Shown here piece after piece: positions 1 through 64,000 of a stretch of 64,000 nt of DNA. Under the pieces are notes generated by a model, which worked only from the letters and a program-made list of their open reading frames with translations, was not told where the DNA came from and ran no database searches. The translations under genes were made by a program, and so were the position numbers. This DNA comes from Undaria pinnatifida (taxonomy: Eukaryota > Sar > Phaeophyceae > Laminariales > Alariaceae), in contig JABAKD010000100.1 in the NCBI GenBank assembly GCA_012845835.1, positions 209,426 through 273,425 of the forward strand, written 5' to 3'. Position 1 is the stretch's first letter. Every line of letters starts with the position of its first letter.

Positions 1-113
1 CTTCTTTTTTTTCTCCCTCTAGATCGGTTTGTTGGTGACTGTAGCTGCCGCCCCAAGATCCAAGCCTGGATCCAACCTTCCTCTACACTTCCACCCCACC
101 AATCTCTACTCCA
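1..113 (+). other. 5' leader of the Gypsy element
   Basis: This is the pyrimidine-rich sequence before the first Gag ATG at 114. I see no primer binding site in it and no sequence repeated near 12.3 kb, so the 5' LTR must lie upstream of the window. Confidence 0.5.
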
Positions 114-1143
114 GTGCAAGCGTCCCTCCCACCTTTCCTCGACATCGACATGGCTGAGAGATACGCTTCCGACACCAACATGGCTGGGGCCCACACCCCT
201 GATTCCCCCAGCTCCCGCGAGGAGCGGTACACCGCCAGGACCGCCCGCGCAAACATGGACGACATCCCGAACGTGGAATCCATTCTGGGCGATTTGACGC
301 CCCATACGGCCACGCCGGGCCCCCCTCCCCCGAGAGCAGGCACCTCCGGTGCCGGGCGAGAGCCCACTGTAAAGCCTGAGACCACTTCGCAGGACTCTGC
401 AAGCCCAATCTCGGACCCGGGGAACACCCAGGGCCACCGCGCGGTTTTTCGCGAGCGCCGCGCAGCCCTGCAAGCTCATCACGAACAGCTGGTTCTCCAT
501 CTAAAGGAGAGCGCCGAGCTCTTGCTTAGGCTCCCCCCATCCCCAACCCTTTCCACGAACCCATTCTCGCCGTCATATACGGCTACAGGTGCGACCGCGG
601 CCACTTCGGTCCAACCGCAGCCGCTCCCCTCCCCCACGCAACCTTCAGTGCCTGTGTCCTTGCGGGCACAGCCGCTGCGGGTAGCGCCAACCCATGCGCC
701 CGCCGAGACGCTTGGAGCCACTACTTTCCAGCTGCCACCGCCGGCCCAGCCGGTTACCACAACCTACCAGGTGCCACCGCCTGCCCAGCCCTTGCCCTCC
801 CCCACCCCCTTGGCATCCTCACGACCGACGGTTCTGCCGCGCGAGGCTATTGATTGGGATTTCTGCGACGCCACACTCCGCTGCATGCAGAGAACACGCG
901 GAGCAGCTTTCGCTGATGTCTCATCGGCGGCACACCGCCTGTGGGGTTTATTCGCCCCCGATAGCGACCCATCGGTCGCGTTCGTCCAGGCCCGTGCAGC
1001 CACAACTAGCGCATGCGACGAGCTCATCAGGGCCACCAACACCCTGGTACTCGCCCTTCGTCACTTCCACAACAACGCCGACCGCGGCTACGTGTGGAAC
1101 CAGACAGAGTACCGTCCCGACGCCACTGCACGCCCCCCCCCCC
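114..1143 (+). CDS. gag: Gag, N-terminal part (frame-broken)
   Basis: The frame opens at ATG 114 and encodes a Pro/Thr/Ala/Ser-rich, probably disordered head with repeated PPPAQP-type motifs near residues 205-230. A short ordered stretch follows (FCDATLRCMQRTRGAAFADV onward). It runs into a run of 11 C at 1133-1143. After it the frame stays open to 1454 but turns into low-complexity, Arg/His-rich sequence, while the +1 frame continues with a P/T-rich linker and the capsid-like core. A one-base excess in the C run explains this. It could be a mutation, a slippage site or a homopolymer error. Gag proteins assemble the cytoplasmic virus-like particle. Confidence 0.7.
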
Positions 1144-2859
1144 GCCACGACGGCCGCGCCCACTGCTGCGACGCCGTCCCAGCCCACCACGAACGCGCCC
1201 ACGCCGGCGACGGTCCCCAATCCGCCCACCAGGACAACGCCAGCCCGATCGGGACCTATGACGGACGACGAACATCATGCCGTTACTCGCCAGTACGACG
1301 TGGTGGACATGCGGAAGTTGACACCACTCGTACGCCTACCCTTCCCGGCCAACAGCGACGCCGCCGTCTACCTGGGCATGTTCCTCGCCAGCGTCAAACT
1401 GGCGATGAGGGAGATCCTCACAATCTGCGACGAGTCCGGAAAGCAATCATTTGACACACCCCCGTGGGTTAAGGGATGGCACCAAACCCTCCATAAATGC
1501 TTCCAAAAGGCTCTCGGGTATCCGCAGGTCATGGCGTCTCCCCTAACCCGCCTCATCGACGATTTCTTCGTCCAAGTTGTCCAGGAACTAGGCATCGACG
1601 GAACCGGACCGTCGGCTTTTAGGAAGCTGCTGCAGCTCCTAAACAACCACTTCAACGACGGCGACCAGGGACGCGCCTTCCAACAGCTGCACTCCTTCGG
1701 CGTACCGAGCTCAACTGACTGCTCCACGTTCCTGCGAGCGTTCAAGGAGCGTGTCTCGCTCGCACAGGGCACGGAGAAGATTTTCAAACCCAGTGACGCT
1801 ATGGTCGTCGAAATCGTACGCGGAGTTACCAGCAGTCAGTACCCGTCGCTGATGCCAACTCTCTACCCTGGGCGCCTCATGACGACCTCGCAGCCGTTCG
1901 CCACGGTTGCGGACATGTGGTCGGCCTTCGAGGTACTGGCAACGAACAAGACGCCAGCTATCAACGGCCAAGGATTTCATGCGACCTCTTCCGGCGGGCA
2001 TATTACGTACTCCTCTTCACCACCACCTCCTGCGCAACACACCAACACGCGTGGCCCCGGCACTCGTGCGATAGGTTCCGCGTCAAACCCACTAATCATG
2101 AACGTAGCTGAGGCCGACCGTGACCCATTCTGCGAGGACGAGCCCGACTGGCCTCTCCGACACTACGAGGAGGTGTACATGGTGACGACAACGTTTAGTA
2201 CGCAGGATCCCCCGCTGCTCACTCCGCTCCTGACGAGCTCGGCCCGTGCTCAAGCCCTACGCGCTCACGGTGGATATTGTCTTAACTGCAACGGTACGGA
2301 TCACAGCATGAAGACCTGCCCCCAGGACTTCATCAACATATCCGGCATCCTTAACCCTGCACTTGGCCAGCTAAACGATGGCGACCACGCCTACCGCCAA
2401 TGGCAACAACGGATGCGTTCTTACCGCCGGGGCCAGTACGAGCACAACGTCGACCGAAACTCCAACCGCTACGCCCACCGTAACGACAACCGCGGGGGCA
2501 CTTACCACAACAACAACCGGGGCGCCAACAACAACAACAACCGCTACAGCCACGACCACTCCAACCAACACCGGGGCAACAACGGACGCTCTAACAACAG
2601 ACGCCACAACAACGGCCGCTCCCACGACAACGGCCGCTCCCACGACAACAGCCGCTCCCACGACAACGGCAACCGACAGTCGCAAGGGCAGCAATTTCAA
2701 CATCGCCGCGCCGCCGCCGCATCGCAGTCGACAGCCATGACGGTACACGACCCGGCGACCTATGCCCCCCCAGCCGCCGCCCCGTCGAACATGCGGATCG
2801 GCAATAACAACGCGACCAACCCCAATCAACGACAACCGGGCACCTTTCGCACCAACTGA
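1144..2859 (+). CDS. gag: Gag core with CCHC zinc knuckle
   Basis: The reading frame enters after the C run and ends at UGA 2857-2859. A P/T-rich linker is followed by a helical capsid-like region from about 1300 to 2000 (VDMRKLTPLVRLPFPANSD, WVKGWHQTLHKCFQKALGYP). A zinc knuckle CLNCNGTDHSMKTC follows at 2278-2319, an exact C-x2-C-x4-H-x4-C. The tail is Asn/Arg/His-rich with NNNNNR and GRSHDN repeats and would bind RNA. Zinc knuckle plus basic tail is typical of nucleocapsid. Pol continues in the same frame directly after the single UGA, so the ancestral element may have made one Gag-Pol chain or used stop readthrough. Confidence 0.85.
   Translation, partial: ATTAAPTAATPSQPTTNAPTPATVPNPPTRTTPARSGPMTDDEHHAVTRQYDVVDMRKLTPLVRLPFPANSDAAVYLGMFLASVKLAMREILTICDESGKQSFDTPPWVKGWHQTLHKCFQKALGYPQVMASPLTRLIDDFFVQVVQELGIDGTGPSAFRKLLQLLNNHFNDGDQGRAFQQLHSFGVPSSTDCSTFLRAFKERVSLAQGTEKIFKPSDAMVVEIVRGVTSSQYPSLMPTLYPGRLMTTSQPFATVADMWSAFEVLATNKTPAINGQGFHATSSGGHITYSSSPPPPAQHTNTRGPGTRAIGSASNPLIMNVAEADRDPFCEDEPDWPLRHYEEVYMVTTTFSTQDPPLLTPLLTSSARAQALRAHGGYCLNCNGTDHSMKTCPQDFINISGILNPALGQLNDGDHAYRQWQQRMRSYRRGQYEHNVDRNSNRYAHRNDNRGGTYHNNNRGANNNNNRYSHDHSNQHRGNNGRSNNRRHNNGRSHDNGRSHDNSRSHDNGNRQSQGQQFQHRRAAAASQSTAMTVHDPATYAPPAAAPSNMRIGNNNATNPNQRQPGTFRTN
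2614..2667 (+). repeat. 18-bp tandem repeat (x3) in the Gag tail
   Basis: Three consecutive 18-bp units (2614, 2632, 2650) of the form RGCCGCTCCCACGACAAC encode (G/S)RSHDN repeats in the Gag basic tail. The third copy differs at its first base. The unit length keeps the frame. Confidence 0.85.
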
Positions 2860-3800
2860 AGAGCCGGTGGTGGAGCAACTGCAGCATCTCCGCCAACAGC
2901 ACTTGCTGCGAAGACCGGGTCTCAAGACGCCCGAGTACACCACGTGCGTCACGACCCCCTGCCCCCTGTCCCCCTACGTCCCCCCCCTACCCCAGCCCGA
3001 ACCCCAACCACTTGTTCAAGCACTGATCCTCTTGTTCCAGTGATTGCCTTGAGGTGTGGGCAGGAGGAGGCCAAGACGTCGGGCCCTACTGGGATGCTCC
3101 ACTCGACGCCTTTCCGCGATGTGCAACGCTACCTGCCGACTATCGCTGAGATTCCAGACATTGCTAACCTGGGCGAAGTCTCGACGATTACGACTACCAG
3201 CGGTTCCGGTTCACACGAAACGGCTGTTTCGTCTACCGGGCCATCGCCCCCTGAGCTCGCCTCGACCCCAGATTGGCCACTGCTCACCCGCTCGTCACAG
3301 GACGTGCGCCCTTTTAGTGGCAACGTTGGGCCCGCGAATGACGGTTTCCCACTCGCTGCCACGATGTTGACAGCACCACTGTCCCTGAGCTCGAGGGACA
3401 GCCCCGTCGTACAGATGGAAGACTCGCGATCACAGTCGACCAGGACATGCTCTGAACACCCTGCCCCGTCATCTTCGCCGGCTTCACGCTTTGCGTGGAC
3501 TCGGGCCACAGGATCTGCATGCCCTAGCGAGTACAGCCCTGCTCTCCAAACGCCTGAAGACAGGACCTTTCAGGGTATCCCCGCCCAGCGTGCGCGCCAC
3601 CGCGTGGACCCTCCCGGTACCTCGGCTTCGCTGAGCAATTCCCCCGCGAACTCGGGCGTTCAAGTCAGCACCGCCCGATCGGACCTGACTCTACCCCCGA
3701 CAACGCCACACGGCGACATTCCCAACAATCGCCGACACCCACCCCTGCAACACCCTTCCGACGACTCGCCCTCGCCAGCACATGACACCGCGGACCCCCC
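2860..3800 (+). CDS. pol: Pol linker upstream of NADAR, no recognised domain
   Basis: This is the same frame as the Gag core, open from just after UGA 2857-2859 to 3903. It is rich in Ser, Thr and Pro with little sign of fold. Short stretches such as FRDVQRYLPTIAEIPDIANL may be helical. Near 3794-3801 (GGA, six C, G) the coding signal passes to the -1 frame, where the NADAR domain starts at once. The local sequence GAC CCC CCG could serve as a -1 slippery site or may simply have lost one C. I recognise no domain in this part. Confidence 0.5.
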
Positions 3801-4387
3801 GATTCTTTCCATTTCTTCTGGAACTCCTCGTCCGTCTTCTCACAGTGGTACCTGTGCGACATCGAGTACGAAAGCGTCACGTACAACTGCGCCGAACAGA
3901 TGATGATGGCGCAGAAGGCTGCGCTCTTCGGTGACACCGCGACAGAGCTCCGCATCCGAACCACCCCCGACCCCGCCGACCAAAAATCTCTTGGACGCAC
4001 CGTGTCCGGCTTCGACCAGGAGTGTTGGGAGCGACATCGCTACGACATCGTCCTCAACACCAACTTCTGCAAGTTCAGCCAAAACCCGGACATACAACAA
4101 GCGCTCGAGGCAACTGGCGAGAAGCACATCGCTGAGGCCAGCCCGTACGACCTCGTCTGGGGCATCGGCTATAGGGCCGACCACCCGTTTGCCTGCGAAA
4201 GGGCGCGCTGGCGCGGTCGGAACCTGCTAGGCCGGGTACTTATGGACGTCCGCGAACGCCTTTGCTCAAGCCTCCACGCCACAAGCGCCCTCGCCCCCTG
4301 CTCCGCTGAGCCAACACCCACCACCACCGACGCCAGCCGGGTCTTCCCCACCGCAGATGGCATCCACGAGACAAGCCCCCCCCCCCC
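3786..4387 (+). CDS. NADAR (YbiA / DUF1768-like) domain within Gag-Pol
   Basis: The frame is open after a TGA at 3783-3785. From 3801 it encodes about 154 residues with the NADAR signature from end to end: an aromatic start (FHFFWNSS), then YNCAEQMMMAQKAALFGD with the conserved Glu codon at 3894, LGRTVSGFDQECW, a KF.QNPDIQQALEATG helix, EASPYDLVWGIG (4134-4169) and RWRGRNLLGRVLMDVRERL (4207-4263). NADAR proteins act on ADP-ribose or NAD-like N-glycosides: YbiA-type enzymes cleave riboflavin-pathway intermediates and DarG1-type domains remove ADP-ribose from guanine. All motifs I know for the family are kept, so the domain looks functional. It lies between the Gag-side linker and the protease, and a P/S-rich spacer follows to the 12-C run at 4376-4387. 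The first ATG is at 3900, but the domain clearly begins upstream, so it must be made as part of a longer chain. Confidence 0.85.
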
Positions 4388-5060
4388 TTCGACAAACGCC
4401 GGGTACCCCGCTTGGACTCCTTCTGCCACCCTCCACCCCGGACGCCTTGCCCAGCAGCCACTTCGCTCGGGTCTCCGCCGTCGACGGCGCAACCAACCTA
4501 TACCCCGCTACTACCGCGCCGACGATACCAGAACATGGACCGTGCCTTACAAGCGGCATCCTAACTGTCGACGACGCGTCGTTCACGACCGAAGTACTAG
4601 TCCACAGCGGACCTACCGCCGCCAAACGCTGCAAACTCGTGGCGCTGCCCGACACAGGCTCCCCTCAGTCGTTCATCACCGCCGCCGCCGTGGAACAACT
4701 GAAGGCATCCCGGTCAGCAACGGATGAGTGCGAGCGACAGAACTCACCTCGTTCATGGGGAGATTTCGGAACCTCGACTCCCCTCTCCACCTCCGTTTCC
4801 ATCCGCTTAAGCATCCAGTTTAAGCACCACCGAACCCCCACCGCCGCCCTGGCAGTATGGGCTTGCGTCGTTCCTGCAGGAACTATGCAGCATCCCATCC
4901 TCTTGGGGCGAGATAGCTGGATGCGCTTCGAGCGACGCTCGTATACCACGCTCCCGCGACAGCCCCAGCTGCCACACCAGCCCCCCCAACCGACCCTGGG
5001 CGAACTTTCCCTGCACCACCATGACACCAACAGGCCTCCGCCTTCATTCCCGACGACCGA
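4388..5060 (+). CDS. pol: Retroviral-type aspartic protease (Pol)
   Basis: The frame is entered after the 12-C run at 4376-4387. The active-site loop is LPDTGSPQSFI with the catalytic Asp codon at 4651-4653 (D-T-G). The C-terminal hydrophobic motif HPILLGRDSW is at about 4892-4920, as in retropepsins (ILLGRD). The region between is about 80 residues, a usual length for a protease that works as a dimer and cuts Gag-Pol. The coding signal moves to the -1 frame between 5025 and about 5060, where the +0 frame becomes low complexity and the other frame reads HQQASAFIPDDRYTDDVYHL. There is no long homopolymer here, so a true indel is likely. Confidence 0.8.
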
Positions 5061-7725
5061 TACACCGACGACGTCTACCACCTCCGGTTCGCCGGCACGA
5101 AAGTTATTTCGCTTTCCTCCTCGCCGAAGCTCATCAAGGTCAACCTCGTGCGCCAGTCAGGCGCCCCGGCGTTTACCGGGCAGTACATGGTCAACATGCT
5201 CCCCCGCGAGGACCTTCTCACCGACAAGGTAATTTTCGTCTCTGACGGACACCAGACTATCCCATTGTCAGGATCAACCGATCTCGAACCGGGCGACCTC
5301 CTCGGAACCTCCCTCTCCCCGCTGGTGCAAGTACCACTAGCCACCCTTGGGCACCCTTCTTTGGACCCCCCAGCCCCTCCACCTACGCCAGGCGTACATG
5401 CCCTACACGACAACATCCCTGTGGCCAGCGAAAACCCCTCACCAGCCGATCCCCACGACCCACCGACAGCACCGTGCCCACAGCTCCTTGCACGCCTCGA
5501 CACCGATCAACGACCTAGCTTCCTCAACCTCTGGGACCGTCTGCCGCCGCATCTGCGCGACATCATCTTCGACCTCCACGGTTCCGGATGGTCCCCATCG
5601 GTGATCGACAGCCTGGGAGATGTCCTCTGCGAGTTTCTGGACGTCTTCTCCACCTCTAAGACCGACTTCGGCCCGTGCTCATTGATGCTGTTCAAGATCA
5701 CCGTACCTCCGGACAGCGAACCAGTTACCTCCCGCCCGTACAGGATCAACCCCATCCTTGCCAAAAAGGCCGACGCCGTCCTCGACCAGTACCTGGCCGC
5801 CGGCTTGATTCAGCATTCGACCTCACCTTACTCCAGCCCCATGGTCGCCATCCCGAAGAAGGACGGCGGTGTCCGCATCACCATCAACTATAAGAAGCTG
5901 AACGCCATCAGCTCCCTCGGACAGCTTCCCATCCCCCGCGTTGACGAGGTCCTCGATTCTTTAGGAAAAGGGCGCATTTTCTCCCTCCTCAACTTGGTCT
6001 CCTCGTTCCACCAAATCACCATCGACAAGGATATCATCCCTTTGACGGCGTTTTGCACGCCAGACTGGCTCTTCGAGTGGCTTGTGATGCCGCAAGGCAG
6101 CAGTGCCTCCCCCGGTTGGTTCGTTAAGGTTATCAACGAGGTCATCAAAGGCTTGGAACGCGTCGCCGCGTACCTCGACGACATCATCGTCTTCGACCCC
6201 GACCCCGCCGACCACGTCGCCAACATCCGAGCCCTTTTTGGTCGCCTCCGTAAGCACCACCTCAAACTTTCTCCCTCCAAGGCCAAAATTGGCGCCACAA
6301 CCGCCGACTTCCTGGGGCACACCATCTCCGCTGGCGGCTACAGCCCCAACTCCGAAAAGGTCGCCGCCCTCACCAAAATGCCCATGCCCACCGACAAAAA
6401 ACAGGTGCGGTCACTCCTCGGAGGTATCAACTACTACGGCAAGTTCCTACCGAACCTTTCCAGACGCCTTCGCCCCATCAACGCTCTACTCAAGCAGGGC
6501 GCCACCTTCGACTTCACCCCCGCCATGGAAGCCACCATCCGCGCCATCTTCCACGAACTTACCGAGCCACCGATCCTCGTCTACCCCGACTGGGACGCCG
6601 TCGCCGACGACTCCCGCCCTTTCCGCCTCTACTGCGACGCTCGCATCGACGGCTTTGGAGCGACTCTCGAGCAGGAACAACCTGACGGCTCCGTCCGCCC
6701 GATAATCTACATCAGCCGCGCCACTCTGGACTCCGAACGTTCATGGACACCCCTCGACCTCGAGGCCGGCAGCATCGTTTGGGCGATCAAGCGACTACGC
6801 GGGCATCTGTGGTCCACTCGTTTCGAAATTTATTCGGACCACAAGGCGCTCGAGAACATCGCCAAGGTTGGCGAGCACAATGCTCGCGTCCGGCGCTGGC
6901 TCGAGTTCCTTTCGGCTTACAACTACACACTGAAGTACCGCAAAGGTACGGCCAACGGCAACGCCGACTTCCTTTCACGCCTACCACAACCAGCCACCGA
7001 CGCCGACCGCACCGGGCGCAACCGCCTCACTGGGCCGGACACTGTTGGCATCTACCCCATCCGCCCCTGCGGCTTCGCACCGAACGAGCCGCCTACACCG
7101 GGTATCGGCTTGGGTGGGCTCGTGTCCCCCCCTTCAAGACCCATTCCAACAATCCAGCCTCTTCCCTTCACCGCCGACGACTATATCGACTTCCGCCTAC
7201 TGGGATCACGCATGGAGCACCACGGCATCCCCAACAACTTCGTCGGGCCTATTTTGACCCGCGACTCCACCGCCAGGCCGCTCGTCAGCTCCGAGAATGC
7301 CGCCGTGAACACCGGCGCTCCTCCTGGTTCGGCTTCCAGGCCACCCGTCGTCTCCCCGCTGTCCACCATTGGCGCCACGGAACCACCGCCTTCTGGTCTG
7401 ATCTCTTCACGGACCCGCCATCGCGCCGCCGCCGCCGCGGGAACCCCCCGACCTACCGCAGACTATGGGTTCGGACGCCGTCCGAAACCAACCGTATCCA
7501 GAAGATCTACATCTACCCGTCGACCGCACACTCCCCCGGCCGGGGCCCAACCAAGGCTTCCCCCGACGACAACGCCTCCAGCTGCCGTCCCCACGCCGCC
7601 CGCGTCACCCGCACCAACCGCACCAAGACCGGCCCCTCCTTCGACGACTTCTCCGACGTCCCAATCAACACCGCCACTTCTGCTCCCGGATCCTGTTGTC
7701 GACCTAAACATCGACCCCACCTCCT
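5025..7725 (+). CDS. pol: Reverse transcriptase - RNase H (Pol)
   Basis: This frame is open from 5025 to 8033 (first ATG 5148). RT spans about 5690-6450: SSPMVAIPKKDGGVRITINY (fingers), motif A LLNLVSSFHQI, VMPQGSSASPGWF (motif B), YLDDIIVF (motif C, Tyr codon 6171) and FLGHTISAGGYSPNSEKV. RNase H follows, with acidic residues at codons 6636 (CDARIDGFGATL), 6762 (PLDLEAGSIVWAI) and 6837 (YSDHKAL), then NADFLSRLP. Motif A normally reads LDL; here the first catalytic Asp is Asn (codon AAC, 5991-5993), which should abolish polymerase activity. A P/T/A-rich spacer follows from about 7300. The integrase frame takes over near 7700-7735, and the rest of this frame to 8033 is noise. Confidence 0.9.
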
Positions 7726-9973
7726 CGCCCGCGTTGAGCGCTACACCTACAGAGACTGGGCGCGCGAACAACGCGCAGAGCCCGTGTGCTACGCCGCCAT
7801 CCGCTTCCTATCGTTGGACTCCCCTTCTCCGCCGCCGGCTGACCTCTTGGATTCCATCCCCTCGGCGCAGCGCCCACTACTCTCCGACGTCCTCGCGCTT
7901 GCCGCCAAAGGCAGACTCCACCACACTGACGACGAAACAGCCCTCCTGGTCCAACGACCACCCACATCTCAACCCGGGAACAGCCTCCCGCCACCCGCAC
8001 CCTATCCCCCCCGCGTCTACGTTCCAATGCTGATGCGCCCCTGGGTGCTGAACACATGCCACGCCGACACCTCCCTACACCTTGGAGTTACCCGGACGGT
8101 TCGCATGCTGGCACGGTTTTACTGGTGGATCGGCATGGACGTCTCCGCCCGCTGGTGGATCCGCCGCTGCCTTCACTGCCAGGCGCGCAAGACCTCCCGA
8201 CACACCATTCGCTGGCCGACGCTCTCCCTCCCTTTACCCAACGGCCCTGGCATCACCGTCAGCGTCGACTACTTCGGGCCCCTACCTCTCACATCGCGCG
8301 GGAACGTGCACATCCTCTTATTTACCGACCGTTTCAGCCGCCGGGCCGACATGTTCGCTGTCTCGGCAGAGAACTTCACGGCCGCCGGAACTGCCGACAT
8401 CCTGCTCAACGAGTACATCTCTCTCAGGGGGTGCCCGGTGACGCTCCTCTCCGACAATGGCCAACAATTCACCTCCAAGCTGGCGACCATCGTCTACGAC
8501 CGCGTCGGCATCCGCAAGGTCAACACCAGCGCCTATCATCCCTGCACCGACGGCGGCGTCGAGCGGGTCAACCATGTACTGGCCCAGATGCTCTCCATGG
8601 TTGGCAACGAGAAGCAAACCGACTGGGACGTGCTACTGCCGCACGTGTCGGCGGCCTACAACAACTCTGTCAACGCCGCCACCGGACTGGCGCCCAACGA
8701 GATCCAAATCGGCCGCCTACCACGCCTCCCGCTCTCGGTCTTCGAACCCGAAAACATCGGCGGTCACCAGAGCCTGGATCGCGACCACCTAGTCTACATC
8801 AACCTTGCCACCGACCGGCAACAACGCGCCTACTCCCTCGTCCGAGAGCTCCACCGACTCACCGTCTCGCGTCTACAACGCCGCAACGCGCACATCATGG
8901 CCGCCCTCCTCGCCTCCCCCCCTTTCTCCGTTGGCGGCTGGGCCTGGGTCTACAACTCCGCCTCCACTATCCGCCAGGGTGCCAAGAAGGGCACCGACGC
9001 AACCGTTCTGAAGACGAAACTCTCGTTGATCTGGAACGGGTCTTTCAAGATCCTCGCGGTGGGCCCGACTGCAGCCTCCGACACCCCCGACAACCGGCCG
9101 CTACAAGACAAGCTGCTTTTCCTCGATCTACCTTCAGACCTTCCGGGACGGGACTCCGAACCACGCGTCTCCGTCAAACGGTGCAAGCCCTGCCACAACC
9201 CCGACGACACCAGCGACATACCCAAGCACCTACCAGCGGACCTCACAACATACGTCCTCACAGCTTCCGCTGCCAAGTCCCCCCCCTACCACGTCACCCT
9301 CGACGACGTCACACCACCACCGGAGCGCCTTGAGGTTGAGCAAATCACCGGCCACCAACTCGTACGCGGCCGCGGCGGAGTCATCGCCGTCCTATACGAG
9401 ACCCACTGGACCGGACTCCTCAGCCCCTCGTGGGAACGCAAGCTCGACCTCCAACACTTCAGGCGCCATATTTTACTCTACTGGTCCGGAAAGCCGACAC
9501 AACACCGTCAGACCAACCGCCTCTACCGCCAGATGCGCATCGGCGCCGCACACCGCGAGCTCTCCCGATCTCAAGGCCAACTCTTCCTCGCCCCCGGCTA
9601 CACCCTGGGCCCCCGCGACCTTTGGCTTCGCAATTTCAGAAACTCCACCCTCCCCTCCGGGGCACACGTTTGGTACAAGGCACGTGATGGCCTCTGGTGG
9701 CTAGGCAAGATCGCTCACCGCGCGCCACCGGACGTCTCTTCGCGAACCCCCCCGGACCCTTCCCCGGGTAGTTCCTACATCATCAGGTTCCTAGACGACC
9801 CCGGCCCGATCAAGATCGACCTCCAGCTAACTCGCTACACTACCGCCCGGAATGCCGTCTCCGGATCGTGGTGCCTTCAACGCCATGGGCATGGGAGCCT
9901 ATCCCGTGGGTTGCTACGGAATTCTGATGCTTCCCGCGGCGCCCCTACCGTTCCAACTCCCCCCCTTGGTTAG
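7726..9973 (+). CDS. pol: Integrase with chromodomain and Tudor-like tail (Pol)
   Basis: The frame carries coding signal from VERYTYRDWAREQRAEPV to the stop at 9971-9973. It holds an H2C2 zinc site (H at 8060 and 8075 region, C at 8168 and 8177). The DDE core has D at 8267 (VDYFGPLP), D at 8453 (SDNGQQF) and E at 8561 (GGVERVN), with D-35-E spacing and all three residues intact. A linker follows, then a chromodomain at about 9326-9485 (EVEQITGHQLVRGRGG, YETHWTGLLSPSWERKLDL) and a Tudor-like SH3 fold at about 9655-9880 (GAHVWYKARDGLWWLGKI, YIIRFLDDPGPIKIDL). Integrase inserts the cDNA, and the two C-terminal readers probably direct it to modified chromatin. This segment has no internal stop. 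Confidence 0.92.
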
Positions 9974-11755
9974 TTTCGGGTGTTTTATCTGTTTTTGGTT
10001 ATTCTACAGTAGTTTTGGGATTAGTTCTTCACGGTCAGCCTTCTACAACAGCTTTGATAGTACTACCTCATGGTTAGGCCTTTCACCTACGGTAGCATTG
10101 GGAATGATTCTTCATAGTCAGCCTTCAACTTGCAGTAACTTCAGTGGTATTATCGTGGTCATTCTTCCGACTTAGAGTGTTTTTTTTTTTCGTCATGCCT
10201 TCTCGTGGTTAGCCTACAACCGTTGTCAGCCTTTGAATTTGGTTTTAACATTGTGGTGTCCCTCGTAATACCTCCGCTTTTGGTTTGTTCTTCATACCAG
10301 CGTTTGCTTCTCTTTCTCACCACCATCGATTCCGTCTGTCCCACTCCGTGACGGCTGACAACTCGTGGTGGTAGAGCAGTATTCATAATTTTCTGCAGTA
10401 TGCAGTGTTTTAGGTACGCCCGTCTGACGACCCGGTCTTCCTTTGCCCCACTCTGTGATGGCTATCGAACCAGGACCGCCTCGTACCTAGGGTGTGTTAA
10501 GGTGTTCCTCCCCCTCTCTTTTTTATGTTTTTTTTTGTTTTCTCTCCACCACTACGGTCTCTGCTAGTCTCGTTTCGTCCAGGCTTTCGAACCGTGGTCG
10601 TCTCTTTTTCTTCTTGTGTTTGTACTTCACGATTCCTCCGCCGATACTCGGTGATTTTGCCCCTAGGCGCTCGATCTTTGTGTTGTATCCCGACCGCCGC
10701 CGGTGCCGCTTTGCCCTGACGGCATCGCCGAGCTCTAGGTTTGATTGGTTTTCTGCGCACTTTGCCAAGTAGGGCCCCGGCAGCCTTGCAGACTTGCAAG
10801 ACCACCAGAATGCCGGCCATCCTTTCTTTCTTTGTCTTCTCGTGTTTTCTTCGTGTTTGGGTCACGGTAGCTTTTGCCGCCCCGCAAGGCTGCCGAATTC
10901 TCAGTAATCATATTCCTGCCACGGTTGATCCCCTGGAACTGTGCTCAGGTTCCCGTGAACTTCCCAATCACGGCGGTAATTGTGCTCTCCCTTTCTTATG
11001 AGTCTTTTGGTTCCTGTTTTTTTTTTTTCTAGGTGTACACGTTGCGTTGCCATTCTACGCTATATGACGCGCCAGTCGACCCCCCCTGTAGGCGTTGCTT
11101 TGGCATGCTAAGTCCGTCGCTCAGCGCTGCTGACATTTTTTCTGTGTTGAACGAATTAGGTCGATCCACTCGCGTACCTCTTTGGCTACCCTGACTTTCT
11201 GTTCGTGTTGGTTGAGTTACCTTGCTACGTTTGCCGGTGTTGTTCCCAGCGCAAACAGACCTACCAAGGCGCCATGTCGTTCGCTCTACCAAACGGTCCT
11301 AGCAGCCCCTTAGTTTTAGCAAGCCTTACGGCAACCTAGCAGCGTTCGTTTTGCCTTACGTGTTAATTTTCATTTTCTTCGGGCCTTGGCCACGCGGCTA
11401 CGCGTAATGCCTCCCGACCATATATACTTTCGAATTTGGGTGATGCCCCTTTGCGAGCTTTCGAGTAACCGACCCTGTACGGCGAATGACTCTCCGTTCG
11501 CTCCCCCCTGGGCCCTACATAGATCGCTCCGGTAATATGTTTCTGTTTTTCTTTGCCTTCGCTTTGATCTCTGCCTTTCTTAGCTGCCTTCCCTTTGTCT
11601 TGAGGTTTCCTTTTTGGTCTCAAGTTTCCCATACTCTACATAGGTTGCTCCAATCTGGGTTTTCTGTTTTCCTCTATCTTCCTATGGCCTTTCTTTTAGC
11701 GATCTGCTTTATTAGTGAATAGCCCTATCCTTGGAGTTTAGGCCTCATTACGAGG
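9974..11755 (+). other. 3' untranslated region of the Gypsy element, possibly with part of the LTR
   Basis: This is T-rich, gene-free sequence after the integrase stop. Short diverged duplications occur, such as CCCACTCYGTGAYGGCT at about 10339 and 10448. I find no convincing long polypurine tract, so the left edge of the 3' LTR cannot be fixed from this copy alone. An alternative LTR start, TGTTAAGG, is at about 10495. Confidence 0.4.
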
Positions 11756-12385
11756 TGTGGGGGAATCTATAGCCTCATGTGTTTGTTTCGATAGCCGCAT
11801 CTTCGACCTCTTTTCCCGGTCTTTTAGGATGAAGTTTGTCGTCATCTTTCGACCGTCTTGAGGTCTGCATATACGACTGTTCAGGGTGGGATAATGTAAT
11901 ATAGTATCGATATAGCGGGCAATAGATTCGGTGAGATAGTCCGCAGAGTTACGGTCTATTGGCCACAAGAAGATTCTCTCAAAACGGAATATTCTTAGTG
12001 AAGCGGATAACCCGTAGAGAATAGCTAGCTTATACCACAAGAACGTTCTCGGTAATGGAACGTCCTCCTCTGGACAAGATAGGTAGAAGTAAGCGCGTTA
12101 AGCGCTCTTGGGAATATAGAACACCTAGGAGAACGTTCCTTGTACGTTCCATAGGTAAAGGTCCAGAAGAGAGCACAGCAGCAATGCTGGAGGGTGAAGC
12201 GAACTCTGTGAGCCTCACCCCACCCCCATGCTCTCACTCCTTCCCCTTTCCTGTCTCCTTCGAGCTTCTCATAGCTCAACGCCAGTAATAAGAAATCATC
12301 AAAAAAGAACCGGTGCTGTCTCCAAGCGAAGCTGATACCCCTGCGTTCCTTCCCTCCCAACATCCGGCACCACGACTCCTTTACA
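11756..12385 (+). repeat. Candidate 3' LTR of the Gypsy element
   Basis: It begins TGTGGGGGAATC and ends CTCCTTTACA, giving TGT...ACA ends and a length of about 630 bp. It holds a TATA-like GAATATAGAACA at about 12111 and repeated GAACGTTC motifs (12031-12150). The right edge is well supported because the following GTAGAG resumes a dispersed repeat. The left edge is weak: the preceding purine stretch is short and the 5' LTR is not in the window for comparison. Confidence 0.35.
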
Positions 12386-12645
12386 GTAGAGTAATATAGT
12401 GAAAACTACAGAAACAAATTTATAAAATAGGTATGATGTTAGATTACTTCAAAATTCCCCACCTGAAGTAAAAATACTAACACCAATCATTGTAGTGGAG
12501 AAAAACGTTTGTTTATCAAAGAATAGGACCCCTCCCATTATTATTTTTCACCCACATAGCATAGTACAAGTACCAGCAAGCAGCTTCAAAATGTGAGTAC
12601 TGACTCGAAATTTGTCGAACTCACACCTGACGTCCTGGATTTTTT
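12386..12645 (+). repeat. Dispersed repeat module B, copy 1
   Basis: It starts GTAGAGTAATATAGTG and runs to a conserved end, ACTCACACCTGACGTCCTG. It closely matches 60782-61010 and, less closely, 12884-13090 and 62186-62360 plus 62737-62830. Its first bases GTAG would be the target duplication of the Gypsy element to its left. No coding potential is seen. Confidence 0.75.
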
Positions 12646-12654
12646 TTTGGAGAA

Positions 12655-13090
12655 TGTTAGAGTGACAGCGTATGAATTATGAACCGTGGGTTCGTGTCCA
12701 ACAGAGTTTTCATTTTATTTTATTTTGTTTTGGTGGAGAAGTAGCCGACTTTAATTCTCGAATGCTGTATTAAGAGTAACATATAAGATTAATAATATTC
12801 TGTAATCGTACGCTTCCCGATATTAAAGCCGGGGGGGATAAAAAACGAAAGAAACCGCCCACCATACATATCATAGAGCAATATAGTAGAAACTACAGTA
12901 ATAGATTTATAAAAAATATGTGATGTTAGATCTAGCTCAAAATTTCCCACCTAAAGAAAAAATAGGGCCCTCACAATAAAAACTTACCTATTTAGTACTC
13001 CGGAGTATATTACAAGTACCAACAACGCAGCTTGCAAATATAAGTATTGACTTGAAATTCGTCGAACTCACGGCTGACGTCCTTGAAATA
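12655..13090 (+). repeat. Dispersed repeat: tRNA-like module A followed by module B
   Basis: Module A opens with GTGACAGCGTATGAATTATG then CCGTGGGTTCGTGTCC, a tRNA T-arm-like block also tandem at 54.95-55.24 kb. It continues through CTCGAATGCTGTATTAAGAG to CCGATATTAAAGCC. Module B follows from 12884 to 13090. The A-B order is the same at 61945-62360, so it is one repeat family, probably a SINE or other non-autonomous element. Confidence 0.7.
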
Positions 13091-14100
13091 TTTGCAATAG
13101 AATCACTGTAGGAATGTAATTGCGTTCATCATTCAGGTTGCAAATGAGCTCCGGTCTGTAAGTTGACCTACATTTGATGCATTCTCTGAGATTATCACAA
13201 GACAAGGGCTTTTTTGCAGGCAATTTGTTTTTGGCCTTTGTGATGGAGATTTTGTGTCTTCGCAGGTTGTACAGGCGCTGCAAGGTCGTCCTCACAGGCG
13301 TTTCAGGAGTGGTGATACTGCAAACTGGTTCTAGTTTTAAATTTTGTATGGGGAATGTAAGCCTTTCTATAGCTGCTCTTTGTCATGCTAAGACCAAACC
13401 TGAATTGGAAACATGATTGAGGGACATTACCATATTGGAATGGGAACGGGGGAAGCTCGATAAAGTACGTTGGAATTTTGAGGATTGTAAAATATGCATT
13501 AATATTAATCAATGGAAACAAAACAATATTGCAGATGTCAGTGGAGTTATACACATGATGGGAATTACTGCATACAGCGGAGCTACATACATCTGGGGAG
13601 CTACTGTACAAGTACTTTCAAGGCGCGTAGGAATTTACTATTAATAGTTACGCATGAATATATGTAGACCTTGAAACTTTTATCGGTCGTTATTTTATGT
13701 ATGGATGTTTATACATCGATAGATGTTTACAAAACGATAGATTCTGCTGTTCCAAATTCGTTCAGATAATGTGCATGAAGGGTGTACAACAATGACAGAT
13801 GTAGCTACTGCCTCCAATTAGATTGATATGTCTTAGATACCTAAGGGATTCCATACCTTACTCTGTTAGTGAAGACTCGAGCTTTCGAAGGGCAGCATGT
13901 TCGAAGGGTTGCATATATATTATGACAAAGGGACAACTTTCAATAAACCAGGAAGGTAAATATACATGTACTCGAAACCTTTTCCCACCCACCTTGTCCC
14001 AAGCCACTGTTTATACCCGTTTGGTGGGGACATCTCGGTGTTACTAGACTCCATCGATCCCCTGGACTCCACTTGTATCCCTAGACTCAAAGGAAAACGG
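13091..14100. other. Gene-free stretch, no recognised feature
   Basis: I see short open frames only and none resembles a known family. The stretch separates the dispersed repeat from the second Gypsy-like element and could include the latter's degenerate 5' LTR, but I found no matching copy downstream. Confidence 0.3.
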
Positions 14101-14187
14101 GCGGCGTCCCGGGTAGGGGGGGGGAAATGATTGGAGAGGAAAAAATAACCGGGTCACCAAGGCCATGGCAGGAAGAGGGGGACCTTT

Positions 14188-14757
14188 TTGGGACCTTTTG
14201 GTGCACCTTACCCGAGGGGAGGCCCACCACAGGAAGGCCCGCCACAGAGCGGCCAGGCTGGAGGCCCACCACATGGCGGCCAGGTGGGATGGGGTCCACA
14301 GGGTGGTGCAGGACAAGGGGCAGCAGGACCGGAAAATCCTGTAGGAGCGGGGGGCGGGTACAATCAGATGTCCCCTGCCTCCCTATCGTCGCCCTTTGGA
14401 ATCGGAGGACGGTGGGGTCCACAGGCAGCCCCAAGAAGAGCACAACTAAACCCGAGATCGCCGTGGGGACCTCCGATAGTGCCAAGGCCGCCGCAGCAAC
14501 AACAGCCAAGGTTTGCTGGCCAACAGCAGCCAGGGTTTACCGGTCAACAGCGGCCAGGGTTCGCTGGTCAACAGCAGCCAAAGTTCATCGGACCAGCGGG
14601 AGCTCAGGGGTGGCAGGTACCGTGGGGTGGTCAACCCATGATGCAGGGGTGGGGACCCCAGGAAGGACAACCATCCTTCCCCCTAGAAAGTGGTGGATCG
14701 CAGATCGGACAGCTTAATCCGTCCAGAATGATCCAGTGTTCTTCCTTGACACCCTAG
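14188..14757 (+). pseudogene. Gag-like Gly/Pro/Gln-rich ORF of the second element
   Basis: The 189-codon frame is rich in Gly, Pro and Gln and carries four 8-residue repeats (QQQPxFxG). It lacks a CCHC knuckle. Its place before an RT fragment suggests a Gag remnant, but the composition is too simple to prove it. The frame ends just before a deletion joins it to RT. Confidence 0.4.
14497..14592 (+). repeat. 24-bp tandem repeat (x4)
   Basis: Four 24-bp units start at 14497, 14521, 14545 and 14569, each beginning CAACARC and encoding QQxPxFxG. The unit length keeps the frame. Confidence 0.85.
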
Positions 14758-14773
14758 TGGTGGAGTCGGGGAC

Positions 14774-15307
14774 TTGCAGTACGTTCGCTGCGGCTTCGGG
14801 TTGACAGTGGCATCCGCGTTTACCAACTACGTGGGAGGGCGACTGTTACCAGTCAAGGATAAGGGAACTAATAACTGGTTGGACAACATCGCCATCCCGT
14901 CGAAAACCTTTGAACATCAATGGGGACTGCTGCGAGAAATGTTAGAGTGTCTACGGCAAGAACGTCTAACCGTCAATCTCCAGAAATCGCATTTCTGTCT
15001 GTCGTTCATGGAGTTCGTCGGCATGATCGTGGATAGACTTGGTACCAGGCCGGCCCCGAGCAAGATTGATGCTATCACGCAGCTGTCAAGGCCGAACACG
15101 GTGGAGGAAGTGCGAGTGCTGCTGGGCATGACAGGGTACTTACGGCAATTCGTACCCCAGTATAGCACAGTGGTGGCGCCCATTTCCGACTTGCTCAGAG
15201 ATCCAAGGTTCAGAGAGCAGAACAAGGCTTTTAATGCGCTTATCGAGGCTTTGACAGCCTTGATTAGTCATCGATACTGCGGGCCAACCCTCATCAAGGG
15301 ACGTTAG
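14774..15307 (+). pseudogene. RT fragment of the second Gypsy-like element
   Basis: The frame matches Ty3/Gypsy RT from motif B to the connection: RCGFGLTVASAF, then WLDNIAIPS where YxDD is expected, EHQWGLLREMLECLRQERLT, KSHFCLSFMEFVGMIV, and the VRVLLGMTGYLRQFVPQYS motif (FLGxxxYYRxFI in the family). The second catalytic Asp of motif C is Asn and the upstream palm with motif A is absent, so it is inactive. The end (RDPRFREQNKAFNALIEAL) runs into a deletion where RNase H should follow. Confidence 0.85.
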
Positions 15308-15791
15308 AGACTACGTCCTCTCGTGTGGGTGCAGGCGTCGCAAGCGGTCAGCGAGTCAACGGGTTGCCATATTGCCGGCGAGATTTCTGCGACCCGGGGA
15401 AGTACACGAAGTCGACATCCAGGACATGGGGGTGAAGTCGGACGCAGGCAACAAAGTTCTATTGGTGGCAGCCGACAAAGCCAGCATTTTCTTGTTCGCC
15501 TCCCCGCTCCCCACGAAGGAAGCACTCGGAGTAGCGAGGAAACTGCTCGAAGTGACGCTTACTTTTGGGCTACCGCTGTATGTTCGCAGTGATCCGGGAT
15601 CCGAGTTCACGGCAGAGGTAATCCAACACTTATGCAAATGGTTGAACGTGACCATCGCATATGGGCCTGCCGACCATCCACGCGCACAGGGGACGGTGGA
15701 GAGACTGGGGGGGTGGCTACACGAAGCACTAGGAGAACTGTGCAGGACTTGGCCTTGCAGATGGGGCGAGTATGTACAGCCGGCACTGTGA
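15308..15791 (+). pseudogene. Integrase core of the second element
   Basis: The first ATG is 15372, but the frame is open upstream and begins with a CGCRRRKR remnant of the zinc-binding CxxC...K end. Core residues are VDIQDMG (D), RSDPGSEF (D) and GTVERLGGWL (E), all kept. The frame stops at 15789-15791. In another frame the chain continues with IHRTTPDLRLPGKPTPFRPF and FGRDARTQLDATLPEID, so a frameshift interrupts the gene near 15785. The product would have been a DDE integrase. Confidence 0.85.
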
Positions 15792-16316
15792 ATCCATCGT
15801 ACCACGCCGGACCTGCGCTTACCGGGGAAGCCAACTCCCTTCCGTCCTTTCTTCGGTCGTGATGCACGCACGCAACTTGATGCTACGCTCCCCGAAATAG
15901 ATGGTGGTCATTCCAGAGGCGGAATGCACAGTTACGTGGCCGACTGACGTCAAGGGTACAAGGAGGTACGGGATGTACGGGTGGCTCTATTGAAAAGACA
16001 TGAAGACAGACAGAAAAGTAGTCAGAGTCAAAATGCTGAAATCGGTCGGATCTCGGTGGAAACCCGTGTTGTTGTCGGACACAAGGTGCTGGTAAAGGAG
16101 GCGGAGTCTGTGATGGCAAGATATATCATAAACTAGCCCGCGAGCACTGGACCTTGGCAGGTGACTGAGGTTGCCTTACCAGGACTCAGCTACATCGTCA
16201 CGATGAATGGGCGAGGGATTCGCCGACGACGGGCGTTAGCAGCGAATATCAAGATGTTCTACTAACGTCCGGACGACCTCCGTCACGACTTCCAGCCGTC
16301 GGTTGTAGCGTCGCCT
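15792..16316 (+). pseudogene. Integrase C-terminal region, frame-broken
   Basis: Across frames one can read PFRPFFGRDARTQ near 15835, then GHKVLVKEAESVMARY near 16080 and REHWTGPWQV..LPGLSYIVTMNGRGIRRRRAL near 16140-16240. The HWTGPW..V..GLSY block is the GPY/F module of Gypsy integrases. Stops between the pieces show decay. Confidence 0.65.
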
Positions 16317-16769
16317 ATGTATACCCTAATAAACAGAAAGGCGGTGATGGGTCAAGGCAACGCTTACAAGTGGCGATACAAGGGACGATTCGTGAATGGC
16401 ACGGAGTTGCAATGGCTGTCCGAAGAGGAGGCGCGAGACAGTTTCACCCCTTTACAGCTGGACGTTTTCAATACACTGTGGGAAACGTATCACGGAGCGG
16501 AGTGCCAGGCAAGGCCGACTTCAACGCTAACGCGGAAGGAAAGAGATGGGATCGACCGCGAACATGCGTTGGAACAATACCCCGTGGGGGCCGTGATCTG
16601 GAGGGAATTCGCGGACGCGGAAGGAAACAAGAAGCGTGACCTTTCAAAGGTCTTCGACTACAAGTCACCGTACTGGCGGGTTCGGTACGCAGACGGAGAC
16701 TGGCAGGAGCTCAACGAACGTGAGATCCTGAAAGCTAGGACAGGAAATTCGAAATCCGGTTCCCCGTAA
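16317..16769 (+). pseudogene. C-terminal chromo-like and Tudor-like tail of the second element
   Basis: The 150-codon frame reads YKWRYKGRFVNGTELQWLS (chromo-like strand pattern), SFTPLQLDVFNTLW, then VGAVIWREFAD, YKSPYWRVRYADGDWQELN, a Tudor-like strand set. It follows the integrase GPY/F block and so belongs to the same polyprotein. It is probably the original C-terminus, although its start is only the first ATG in a broken frame. Confidence 0.6.
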
Positions 16770-17926
16770 AAGCGAGGAGCGTGGAGTTGAGTTCGATGGA
16801 GAATAGGAGAAGGCGTTAGCCGAAGATCGACTAGCGCACAAGATCTAGGCCTCGGCCTGCCCAGGTTAACGGGAAAAGCCGGGAAGTGGTGGATAAGAGG
16901 CTTTCAGCTGGTGAGCTTGATGAGTAATTCTAGCGAGTCCAGCAGTACCGATCTGGGACCTAATGCGGAAAAGCGCGAGGCCCAGGGTCTCTACCCCCGG
17001 AGAGACGCCTTTCCATGAAAATGGTAGACGCCACTCATTCAAGCATTAGGGTAATCGAAACACGACTAAGTGTGGGAAAAAGACTAAGTGTATCCGCAGC
17101 CCGGTTAGCACGGTGATCTTAGGAAGACGTGCTGGGGGGGCGTTGCGGCGGATTGACATGGCGTCGCGTAAAACTCGTAGCGGAATGCTGCCTAGGTCTG
17201 TACAACTCCAGTCAGGCTAGAAAGCGTATCGCTCACGGTCTCAGTCCAAAAACACACAAAACCAAACGAGGTAAAAAGGAACCTGAACTTCATCTGACAC
17301 GAGCGTGAGTGACTGCGAACCGAGCCTGAGTACTGCGATCGTTACCGAAAGGTATTGTTGGAGGTTTCATCCCGAGATCTGTTATAAAGCACTAGCGCTT
17401 GGAAGAGGACTGCGTGAGACAAGACTGGTGTTTGCAGGCAGCTGTTGTAACAAGCAGACGGGAGGAATCAGCCTGAAGGGATACACGGAGGGAGTGAACT
17501 AGAAGCGTTGAGAGACTAGGGACAAGGGCTTGGAGACTTGGGTGCGTGTTTCTAAAATAGCTCTTATCCTTCGTTACACAAGCGGTCGTGTTGTACGCAC
17601 CTGACCAAAATAATTGTGCTGCTTCGTACTTGACGTGCTTCTTGCTGCTGATTGCTGATTGATCATCTGTTCTACCAGTAGTTTTTTTTTTTTTTGGCAC
17701 GCTTCTACTTTCCAGCTTCTGGACATACAAGCCGTGATCACATGTGTCGTCCTTCCCCCCCCCCCCCGGATATTGCCTTCGTTTTTTTCACCGCATATGT
17801 GGTTCAGCACCCACTGATCGCCGATTTTTCATCGAGTGTTGCTAACTCACGCTTTCGCGCTTTCCGCAAGTCAATTAGTGCACAAGAGAAAGCCTCACGA
17901 AAATGTATACGTCGAGTACGAACTCG
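16770..17926. other. Gene-free tail after the second Gypsy-like element
   Basis: No protein family is recognised. It may contain the decayed 3' LTR, but no matching 5' copy was found. A run of T at about 17683 and a C run at about 17755-17767 are the only low-complexity features. Confidence 0.3.
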
Positions 17927-17995
17927 GGGGGATTCGAACTCACGAAATTGACCTATACCAGGCTCGAGGATAACCTGATACGCCACCGGGGCAGT
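17927..17995 (-). repeat. tRNA-like sequence (SINE head or tRNA pseudogene)
   Basis: On the minus strand it reads GCCCCGGTGGCGTATCAGG, an A-box-like start, and GAGTTCGAATCCCCCCGAG, a B-box-like T-arm, about 45 bases apart. The T-stem (GTGAG against CCCCC) and acceptor ends no longer pair, so a working tRNA is unlikely. Confidence 0.5.
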
Positions 17996-18014
17996 GAGTG
18001 ATATATGGCCGATC

Positions 18015-18060
18015 GCCCCGGTGGTCTAGTGGGGGTACACTATTAATACTCTAAATAGCG
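18015..18060 (+). repeat. tRNA-like 5' half, head-to-head with the previous one
   Basis: GCCCCGGTGGTCTAGTGGG matches a tRNA acceptor and D-arm with an A box (TGGTCTAGTGG). No B box follows within 100 bases. Together with 17986-17995 it forms a perfect 10-bp inverted repeat, CCACCGGGGC / GCCCCGGTGG. Confidence 0.45.
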
Positions 18061-18539
18061 TTGGTCCTTGAGTTAAATAACCACCGCGTTGTGAGCTTTG
18101 TTGACTTTATTTATTTGCAGAAATAAACGAGAAGAAAAGGATCACTACTAACTGCTGAAATCGCCAAGCAGCGTGGGTAGATACAATTCGACGCGAATCG
18201 TCGAGGGCAGAAAAAAAAAAAATGCTGAATTATTCTCGGCATAAAAATTAGGGCATGTACCGTAACGGGGATGGGGGAGGGAAGTCCGCTATATGACCCC
18301 GGATCTGAGTTGCACTACTGGGAGGGCGAGAGTAGTGCGAGCATCACAATAAATGGGATGGGAAAAAGAAAAGAAGTGAAGTGTATTACTGCTGCTGTAA
18401 AAATACAATACCCAAGCAAGTTGCACCGATCGACTCGATCTGGACCGACTGCTGTATGTTATGCAAATGGTCCATGTACAACTTATCTGATCACAGGCCA
18501 GTATGAGATGATAGTCATTGAACTTGCTGAACTTCTTAG

Positions 18540-19335
18540 TGAGTGGTGGTTTCCACTATCCACGAACCCCGGCCGAGCCGATCAATCGAAGGTTGGGTTA
18601 CACTGTGCGGGGTGGTATCGGGGCAGGGGGTCAAATGAAATGTCCGCGTGCCGCGGGGTTGGGGTATACGAATAAAAAGTCAGCAGTAGCGCGAGTTGCC
18701 CCATTTTTTTCTAGTTGAAAATAACTTGAAGGGTTTCCGAACCGGGGTTGGACCCTGTTCTGTGGTGCTGGCTTTGTATACGAAAACCTCAGCTAGCTAA
18801 GGCTTCCACACCGTGCGGTGTGGTGTCGACCAGGGAGAAGTCGGCTTTCGTCCCCGGTTTGTTGGCGTTGATGGGGTATGGAAGGATTTCTGAAACGGCG
18901 ATGGGGCCCTATCTTCATCGGGTGCGTCGAAACGCCCCCCGCCCGTTTGCTGGTCTATCTCCTCACCGGGTGCCCCTGGCTCTACAAGCTGCACAGCCAC
19001 TCAACGATAAGCCAATGTGAATAGATGATTATTGTCGCACCATCGTGCGGGGCTGTGTCGACCGGCGGGAGAAATCGGATATCGTCCCCGGTTTGTCAGG
19101 ATTTCTGAAACGGGCACAGAACTCTATATCCTCCCATGGTGGCGTTGCCCTTATGTCCGAGCCCCAGCCAATCAGCGGTAAGCGAATATGGTTGGAGTTC
19201 CACGTCGTGCGGAGTGGTGTCGACACGGGAGTTCATCGTTACTGTTCCCGCGTTTTTGGAGCTGTAGAGATTCGGGGGATTCATGAATCGGAGATGGGAC
19301 CCTATTTACCCCGTGTGCGACGGAAATGCCCCCCC
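18540..19335 (-). repeat. About 220-bp satellite units, inverted orientation
   Basis: Blocks such as GTGTCGACCNGGGAGAA, TTTCGTCCCCGG and GATGGGACCCTAT recur here and are the reverse complement of the array at 32.85-34.47 kb. Several diverged units are visible. Open frames across them follow the repeat and I do not regard them as genes. Confidence 0.6.
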
Positions 19336-20440
19336 TTAGACACTTATAAAACTAAAAAAAATCGCGATTTTGGGTGTTTAGAGCCAAATTATGCGCACCT
19401 GGAGTTTTATACGCGTGCCGGAAATCGCGAAATTTTCGCGACCCGTGGTCCGCAAAACACAACCCAAGTGCGCAAAATCGCACAGGGCTTTTTCCCCATC
19501 GCGATTTTTAATGTTCATTTTTTGTTAAGTAGGGTCAGAATTCCTGGCAGGCAGGATTGGAAACGCCCCGGACAACACGTACCTACCCACACGAGGCTTC
19601 CTTCTCCACGATGCCATCCGATCATCACCGCGGCAACATGGACAAGCAGCGATGGCCGCGAGGACGGGGTTGAATACACACAGCAGGTGGGTGCTCCCGT
19701 GGCCGGGGAGGGGCGGATGCTCGAGATGCCCGGATTCAGAAGCACCACCACAACATCCAGTGCTCCACCCAGATGGATTTGTGACGGAGTAGAGGTATGC
19801 CCCAACCCGGCAACAAGCGAGTAGCGGTTGGCGCGCCGGAAGCACAGAGGAAGAAGGCAGCACATGGCAGCCGCAACGTTTCAATACCGTCGCTGATGCC
19901 ATTGGTTCTGATGTGGGCTCTACCCACGGCATTATCAGCAGGAACATGAGAGATCTAACGAGCACTACTACTGCTGTAGATGATACGTCGTGGGAGTTGC
20001 GAGATACCGATGCCCGCCAGCGGCGTGTAGGCACAAGCTGTGACAATGTGTCTCACCACGAGCGCGAGCCGTGTCCGCGCTGCGGCATCGTTCATGCCAG
20101 GAGCCAAACTTGTGATGGATACAGGCGCTGCTGCCTGCCGAGCTACAGGGAGCAGCAGCTACAGCAGCACCAGCAGCACGTCCTTCGACCCAGCGGTGTG
20201 CTGTGTGTTGTGAGGAGTGAGGAGCTGACCGAGGGCTACGGGATTGTCACGGAAGTGTTCGTAACTTGGCACATAACCCGAGTTTTATATCTCACGTACT
20301 TCTGGAAGAAAAGGCGCTTTTGAGTTTTATATCGGGTGGTTTGCGAAATCGCAAATCGCGATCTAGAATTTGGGTTGAAGATCCGAAATATCGCACTCCT
20401 TTGAGCTTTACAAGTGTCTATTTATGGGCCTCTATACGCT
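19336..20440. other. Gene-free stretch between satellite blocks
   Basis: A frame open to 19824 begins in satellite sequence and shows no known domain. CAG-rich sequence occurs near 20150. Nothing else is recognised. Confidence 0.3.
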
Positions 20441-20765
20441 TAAGACGGCGCTGTGGAGCTCGAACCAATCAGCGATTAGCCAACGGGATTGGGTTTTTAT
20501 CAACGTGCAGGGTGGTGTCGACCCGAGAAAGCTCCGTTTGCTTCCCCGGTTGATGGAAGTTTAAGAGATGTGGAACGACCTCTGGACCGGGGATGGGACC
20601 CTATATCCTCCCGAGGTGGAGCTGGCTCAACATGCGAACCATGGCCAATCAGAAAGTCAGTCGCCCGGTGGGGTTGGGATTTCCACACCATGCGGGGAGG
20701 TATCATGTGTGGATGGATTCTGATCCCGGCATGTGACCCTATCGTGCCCGGGTGACGCCTACTTT
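20441..20765 (-). repeat. About 220-bp satellite units, inverted orientation
   Basis: The segments CAATCAGCGATTAGCC, GTGGTGTCGACCCGAGAA and GATGGGACCCTATATCC match, in reverse complement, the units at 32.85-34.47 kb. About one and a half units are present. Confidence 0.6.
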
Positions 20766-21100
20766 GTGTATGAATCCTGTCCAATGGGCGATCAGACAAA
20801 ACTGACATGTTTTTATTTTCGTCTAATAAAACTCGAGCCTGAAATACTGAGCCGACAAAATCGTAAGCGCTGTAGTCGCGTGCTGTATCCAAAAAGAAGT
20901 AAGCGATCTAAACAGCTAGCAACAAGCAGCAGCATTGCAATAGCATTCGAGGAGTTGAATGACGGAGGCAGTCATACCACCGTGTTTTGCGCCTGGAACA
21001 ACGTCAGCACGTTTCTCCACTATCAGACAACACACAGACAATCGATCTGGGAGGCTCGGATCAAGATGATACTAATATATCATGCATTGTATATTTCAGA

Positions 21101-21168
21101 AGCTGGCTCAGTGCGCGTCTCTCAGTGGCTACAGAGCTGGCTCAGTGCGCGTCTCTCAGTGGCTACGG
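21101..21168 (+). repeat. 34-bp tandem duplication
   Basis: Two adjacent near-identical 34-bp units begin AGCTGGCTCAGTGCGCGTCT at 21101 and 21135. Confidence 0.85.
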
Positions 21169-22050
21169 AGAGGACACGCAGCGGACATGGTTAGTGACCT
21201 TACTGGCCCCGCATGCTTGATTGAGCTGAAATATCATAAGAAACGCACTCGGCACGTTTCGTCGCCAGGGTAAATGGTCAGTCGGCGTGTGGTCGGATTT
21301 ATCCGATCGAAATCTGATGAATGAAGCTCGGAATCGGATTCATTAAAAAAACGGTAGCTGTTAATAGTAGTACATTGTCATGTTTTGTTCTTGTATATCG
21401 AACTCTCGGCATTACCTTACATACTGTACGTGCAGACTATGATTGTGTGTGGTGACCTCTTTTACTCTACCAAGTATTGAATCGAACGATTCGGAGTGTT
21501 GCCCTGCCGTACCCGAAGCATGGGTGCCGGCACCCATGCGGAGCCCTTGCATGCCATTGAAAATTGTGGGTTTTGACGGGAGTGGTTTTGCGCATAGGCA
21601 TATGTGAAGGTAGGTGTTGGTGCACTGCATAGAGGAATTGGAAAGACGAAAAAAAACGCAAAAAAGGAGGTGTATAGTAGGGATGATTGTGGTTTTGTGG
21701 ACAGGCGAGCAATAAACGAGAAGAAAATGGGAAGAAAACCGCCGTTGAAAATAAACCGTGGATGGAACATAATATATGTAACGAAAAGTCAATTGGTAAT
21801 GGTAGTAGCTAGACCATAGCTGAATCCGGAGAAGGATTCGGACGGCATGACATGCGCCGTGAGCGTTGAAGGGTGGGAGACGAATTCCGTTTGTTTTTAC
21901 TAAGTTGAAAGGTCCTACCACAACTAATTGCAGGGAAAAAATGCAGCGTCAAGTAGAGCAGTCAGACCAAGCCCCTCATACTAAGTACGTGAACATTGCA
22001 AAACCCACGTCGTAAGTCAGGCAATATCTGCTTCCGTGATGGAAGGCTAG
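21169..22050. other. Gene-free stretch
   Basis: Apart from the palindrome at 21518 I recognise no feature. Open frames on the minus strand (21412-21921) are Phe/Ser/His-rich without a family signature. Confidence 0.3.
21518..21539. repeat. Perfect 22-bp palindrome
   Basis: GCATGGGTGCC is followed directly by its reverse complement GGCACCCATGC, then by GGAGCCCTTG. The same core with a 4-base loop is at 31226-31257, and partial forms lie near 29536 and 39927. It may be the end hairpin of a repeat family. Confidence 0.7.
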
Positions 22051-22058
22051 CGGTACTC

Positions 22059-22560
22059 CTGAGGTATGCCAGCGCCGGCCGGAAGAGCGGGGAGGGGGGG
22101 ATTGCTGCTGCTGTATGTATTAACAAAATAACAGGGCCATCTCCAACAGGCACGAAAACCAGGAAAACACAAACACGAAAGAAAGCTAGAGGTACTCCTG
22201 AAGTATGCCAGCGCCGGCCGGTACAGCGGAGAAAAACAAATTGCTGCTGCTGTGTTCAAAACAAAATAACAGGGCCATCTCCAACAGGCACGAAAACACA
22301 CGCACAAATTATACCACACGTTGTACCCACCCACGAACAAAGCCACCCGCCCACGAACCATTCAGCAGTACAGCAGTGAATTTTGTGTGGGGGGATGACA
22401 TCGAAATTAGTGTGGCATAAAAAAACAAAGGAACAGGGCCATCTATCTCGCACAGGCACGAAAACACACCCACGAACTATACAACACGTTCGACCCACCC
22501 ACGTGCACCCCCACCACCCACCCACCACCCAAGGACCAAGCCACTACAGCAGTACATCAG
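22059..22560 (+). repeat. Diverged tandem repeat, unit about 140 bp
   Basis: AGTATGCCAGCGCCGGCCGG (22059 and 22200), TTGCTGCTGCTG and AACAGGGCCATCTCCAACAG recur in the same order about 140 bases apart. A third, shorter copy (ACAGGGCCATCTATCTCGCA) lies at about 22433. CACCCACGAAC motifs follow. Confidence 0.75.
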
Positions 22561-24105
22561 CGCAGCAGTATGTACGGCGGTATACCGGTATATACGCGAG
22601 GAGCATTCGGTTGGTTTCGGAATCGTGAGGACCCGCAGCATAGTAAGAAACGCGGGTGAGTTTCGTCGTTTTACCAGCCCGCGCATGTCATGGATCGCGA
22701 GCAAGCCGCCACCTACCAAGCCCCCACCACCCACCACCCACCCACCGACCAGCCGACCACCATAGAAGTACAACAGCAGTGGAGTAGTACGTTCCGACCA
22801 ATCCACAACGGCAGCACAGCAGTACAGTAGTACGCACCACAGCAGTATACCTTTGGCACACCAAAAGCTGGGTGGGATTTGCAATTTCTTACGATTCTCC
22901 ACCTTCCGGGGGAGAGCGCAAGCCGTCCGCGGGAGAGGCTTTTCAAGCCCCCCGCTCGAGGAGTTGAGACTCGTCGGCCGTTGTGTCGCCGGGCACACCT
23001 AGGGCTGATGTGTGGGACGGGCGAGGCACGGGCGTGCGGTCGCTAGGGGGCGGGTAGCGAGCGGTAGAGCGGAGAGTTGGACGTGTACTGTTTTGAGAGT
23101 AGTGCGAGTTGTCTCACTTGCACACGAGCAATCACACGTCATAATAGAGAGGCATATGTCTACGACTTGCCGTTTGTTTGTCGTTGGACTGCCGCTGCTG
23201 TCGTTTGCGTTTGTTGCATGTATGTATAAACATGTTGGCCATGTCCTCTCAGCGATCGAAAGGCCCGATTTAGACCAGGTTTTGAGCCGTCTTCGAGACA
23301 ACACCAGGTTAGGTTTAATTCTCGGCACGCTATTTCCTGAACGTGCCCCACCTTGCTCGTCCCTCCCGACCCCGCCGGGGGTGGCCTCGGCCAATCTCGC
23401 TTCGTGTCGTGACAGCCCCTGAAAAATCGTGTTTTTGCCGAATTTCTGTTGCGTAATGTCAAGTGCGTGTGTATGCATAGTCGCACGTACAAGAACACAA
23501 AATGCTGTCCCAGTATATGTCGACAGCCACGAAGAGATGGCAGATTTGTGTGGCACGGTTTCGGCGTGACTGTTGTAGTGAGCGGCACCTACTGAGTGAT
23601 TAACAGTATTGCTTGTCCCTAAGTTGGGTTGTGTAGTGTATTTCGTGCTATTCGTTATACTTTCCTGTCAACGAATTTGCTCATTTGTGCAGCGTCGTCC
23701 CTTGACGCATTATTGCGATGTGGTCTCCTGTTTGCACTTCTATTCTGGTTCTTTTTCCAGCAATAGTAAGCCGTGTAGTAGTTTTCCCTCTCAGTAATCG
23801 TGCAACAGTAGCTTCAAGGGTAGCCCCGAACGATTGCTAATCGTTAGCCGCGAGTCTCGGTGGATGCACTCTTCTTTTCAAGTTAGTATATTGGTTTTCT
23901 TCCGTTTGCGTTCGGCCTAGGTGTGTACATTATCTGATCTTTTATTTGTTATTTTTTTCCCCTTCTTACTTTTGTTCTTGAAGAACAAAACCTTTATATA
24001 CCGGCTCAATCCAAAGTGACAATATTATCGTATACATGTTATTATACTGGAAATGATGCTTGCTGTTGTCGAACTACCGCAGATGCCGCTCCTGCTGTTG
24101 TTGAA
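22561..24105. other. Gene-free stretch
   Basis: No family is recognised in either strand. A 136-codon frame at 23012-23422 has one possible membrane segment (LFVVGLPLLSFAFVACMY) but no context that supports a gene. Confidence 0.3.
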
Positions 24106-24109
24106 ATTA

Positions 24110-24565
24110 CACCAGGGCTTCTCACGGGTCATGACCCGACCCGCGGGTCGGGTCAAGGGGGTTTGGAAATCTCGCGGGTCGAGTCGGGTCGGGTCATGAC
24201 GTTTCAAAATCTCACGGGTCGGGTCGGGTCGGGTCAAGAGGTTTTCAAAATCTCGCGGGTCGGGTCGGGTCGGGTCAAGAGGTTTAAAACTCTCGCGGAT
24301 CGGGTCGGGTCGGGTCAATAGGCGTCAGAATCTCACGGGTCGGGTCGGGTCGGGTCGGGTCAAGAGGTTTTCAAAATCTCGCGGGTCGGGTCGGGCCATG
24401 ACCCGCGAGATACGGGTCACTTCGCGGGTCAAGCCATAATGACCCGTGAGTTGTTTTGGGCTGACCCGTGGGTCAAACCCGCGGATCTGGCCCGCGGATC
24501 CGCCTTTTTCAAATTTACAGCTGAGAGCCATTGATGCCGTGCAGGCGCCCCGCGGGTCGGGCCCG
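24110..24565 (+). repeat. GGGTC minisatellite with about 40-bp higher-order unit
   Basis: Six consecutive units of about 40 bp (starts near 24171, 24211, 24252, 24292, 24331 and 24377) have the form TCTCRCGGGTC, then GGGTC repeats, then AAGAGGTTTTCAAAA. Shorter GACCCGCGGGTC palindromes lie on both sides. The same family is at 28075-28380. Confidence 0.85.
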
Positions 24566-24764
24566 CGGGTCCGCAAATAAAATACAAACATTTCCGCTTC
24601 CTGCCTCCCTCGTGCCGATGCTCCGATTATACTACGTCATCACAGCGTGCAGAACAATCACCAGGCCGTACGCCTAGCTGCTCGTACCAAGGCATACGGC
24701 AGTGTGACGCGAATCCCGTACCTGCTGAAGCCGTAACAACAGTAGTGACTGTAGTAATATTACG

Positions 24765-24990
24765 GTCATACCAGTAAGAAATGTGGCCAAACGTAAAAAG
24801 GAAGGGAAGCCTTAGGGCAGTAGTCGTCGAAGCAGCAGCAGCAGCACTGGCAGCAGCAAGCACTGGCAGCAGCAAGCAGCAGCAGCAGACCCCGGATTCT
24901 CGCGGATCACAGCCCCTGCTGACAGACCCACCGCCCCAGTTGTGGGCTTGCTGCCGGAGGCGGCTCAGCTAGGCTGCTTACCGGGGCTGG
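24765..24990 (+). repeat. CAG-rich duplicated module, copy 1
   Basis: From TCATACCAGTA through a CAG run to CTTGCTGCCGGAGGCGGCTC, this matches 27560-27795 in the same order and orientation. The copies differ by CAG number and scattered changes. Confidence 0.8.
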
Positions 24991-25550
24991 AGACTGCACA
25001 GATAAAAGATGGATAAAGAGCAGTAAGCAGTAGAAGCTACAAGGGCTCCGCTCCGAGGGCGGCTGACGCCGCGCGCTACGCTCGCGCAAGGCAAGGAAGA
25101 ATGCAACTAAAAACATGTAAAGGGGGCAGAAAGAAGAGGCCCGTGATTTGGTGCGAACAGCGATTTGACAATGCTAAGAGCTGCTCAGAGCAAATTGCCC
25201 TGTTGTGCTCAGCTGTGCTGTGTGCTTTTGTTACCGGTGTTACGTTGTGATCGGCAGTACGAGGGCAATTTGCGTGGGGGGAAAACAGGGGGCCGTGAAA
25301 GATCACATACATACATGTAGAAGAAGAAAAAAGAAGAGAAGTAGTGCACAGCACGTATTATACCCGGTACTGCTCTATGTTCAAAAGAAAGCACACAGCG
25401 CAGCACGACACAGCACCGCAGCGGAGGGCACGGCACCGTACCGCACGGCCCCACACGGCGCTACGCTGCGCTGCTAGGCTATATATAGCCGGACTGATCT
25501 GAGCTGGGCGTGCATTGTGATCCAACAGCGTAGTACCTGATGGTATGTAC
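24991..25550. other. Gene-free stretch
   Basis: It contains short CAC/CAG-rich runs (25390-25470) and no recognisable gene. Confidence 0.3.
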
Positions 25551-25554
25551 AAAC

Positions 25555-26060
25555 CTGGTGCAGTAGTACGGGTATTGTACTATTAGCCTCAAGGTCTCCT
25601 CGTTGGTTCAATCCCGGTGTCATCGGGAAAAAAAAATGATCCTCTTGAAAAAAAAGAAATAGATATAGATGTGACTTTATGGTCTTCCAGTAGATAGACT
25701 GTCCGCTTATAAGCCTGGTTTTCGTTGGTTGAATCCAGGGGTCATATAAAAAAAAAACGATCCTCATAAAAAAAATGATATCTATATTTGTAAAAAAATA
25801 GTACTACTGATAGATACACCAATGCTGCTGTAACATATTGTGGTCTAGTACATGATTGTCCGCTTATAATCCTGGAAGCCTTCGCTGGTTCGAATCCGGG
25901 TGTCATCGAAAATAAATTGATCCTCATGAGAAATCAATATTTACTTGTAAAAAAAAAAAGATAGCACTGCGACTTTGTGGTCTTCTAGTAGATAAACTGT
26001 CCGCTTATAAGCCTGGTTTTCGTTGGTGAATCCAGGTGTCATCGGGGGAAAAAAATATCC
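25555..26060 (+). repeat. Cluster of four tRNA-Ile-like SINE units
   Basis: Four units of roughly 120-170 bp share TGGTCTAGTAGATAGACTG (A box), TGTCCGCTTATAA (an anticodon-arm-like block with TAT in the loop) and a B box around 25605, 25727, 25887 and 26023. The third is the best match (GGTTCGAATCC). Each ends GTGTCATCGRR plus an A-rich tail with a GATCCTC motif. tRNA-derived SINEs transcribed by RNA polymerase III have this structure. Confidence 0.7.
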
Positions 26061-26077
26061 TCTGTTAAAAACGATAT

Positions 26078-26100
26078 ATATATATATATATATATATATC
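26078..26100. repeat. AT dinucleotide run
   Basis: A simple (AT)n tract directly downstream of the tRNA-like cluster. Confidence 0.9.
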
Positions 26101-26960
26101 GGCACCGCGCGTATAGCAAGCCCCTACATATATGCTCAATACGCGCGATCGGAGGATCACACACAATGTTGCGAAGATCAGTGTCGACAAAATCCTTGAT
26201 CTCATAGCTGGAGTGTATTTAAATATTATATGTGACCTAAACCTCTTGAACCCCCCCCCCTTTTTTTTCCTCGCTCTCTTGCTTAAACGCCCAAACTAAT
26301 ATCGGAATCCGCCTGAGCAATAAACACTTCCACGCCCTGGATATCGCCTCATTATATTTTTAGAGCCGTCCATGCCGTTGCTGCAATTCCCACCCCCTAC
26401 CGCCCTCAACGCCCCCTCCCCACCACCCGCACCATCGCCTAGACCTAGCACCACGCGTATAGCAAACCCCTACATATATGCGACCTAAATCTCTTCCCCC
26501 CCGCCCCCCGGGCCCCCCGCCACATTCCCCCCCCCTCCCCCACGAGAAGGATTTATAAATTCCACGCACAAATTGAGCTGCCCCACACGTCCCCTCCCCC
26601 CCCCTCCCGCTCCCCCTTTTGATCAAAATCAAGCCCCCACGTCATTAAAAACTCCGCCTCCCCTCACCGGTTATTCGATTTACAGGATTCACTTGATAAA
26701 CTGATGCATTTCCTTCCACAGCTGTCAGATTTTGTCCCCCTCAGAAACGGGTTCAAGAGTTTCCGCGAACAGACTGCCTAACATCACCCTGTTGACCCTG
26801 ATAGTTACACTGTAGTTGCAAGGGAAGTCGCCGACCTATATCCTTAAGGAGGACACACAACCCGTAATACGAGCGATCGGAGTATCACACACAGCTTGCA
26901 AAGATGAGTTTCGACAAAATATTCGATCTCACAGCTGGAGTGTATTTTAATTTTTATATA
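26100..26960 (-). repeat. C-rich repeat, inverted copy of 61045-61870
   Basis: Blocks in reverse order and complement to the 61 kb region include CGCCTAGACCTAGCACC, CACCGGTTATTCGATTTACA, GGTCGGCGACT on the other strand and ACAGCTGGAGTGTATTTT. C runs at 26250-26270 and 26500-26610 mirror the G runs at 61.34-61.92 kb. A short internal duplication (CGCGTATAGCAARCCCCTAC) occurs at 26108 and 26456. No coding potential is seen. Confidence 0.75.
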
Positions 26961-27109
26961 TGTATATTTTATATAAAAAATATAAAAACGTCAGCTATGA
27001 GTACGACTGATTGAATAGTTGAAACTCAACTTTGCAAGCTGCGTGGTACATCTATGTTTCGCTAATATACAGTAGTAGTAGTTGCACAAAAACAAATCGT
27101 ACTGGTAGA

Positions 27110-27380
27110 TAGCACTGCGGCTGTGACATTGTGGTCTAGTAGATAGACTGTCCGTTTATAATCCTGCCCTTCGCTGGCTCGAATCTGGTTGTCATCGGGA
27201 AAAAAAATGATCATGAAAAATCGATACTTGATATTTATTCATCAGTTTTTTTGTAAAAATAAATTAGATATCAATATGACGTTGTGGTCTCGTAGATAGA
27301 CTGTCCGCTTATAATCTTGCTCTTGGGTGGTTCGATTCTGAGTGTTATCGGAAGAAAAAGTAATTCCCATTAAAAAATCG
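27110..27380 (+). repeat. Two further tRNA-Ile-like SINE units
   Basis: A boxes TGGTCTAGTAGATAGACTG (27132) and TGGTCTCGTAGATAGACTG (27289) are followed by TGTCCGYTTATAATC and B boxes GGCTCGAATCT (about 27176) and GGTTCGATTCT (27329), then GTYATCGG and an A-rich tail. They belong to the 25.6-26.1 kb family. Confidence 0.7.
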
Positions 27381-27559
27381 ATATATGGTGATATATTTGT
27401 AACACAAACAGATCAGGTGAAGCAAGAAATCAAAGAAAAGCTGGACCGTTCCGCAAATAATAAATAAGCTGGACCGTCCGACCTCGAAGACGCCAGGGAA
27501 GCACCAACCGAGCGCTTTCAACACAAAGATATTCGTAAGTAAGTCTATAGCTCGAGAAG

Positions 27560-27795
27560 TATCATACCAGTACAGAATGTGACCAAACGTAAAAAAGAAA
27601 GAAGAGCAGCAGTCGTCGTCGAAGCAGCAGCAGCAGCAGCACAGCAGCAGCAGCACCCTGGCAGCAGCACCACCAGCAGCAGACAACGCATCCTCGCGGA
27701 TCGAAGCCCCCTGCTGACAGATCCACCGCCCCAGTTGAGGGCTTGCTGCCGGAGGCGGCTCAGCGAGGCTGATTGCCGGGGCCAGAGATTGCACT
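27560..27795 (+). repeat. CAG-rich duplicated module, copy 2
   Basis: This matches 24765-24990 in order and orientation, with more CAG units and a matching end (GCTTGCTGCCGGAGGCGGCT). Confidence 0.8.
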
Positions 27796-27844
27796 TATTA
27801 CTTGCCAGGCATAACTAGCTCGCTCGTCGGGTCGCTCGTCGGGG

Positions 27845-27905
27845 GTCGACCCGGTGGTCTAGCGGTACGGGCATGCCCATGCATGTGGGTTGCGGGGTTG
27901 CGGTT
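27845..27905 (+). repeat. tRNA-like sequence, decayed B box
   Basis: CCCGGTGGTCTAGCGGTACG is a tRNA D-arm with an A box. GTGGGTTGCGGGGTTGCGG stands where the T-arm would be, without an intact GGTTCGA. It is probably a SINE head or tRNA relic. Confidence 0.45.
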
Positions 27906-28074
27906 TTCTTTCTCATTTTTCGCGCGCACACCACATGACATAATCATCAGGATCAGCTGCAAACAATGCGGGTGAAAAACCCAGAGAACACGACATACTG
28001 GGAGAAGTACGAAGGACCAAGGACCAACCAACCGACCGAGGTATACATGCTTTGACGCGTGACTTTTCGACTTT

Positions 28075-28380
28075 GACCCGTGAGAAATGTCACGGGTCAA
28101 GTCGACCTGACCCCGCATGAAACCCGCATCTCGCGGGTCACCCGAATTGTGGCGGCTCGGGTCAGGAGGTTTTCAAAATCTCGCGGGTCGGGTTGGGTCG
28201 GGCGGGTCAGACGTCTCGAAATTCTCGCGGGTCGGGTCGGGTCGGGTCGGGTCGGGTCGGGTCGGGTCGGGTCAAGACGTCTCGAAATTCTCACGGGTCG
28301 GGTCGGGTCAGCCGACCCGACCCGACCCGACCCGACCCGACCCGACCCGACCCGCGAGATTTGACCCGACCTGTGAAAGC
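28075..28380. repeat. GGGTC minisatellite with inverted arm
   Basis: Units TCTCGCGGGTC(GGGTC)n with GACGTCTCGAAAT spacers match the 24 kb family. At 28298-28352 the tract switches strand, (GGGTC)n to (GACCC)n around GTCAGCCGAC, so it could form a long hairpin. Confidence 0.85.
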
Positions 28381-29090
28381 CCTGAATTACACGTACATAA
28401 GAGTTGTGCGGGGGCTGCTGCTGCTACTATTGTTACTGTTCGTCATCGTGTGCCGGATGACTCAAACTGTTGCTGCCGTATATTTTTCTTTATTCAAACA
28501 GATTTATTTGAATGTCCTCCTTGGCAGTGCTGTTGCATGTACAACCTCGATTTACCTATAACCATTTACTCATAACACGTGTCATGCATCCCCGAAAATT
28601 CCGGGCATGTGCGGAGCCAAGGCAGGCGGCACCCCGCCGCGGCGAAGCCCCCCTGGTACATACATGTTTTTTTTCTCCGCGGGTTAATTCATAGCTAGCA
28701 CCCGTTTCGCGGAAGTTTAACGTCTTCTAATTATGATTGATAGTAGTACTGCTGTACACAGCAGTAGCGCTGCGTACAATCATTCAAGTCTGTGTTCTGA
28801 AACGAGCCCGAGAGGAATTGCCTATAGATGCCAGCTTCATACATACGTATTACATAGACGACGACGACTACTACTACTACTACTACTACTACGACTGTTG
28901 TATCCAAGAACTCATGAGGGTATACGATAAGCAATAGGCACCACTCGGACATGCGGAAGGTCACCAGGCTTCGTATTTTTCACCACGCGCCAAGAGTGTT
29001 TCTTCTGGCGCCTCCCCCCCCCCCCTGCCATTTAAAAGCCTCGACTACTATCATCGTTGCCGAACCGCTTGCTCGGCACGAAGCGGTACC
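28381..29090. other. Gene-free stretch with an ACT/GAC triplet run
   Basis: A (GAC)n-(TAC)n triplet run lies at 28858-28893. GGCGAAGCCCCCCTGGTAC at 28640 resembles the hairpin-associated motif at 46.85 kb. No gene is recognised. Confidence 0.4.
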
Positions 29091-29096
29091 AAAACT

Positions 29097-29850
29097 GAGC
29101 CCACCTCGGCTGTTGGTGCATTTCTGACACTTGAGACTGAGAAACTAAGTTGCGAACTGAGCATTAACACTCTTCAGCATTTGCTTCATCCTGCAACACT
29201 TAGCGTTGCCATGATTCTTGACGTACACACCTATGTGTCAGATATTGAAACACGAGCGAGCGCAATCATATTGCATTTTACACCTCCATATTATCCTCAG
29301 AACTGGGACTATTCAGAGAACACCAAAAACGATCGACTGATGAAATTTTTTCTGAGAACGACTGAGAAAGCGAGCCGAATGCCAACACTTAGCATTTTTG
29401 CTTTCTTCCGGCAACACTTGGCAATGCCCTGATTGTATTATACGTGTTGTTATGTGTCAGATACCGAAACACGAGCGATCGAAATCACATTGTCGTACAT
29501 AATAAGGATGTCACCAAAAAAATATGATGTATATCCGAAGCATGTGTGCCGGCATTCGTGGAGCCCACCTCGACTGTTGGGGCATTTCTGATACTTGAGA
29601 CTGAGAAACGAAGTTGCGAATTGAGCATCAACATTTTTCAGCATTTCCCTCGTCCTGCAACACTTGGCATTGCCTTGATTCTTAAACGTACGCACCCATG
29701 TGTCAGGTATCGAAACACGACCGAGCGCCATCTCACACCTCCTTAATATCCTGAGAACTGGGACCATTCAGAGAACACCAAAAACGGTCGACTGATTGAC
29801 ATTTTTCTGAGACCGGCTGATAAAGCGAACTGAATTTCAACACTTCAGAC
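29097..29850 (+). repeat. Two direct repeats of about 270-300 bp, period about 467
   Basis: The segments 29097-29400 and 29564-29850 share GAGCCCACCTCG, ACTTGAGACTGAGAAAC, CAACACTTRGCRTTGCC and ATTCAGAGAACACCAAAAAC in order. The spacer between them (about 29410-29560) matches 31090-31285, so a composite family is present. Confidence 0.8.
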
Positions 29851-30535
29851 CGGTGACCATGGAAGGCCAAAACCATGAAATTCCCGAAGATCCCAGCCAA
29901 CCTGCCTGAACACGCGCATATAGACCCAACTTGGTATTAACACGTTTTGAAACTTTTCATAATTCCGGAAAAAACGATTTCTGCGGCGATCATGGACAAC
30001 ATTGGCCTGAGAAATTCTACAGCAGATTTTGGATTAGACGAGGCACAAATTCGTGTTCTCCACACACTTCGTTCCACGAAATCAACGACAGCGTCGTGAA
30101 CTCTGAACGTGGCGAGCTCGTTAGGGGCTCCGACCCCCCCTTGGTGTACACCGCTCACTCTACGGCCGGTGATTTGTGGCGGGCACCGATCAGGCTTCTG
30201 TTAAAATTACATTCGGCGGCTAGTGTGTAGAAAAGTGAAACAAAAGCTCTATCGTCTCCCAACGAGCGAAGAACAGAACTTTGAGACGATGTGACGGAAG
30301 ACCACAGGACCAACGCCCGAATGGGTAGGGTGGACCGTAACTGGACCAAGTCCGGCGGAAGGCCATCTCCCATGGCCAGGGGTTTTGTTAGTGGATGAGC
30401 TTGCGCAAGTTCCACACTACCCGGAAAGATGACATTCCGGGTGGCTATCTCCACCGAAACTGACCCTCAGGGGACAGGCCGGGTCGGCATACACACGAAT
30501 CCGTATACAACGGCAGCTTGCGCTGCTGGGGTTGT
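29851..30535. other. Gene-free stretch
   Basis: It leads into the poly(A)-ended repeat at 30536. No known gene or RNA is recognised. Confidence 0.3.
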
Positions 30536-30735
30536 AACGAAGACCACTGATAGGGACAGCTTACGCTATACCTACAATGGGACCCGAAGGGTGCGCCAGC
30601 TAGCGTTGGGCTGCGAAAGCAACTGAGTTGAATCGACACACGACGCGTATGAAAATACGTGGAAGTGTGGTGAGCTGAAGCTTTATTTTTCCCCATCCGC
30701 CGGAGGATGAAAAAAAAAAAAAAAACACAGGACAA
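30536..30735 (+). repeat. Poly(A)-ended retroposon-like repeat, plus copy
   Basis: About 185 bp runs from AACGAAGACCACTGATAGGG to CCGCCGGAGGATG, then a run of about 17 A. The reverse complement is at 45290-45480. The A tail and two dispersed copies in opposite orientation point to retroposition by a LINE. The parent RNA is not recognised. Confidence 0.75.
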
Positions 30736-31089
30736 CACAAGCAGCCTCTCACACCCCAGGGCATGGATTGAGACGAACTCTTCAGCGTCGTCACCTACAC
30801 TCATGTGGTCTTGTCCGGAATGAAGAGGAATGACCGTGGGTTGTCTCTATCTCGAGATCGAAGGTCAATCGTGTTTGGTGGGCAGTGTGGATCAAGGCTT
30901 GATGAAGAATAGAAAAAATGACCTGTTGGACCGCATGATAAAGAGCCAGTAAAAAAATGTTTTAGCCATTTTTTCCCCATAGCGAAGTTACCCCAAATAT
31001 TTCAGCAAATAACCCCAAAAAACTTTGGAAACTTTTTAGCCAAACTATCGGCTTTCCATTGTCGTCGGTCTAAACATTTTTTCCTTCTC
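30736..31089. other. Gene-free stretch
   Basis: Nothing recognisable. It is AT-rich around 30950-31080. Confidence 0.3.
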
Positions 31090-31285
31090 CGGCCTTGGCA
31101 TTGCCCTGGCTGTATTATACCCGTCGCTATGTGTCAGATATCGAAACACGAACGAGCGGCATCACATTGACGTACGTAATAAGAATGGTACCAAGTAACA
31201 TACGATGTGTATTTTCCTATCCGAAGCATGGGTGCCGGCTGATGCCGGCACCCATGCGAAGCCCTTGTACGATATGTGGAAATAG
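31090..31285 (+). repeat. Dispersed repeat ending in a 14-bp-stem hairpin
   Basis: It matches 29410-29560 (GTGTCAGATATCGAAACACG, ATCACATTG.CGTACGTAAT) and ends with GCATGGGTGCCGGC (31226-31239), loop TGAT and the perfect complement at 31244-31257, then GAAGCCCTTG. A subterminal hairpin followed by a short 3' tail is reminiscent of Helitron/Helentron ends, but the canonical CTRR is absent. Confidence 0.6.
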
Positions 31286-31339
31286 TCGACGTCTCCACTT
31301 TGTTGGCCGCTGACATGAAGATTTAAGATATTCGATTTA

Positions 31340-32795
31340 AGAAGTGAGATTTAGAACAATAAGATTCGTGCTTTCGAGTCTCGTCTTTCGGACGTGCCAG
31401 GTTTGCCGAGAGTTGGCACAGAGTACCCGGTACAAGCTCTCGCCCCAACCTTCTGAAACGAGCGGGTCTCGCAACCGGGTCTCCGCCTTCCGTCCCCCAG
31501 CACGCGTGGTCCCGAGCTCGGCCTCCTAACCGAGAGAAGGGACTTTCACACTTGCTTTCTCGAGCGGATATTGGACAGAACGATGTTCATTATTCAGACC
31601 TGAGTCTTGACTCGACTGTGGCTACTGTGATTTGCTTGGCCGCTCGCCGTGACGATGTGTGGATAATGATGGAGACTAATTGAATTGAATTCAAAATACA
31701 GGGCAGGATGCAAGATGTGTGCCTTCGAATCTCGGCTGTGGGTTGCGCCAGTTACCGCCGGGTTGGGAACGAGTACACGTTCTAGGCTCAATCTTCTAAG
31801 ACGAGCGGGTCTCGCGGCCGGGCCTCCGCCGCCCGTCCTCCAGCGTGCGTGGCCCCGAGCCCGGCCTCTCCACCGAGAGAGGGGACTTTTCAAGTTGCTC
31901 TCTCGACAGATATTGGACCGAACGATTTCCAGCACTCGTAGGCCCGAGCTCGGCCTTCCCACCGAAAGAGACGCTCAAACTTGCTCTCTCGAGCGGACAT
32001 TGGACCGAACGATCTTCTCTTTTTTCAGCGTTGAGTCTTGACTCGACTGCGGGTCCTGTGATTGGCTTGGACGGTCGCCGTGACGTACGATATGTGGACA
32101 AATCCGACGTCTCTATTGTTTTGCCTGCTGTTATAGAGAGGAGTCTTGCCAACTTGCTCTCTCGAGCGGATTTTGGACCGAACGATTTCCAGCACTCGTA
32201 GCCCCGAGCTCGGCCTTCCCACCGAGAGAAGAGACTCTCAAACTCGCTCTCTCGAGCAGACATTGGACCGAACGATCTTCTCTTTTTTCAGCGTTGAGTC
32301 TTGACTCGACTGTGGCTCCCGTGATTGGCTTGGACGGTCGCCGTGACGTACGATATGTGGACAAATCCGACGTCTCTATTGTTTTGCCTGCTGTTATATT
32401 GTACCAGGTAGATATTTATGAAATTTGATTCAAAGAAGTACCAGGTATGATATGAGGCAAGATTCGTGCCTTCGAATCTCCTCTGTGGGCTGTGCCAGTT
32501 CCGCCGAGTTGGGAAAAAGTGCACGCCATAGGCCCAACCTTCTTAAACGAGCGGGTCTCGCAGCCGGGCCTCCGCCCTGCGTTCTCCAGCGTGCGTGGCT
32601 CCGAGCTTGGTCTCCCCACCGAGAGGGGGGACTCTCAAACTTGCTCCCTCGAGCGGAATCGGACCGAACGATCAGTTCTCAGAGCTGAGTCTTGGCTCGA
32701 ACGTGCCTACTGTGATCGGCTTGGCCGCTCGCCGTGACGTATGATATGCGAAAATAGTCGACGTCTCCACTTTGTTGGCTGCTGCTACACGATGA
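31340..32795 (+). repeat. Composite tandem repeat array
   Basis: Two blocks alternate irregularly. One contains CCGAGCTCGGCCTTCCC, ACTTGCTCTCTCGAGCGG and GAGTCTTGACTCGACTG (near 31607, 32033, 32294 and 32687). The other contains CCTTCGAATCTC, GACGAGCGGGTCTCGC and CTCCAGCGTGCGTGG (near 31360, 31710 and 32460). Open frames through the array follow the repeats. Confidence 0.75.
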
Positions 32796-32844
32796 AGATA
32801 TAATAATACAGTAGACATATAATAATACAGTAGACATATGTGGC

Positions 32845-34475
32845 TTTCATCCCTGCGTGTTCCGAGCCCCAACCTCATTGGCCTAGGGTCCCCCCCCTGC
32901 CCGACCTCGGCAATCACTGGGCGATGCGCGGGCGGCGGGGATTGCGCCTCGGGGCAACCTCCCCCAGTCCCGCCCCACCCGTGGATGATTAGGCGCCATT
33001 CCCGGTTCATAATCCTTCCTATCCCTACAACTCCGACACCTCGGGCACGAAAACCGAGTTCTCCTGGATCCACACCGCTCAGCACGGTGTGGAAATCCCA
33101 ATGCCACGGGCGGATGGCTGATTGGCTGGGGCAACCCCTCCCCATACCGCCCGACCCGGGGAGGATTGGGTACCATCCCCGGTTCAGACATTCTTCCATA
33201 TATCTACAACTCCGGCACCCCGAGGACGAAAATTGAGTTTTCGCGGGTCGGCGCCGCCACGCACAGTGTGGCAACCCCAATTCGCGCGACGATCGTTGAT
33301 CGGCCGGGCGCGTAGAGCGAGCGCAACCCGGGCAGGATAGGGCCCCGTCCCCGTTTGCCCCCCTCCCAGTCCCGCCGAAGCCAGGGAGGATTGGTTACCA
33401 TCTCCGGTTCAGCCATCCTTCCATATCTCTACTCCGACACCCCGGGGACGAAAATCGAGTTCTGTCGGGTCCACACCGCCCCGCACGGTGAGGAAACCCC
33501 AATCCCACGGACCGTCGCTAGTTTGTTGGGACGCGTAGAGCGAGCGCAACCCAGATAGGATAGAACCCCGTGCCCGTTTGACCTCCTCAGTCCCGCCAGA
33601 CCCCGGGAGGATTGGGTATCATCTCCGGTTCATAAATATTTCCACATCTCTACAATTCCGACATCCCGGGGACGAAAATCGATTTCTCCCGGGTCCACAC
33701 CGCCCTGCACAGTGGGAAAACCCAATTTCACGGGCCAATCGCTGATTGGCTGGGGCGCGTATAGTGAGCGCAACCCGGGGAGGATAGGGCCCCGTCCCCG
33801 TTTGACCCCCCCCAGTCCCGCCGTACCCGGGTGTGATTGGGTACCATCCCCGATATAGACATTCTTCCATATCTCTACAACTCCGACACCCCGGGGACGA
33901 AAATAGAGTTCTCCCGGATCCGCACCCCCCGGCGCGGTGTGGAACCCCAATCCCATGGGCCGATCGCTGATTGGCCGGGGCGCATGGAGCGAGCGTAACC
34001 CGGGGAGGGTAGGGTTCCACCCCCGGTTCAAACACCCCTCCATGTCTACAACTCGGACACCCCGGGGAAGAAAATCGAATTCCCTCGGGTCCACGCCGTC
34101 CCGCACAGTGTGGAAACCCCAATCGCACGGGCCGATCGCTGAATGGCTGGGACGCGTAGACCGATTGCAACCCGTTGCCGATAGGGCCCCATCACCGTTT
34201 GACCCTCCCTCCAGACCAGAGATCCGTCCCCGTTCGACCCCCTCCAGTATCGTCGCACCCGAGGATGATTGCGTAACATCCTCGGTTCAGACATCCTTCC
34301 ATATCGCTTATTACTCGGACGCCCCGGGGACGCAAATTGAGTTATCCCGGGTCGACACCTCCCAACACGGTGTTGAAATCCCAACCTCGCGGACCGATCG
34401 CTGCTTGATTGGGGCGCGTAGGCCGAAAGCAACCCGGGGGAGATAGGGCCCCATCCCCGTTTGACCCCCCTATAC
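32845..34475 (+). repeat. Satellite array, unit about 220-225 bp, six to seven units
   Basis: Each unit contains GGTTCAGACATTCTTCCATA, ACTCCGACACCCCGGGGACG, the sequence TCCACACCGCCCCGCACGGT, GCCGATCGCTGATTGGC and CCCAGTCCCGCCG in this order. GTTCAGACA-type landmarks fall near 33184, 33409, 33628, 33858, 34032 and 34285, so one unit is about 50 bp short. Since about 225 is divisible by three, minus-strand frames stay open for 150-200 codons, but nothing suggests a real protein. Confidence 0.85.
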
Positions 34476-35054
34476 ATATATGTATATTGGGGTTGGCGTT
34501 AGTTGGCAACGACGCTGTAAAACATGCCAGTCACTGCGTGAGCTAGACAACCAGGGTACCGTTTTTTGTCTTTTTCTAAAAATTTTTAGGGGGTCACCAC
34601 GATGGTTATCGGGTTATATCATATTGTGCGGGGTGGAGAACCCGAACTCCGCACAAAGGGAGTGATTGCATCACGTAGTGTGAATATGGCAACTTGCAGG
34701 AGTGACGACCCTATAAATTATCAAACTCACAGCTGACGCGTTTAGACATTTATTTTCAAAATATGTTAAGGCAGCTGTCTCTGGAGTGGCCACACCAGAA
34801 ACAAAAGTAGTATCATTCATTGGCGCTGTCACCCATAAGCAAGAAAGTAGGCACAGGGTGCCGAAGTCCGTCTTACGAGCGGTTCTTGGAAGGATGCAGT
34901 TCACCCTTCATGCTACTCGCCGAACACCTCACGGCGCTTCGCGCTTAGTGCAAGCAATGTCTGCCTGGTTGGTGAAAGCCCGACGTAACCCGTGCCGGCA
35001 TAAAAGGGATGCGAGAGTCTATGGTCATACGACTACGGCCATGCACAAACTGAG
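34476..35054. other. Gene-free stretch between satellite arrays
   Basis: It contains TCAAACTCACAGCTGACGCG at about 34722, similar to the ends of the dispersed repeat at 13070. No gene is recognised. Confidence 0.3.
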
Positions 35055-35765
35055 TACACCCCCAGTCCCGCCGCATCGCGGGAGAATTGGATCCCATACC
35101 CGGTTGAGACAGCATTCCATATCTCTATGACTCCGACACCCCGGGGACGAAAAATGGGACGAAAAATCGAGTTTTACCGGGTCGACACCGCCCCCATAGT
35201 ACGGAAATCCCAATCCCGCTGGCCGATCGCTGATTGGCTGGGGCGCGTAGCGCAAGCGCAACCTGGGAAGCATAGGGGTCCATCTCCGGTTCAGAAGTAT
35301 CTCCCTATCACTACAACTCCGATATCCCCGGGGGATGAAAACGGGAAGTCCCTCGGGTCTACACCGCCCCGCACGACGGGGAAACTCCAATCCCACTGGC
35401 CAATCGCTGATTGGTTGGAGCGCGTAGAGCCAGCGCCACCCAGGCAGGATAAGGCCCAATGCCCGGGTCACAAATCCCTCCGTAACTCTACACCTCCAAC
35501 ACCTCGAGAACGAAAATGATGCTTTCTCGGATCGACACCGCCTCGCACGGTGTGTAAAACCCTAACGCCGTAGGCCGATCGCTGATTGGTTGGGGCTCCA
35601 ACATAGAGTAAGCGCAACCGGGGGAACATAGGGCCCCATCGCTGAATCGGAAATCCTTCCATGCATCAACTCCGACAACGGGGGGACGAGAACGGAAATA
35701 TCCCGGGTTGATATCGCCACGCACGGAGTAGAAACCCCAACCCAACCCCCCAAAAGAATTAAAAA
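35055..35765 (+). repeat. Satellite array, three further units
   Basis: Same unit and orientation as 32845-34475 (CCCAGTCCCGCCGCATC, ACTCCGACACCCCGGGGACG, GGCCGATCGCTGATTGG). The last unit is strongly diverged. Confidence 0.8.
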
Positions 35766-36420
35766 AGAAAAATGATGCAAAACCCGAGTCAGAACCGATA
35801 GAGTCAAAGTCCAGCGAGATAGCCACTCCCACACCAACTTCAAGATAAAAATTAAAAGTACAAAAGGGGCGAGAAAGTCGGCCAAAAATAAATCTGTTAC
35901 TAGTACCATAAAGCACATCGGCCTCTAACTGGGTGTTCCTCAAGAAGTTCGTCACGTCCCGCACCGACTTCCCCACACCCCACACTAATTTCATCAATAC
36001 AAATCGAGAACTGACCAAACGCATCCGTTTGCTGCTGTACGTAATGCTGTACTGCGGTAGCACATGGTGGTTGCGGCGTTTGATGGGTGGATGGAATGGT
36101 CGGTGGATGGGTGGTTGGGTGGGTCGTGGTCGTTTTGTAAGGGGGGGGGGGGGGTTGTGCCTGTGGCAGGTGGCCCTGTTTCTTCCATCGGTATATACAG
36201 TCTTCAGGTTCTCCGCCATAACGGCCTGCTCTGGCGAAGTTCGAGTACGAACCAACGCATCCATTTGTTGCTGTACGCACTTCTGTATTACTGTAGCACA
36301 TGGTCGGTGGGTTGGTTGATGGGTGGATGGCTTGGTTGATGGGTGGGTTGTGTCGTGTGGTACGTTGATGAGTGTTTTCGTGAGTGTGGGAGGTGAGCCT
36401 GATATTCATTGATTGCAGCA
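35766..36420. repeat. GT-rich diverged repeats with CAGTA-type motifs
   Basis: GGGTGGTTGGGTGGGTCG-type runs and a 14-G run at about 36139 occur. CCATTTGTTGCTGTACG and TTACTGTAGCACATGG occur twice (about 36020-36070 and 36259-36302). The CACCCACC-rich segment at 22.5-22.75 kb is similar on the other strand. No gene is recognised. Confidence 0.4.
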
Positions 36421-36487
36421 GTAAATTGTTTCATCTCCGGCATGAAGTCGGCCGGTTCGGGCATACTTCGGAAGTATCACTGCAACG

Positions 36488-36841
36488 GTGGATCAATTAA
36501 TCGCAGAGTTCACGGCAATAGTCGACCAACTAATTGCAGACTTCACTGCAATAGTGGGTCAACTATTGGCAGAGTTCAGGACCAATCGAGTGCGAGATCG
36601 GTGCAATTTGGTTCTCGAAACAGCAAACCCCCACCTCACAATAGCGTTCAACAATCAGCAGCAAGAAGCACCACAGGTAGGAAGCAACACACAACACTAC
36701 ACCAACACGAAGCCCGCGCTTCCAGTTGACCGGGAAACGACCCAAATAGCAGCAACACAGGCAGGCACCACATCGACAGCACGCTTTTCACACCTCTTCT
36801 GCTTCTTCAGCCAGTCTGAGACGAAAGCGAGGACCCCCTGA
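36488..36841 (+). CDS. Unrecognised ORF with 11-residue coiled-coil-like repeats (doubtful)
   Basis: The 117-codon frame starts with three 11-residue repeats of the form DQLIAEFTAIV encoded by 33-bp tandem DNA units (36489-36585). A Gln/Thr-rich tail without a domain follows. Diverged DNA copies of the downstream part recur at about 37190 and 37780, so this is more likely repeat than gene. The heptad-like hydrophobic pattern could form a short helix bundle. No function is proposed. Confidence 0.2.
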   Translation: MDQLIAEFTAIVDQLIADFTAIVGQLLAEFRTNRVRDRCNLVLETANPHLTIAFNNQQQEAPQVGSNTQHYTNTKPALPVDRETTQIAATQAGTTSTARFSHLFCFFSQSETKARTP

Positions 36842-36910
36842 TACGATGCCGTGACGAATGCAATTATTTCTGTGGATACCATCTACGACTTTCGCTTGGC
36901 GCAGACAAAA

Positions 36911-36964
36911 AAAAAATAAGGCGTGCGAAGCGCGCCGATTTTTGCGCAAGCGCGCCTTATTTTT
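36911..36964. repeat. Inverted repeat AAAAATAAGGCG / CGCCTTATTTTT
   Basis: The arms are separated by a GC-rich centre that itself holds GCGCGC inverted motifs (AAGCGCGCC and GCGCGCC). It could fold into a hairpin. Confidence 0.6.
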
Positions 36965-37890
36965 GTGCTTGTATTTCATCCTTGCTTGAATTTTTCCGAG
37001 CTCCAATCCCATCGGCCAAGGGTCCCCCCCCTGCCCGCCCTCGGTCGATCAGGGGGCAAGGCGCGCGCGCCGGGGGTTGCCCCTCCAGTCCCGCACCGGT
37101 TCAGCAAGTTCAGCAACTATCATTTCATCATGTTCATTCATAAAGTGGGTGTAGCTTCCGCATGCAGAGTTGAGCGCAAATTGGTTCTCGAAGAAGCAGA
37201 AATCTACCGCGCAATAGAAGGGTTCAGCAGCAAGGAGCAACGAAGCAACACTTAACACGACAACCGCACCAACAAGGCATTTGCTTCCAGTTCGTCGACG
37301 AAAGACCACAACTGTTTGCTGCTCTACGTACTGCTGTATGGCTGTAGCACATGGGTGCTTGGGGTGCTTGATGGGGGGACGGATTAGTCGGTAGGTAATG
37401 AGGGTCGTTTCGTACATGGCTGAGTGTTGTTGCTGCTGCTACTGCTGCTACATCGGGGTATCTACTTGACACTGCTGCGTGAAAGCTGACCCGTACCACG
37501 CGAGGCAGCATAGCGAGGGCAGTTTGGAGGCAACTTCCGAACAGGGATATACCGCATGCATACCAGTGTTGGGGATCGAGCTCGGCCTCCAAGTAAAGGG
37601 TACTACGCTCCCTCTGCTCTGGGCGAGGAACGCGTAGGAGTTATCGATGTTGGGCCTTCACTGTGGGTATGTATATACCAGGTTCCAGGCACTGCATAGT
37701 TTAGTCCCGCCGCACCGATTCGGCAAGATCAGTGTCATCCCACCAAACTCATTGATAGAGTCGACGCAAATTCAACTTCCAGAATCCAACTCAACTTGAT
37801 AACCGAAACAGCAGAAACTCACCGGACACCAGCGACGTTGAGCAGCCAGGAGCAAGGAAACAACACACAACACAACGGCAGCGGCAGCGC
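36965..37890. other. Gene-free stretch with degenerate repeat copies
   Basis: Two diverged copies of the 36600-36730 segment lie near 37190-37300 and 37780-37880. A single satellite-like fragment (CCAATCCCATCGGCCAAGGG) is at 37005. No gene is recognised. Confidence 0.35.
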
Positions 37891-37891
37891 G

Positions 37892-37948
<57 letters not shown>
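37891..37948. repeat. (AGT)n microsatellite
   Basis: An uninterrupted AGT triplet run of about 18 units. Confidence 0.95.
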
Positions 37949-38389
37949 CGAGGATAATATCAGGCAAACGGGATGAAGAAAAAAAAGAAGTATATATATA
38001 TACTATCATAGTCCTTAGGCTGATCTCACACTTCGTTTCTTTTGCGGACCTCTCCCGCCTCTGCGCTCAGCGCCGTAGCGCCTGCGAGAGGTCTTGATGT
38101 CGAGATCTACGACGATATCTCCGAAAAATCCTGGCCTGTGAGCGTTTTGGCGCATTTGCTACCGGGAGGGCCTATTATTCGCGAGACTTTTTCCGGTACT
38201 TGCTCTCTTATCTAAGACCCATGGGCAGGTCCGCTAAGCGGCCGGCGTCATCATTGTGGACGCCTGCACGGGAGGTTGCGTGCTCGGATCTAAGAGAAAA
38301 ACAAAACGCCCCGACGAACACATGCCACCTGGGCTTCGTCAAAAACTGCAATTGATACAAAAATTGAGAGGGTATAGAGATCAAAGATC

Positions 38390-38670
38390 AGAGAGCTACG
38401 TATTCTACAGCAGGGGGTGATATGTACAGCAGTAGCAGTAGCAACTGTGATGGATCTACGCGCGGACTGTCAACGTTGCTACTTACGGTATGTCTTACGC
38501 ACATTATCTACAGCAGCAGCTCAGAGATAGCTACGTATACGAAAATGTAGAATACTACAGCACAGAGCGTGTGATATGTGCAGTAGCAGTAGTAGCAGCT
38601 GAGATGGAGCTGCGCATGAACTGTCAACGTTGCTACGTACGGTATGTACTACGTGCAGTATCTACAGCGG
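38390..38670 (+). repeat. Diverged tandem duplication, period about 153 bp
   Basis: AGCTACGTAT, GTGATATGTRCAGYAG, GACTGTCAACGTTGCTAC (38465) and its partner ACTGTCAACGTTGCTACG (38618) recur in the same order. Confidence 0.75.
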
Positions 38671-40185
38671 CTGCTGTAGTGTTACCTTTCTACGCAGCTA
38701 CGCTGTGGGTCATCGCATCATTGCATACGTACTCCCAGAGTTTTTGTCAACAAAAAGAACAGCAGTATCCCGCTTTCGAAAATCGTAGTTGTGGGGCTCA
38801 AATCTCTTCTCACACACCCATTCCAGCACCTTCCCTCATCACCGCACCCTCCACCTGCTATTTATAGTAATAGCTGCCACGACCGATTGACCCCCTGAAG
38901 GGTTCCCCGCTCAAGAATACCGAGCCGACAGAGACCACCGATACGACGTATCAAGTTGTAGACGACCTTATGAACAGAATAAATGTGGTGATAACGAATG
39001 CCGGGGCCCACAATAACGAAGAAGTTACTTCTCGTCGAGTTGTTTGGTATTTTGATTCAAGCAAACAGAACGTGCAGGAAGGCGCCAAATCCCGCCCGTT
39101 CACAGCGAACACGTTTCGCCCTGAGCGTGACTCGGCGAAAAAACAAACGAAGCTCATCTGCGTGGTATGCATTCTCCCGGTCACCAAGTATGCACGAGTA
39201 TAATTTTTGAGCGCATATTTTTGCACGTCGTCCTGATGTCGGTATTTCCTTTTTGTTTTACGTCTCGTTTCTGCAGCCTTACGCCAAAGATGTTGCCCCT
39301 GATGTATGGTTGCCTGTGTTTGTCCCGTTCATGCCTCGCATCCATTCGTGGTTTTGCCGTACAAGCCTGCGTATTATGTGTGTCCCGTTCTTTCAACGCC
39401 CTCTTTCTTCGCACCGAGGGTGTACCGGTTTTTTATTTGCCACGCCGCCCCATTACTGCAGCTGCTATGTAGTATGTTGAAGTTACACGGCCGTTTGCTG
39501 CCTACCTATGTTTTGGGGGATTTTGCCTACCACGCATCGTGTAGCGTTCCATCTCGTCCCTGCAATCTTACGCCTTGCCCCGCTTTATGATGCGCTCTGT
39601 GTGTCCCGTCCATGCCCTCTATGGGCCTGCGCCTGTTGGGTTTAACCCCATTGTCAATATTCCATCAACTCCCACTACTGCTGTGATTTCTGTTTTGGGC
39701 TCTTGCAATAACATGTACCAGGTACCGTCCAGGTAGTATCTAATGTTTACATAGCTATTTTTTCCGTGCCCGTCTCGTGTGTTGCTTTCCGTGCGAGTAC
39801 TTATTTCGAAAGAATACAAAAAATCTTCACGTTCACTTCGAGGACTGCGTTGGCCATAGGGTAACGAACGCTTTAGGGGTGTTTATAGCGATGCCTTCCA
39901 CATTATTATACAGCAGTACGAGAGCTCCGCATGCCGGCACTCATGCTCCGGATAGAAAAATATACATCACAGTGTCTTTAGTATTTATAAAGTTTTAAAA
40001 CGTCAGTAGAATGAAGGCAATGCGAAGTGTTAGATGAAGGCAACGCCAAGTGTACAAATATTGTAGCAATGCATTTACTGACGACATTGCCAAGAGTTAC
40101 AGGCTGACTGACGGGAATTAAAAGATAAAATAATGCGCTGAGAGAAAAAGAGTGCTACAGTAGATATATTTACCGTGCAGCAGAA
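38671..40185. other. Gene-free stretch
   Basis: The T-rich part at 39230-39600 has repeated TGTGTCCCGTTC-type motifs. CCGCATGCCGGCACTCATGC at about 39925 is a diverged form of the 21.5 kb palindrome. No gene is recognised. Confidence 0.3.
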
Positions 40186-40188
40186 TCG

Positions 40189-41010
40189 ACCTGGAAAGAC
40201 CTACAGCAGAGCAGTGCTCAAGACTCAGTGAAGTACCAACATTCTCCAACGAATTAAGCGGTACAATCACGTAGAAAAGGGTGCTGTTCCATATGCCGGA
40301 TCCCTGTATACCACTCATTTATCTTGCGAACGGATAGGTCCTTTTGAATCTTCCGCATAATTATTTTGTGGCGAGCTCGACGAACAACGCCAACAAATCG
40401 AACTCAATATCTCCTCCACAGCATCGAGCAGAACCGACGCGTCTCCGCAAGATCCCCACCTGAACGAGGCCATTCCTCAACGACCTGGCACAACCCACAA
40501 TTGTTATCGTGCACGAGAAACTGCCTGGCAAGATCCACAGCAGCAGTGATCAAGATTCAGTGAAGTACCAACAATCTCCAACAAATTTAGCCGTACAATC
40601 ACGTAGAAGAAGGGCGATATTCTCCATAATAATATGCCGGATACCTGTATACCAATCATACATCTTGCCGAATAATTACCCTCGAATCTTGCGCAGAATT
40701 ATTTTTGTGCAGACCTCGAAGAACAAAACAAACCGATCGAAGTCAACATCTTCTCTGGCATTGAGCAGAGCGAAGGGGTCTCCGTAAGATCCACACAAAC
40801 GAGTCCAGTCCGGAACGACCTGGCTCAACCCACCAATTTAAATCAACCGTGCACTATAAACGGCCTGGCAAGACCCACAGCAGTGCTCAACATTCAGTAA
40901 AGTACCAACATATTCTCTACGCCCTCTCTACGCAAAATCCTCCACCAAAACAAGGACATCTTCCGAACGAAATGATCCACAACAGTCGAGAAAGATCTTC
41001 CTCAACAGAC
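40189..41010 (+). repeat. Tandem repeat, unit about 338 bp, two full units and part of a third
   Basis: Unit starts CCTGGMAAGAYCYACAGCAG fall at about 40189, 40526 and 40865. Each unit includes AAGTACCAACA, a TCCAAC-type block, TATGCCGGATMCCTGTATAC and an ACTCAATATCTCC-like block. A related fragment may be at 46380-46440. Confidence 0.85.
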
Positions 41011-41381
41011 AGAAAAACCTCCCATAAGGTCCGATTTCATGCAGTAAATATTGACTGATATGGAATGGACGAAAGGCGGATTTTCGACCAGCCAACAGCC
41101 AAACGTACACAGTTGTTCCTTGGGCCGTTTTATCGTGGTGTTGATTTTCTATGCTCTATGTCATATGGGAATCAGGTATTTTCCGGAATAGTATACTCTT
41201 TTGTTGAGCCAAATTACGAAATCACGAGTGACCCACGCCAGGATGGGCAATCATCCCTCTTCATCACCAGCTCGTCGCAGAAAGGGCAAGGAATGAGGAC
41301 CTGTAGGGCTTTTATTGTCGCTGGGAGAGAAAAAAACCCTCCCTCGAAAATATTTGTGATGCTTGTGTTGATCCGCGGAGA

Positions 41382-41826
41382 CGACTCGGTCCTACACTCG
41401 CTGCTGGAAACGTATTTGTGGTGTTTGCTGGGCTATGGGAGCATGCGATGCTACCTGCTCAGATTTCAAGATTTGGACTATGAACCCCGCTGTTGTACGG
41501 CTCATGCCAGGTCGCTTCTACGGATCACGGTAAATATAAGATTTGTGGGCTGTGCCAGGTCGTTCCAAACTGGGCTATTTAGAGGATCTTGCAGGACTGT
41601 TAACGGTGAGGGTCAATTCCTTTGCTGGGTCGATTCGTTCCACGATTCGGGAATGTAGAGGAATGATACGTAGCGATTAGGGGATGTAGAGGAATTATAG
41701 CAGCCGTACAATAGGAGGGGTTTTAGTCCAGATCTTGAAATCTCAGCACGTAGCACCGCATGCTCCAACAGCCCAGCAAGCACCACAAATAAATTTCCAG
41801 CAACGAGTGTAGGACCGAGTCGTCTC
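41382..41826. repeat. Foldback repeat, arms about 130 bp
   Basis: The left arm (about 41382-41512) contains GGTCCTACACTCGCTGCTGG, GTGGTGCTTGCTGGGC-like and CAAGATTTGGACTA sequences. The right arm (about 41690-41826) is its reverse complement (CCAGCAACGAGTGTAGGACC, TAGTCCAGATCTTG). The spacer is about 180 bp. It is a foldback or MITE-like element. Confidence 0.75.
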
Positions 41827-43563
41827 GGCAAACTAAAAACGCAGCGGGACAGATTCTACCTTGGATTGGCCAATCAAAACATCATTTTCTACCCTGCATC
41901 CTGTGGCAGTCAATCAGAGCATCTTAATTCTACCTTGCATTGGCGAATAAGCTACGCAGATTACCATGCACGACTAATCACATATCTTCACGCACCGCCA
42001 AGTCCTCATTGCGCCGCATGCTGGTGTGCACGAAGAGACCAAGAGCAGTGCAGAGAGAAACCAGGGAGCAGAGGGCAGAGAGCAGATAAACAGAGAGCAG
42101 AAAGCAGAGAGCAGAGAGAGGGCCGCTTCAAATGACATGGTGCAGGATAGCAGGCGACCTGCAGGTCGGCAGCGGGAACTGGACCGACTGCAACAACACG
42201 ACGGAGCGGCCTCACGCAGGCACGCGTGCTACCACGGCTTCTGTGAACGCCTCGTGGGCGCTTGATCTCGGCTCCATGACCGGCGGGCAAGCGCACGCCA
42301 TGTCTATAGTAAACCGTTGTTATCGTCATGGTCGGCATGCGACGGCTTGTGGTTTGCGGGTTTAACTCCACGATGATCTCTTGCAATCAAAACATCGAAG
42401 GAGATACCGGACCGCAAAGCTCATTGATGGCGGACACAAGGACACGTCTTCGTATGTGTGCAGCTGGGAGTTCCTCGACAGCTGCATCAAGGCGTCCCCG
42501 CGTCTATCCTGTGAGATTCCGGAGCACGTGAGTTGTTGACCAGGAGAGCTACTCGCACTCACGTTCCAAGTATGGAAGGCCGTTTTTGTTTTGCACGCTG
42601 GTATGTAGACTATACCAGGTACAAAACTGCAGGACATGCCGTACAAGACCCCTAAAATGAAACAGAAGACCGCCGCAGGTTGGGTTTCTTATTTGGGGAA
42701 GGGTGCGCTCTAGAACAGTATTTCAACCCTGGTGTATCAGCTGCCGGGTTTCTTATATTTCTGTAAATGCAAGCCTGCCAATCGTCGACCTGGTTACCCT
42801 GTTGTTGGTGTGCTATTTATTACCTGTACTGTACAGCAGGACACCTACAATACAGAACCCCTGCCGAGAAAACGAGCAAGAAAGTCAGGCTGAGATTGAC
42901 ACGAAAATAAGAACCCCGGGAGCTGACATACTGATGATATAGTACTGTAATCTCAACATCACTTATACCTGTCGCTGCTAGTGGGCTCAAACCAACATGT
43001 TCTTGCGCAATCGACATCCGCAGGTACTACGCGCGCTTGGCGAGGATGGTAGCCTACAAGCATCAATCTCCTTTCGCGGAAACAAACTGTTGCGAACCTC
43101 CCCCTGTTTAGCGAAACAACGAGACCGGTTGCAATGGAGCGCCGGCGTTCTTCGAGGGGGTTCAGCAATGGTGGTACTATGGGCAGAACCAGATGGGGGA
43201 CGACACGAAGTATTGCCGAGGGGCATAGGTGTTGGTATGAGTGAATATCGTACCGATCGAGGTAGATGAAAGCGAACAAGGGCGTGCTACGGGAGTAATG
43301 GTGGACAGCAGTCTTGGCAGCGCTACGGCCGCAGGGGATGAGCTGCGGGTGCCACCAGCTGCAACGGCGGCAGGCGACCCGGCTTGTGTTACCGATTCAG
43401 GGCGTGTCGTTCCCTTTCGTCAGGCATGCCCACGTTTTTGCCTCTTGTTTGTTTTGGCATTTGTTTTGTTCCCACATCTTGATGTTCTGGGCACCTTCCC
43501 TTCCTCCTTGTGCGTTTCCTTTTCGTTGTTAGGAAAGAGGCAAACGTCGCATATATTTTCCAG
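41827..43563. other. Gene-free stretch
   Basis: CAGAGAGCAGA-type short repeats lie at 42040-42120. Open frames are short and not recognised. Confidence 0.3.
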
Positions 43564-43565
43564 TA

Positions 43566-44884
43566 CAGTAGGTGGGCCTATATAGTGCGGGTATGTGACA
43601 CGGCTCCGTACTCGCACTATATCGACCTCGCGCACTATATGATTTCTGGCCTTTATAGTGCGAGTACCCGCACAATTCGCGACTAGAATCAACTCAATAG
43701 TGCGGGTTAGCGCTCTATTCGCGATTTCACTTGTTTAAAGCACAGAACAAAGCCAACGGCAAGGTGTACGAAGGTGAACAAGCTGTCGATACATGCATCT
43801 GTACGTGGTGAGAAGAGGACAGCCTGTTGCAGCGTTGAATAGGCATGCTGCACCCGGGTACAGCGTGGTTGCTCATGACGACGCGCTCGCACGTCTGAGT
43901 GCACCACCCGTCTGTGTGTGCGAAGTCCCATCGTTGGTTGAGATGAAATTTATTAAGTTCGTAGAGGAATGGATTGACTACTAAATGCAAGCTCTGCAAA
44001 CGAAACATAAACGTGCCAAAGGTGACATCCTCTCAGGAAAAAAAAGCGGGAAACTGGAACAACAACAAACATACGTCTCTACTCGTACTTCTCGTACGCT
44101 CTACCTTTGTGGCTACGAGAAAATCCGCAACAACGCAACACCACGCATACCCTTGGGCTTGGTTTTAATGCACGAACAAGTGAAACGCGCCAACCTTTGA
44201 CTTACTGTACTTCGTACGAGTCACTTCACCACACATGAAAGTCAGGCACTCCGTAGACCCGCGCCCCACCCACCTCCCCCCCAAAAAAAAACGAACAACG
44301 CCAATCGTTCCACGTGTCAAAATCCCCCCGGACATCAGTCTGGCGAGATGGCCGCGATGCATGCTCTGCAATCATCAACATCCGTGCCCTCTGGAGCAAA
44401 TGGCCGGCCTCATTGATGCCGGACGCTTCTGCGTAGTTTTCCAGGGCGGCGAAGTGCTGGAGAACTTCCGCATACGACGGTGGCTCGGTGCGAACGCCTT
44501 CGACGTCGTCGTCGTCCTCACTCTCCAGATGGGGAAGATGGCAGAGTTCGCCTGCTGCACACGGCATCGTGAGCCTCTACACTGCTGTTCGTGTTGCCAG
44601 TAGGGTCCGCCGGGTGGTAGGGGTACTGTACAGCTGTAGTACTGTACTGCTGTACCGCAGCACTGCGGGTTTGTGGTCAGTTTGACCCCATGATCTAAGG
44701 CGGGGTGACGTCAGACCCGCATTATATCGGGTGTGAGGTGGTCCAAATCCGCATTATATAGACCTGTGCCCCTATTGTGCGGCATGCGCACTATATAGGC
44801 CCGAATTTTGTGCCAAGCGATTTCACCCGAACTATACCGGCAGGGGCGCACTATATAACCCGCACTATATAGGCCCACCTACTG
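43566..44884. mobile_element. pogo/Tigger-like non-autonomous DNA transposon with TA target duplication
   Basis: The ends are perfect 27-bp terminal inverted repeats: the left begins CAGTAGGTGGGCCTATATAG at 43566, and the right ends with its complement at 44884. TA lies directly outside both ends (43564-43565 and 44885-44886). CAGT termini plus TA are the mark of Tc1/mariner-pogo elements. Extra GCACTATATA motifs in both orientations fill the subterminal 150 bp on each side. At 1.3 kb it is too short for a full transposase and keeps only a probable C-terminal fragment. Confidence 0.85.
44226..44567 (-). pseudogene. Possible pogo-like transposase C-terminal fragment
   Basis: The 113-codon minus-strand frame has an acidic stretch (ESEDDDDVEGV), then PSYAEVLQHFAALENYAEAS, a helix with AGHLLQRARMLMIAEHASR and RQTDVRGDF. 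The pattern acidic linker - PSxxEVLxxLxxLxxY - basic Q..I.DFF resembles the C-terminus of pogo/Tigger/jerky transposases. DDE residues and the CENP-B DNA-binding part are absent. Its place inside TA/CAGT terminal repeats supports the call. Confidence 0.45.
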
Positions 44885-44886
44885 TA

Positions 44887-45289
44887 CCCTGAGTACTGGC
44901 ATTAAGACTTGCCTTCTTGTCATTCCTTCTTTTTTTGCCTTGCCGTGCTTTTTTTCTCTTTGCTTCCTTGTATGCTTCTTTGTTTTCTTTCTTCTGCTTC
45001 GTACGAGTGCTTCACAACAACCTGCCTGGTTTTCTGGCTTGTGCAGGTTCCGTTGTTCGTACCAGTACTTGCATGGACAAATATCCTATACGGTATGTGC
45101 GATGTACATTGCGCCCGGGCGTCCACAATATGGTTTGTGGCCACTTTGGTATATAAAAACACGGGAAGGCTGCCGAGGGGGCCGCGACTATACCGGAGGC
45201 GGCAAAGCACTCCACGCCTATGTATATTGCTGATCTGCAGACGCGGTACCTATTACTAATTGTTGTTGCTGTTGTTGTTGTTGTTTTTG
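44887..45289. other. Gene-free stretch
   Basis: T/C-rich sequence with short Phe/Cys-rich frames. No feature is recognised. Confidence 0.3.
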
Positions 45290-45480
45290 TTTTTTTTTTA
45301 TCCTCCGGCGGATGGGAAAAAATAAAGCTTTAGCTCACCACACTTCCACGTATTTTCATACGCGTCGCGTGTCGATTTAACTCAGTTGCTTTCGCAGCCC
45401 AACGCTAGCTGGCGCACCCTTCGGATCCCATTGTAGGTATAGCGTAAGCTGTCCCTATCAGTGGTCTTCGTTGTGTTTCA
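45290..45480 (-). repeat. Poly(A)-ended retroposon-like repeat, minus copy
   Basis: It begins with a T run, then ATCCTCCGGCGGATGGG, and ends at GTGGTCTTCGTT, the reverse complement of 30536-30735 over about 185 bp with few differences. Confidence 0.75.
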
Positions 45481-47104
45481 TTCACATGGTACCGTTAATT
45501 TACCCATCGGCATCCAGGGCATCCAGTGCCAGTGCCGATTCTTCACCCCCAGAGGGTTTCAAGCTCTGTGGTCAAAAACTATGAGACGGCGATATTGCAC
45601 AGTTAGTGATAGATGGTGCAAACCTCGAATGTGCGAGGTGTCCCGGGAGATGCGCAGAGAAGCACACCTTCCGAAAAAATGGGAAACAGCTGCTTCCGCT
45701 GTACTCAGCAGAAGGATGGCGGCCTGGAAGAAGCAGCGAGAAGAAATTTTCTCCTAACATTGATACATACATGTGTTCTTTCTGACTCGACTTGGTGAGG
45801 TTTTATTGACAGTTAGGCGTCGTCCTTTTCACGGGTAGGTGTGGTTATCCCTCCCTGCCGGGACCGCCCGTAATTTTTGTCGCCGATAGGTTTCAACATA
45901 CCCCCTTCTTGTCGACCTCTACCGATTTTAGCCAAGTCGCTCTCGCGGTTTCGCCAGAGAAGATGGAGGAAGAAGACCCAGAACAAAAACAAGACGAAGA
46001 ATCCAGACAGTGTCTTGTGTAATAATATGTGTGGAAACAACGGCCTCAGATGCTACTACTATTACCAGATATATCAAACTTTCCGGTCGAAGACACAGGA
46101 AAACAATCTAAGAAATCCAACGCAAAAAAAAATGTTCAAATTGGAGACAATTTCGAAGAGTTGTGGCAACGACAGTACAACTAACACCATAGGCAAGCCG
46201 CTGTCCAAAACGCCGGTAGCACACAAAAATACGTTCGGGATTATTATCAAGGGGGTTTCATAAAATTTGCGCGGGCTTCGCCCGCCCGCGAATTTTAATT
46301 CTTTAAAATCTGTCCTGGTACATCTAAAATTTGCCTATTCGCCAGTCGTCTCCGCGGATCAACAACAGGCCCACAAACATCTTCCTCAGCGACGTCAATG
46401 TTTCGCCATCTCCGCAAGATCCGCCCCGTTCGAGGCCGACGCGCTCGGCGGCGGCGCGCGACCCGAGCGTGCGCGCGCGGGGCTAGGTGGGGCGGAGGCT
46501 GAGGAACGCGACCAACGAGGAGAGCGGGCGAGAAAGCGATCTCGAGAGCGGCGAATAGATTCCCAGCGGAATGCGGTCTGAAGCGAAGACAATCTCATAT
46601 ACCTCTGCTCGCACAGGGGAGTTAGTGCATTATCGTATATGTGTCTATCTGTACTAATTTACCGTTATGTCTTTTCAGTTGTACCTCTTTTCCAATACGC
46701 TTGGAATACCGTATTTTGCTCGACTGACTGCATAAAAATCCATATACATGAAGCACTTAGAATCATATCTTATCTTCATCCTTTACCGCACCATCGCCAA
46801 CATTTTCTGCATGTATACGCAAGCCTGCGGCCGGCGGCCTTCCAGGCCGCCGGCGAAGCCCCTTGTATTATATATGTATACATAAAATATGTTTTTTTTC
46901 TTTTTGGCTCGCTGCTATCCGGCGGCCAAGGGTTTCTTGTCGCATTTTCGGCTGCGGGGCAAGCAAGACTGCCATGGGTACAGTATGAAGCATGTCTGGA
47001 TCTCGGTCTCGCTCCGTGGCGGTGCTCAGCATATTAGACGTCGCTGAGCTGGCTCTATTTGGCAAGGGATTGCGTTCCGCCTCCCTGAGACGAGCAGGTC
47101 ACTT
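45481..47104. other. Gene-free stretch with two strong palindromes
   Basis: AAAATTTGCGCGGGC / GCCCGCCCGCGAATTTT lies at 46261-46298. GCCGGCGGCC (46830-46839) with loop TTCCA and its perfect complement (46845-46854) is followed by GAAGCCCCTTGTATTATATA. No gene is recognised. Confidence 0.5.
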
Positions 47105-48110
47105 TGAACACCCCAAATTGTTTTACAATTTGTTGCAAAATTTTACATTTTTCGTTATATTTTTGTAGTGTTTGTAAAAAATGGCCGGCTACCCGCCCAG
47201 TCTCGAATCGCCTGCTCTGTTTCCATCACAACCTTTTCACAGTTGCGGCAGTAGAAGCAGCAGTAGAAGCAGCAGTGGCCGCAGGACAGCAGCAGCAGCA
47301 GAAGTACACATCTGCCGAGCGCCATATCTCTCGCGGCAGCGAGCAGGATGCAGACGGGGGTGTATCTCGCGCCGAAATGAGCCCTATCATCTTGCTCGGC
47401 ATGCCGTGTCGGCCGGGAATATAGGAAAAAATACAATAATCATACCCAATGGTCGAAGTTCCGTATGTTTTCGGCAAGCAAGAAACTGTGGATAGTTTGG
47501 TTGGCCTCCTCGGGCACCATTATAGCTGCCTGGAACCGTGTGCGCCTGGCGGACGCGCGACGGGGGCCGGGTTTCCTCGACTTCGAGGGGGTCGGGGCTG
47601 CTTATTTCCGTCGCGACTTGGCCGGCATCGGCCAAGAGAAGGTGGCTGGGGATGGGGCGCCCGATGCCTCCATGAAAACAAAAAAAATCGGGGTGCTGTT
47701 GCAAGAGACCTGGATTGGACCCCTCAAATTGCTTTACAAATTTTAATACACTTTTACATTGTTTTGTTATTTTTTGTTTTGTTTGTAAAAAATTGCCCGC
47801 TACCCGCCCAGTCTCGAATCGGCTGCTCTGTTTTTATCGCAACCTCTCAGCAATGGCAGCAGTAGAAGCAGCACAACAGCAGCAGCAGCAGCGGCAGCAA
47901 TATACAGCAGCACCATGATGCATCTGCCGGGCGCCATATCTGACGAGGCGGCGAGCAGGGCCGAGAGTGCCGGCAGGCGTGTATCATGCGCCGAAATGGG
48001 CCCTGTTATCTCGCTTCGTATGCTGTGTCGTCTCGGAATATAAGGAACAATGGGTAATAATGTTCAATGGTCAACGTACCCTATATTTTTGACCAGCGAG
48101 AAGCTGTGAA
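47105..48110 (+). repeat. Two direct copies of an about 390-bp repeat, period about 613 bp
   Basis: The segments 47105-47495 and 47718-48108 share GTTTGTAAAAAATKGCC, CTACCCGCCCAGTCTCGAAT, GGCAGYAGTAGAAGCAGCA, GCGCCATATCT, CGCGCCGAAATGRGCCCT and GGTCRAMGT in order. They carry CAG runs of different length. Confidence 0.85.
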
Positions 48111-51100
48111 CACATCTTAAAAGCCGTGCGATTGTCCATTGTCCGCCTGCTCGCTCACTCAATCGTTCCATTGCGTGTGTAGTGTATGTGCGTGTGACAC
48201 GTCTAGTTCCTTGTTTCACGAATAACATGTTACGTGCGTTCCCTATGACTCCTTTTTCGCTTTGCGACGCCCCCGGGCTTTCACGTTACACACATCCCGA
48301 AGGGGGGACCTTGTATTATATATATTAACAAGGCGCTTCGTTTTGCGGCATTCGCCGCCCGCTACGCTAGCTTTTACGCTTGCTCAGGAATAAAAAAGAG
48401 TGCGAAGCAGACAAAGAAAGGCACATGCTTGGTTGTAAGTGAAAGTTGTCGACTTGAAAATGCCAAGAGACCCGCCGCCATGCTCCAGAAAAAAATGCCA
48501 AAGACGCCACATGAATGAGTATACCGTGTATAGCATGTATGTACCTGGTATCTTGTATTTGCGTGTATAATAAAATATGAGAAATTTAGAATAGCGACAG
48601 GTGTGAGATCGGGGATTTTGATGAAACTCTTCTTTGCAAGCTGTGCGGGATGCTTTGACCGCGCGCACAACGCGTTTTGAGGGGAACAAAATCTGACTAA
48701 ATCTAATAACAAATCGGCACGAACACTGTCTCTGGAGTAGTATTAATAGTAGAGCTTGCTTGAAGACGATGTGCGGAGATGGTTGTTTGAAAAGCGTGGA
48801 ACATATGGTTGTGTTTGGTAACGTCAGTCACATCGATATCCACACCAAAAAATATAGATGAGGGCTGAGTTTCTGTCGCACTTGGAATAATACGAATAAA
48901 TTGTTCTTGGCGGTTGGCTACACGTACAAAGACGGAGCAACAAACCTTGAAGGACAAAAAAACGTAGAAAATCATAAAACGGAAGTTGCTAAAAAGTAAA
49001 AAGAGCAGAAAGTAAAGAAAGGGTGGAAAGGCCAAGCAAGCAATAGAATGAGGCGGAGTTCAGATGGGAACCTGGGAGAGGCCAGGGCGGGGTCAACCGA
49101 GGCTGCTCAGGAAAATAACAAAAGAAAGTCAACATGAAACAGTAAATATAGACAACGTGTATAAAGGTAAGGACACAAGATAGTTTGTATCGTATATTAA
49201 TGCCAACGGAAACCAAGGCAGATTCGTAGTGCACCACCTCCAGTACTTTATGGTAGAGCACAAACTACAAAAGAAACTTGAAGGTGATTGTACACCGTTG
49301 ACGACGACTTACGTCTATGACGAACTTTTTACGAGCGTAGGGCATGCAAAGATAAGCGTGGAACACGAGACGGAGGACATAACCGCCACCCAACCTCCGT
49401 CGACACAACGATCGTGTCACGCTCACCCCACATATCGATCCACCACCACGTCCGCTTGATTCACCAGCACGTCCACGTTCTACCGACTTAGACTGCTTAG
49501 ATGGGGAACGGCGGTAGATGGCCGTCATACGAGCTGGGCCAGCCAAAAAACGGACAACGTTTCAGAAAGCTCTGCCGCCACCGCTTTGACGAGTTACCAG
49601 GTAGGACTTAAAATTTGAAGCACGGACATTTACACAACATTGCCCATTCACAAAAAAAAGGATATCAACACCTCTAAGTTCTTTTTTTTCCGACTCAATC
49701 TCGCCGAGATATCCGCCAAAACTCAAAAGTACCAACTTGTCCACACAAAATTCCTATAAGTATCGTCATTTCCGATCAAGGTGAAAGTTGGCGGAGACAA
49801 TGCTGAAGACTCTACGAAAAAAAATCGATATAAATTTCATCGCCCAATTCGCCACCCATCAAGAGATATTGCCAAAACTCGATTCTATATATAAGTCAGG
49901 TCTTTTCGACAAAAAAATGGATAAAATGACCTTTTTGCGATGCCCCGCTCATTCTTGAGAATTTTGAAATGAAATTTTAACGTATTTGAGCCGCATGTGC
50001 ACACAAACGGAAAGCCGGCCTTTGTGTTTTTTCGTTTTATTACGCAGATTATGGGCGATTTTGATTTTTTCGGATCGCATATCGGCCATATATCTCGCTC
50101 GGACGAAAAACAAAAAACAAAAAGCCCGGCTTCCTGACTGTCGGTTGATCCATGATCAACATCGTGTCCAAAAATCATACCTAAATACGTAAAATTGAGC
50201 GGGACATGGCCAATCTACATCTCTGGCAGTTACTTGGCTGGTCCAGCCTGTAGGAGCTACTTACATCTATCACTAAAAACTTACGTGTGTTTAGAGCATA
50301 CAAAGATACGCGCAGCACACGAAACGGAGTGCCACGCCCGTCAACATACCGATTCTCCACCAGTGGTAGTGCAGCGCGGGAGGTGACTCGAGCAGGTAGT
50401 CGCCCGTTTTCTTCAGAAGAAGATCGTTTGCTATCGCGGCAACGGTACACTGGACGGTGATATCCTCGCCAACCTGATCACCCTTGCTGGCAGCTTCGCA
50501 GGGCTTCTGCGAACGACGACAAAGGGGTGAAGGTAACGGTTGGTTGACAAATGTGGACAAACCCGAACGGCTAGAGCTGTTCATAAACTATTAAACAACA
50601 TATGTATTCCGCAAAGGTACAGCTGACAGTACAGGAAGGAGAATTTACGTCGGTAACGGGTCGAATTCGGTTGCATGTATATGCGCGATTGAATATGTAG
50701 GCCTCGATGGCGGCACATTCCTGCAGCTGATAGTAACGCTTATGGAAGGCGCCGACTTTTTTGCCCCCAACGTAGTTTGTAAGTCGCTTCATGAATAAAG
50801 GCGGTAGGTAAACGTGACATGTTTTTCGAGGCGGACAAACTGCCTTGGCTGAACGAACGGCTGTAGACTATTGCTGCACTGCTGGTGGGTAGGTGGATGG
50901 GAGGTTGTTGCGTGAGCAGCCGTAAACATTTTCCAAGCACGCGCAGTGTACTTAAGAGAGCCGAACACCCCCCCCCCCAAAAAAAAAAGCAACTCCCAAA
51001 TCGGCACCACGAAATTCCGCCTGAATGTACGCACTACTGCTGCAGACAACTGCTGTATTTCTCGTGGTGCTTCTCGTTGACACGTTGATAAGAGGGGACT

Positions 51101-52439
51101 GGGTGGGTCCACGCACCTACGGGTTAAGGCTTTTTACCATGCCTACTGCAGCCGGGGTAGAGGACGACTTCGCGGGGGCATTGGGTTGTCTTTGGTCGCC
51201 CCCGTAGACGGAGGGGGACCATAAAAAAAATGCTACACCCAAAACCACACAGCCAACAACCGCGTGAAGGTCCTCACTGCGTACTACTGCAGCCTACAGC
51301 TGCTGTAGCCTACAGCTGTACTACTGGTGAGCACATAGATTTGTGCAAGATGGGTGTGGCGGCGCACCAGCGTGAATCACATCATACATGTATACGTGTA
51401 ATTTGATTGCGATGTACATAGCTTGCTTAGTGGGACGACTCTCTGTCCCCCTACTAAGACCTACACCAACACAGATAGTATGTCACATAATATGCCTTTG
51501 ACTCATTCAGCTGAAAGTAGGCCAACACAAAAAGCCGACTCGTTTACATTTTTTCTTTTTGGCAGACAAACTGATTGAGCGTGCTCACTACTGCTGTACG
51601 TACTGGCAAACAACAGCTAACATGTTATTCGTAGAACGGAGAATCAAACTGCCAAAGAACAAGGATATGCGACGAAAAGTCTAACGGACATACCATACCT
51701 GGTAATGATATGATATCTACAACAGAACACAAAACGAATGCCAGCATGTATTGTGCAGCGGATGCAGGCAGCAGTACACCGCCAGCAACCGCTGCTGCGA
51801 GCGGCAGCAGCGAGCAGCAGCAGCAGCAGCAGCAGCAGGCAGAGACCGTATATCACAAGACGCCCGTGGTCCTCTTTCTATATGCAAGCACACGGGGCCT
51901 AACACATAATGCCTGGTGCAGAGGAAGAGAATACCCAGCATCAAAGTACCTAGACATGATACCATATGATATCCGTCTGAGCGCAATATATCAATATAAA
52001 CACGACTTATATTTGGGACCAGACTGGTATTAGAATATAACACAAAATAATGTGTTGCACTTGGCTGCTTCCGCAGCAGGCAGCAGCACACATGCGACAG
52101 ATGCTCCTACCATCATCAGCAGCGAGCGCCGGCAGCAGAGAATGCGTATCACACGACTCATGTCGTCCAACGCGGGGCCTGACACATAATAACAGGTACA
52201 GAGAGAGCCCATGAGACTCTCAGCGTCCAACACAGCGGAGCGAACGCCGCACATCCCAACAACATTTTCCAAATTATCAGCTTAAAAATATTTCATTTCG
52301 GTGAAGTTTCGGCACAACAAATGTTAAGCAGCAGAAGATACGAAAAACAGCAAGCAGCAGCAGCACAGCAGCAGCAGCGCCACCTTGCGCAGCAGCACCG
52401 CAGCTACGGCAACCTAGATAGAGCATCCATAGATACGAT
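48111..52439. other. Gene-free stretch with scattered CAG runs
   Basis: (CAG)n runs lie near 51811-51840 and 52345-52410. GAAGGGGGGACCTTGTATTA at 48298 resembles the hairpin tail at 46855. A weak duplication links about 49295-49375 with 50260-50345 (ACTTACGT, GCATACAAAGATA-like, ACGAGACGGA-like). No open frame here resembles a known family. Confidence 0.35.
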
Positions 52440-53183
52440 GTGCATCGCTTAAATCGCGGTCCATGGGGCCACACCCTGGACGATATGCAATATCATATTG
52501 CAATACGCATACGAACCTATTGCCGTGTCCGCCGTATTGGCCGCCCCAATAGGTATTGATAGCGCTTCTGCAGACATACTGTGCGGAGCAATACATCTCA
52601 AGTCAACAGTTGCTGACATCTCCGCGGAAATAACACTTGTCAGAATGAGTGCATCGATTGGTCTTGACGTCGCAAGTCATATCAATAAGTTCGTTCGATA
52701 GCATATTGGAATATCAACCAGTATTGATTATTTTGTTGTATCCATCTTGATAACGGCAATACGCATTGATAGATGCAAAATCTCTAATATTGTCCGAGTA
52801 ATAGTGATCGATATTGGATGGTTGAACAGTATTGACCACCCCAGTACCTATCGATATGAGATTTGAAAACATAGTGTCACTTCAACGCATATTGCACGAA
52901 GCATTACTGCTGCTGCATGTCTTTCGTGATATTCAGTATGATGCCACCACACATGTGGAATAATTTTGGTGTCGTTGGATATTGGATATCACGTGTTATA
53001 TCACATAATGCACTTCGCATTCCACCACAACCAGCCAATAGTCGGAACAGTTTAATATTGAAGGGAACTCGGGCAAATACACAAGGTCGAAAAGGCACCC
53101 CACCTTGGGATGCAGCAGCATGTTGCTTGTAGATATTTCCCCCGCACCCGATCCTGGTGCCAACAAACCACCACAGGGCGATC

Positions 53184-53694
53184 ATGAGCGACTGCGCCAA
53201 CGACGGACAATCGGCGGGAGGTGGCAGCAGCAGCGGTGGCAGCGCGCCGGCATCCACCCAGCAGACAACGCTGTCCGGCTTTGTTTGCCAGGGTGATGGT
53301 GAGGTTTCTAAGGGGCCAAGAAATCGGATTGCAGCGAAACTGAATTTCCCGACCAGCGTTCCGGCGGACGTGAAGGACGCCGTTCTCCGCTACGCTCCTC
53401 CACAAGGTTTAATGATCGCGGACATACCCAACGTGAAAGGAAAGCCTAGCTTCACAGCTTTCTACGGAGTAAGGCCGGAGTACAAGCCCGAGAACGGGGA
53501 GAAGTTGAAACCAGTTAGGGAGCAGGTGTACGCCTGCCTCGCAAGCCAGGGGTGCCGCACCACGGCGAAAACCTTGACAATTTCCTCGAGTTCTACAACG
53601 GGTGCGACGAACCACCTAAAGCAAGAGCACTCCATAACGTCTGAGATCAGCGCCGCGCAGCAGCAGAAGCGAGTGCAGCACATACCTGTGCGTG
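53184..53694 (+). pseudogene. BED-finger hAT-like transposase, exon 1 (candidate)
   Basis: ATG 53184 (MSDCANDGQSAGGG) is preferred over 53157 because the latter adds no conserved sequence. After a Ser/Gly-rich head come an ordered region (RNRIAAKLNFPTSVPADVKD, SFTAFYGVRPEYKPENGEKL) and a BED-like finger CLASQGC...TNHLKQEH. The frame then degenerates into LFCFGLECVFLLFLC, so a donor near 53695 (GTGCGTGG) is likely, joined in phase to an acceptor near 53940. BED fingers bind transposon ends. Confidence 0.45.
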
Positions 53695-53940
53695 GTCTTT
53701 TTTGTTTTGGGTTAGAGTGTGTGTTCCTCCTCTTCCTGTGTCGTCCTGGACGTCCAAAAGGACATCGGTAGTATGATGTTTTTTGTGCTTGCAACGTACT
53801 CCGTACTTCGTTAGAAATAGTGCCGTTCAACATGCATGTCACACATGTTCATGCATGCATGTGGTTCCAACTGCTGTACTGAGGTTAGTTTGTGGCGCAC
53901 TGCTGTCCCTGTCGGAGTATTTGATTGAAATAACAGAGAG

Positions 53941-54150
53941 CAAGCGGCGGTGGACAGTGTGCAGCAGGTGAAGCAGAGCCAGCTTTCCCAGTCGGATCCG
54001 ACGCGTTGGAACGCGCTCAGCATTGTGAAGAGCTTCATTATTCGCCACGCTCTTCCGTTCAGCCTCTTCGACGACAAGTACACGAGCCACACCCTCGCTG
54101 TCGTCGCGCCTGCCGACAAACTCCAAGTGCAGAAGCTCAACAATAAAGCC
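53941..54150 (+). pseudogene. hAT-like transposase, exon 2 (candidate), truncated
   Basis: From 53941 (QAAVDSVQQVKQ) the frame reads TRWNALSIVKSFIIRHALPF, SLFDDKYTSHTLAVVAPADK and KLNNKA, matching the FI....LPFS pattern that follows the BED finger in hAT transposases. It ends at a good donor, GTAAGT at 54151. No later exon with the catalytic residues or the C-terminal dimerisation domain is visible before 54640, so the gene is truncated. Confidence 0.5.
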
Positions 54151-54699
54151 GTAAGTTGGGTGGCTGAGAGTCGGCTGGCATACACCCTTTCCTTTCTCAC
54201 CTCCTTATACCCTGGACAATATCTACAATATGATCTTGGACACGTCAATTCGTGTAAAATGGATGGTTCGATACGTATTGCGACCAACAGCCGCTGAGTC
54301 CGAGGAGTATCGATATGAATTGTGGTAACGCCAACAGTATGACCAATATCGCCGGTGTGTTTCGGACTATCAATATATTCTGCTTGGTATGCATTGTGCA
54401 TGTATCGCTCCTGTCAGTATTTTTCAATCAATATTCCCATACGATACTGGTTCCTCAATATGTGAAAGGAATCAGGTGCCAATTCATATTGTTGGAGTAA
54501 TATGTGCAGTATTGTGGCATTCAAAATATTTTACTGGCCGCAATACAACGTCAACTGAGTGATCGATACGTATTGCGTTTGCCAACATGGTAATGCTTGC
54601 AACTATCAGTGCATATTGGGTGTCGCCGATATGTTGAGGTGGCACGTCGAGACTTGTCCCTCTTGCTTCCTTGTGCGTGTGTGTTTTTCATTATGAAAT

Positions 54700-54800
54700 C
54701 CGAAAAAATAAAACACGGCAACACTCACTGACGTACACAAATGGCTTGCAGTGTGCCGTAGTGTTGTTTTGTGAAGGGAGGGTTTACGAGGTGAGAGAGC
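54700..54800 (+). repeat. Dispersed repeat shared with 63530-63620
   Basis: AAACACGGCAACACTCACTG, GGCTTGCAGTGTGCCGTA and GAGGGTTTACG correspond to AACACACGGCAAGACCACAC, GGTTTGCAGTGTGCTGTA and GAGGGTTTATG at 63536-63610. Confidence 0.7.
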
Positions 54801-54944
54801 GAGATGTGCGTTTTTCTCTTTTTCTTTTTGGTTTTGGTCTTGATTGTTTTTGATTCTGCATTTATTTCGGGATGCGTTTCTTGATGTTTTTGTGGGGCGG
54901 GTTGGGACGCAATGAGTGCGAAGTTTGGATTGAATGACGCGTAC

Positions 54945-55240
54945 AGGTTGACAGCGTACCAATTTCGAACCGTGGGTTCGAGGCCCACCGACTTGGTTTT
55001 TTTTCATGGGATAGAATTTTTATGTTAGGGTGACAGCGTATTAATTTAGGATCGTGGGTTCGAGGCTCACCGACTCCCGGGTGGGATTTTTTATGTCTTT
55101 TTAGGGTGACAGCGTATTAATTTAGAATCCTGGGTTCGAGGCTCACCGACTCCCGTTCTTTTTTTTTTTTCAAGGGGTGGGACTTTGGTGACAGCGTATT
55201 GATTTAGAACCGTGGGTTCGAGGCTCACCGACTCTCGTTG
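54945..55240 (+). repeat. Tandem of four tRNA-3'-half-like units
   Basis: Four units of about 65-90 bp start with GTTGACAGCGTACC or GTGACAGCGTATT and contain GTGGGTTCGAGGCYCACCGAC, a T-arm with a B box (GGTTCGAGGCY) and stem GTGGG/CYCAC. No A box or 5' half precedes them. T-rich spacers separate the units. The same block starts module A of the dispersed repeat at 12.66 and 61.95 kb. Confidence 0.75.
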
Positions 55241-55345
55241 TTTTTTTCGTTTTTGTTTTTGTTTTTGTTTTTTGGTTTGTTTTGTCTTTGTCTTTGTTTT
55301 TGTTTTTGTTTTTGTTTGTTTTTGTTTTGTTTTGTTTTTAAGGGC
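55241..55345. repeat. (GTTTTT)n-like T-rich run
   Basis: Simple GTTTTT/GTTTTG repetition directly after the tRNA-like tandem. Confidence 0.85.
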
Positions 55346-55546
55346 GGGACTTTTACATGTAAAATGTTATGGTGACAGTATTTTTTAGTTTATTCATTTA
55401 TTTATATTAGTTTACTTTATTATATCTTATTTCATATTTTTAAGGTGGGACTTTTACATGGTGTCTATTACATCACTTCGTACGCCACTACTACTGTCTT
55501 CATACTCCCGATGTATACCAAAACCCGCCACTATAGTGAAAATAAA

Positions 55547-60013
<4,467 letters not shown>

Positions 60014-60119
60014 TAAAACCACCCCCAGGTACAGAATACTTACATACGCACTTAAAAACGAGTACCAACAACCCTGACCAAGCCATCCATCCGCAAACCA
60101 TCCACCATACATATGGTAG

Positions 60120-60781
60120 TGTCATAAGGCTTAGTTTGGGTAAGCTATTGGTTAACCTTTGGCAAGTGGTCAAACGGACCAATACCCCACTAATTCTTTA
60201 ACAAATGGCGTCGTCGACAGACCATGGGTTTTTGGGTCGTGGGTTCGATCCCCACATCCACCATAATAAACTTTTTCAGATTTTCCCATGGCGAACTTGA
60301 AAAATACTCTCCCCGGTATACCCAGGAAATGAAACGGCTTGGACATATTGACAGGTCCGCCCGTATATCCGGCCGACCTGCTATCCCGCCGTTTCAGGGG
60401 GGGAGAGTGTCATAAGGCTTAGTTTGGGTAAGCTATTGGTTAACCTTTTGCAAGTGGTCAAACGGACTAATACCCCACTAATTCCTTAACAAATGGCGTC
60501 GTCGACAGACCATGGGTTTCTTGGGTCGTGGGTTCGATCCCCACCATCCACAATAATAATCTTTTCAGATTTTCCCCATGGGTGAACTTGAAAAATACTC
60601 TCCCCGGTATCCCCAGGAAATGAAACGGCTTGGATGTTGACAGAGGTCCGCCGTATATCCGGCCGACCTGCTATCCCGCCGTTTCAGGGGGGAAGAGTTT
60701 TATAAGGCTTAGTTTGGGTAAGCTATTGGTTAACCTTTTGCAAGTGGTCAAACGGACTAATACCCCACAAATTCCTTAACA
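60120..60781 (+). mobile_element. TRIM array: three 84-bp LTRs and two internal domains
   Basis: The LTRs lie at 60120-60203, 60408-60491 and 60698-60781 (each about TGTYATAAGGCTTAG...CCTTAACA; the third starts TT instead of TG). Each internal domain starts AATGGCGTCGTCGACAG, a candidate primer binding site two bases after the LTR, and ends in a polypurine tract (CAGGGGGGGAGAG). GTAG flanks both sides (60116-60119 and 60782-60785) as target duplication. No coding capacity is present, as is usual for terminal-repeat retrotransposons in miniature. A shared middle LTR is the classic product of unequal recombination. Confidence 0.85.
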
Positions 60782-61010
60782 GTAGAGCAATATAGTAGAA
60801 ACTACAGAAATAAATTTGTAAAATAGATATGATGTTAGACTACTTTAATATTCCCCAACTAAAGTAAAAATACTAACGCCAATCATTGTCGTGGAGAAAA
60901 ACATTTGTTTATGAAATAATAGGACCCCTCCCAATAAAAAACAAGCACCAGCAAGCAGCTTCAAAATGTGAGTACTGACCCGAAATTCGTCGGACTCACA
61001 CCTGACGTCC
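60782..61010 (+). repeat. Dispersed repeat module B, copy 3
   Basis: GTAGAGCAATATAGTAGAAA to CTCACACCTGACGTCCTG is nearly the same as 12386-12645, and the TRIM array sits at its left edge. Confidence 0.8.
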
Positions 61011-61044
61011 TGAATATATACATATATATATATATAATATAATA

Positions 61045-61915
61045 TAAAAAATGAAAATACACTCCAGCTGTGAGATCGAAGATTTCGTCGAAACTCATCT
61101 TTGCTACGTAGCTGTGTGTGATACTCCGATCGCGCGCATTACGAGTTGTGTGTCCTCATTAAGGATATAGGTCGGCGACTCCCCTTACAACTACAGTGTA
61201 GCTATCAGGGTCAACAGGGTGATTTTAGTCAGTCTGTGTGCGGAAACTATAAAACCCGTTTCTGAGGGGGACAACATCTGACAGCTGTGGAGGGAAACGT
61301 ATCCTTTTATCAAGTGAATCTTGTAAGTCGAATAACCGGTGAGGGGGGGGGGCGGAGTTTTGAAGGACATGGGGGCCTGGTTTTGATCAAAAGCGAGCGG
61401 GTTTGGAGGAGGGGGGGGGGGGGGGGAAGGGGGGGGCAATTTGTGCATGTAAGTTATAAATCCTTTCAAGGGGATAAATCTGACGGTTTTGGCACCAGTT
61501 TATTATTGGGGGGGGGGGGGGGGTTGGGGCGGGGGTGGGGCGTGTGGGGCAGCTCAATATGTGCGTGGAAACTATACATTATTTTGAAGGGATAAATGTG
61601 ACGGTTTTGGAAATAATGCATCAGTTTATCATGTATATCCTGGGGTAAGTCGTACAATCAGTGAGTAGAGAGAGGGTGGAGTGTTCGAGGGGGTGGGGTT
61701 GGGATGGGTTGGGGGGGGGGGGAGGTGGGGGGTGGGCGCGGGGGGGGCGGGGGAGGGGGCGGGGGGGGGGCGGGGGGGTGGGGGGGGGGGGGGAAAGGAA
61801 GGGTTTTAGGTGAGGGGTGTGTTATACGTGTGGTGCTAGGTCTAGGCGATGGTGCGGGTGATGGGGAAGAAGGGGGTGTTCGGGGCGGGGGGGGGGGGGG
61901 GAAGCAGCGGTAAGT
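61045..61915 (+). repeat. G-rich repeat, inverted counterpart of 26100-26960
   Basis: It starts AATACACTCCAGCTGTGAG, includes GGATATAGGTCGGCGACT and AATAACCGGTGAGG, and ends with GGTGCTAGGTCTAGGCGATG. TTTTGAAGGACATGGGG-like and TATAAATCC blocks recur three times with G runs of 9-20. The many G runs could form quadruplexes. No gene is seen. Confidence 0.75.
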
Positions 61916-61944
61916 ATATATATATATCGGTACATTTTATAAAA

Positions 61945-62360
61945 TGTTAAGAGTGACAGCGTATCAATTTGGAACCGTGGGTTTGTGTCCCACAGAGTTT
62001 TTGTTATTATTATATATATGTATCTAATTTTGTTTTATTTTGGGGTGGGGGGAGTAGCCGACTTTCATTCTCGAATGTTGTATTAAGAGAAACATATAAG
62101 ATAACTTATAACATTCTGTATTCGTACTCCTCCCGATATTAAAGCCGAGGGGAAAAAAACAAAATAAACCGCCTACCATACGTATGATAGGGAAGTATAG
62201 TGGAAACTACAGTAATAAATTTATAATATAGATGTGATACTAAATCTAGCTCAAAATTCTCCACCTAAAAAAAAAATACCAACAATTACCATTATAACAA
62301 CTACCATTATAGTGGACGAAAAATAGGACCCCTCCCAATAAAAACTCACCCATATAGTAA
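61945..62360 (+). repeat. Dispersed repeat, modules A and B (left part)
   Basis: AGTGACAGCGTATCAATTTG, CCGTGGGTTTGTGTCCCAC, CTCGAATGTTGTATTAAGAG, CCGATATTAAAGCCG and TATAGTGGAAACTACAGTAA follow in the same order as 12655-13000. The copy is interrupted at 62361 by a TRIM. Confidence 0.8.
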
Positions 62361-62732
62361 TGTTGTAAGGCTTAGTTTGGGTAAGCTATTGGTTAACCTT
62401 TTGCAAGTGGTCAAACGGACTAATACCCCTCTAAATACCTTAACAAGTGGCGTCGTCGACAGACCATGGTTTTTTTGGGTCGTGGGTTCGATCCCCACCA
62501 TCCACAATAATAAACTTTTCAGATTTTCCCCATGTCGAACTTGAAAATACTCTCCCTGGTACCCCAGGGAATGAAACGGCTTGGATAATTGACAGGTCCG
62601 CCCGTATATCCGGCCGACCTGGTATCCCGCCGTTTCAGGGGGGGGGAGTGTTATATGGCTTAGTTTGGGTAAGCTATTGGTTAACCTTTTGCAAGTGGTC
62701 AAACGGACTAATACCCCACTAATACCTTAACA
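62361..62732 (+). mobile_element. Complete 372-bp TRIM element
   Basis: The LTRs are 62361-62445 and 62649-62732, about 95% alike, with TGTT...AACA ends. The primer binding site candidate is TGGCGTCGTCGACAG at 62448, and the purine tract AGGGGGGGGGAG lies just before the 3' LTR. The inside also holds GTCGTGGGTTCGATCCCCAC, a tRNA T-arm with a B box. The flanks GTAA and GTAT are an imperfect 4-bp duplication. Removing the element restores the repeat TATAGTA-TACTACAAG seen at 13000. Confidence 0.9.
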
Positions 62733-62830
62733 GTATACTACAAGTACTTGTACCAACAACGCAGCTTGCAAAGATGAGTATTGACCTGAAATTCGTGAAC
62801 TCACGGCTGACGTCCTTGAAATATTTTTTA
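62733..62830 (+). repeat. Dispersed repeat module B (right part after the TRIM)
   Basis: TACAAGTACTTGTACCAACA, GCAGCTTGCAAAGATGAG and CACGGCTGACGTCCTTGAAA continue the copy interrupted at 62361 and match 13007-13090. Confidence 0.85.
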
Positions 62831-64000
62831 TAAAATACACCACAGCGTTTGATTCAATTTCGAATACAAAGCGTTCTCGTGTCGACTTGAGAATAAATGA
62901 CGCATTATTATCACACATGATGATTTCCGGGGCAAGCAGAGTTTCCATCCCCACCCTTTGTTGCCGCTCTCGGATGGGTGGGGTTTGAAGCATCATCCTC
63001 ACGAAAGGCGACTACGCAGCACGCGTTGACAACAGTTTTTCACAAACTAAAAATGATGCATTCGAACAGCCACCGATCTTGGTTTGAACAGCTACTACCC
63101 CCCCGAAGGATGAAAAGGACTGCATGCCGTCACTACACTCTCTGGAGGCCAACGTAACAACATTCTTTGCACACATCGCCGCCTCGAAGTCGCCAGGTTC
63201 CAGGCGGCAAGGATTGTATCACTTGATCCGAACATCCGAAGCAACTACAATGTACTGTACCTCTAACCTTATCCGTTTCATGCGGCCCCTCTCACCCGCA
63301 ATCCTTGCCCCGCTAACCAGATCAAGAGGCACGTCGTGGAGCTGTACGCTGCGACTACTCGTGTCGTGACCATCAACCTCCGGAAATAGATCAGCGCTGC
63401 TCTACTCCCGACTTTCTACATCAACACTGACCTTTGGAATAGCAAAGTCTCCGGGGACAAGTAAATCGGTGACGTTTCGTTTTGTGTCGCGAAGCTACAT
63501 GCTATTTTGGGATTTTTCGTGAATGAAAAGGTCAAAACACACGGCAAGACCACACACTGAAACATGGTTTGCAGTGTGCTGTATTGTTCTATGAAGTGAG
63601 GGTTTATGTCACGTAATTATTTTCATCTTGTTTACCGTCCGACAAGCGCAACTCTCTCCACCAACAGTGCGAAACGAAGAAACAAACGTACGTGGACCCA
63701 TGAAACAAAACAACTCCTCCCATACTTACCACAGAACACGATCACGCACCTATCTGCGTCAGTAAATCCCTTGGTGATTTTTTCTGCTTTAGATTCGACG
63801 TAAAAACGGTTGCTGGCGACAATCGGCCGGGAAAATAAACTTGTCTGACATCGGGCGCTGATCTGCAGCCACCAAAACAACAGCGTGTCCGCACGCACCG
63901 CCCCATGCATTCCCCTTTTGGCCGTGGAATCCGCTGCGGACGCGCGTACCATCCCCGACTTGGGACCCTTGAAGAACATGTGTTGTTAGGCCGTTTGAAA
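62831..64000. other. Gene-free stretch to the window end
   Basis: The repeat at 63530-63620 (see 54700-54800) is the only feature recognised. A minus-strand frame at 63632-63979 (115 codons) shows no family signature and is left uncalled. Confidence 0.35.

Follow-up and report, generated by a model that had tools for sequence, protein, structure and literature searches.

The window analysed here, the whole stretch of 64,000 nucleotides from Undaria pinnatifida, contains a Ty3/Gypsy retrotransposon in which a complete NADAR domain (PF08719) sits toward the N-terminus of Pol, ahead of the protease. Our best explanation, which we advance only tentatively, is that the element is a defective member of a lineage already described in Ectocarpus, and that its Pol includes a YbiA-type NADAR that most likely strips ADP-ribose from guanine of the element RNA or of new cDNA. 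An ADP-ribose eraser with kept catalytic residues in Pol would point to ADP-ribosylated nucleic acid, or to an ADP-ribose signal, as an obstacle for a eukaryotic retroelement. To our knowledge, accessory enzymes that are visibly constrained are rare in retroelements.

The NADAR domain and the surrounding Gypsy element

We compared the translation of positions 3786–4385, which lies in a stretch of frame 3 open from 3786 to 4724 (+), with the Pfam profiles. Residues 10–159 matched PF08719 with 171.2 bits (cut-off 35.1, E 2.9e-50), and the match covered profile positions 1–162 of 163, that is, the full length at a score above the curated cut-off. The NCBIfam model TIGR02464 (riboflavin-intermediate N-glycosidase) was also matched (149.2 bits, cut-off 73.7). 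The predicted model of the domain (pLDDT 94.7), which comprises the core only, matches the fold of solved NADARs. By profile, fold and the conserved Glu and Lys, the domain is a member of the NADAR superfamily PF08719. The initial annotation had placed a NADAR inside a Ty3/Gypsy Gag-Pol and had suggested a profile search of the 3786–4387 translation; the placement is borne out by the significant score from that search together with the Gypsy domains downstream, and the motifs it quoted (AEQMMMAQKA, LGRTV and WRGRNLLG) are present in the window translation. Its description of an intact domain holds for the NADAR, but not for the element, the Pol of which contains four frame changes.

The coordinates of the element are given in Table 1. 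The order of protease, reverse transcriptase (RT), RNase H and integrase, with domains of Gypsy type (RVT_1, RT_RNaseH, Integrase_H2C2 and rve, with a DTG upstream), identifies a Ty3/Gypsy retrotransposon. According to tblastn searches with relatives, the Pol reading runs in frame 1 to ~3801, frame 3 to ~4375, frame 1 to ~5031, frame 3 over 5034–7556 and frame 2 from ~7703. Relatives are intact in one ORF across each of these breaks: P0003 spans the first frame change, P0131 the second and third, and P0241 the second to fourth. The second falls within the run of C. On the Gag side, overlapping open frames, and these only, suggest a comparable shift near another C run (1133–1143). With four frame changes in its Pol, the window copy therefore cannot move by itself.

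Within the stretch taken as the linker, the part supported by a relative is 3604–3801 (tblastn of P0003, frame 1). Upstream, frame 3 is also open at 45–1451 (+) and may encode the first part of Gag. Neither the Gag-side frame nor the protease region matched a Pfam family. The structure model over the chromodomain-like stretch was of low confidence; a Tudor domain has been assigned to another Gypsy lineage (PMC12477816). No LTR pair was found: repeats reaching 40 bases were absent from positions 1–16000 of the window, and the window start recurred downstream only as short words, not as a 3΄ LTR end. The probable reason is that the 5΄ end of the element lies outside the window. Elsewhere in the window, a 1147-residue ORF with RVT_1 (55804–59247, +; E 1.4e-14) apparently belongs to a second, different retroelement, and a weak RVT_1 match (14774–15307, +; 18.8 bits, below its cut-off, E 0.0014) looks like a decayed second LTR element. 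Repeat blocks that are 71–89% identical are common to the AT-rich flank of the element (12377–13094) and the far end of the window (60773–62828).

Table 1. Positions of the NADAR domain and of the Ty3/Gypsy element around it in the window
Feature	Position	Strand	Frame	Remarks
Gag-side open frame	685..2856	+	1	CCHC zinc knuckle at ~2278-2319, read by eye
Open frame ahead of NADAR	2860..3801	+	1	Taken as N-terminal Pol linker
NADAR	3813..4262	+	3	Catalytic codons E37 3894-3896, K44 3915-3917, E117 4134-4136
Run of 12 C	4376..4387	+		Switch from frame 3 (NADAR) to frame 1 (protease)
Aspartic protease region	4522..5031	+	1	DTG 4651-4659; tblastn of P0131, P0241, P0136, P0121
Reverse transcriptase RVT_1	5850..6326	+		Pfam E 1.7e-26
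RNase H RT_RNaseH	6606..6920	+		Pfam E 3.6e-27
Integrase	8021..8542	+	2	H2C2 8021-8194, E 5.5e-14; rve core 8243-8542, E 5.4e-8
Possible chromodomain	9332..9472	+	2	Pfam Chromo 11.7 bits, below cut-off 25.1
Possible Tudor/SH3-like barrel, Pol C-terminus	9641..9889	+		Weak fold evidence

Conservation of the domain among related elements

We aligned the domain with the NADAR of Phytophthora nicotianae (8bau) and found that E37, K44, E117, K67 and R71 of the window correspond to E43, K50, E125, K75 and R79, which form the active site or its rim (PMC11543638). Among the retroelement rows (window included, rows gapped at a site being left out there), these residues are kept in 24/25, 31/32, 35/35, 28/32 and 33/33, respectively, and in 108 other NADAR rows E37, K44 and E117 are kept in 108, 107 and 108. 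The catalytic residues E37, K44 and E117 are thus all in place in the window, and E117 is kept in every retroelement row that covers it. The third catalytic residue is Glu in the YbiA subfamily, Asp in DarT1-linked NADARs (BC4488) and His in phage NADARs (gp30.3) (PMC11125620). Judged from the alignment, the window NADAR fits the YbiA subfamily by its Glu at this position (E117); an assignment to the DarT1-linked type was rejected, the aligned third site holding Glu instead of Asp. Mutants at equivalent sites have been described for the E. coli C7 NADAR, where the equivalent of E43 gave mixed results and that of K75 was dispensable for catalysis but needed against the toxin (PMC11543638). The role of Glu at the third site rests on structural equivalence, because the mutated DarT1-linked enzyme has Asp there. 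In the alignment read by eye, Q78 of the window faces D86 of 8bau, the side chain of which is reported on the proximal ribose (PMC11543638).

We then compared protein identities among seven elements (21 pairs). RT-RNase H had the highest mean (61.5%), followed by NADAR (53.6%), the protease (46.9%) and the linker (33.7%), with all means raised by one close pair (P0133 and P0136) and the borders of the compared blocks set by landmarks of our choosing. Shuffled controls averaged 27.7% for NADAR and 27.6% for the linker, and single shuffled pairs reached 51.0% and 46.2%, respectively, because only aligned columns count. The NADAR is on average above the protease and far above the adjoining linker, which points to selection. 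With the RTs about 40% diverged, sequence evolving neutrally would presumably no longer be alignable, and the NADAR therefore looks constrained across elements, on an argument made at the protein level.

The RT protein of the window had 301 relatives above the threshold, 120 of which were listed; NADAR and RT occurred in one protein in 24 of these 120. At least 11 of the 24 are named Ectocarpus sp. CCAP 1310/34 among the matches listed (P0128, for example, is a named Ectocarpus relative with both domains), and the closest named RT relatives among the matches listed are proteins of the same organism. One cluster of NADAR- and RT-bearing proteins represents 415 sequences and another 126. The order that the initial annotation proposed to look for in other elements, with NADAR before the protease, was found in relatives, where NADAR precedes both protease and RT; P0241 is an ORF of 2170 residues with NADAR, RT, RNase H and integrase, and with a protease motif between NADAR and RT. 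In the RT family, 17 of 121 proteins have a protease motif ahead of RT, 11 of these 17 have room upstream, and NADAR is present in 10 of the 11. In P0165, the remaining one, 300 residues lie ahead of the protease and RT without any NADAR among them, which may represent a natural loss. No pattern was seen when the rows of the RT tree were labelled by whether a NADAR had been seen; a row without one does not amount to absence, because many entries are broken or partial ORFs. A short motif, IHE[ITV] or [IV]FEV, follows the NADAR in 16 of the 21 rows listed, including the window (IHET), and lies within the poorly conserved linker between NADAR and protease. It may be cleaved by the protease or may form a short strand, and its presence after the NADAR in different elements argues for one insertion site.

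Proposed function and alternative explanations

In working copies, the NADAR would be made as part of Pol and packed with it into the virus-like particle, where the adjoining protease would perhaps free it. It would act in the particle as an N-glycosidic ADP-ribose hydrolase, removing guanine-linked ADP-ribose from the template RNA or new cDNA, and this removal would let reverse transcription proceed despite ADP-ribosyltransferases of the host or of incoming origin. ADP-ribosylation of guanosine in RNA was reversed by every NADAR tested, but by none of the macrodomain- and ARH-like enzymes examined alongside (PMC11833690). A YbiA-type oomycete NADAR is active on guanine-linked ADP-ribose (PMC11543638). 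For the NADARs of eukaryotic RNA viruses, which share a polyprotein with the polymerase, macromolecular ADP-ribosylation has been argued to be the primary target (PMC9503650). Among the enzymes tested, NADARs are the only family that clears guanosine ADP-ribose from RNA (PMC11833690), and the idea is therefore open to existing assays.

Q78 at the site of D86 in 8bau, together with the small-molecule name of TIGR02464, speaks against the guanine-ADP-ribose reading. Also counting against it, E. coli YbiA is credited with the cleavage of riboflavin intermediates, and the modelled window NADAR is without the DarT1-type extension; in DarT1-linked NADARs, this extension is thought to help bind DNA. 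The NADAR-free protein P0165, the bacterial loci L001 and L003, which have no recognised ADP-ribosyltransferase neighbour, and the shuffled pairs reaching 51.0% weigh in the same direction.

A serious rival, even if we think it rather unlikely, is that the Pol NADAR acts on small molecules, namely cyclic or free derivatives of ADP-ribose by which the host signals alarm, by-products of NAD, or intermediates of riboflavin. The TIGR02464 match at twice its cut-off is consistent with such a role, as is the modelled piece, which has no nucleic-acid-binding extension. For phage NADARs, the main targets have been argued to be ADP-ribose derivatives of low molecular weight (PMC9503650). However, in the same source the NADARs of RNA-virus polyproteins, which are placed with the polymerase as here, are argued to be macromolecular in target, and a particle-bound Pol enzyme present in low amounts would better suit a local macromolecular target.

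It is improbable that the NADAR has lost catalysis and now serves Pol only as a spacer or as an aid to folding or packaging. Its placement between linker and protease would suit such a module, and some copies have partial or altered domains while P0165, with room for the domain, does without it; E117, R71 and K44 are nevertheless kept in nearly every row despite divergence to about 50% identity. Slightly more doubtful still is a processing of the RNA intermediate by means other than ADP-ribose removal, for which we know of no NADAR chemistry. Such a role has been put forward in general terms for Ectocarpus (PMC12477816), but the conserved residues, as aligned here, are those of ADP-ribose hydrolysis. 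Finally, a chance capture or an assembly artefact in one copy, a view that the broken Pol of the window might favour, has a negligible probability, since NADAR and RT are joined in 24 of the 120 listed RT relatives from several sources, Ectocarpus sp. CCAP 1310/34 accounting for 11, and the motif and the protease sequence downstream are common to relatives. On the strength of these relatives, the residue retention and the conservation, we reject a single-copy accident; a domain confined to one copy and evolving neutrally, which the initial annotation had named as the case against its view, is contradicted at the protein level.

Origin of the domain and comparison with known systems

NADAR matches are reported to be almost exclusively bacterial (PMC12477816). 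From 588 matches we selected 80 bacterial loci for their similarity to the NADAR of the window, so that the sampling is partial. In a midpoint-rooted tree of 64 rows, from which 7 of the 25 retroelement rows were dropped and which included 33 of the 80 loci and 13 other rows, the main retroelement clade (13 rows) grouped with P0011 and four Myxococcota loci (two Nannocystis, one Polyangia and one Myxococcales bin; support 99/93), while three further Myxococcota loci lay elsewhere. A subclade of the window, P0001, P0003 and P0007 stood apart from the main clade, as did P0010, both near the short NADAR proteins P0016 and P0024. A single clade of retroelement NADARs was not rejected in a 131-row tree (25 rows held together, p-AU 0.48) but was rejected in the 64-row tree (18 rows held together, p-AU 0.018). 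The two tests thus disagree, and there is a hint that the window NADAR was captured or swapped separately; we do not claim two captures, because the tested group was defined with a tree already in view and some branches are long. The window RT fell among NADAR-bearing relatives in a quick tree of 29 rows, rooted at the midpoint and drawn without other Gypsy lineages, and a later swap of the NADAR in the window lineage may therefore have occurred.

A single scan of viral contigs found no relative, and the 708 matching phage records were all below 60% identity. No ADP-ribosyltransferase was recognised by eye in the ORF lists beside the nearest bacterial relatives L001 and L003 (2 of the 80 loci). 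In L001 (Nannocystis pusilla), an ORF that by eye resembles E. coli YbiA immediately precedes the relative of the retroelement NADARs, so that two YbiA-like ORFs stand side by side (3235–3744 and 3959–4486). A search with a retroelement NADAR also brought up P0242, in which microbial PARG, ADP-ribosylglycohydrolase and NADAR, three ADP-ribose erasers, are joined in one chain of 1027 residues. A broader scenario, which we offer as a long shot, is that the algal Gypsy lineage took or exchanged bacterial NADARs at the same Pol site more than once, and keeps them as a counter-defence against a putative host system by which its RNA or cDNA would be ADP-ribosylated, and that host NADAR genes such as Esi0017_0056 are perhaps domesticated pieces.

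The initial annotation was not aware of any published retrotransposon of this type. Such an element was described in September 2025, when a NADAR was reported in one Ectocarpus Gypsy lineage, Gypsy-12_Ec32 (PMC12477816), the only such description recognised in the part of the literature on NADAR or YbiA and retrotransposons that was screened. NADAR-bearing Gypsy elements are thus already known in kind, and the window holds a further member. Its likeness to Gypsy-12_Ec32 is drawn from the published description and from the named Ectocarpus RT relatives. A C-terminal chromodomain is reported for Gypsy-12_Ec32 (PMC12477816), and the window has a weak chromodomain-like stretch. In our trees, the named Ectocarpus NADARs fall in a clade to which the window NADAR does not belong.

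The P. nicotianae NADAR (8bau) shares the fold at 32% identity to the window, but is not part of a retroelement and has extra N-terminal and inserted elements (PMC11543638). E. coli YbiA (2b3w; TIGR02464), at 26% identity, is a stand-alone bacterial enzyme, whereas the window domain is in Pol. The Nannocystis and Polyangia NADARs (L001–L003) are 46–51% identical to the window domain but are bacterial genes, and in the tree they adjoin the main retroelement clade, not the window's own subclade. NADARs are also built into the replication proteins of other RNA-based elements, namely RNA-virus polyproteins and ORF1 of an oyster Tx1 LINE (PMC9503650, PMC12477816), although the elements differ. The fold is shared by models of viral NADARs, with identities of no more than 36% among the matches listed. 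Esi0017_0056 is an Ectocarpus stress gene of 391 residues with DUF1768 at 132–291, which on expression in Arabidopsis gave better salt and heat tolerance (PMC7922944). Its layout resembles the N-terminus of the element Pol (NADAR at 139–298 in P0133), and it is possibly a domesticated element piece. Relative to the available text of PMC12477816, the counts of catalytic residues, the constraint relative to protease and linker, the Myxococcota neighbour group and the possible swap are new.
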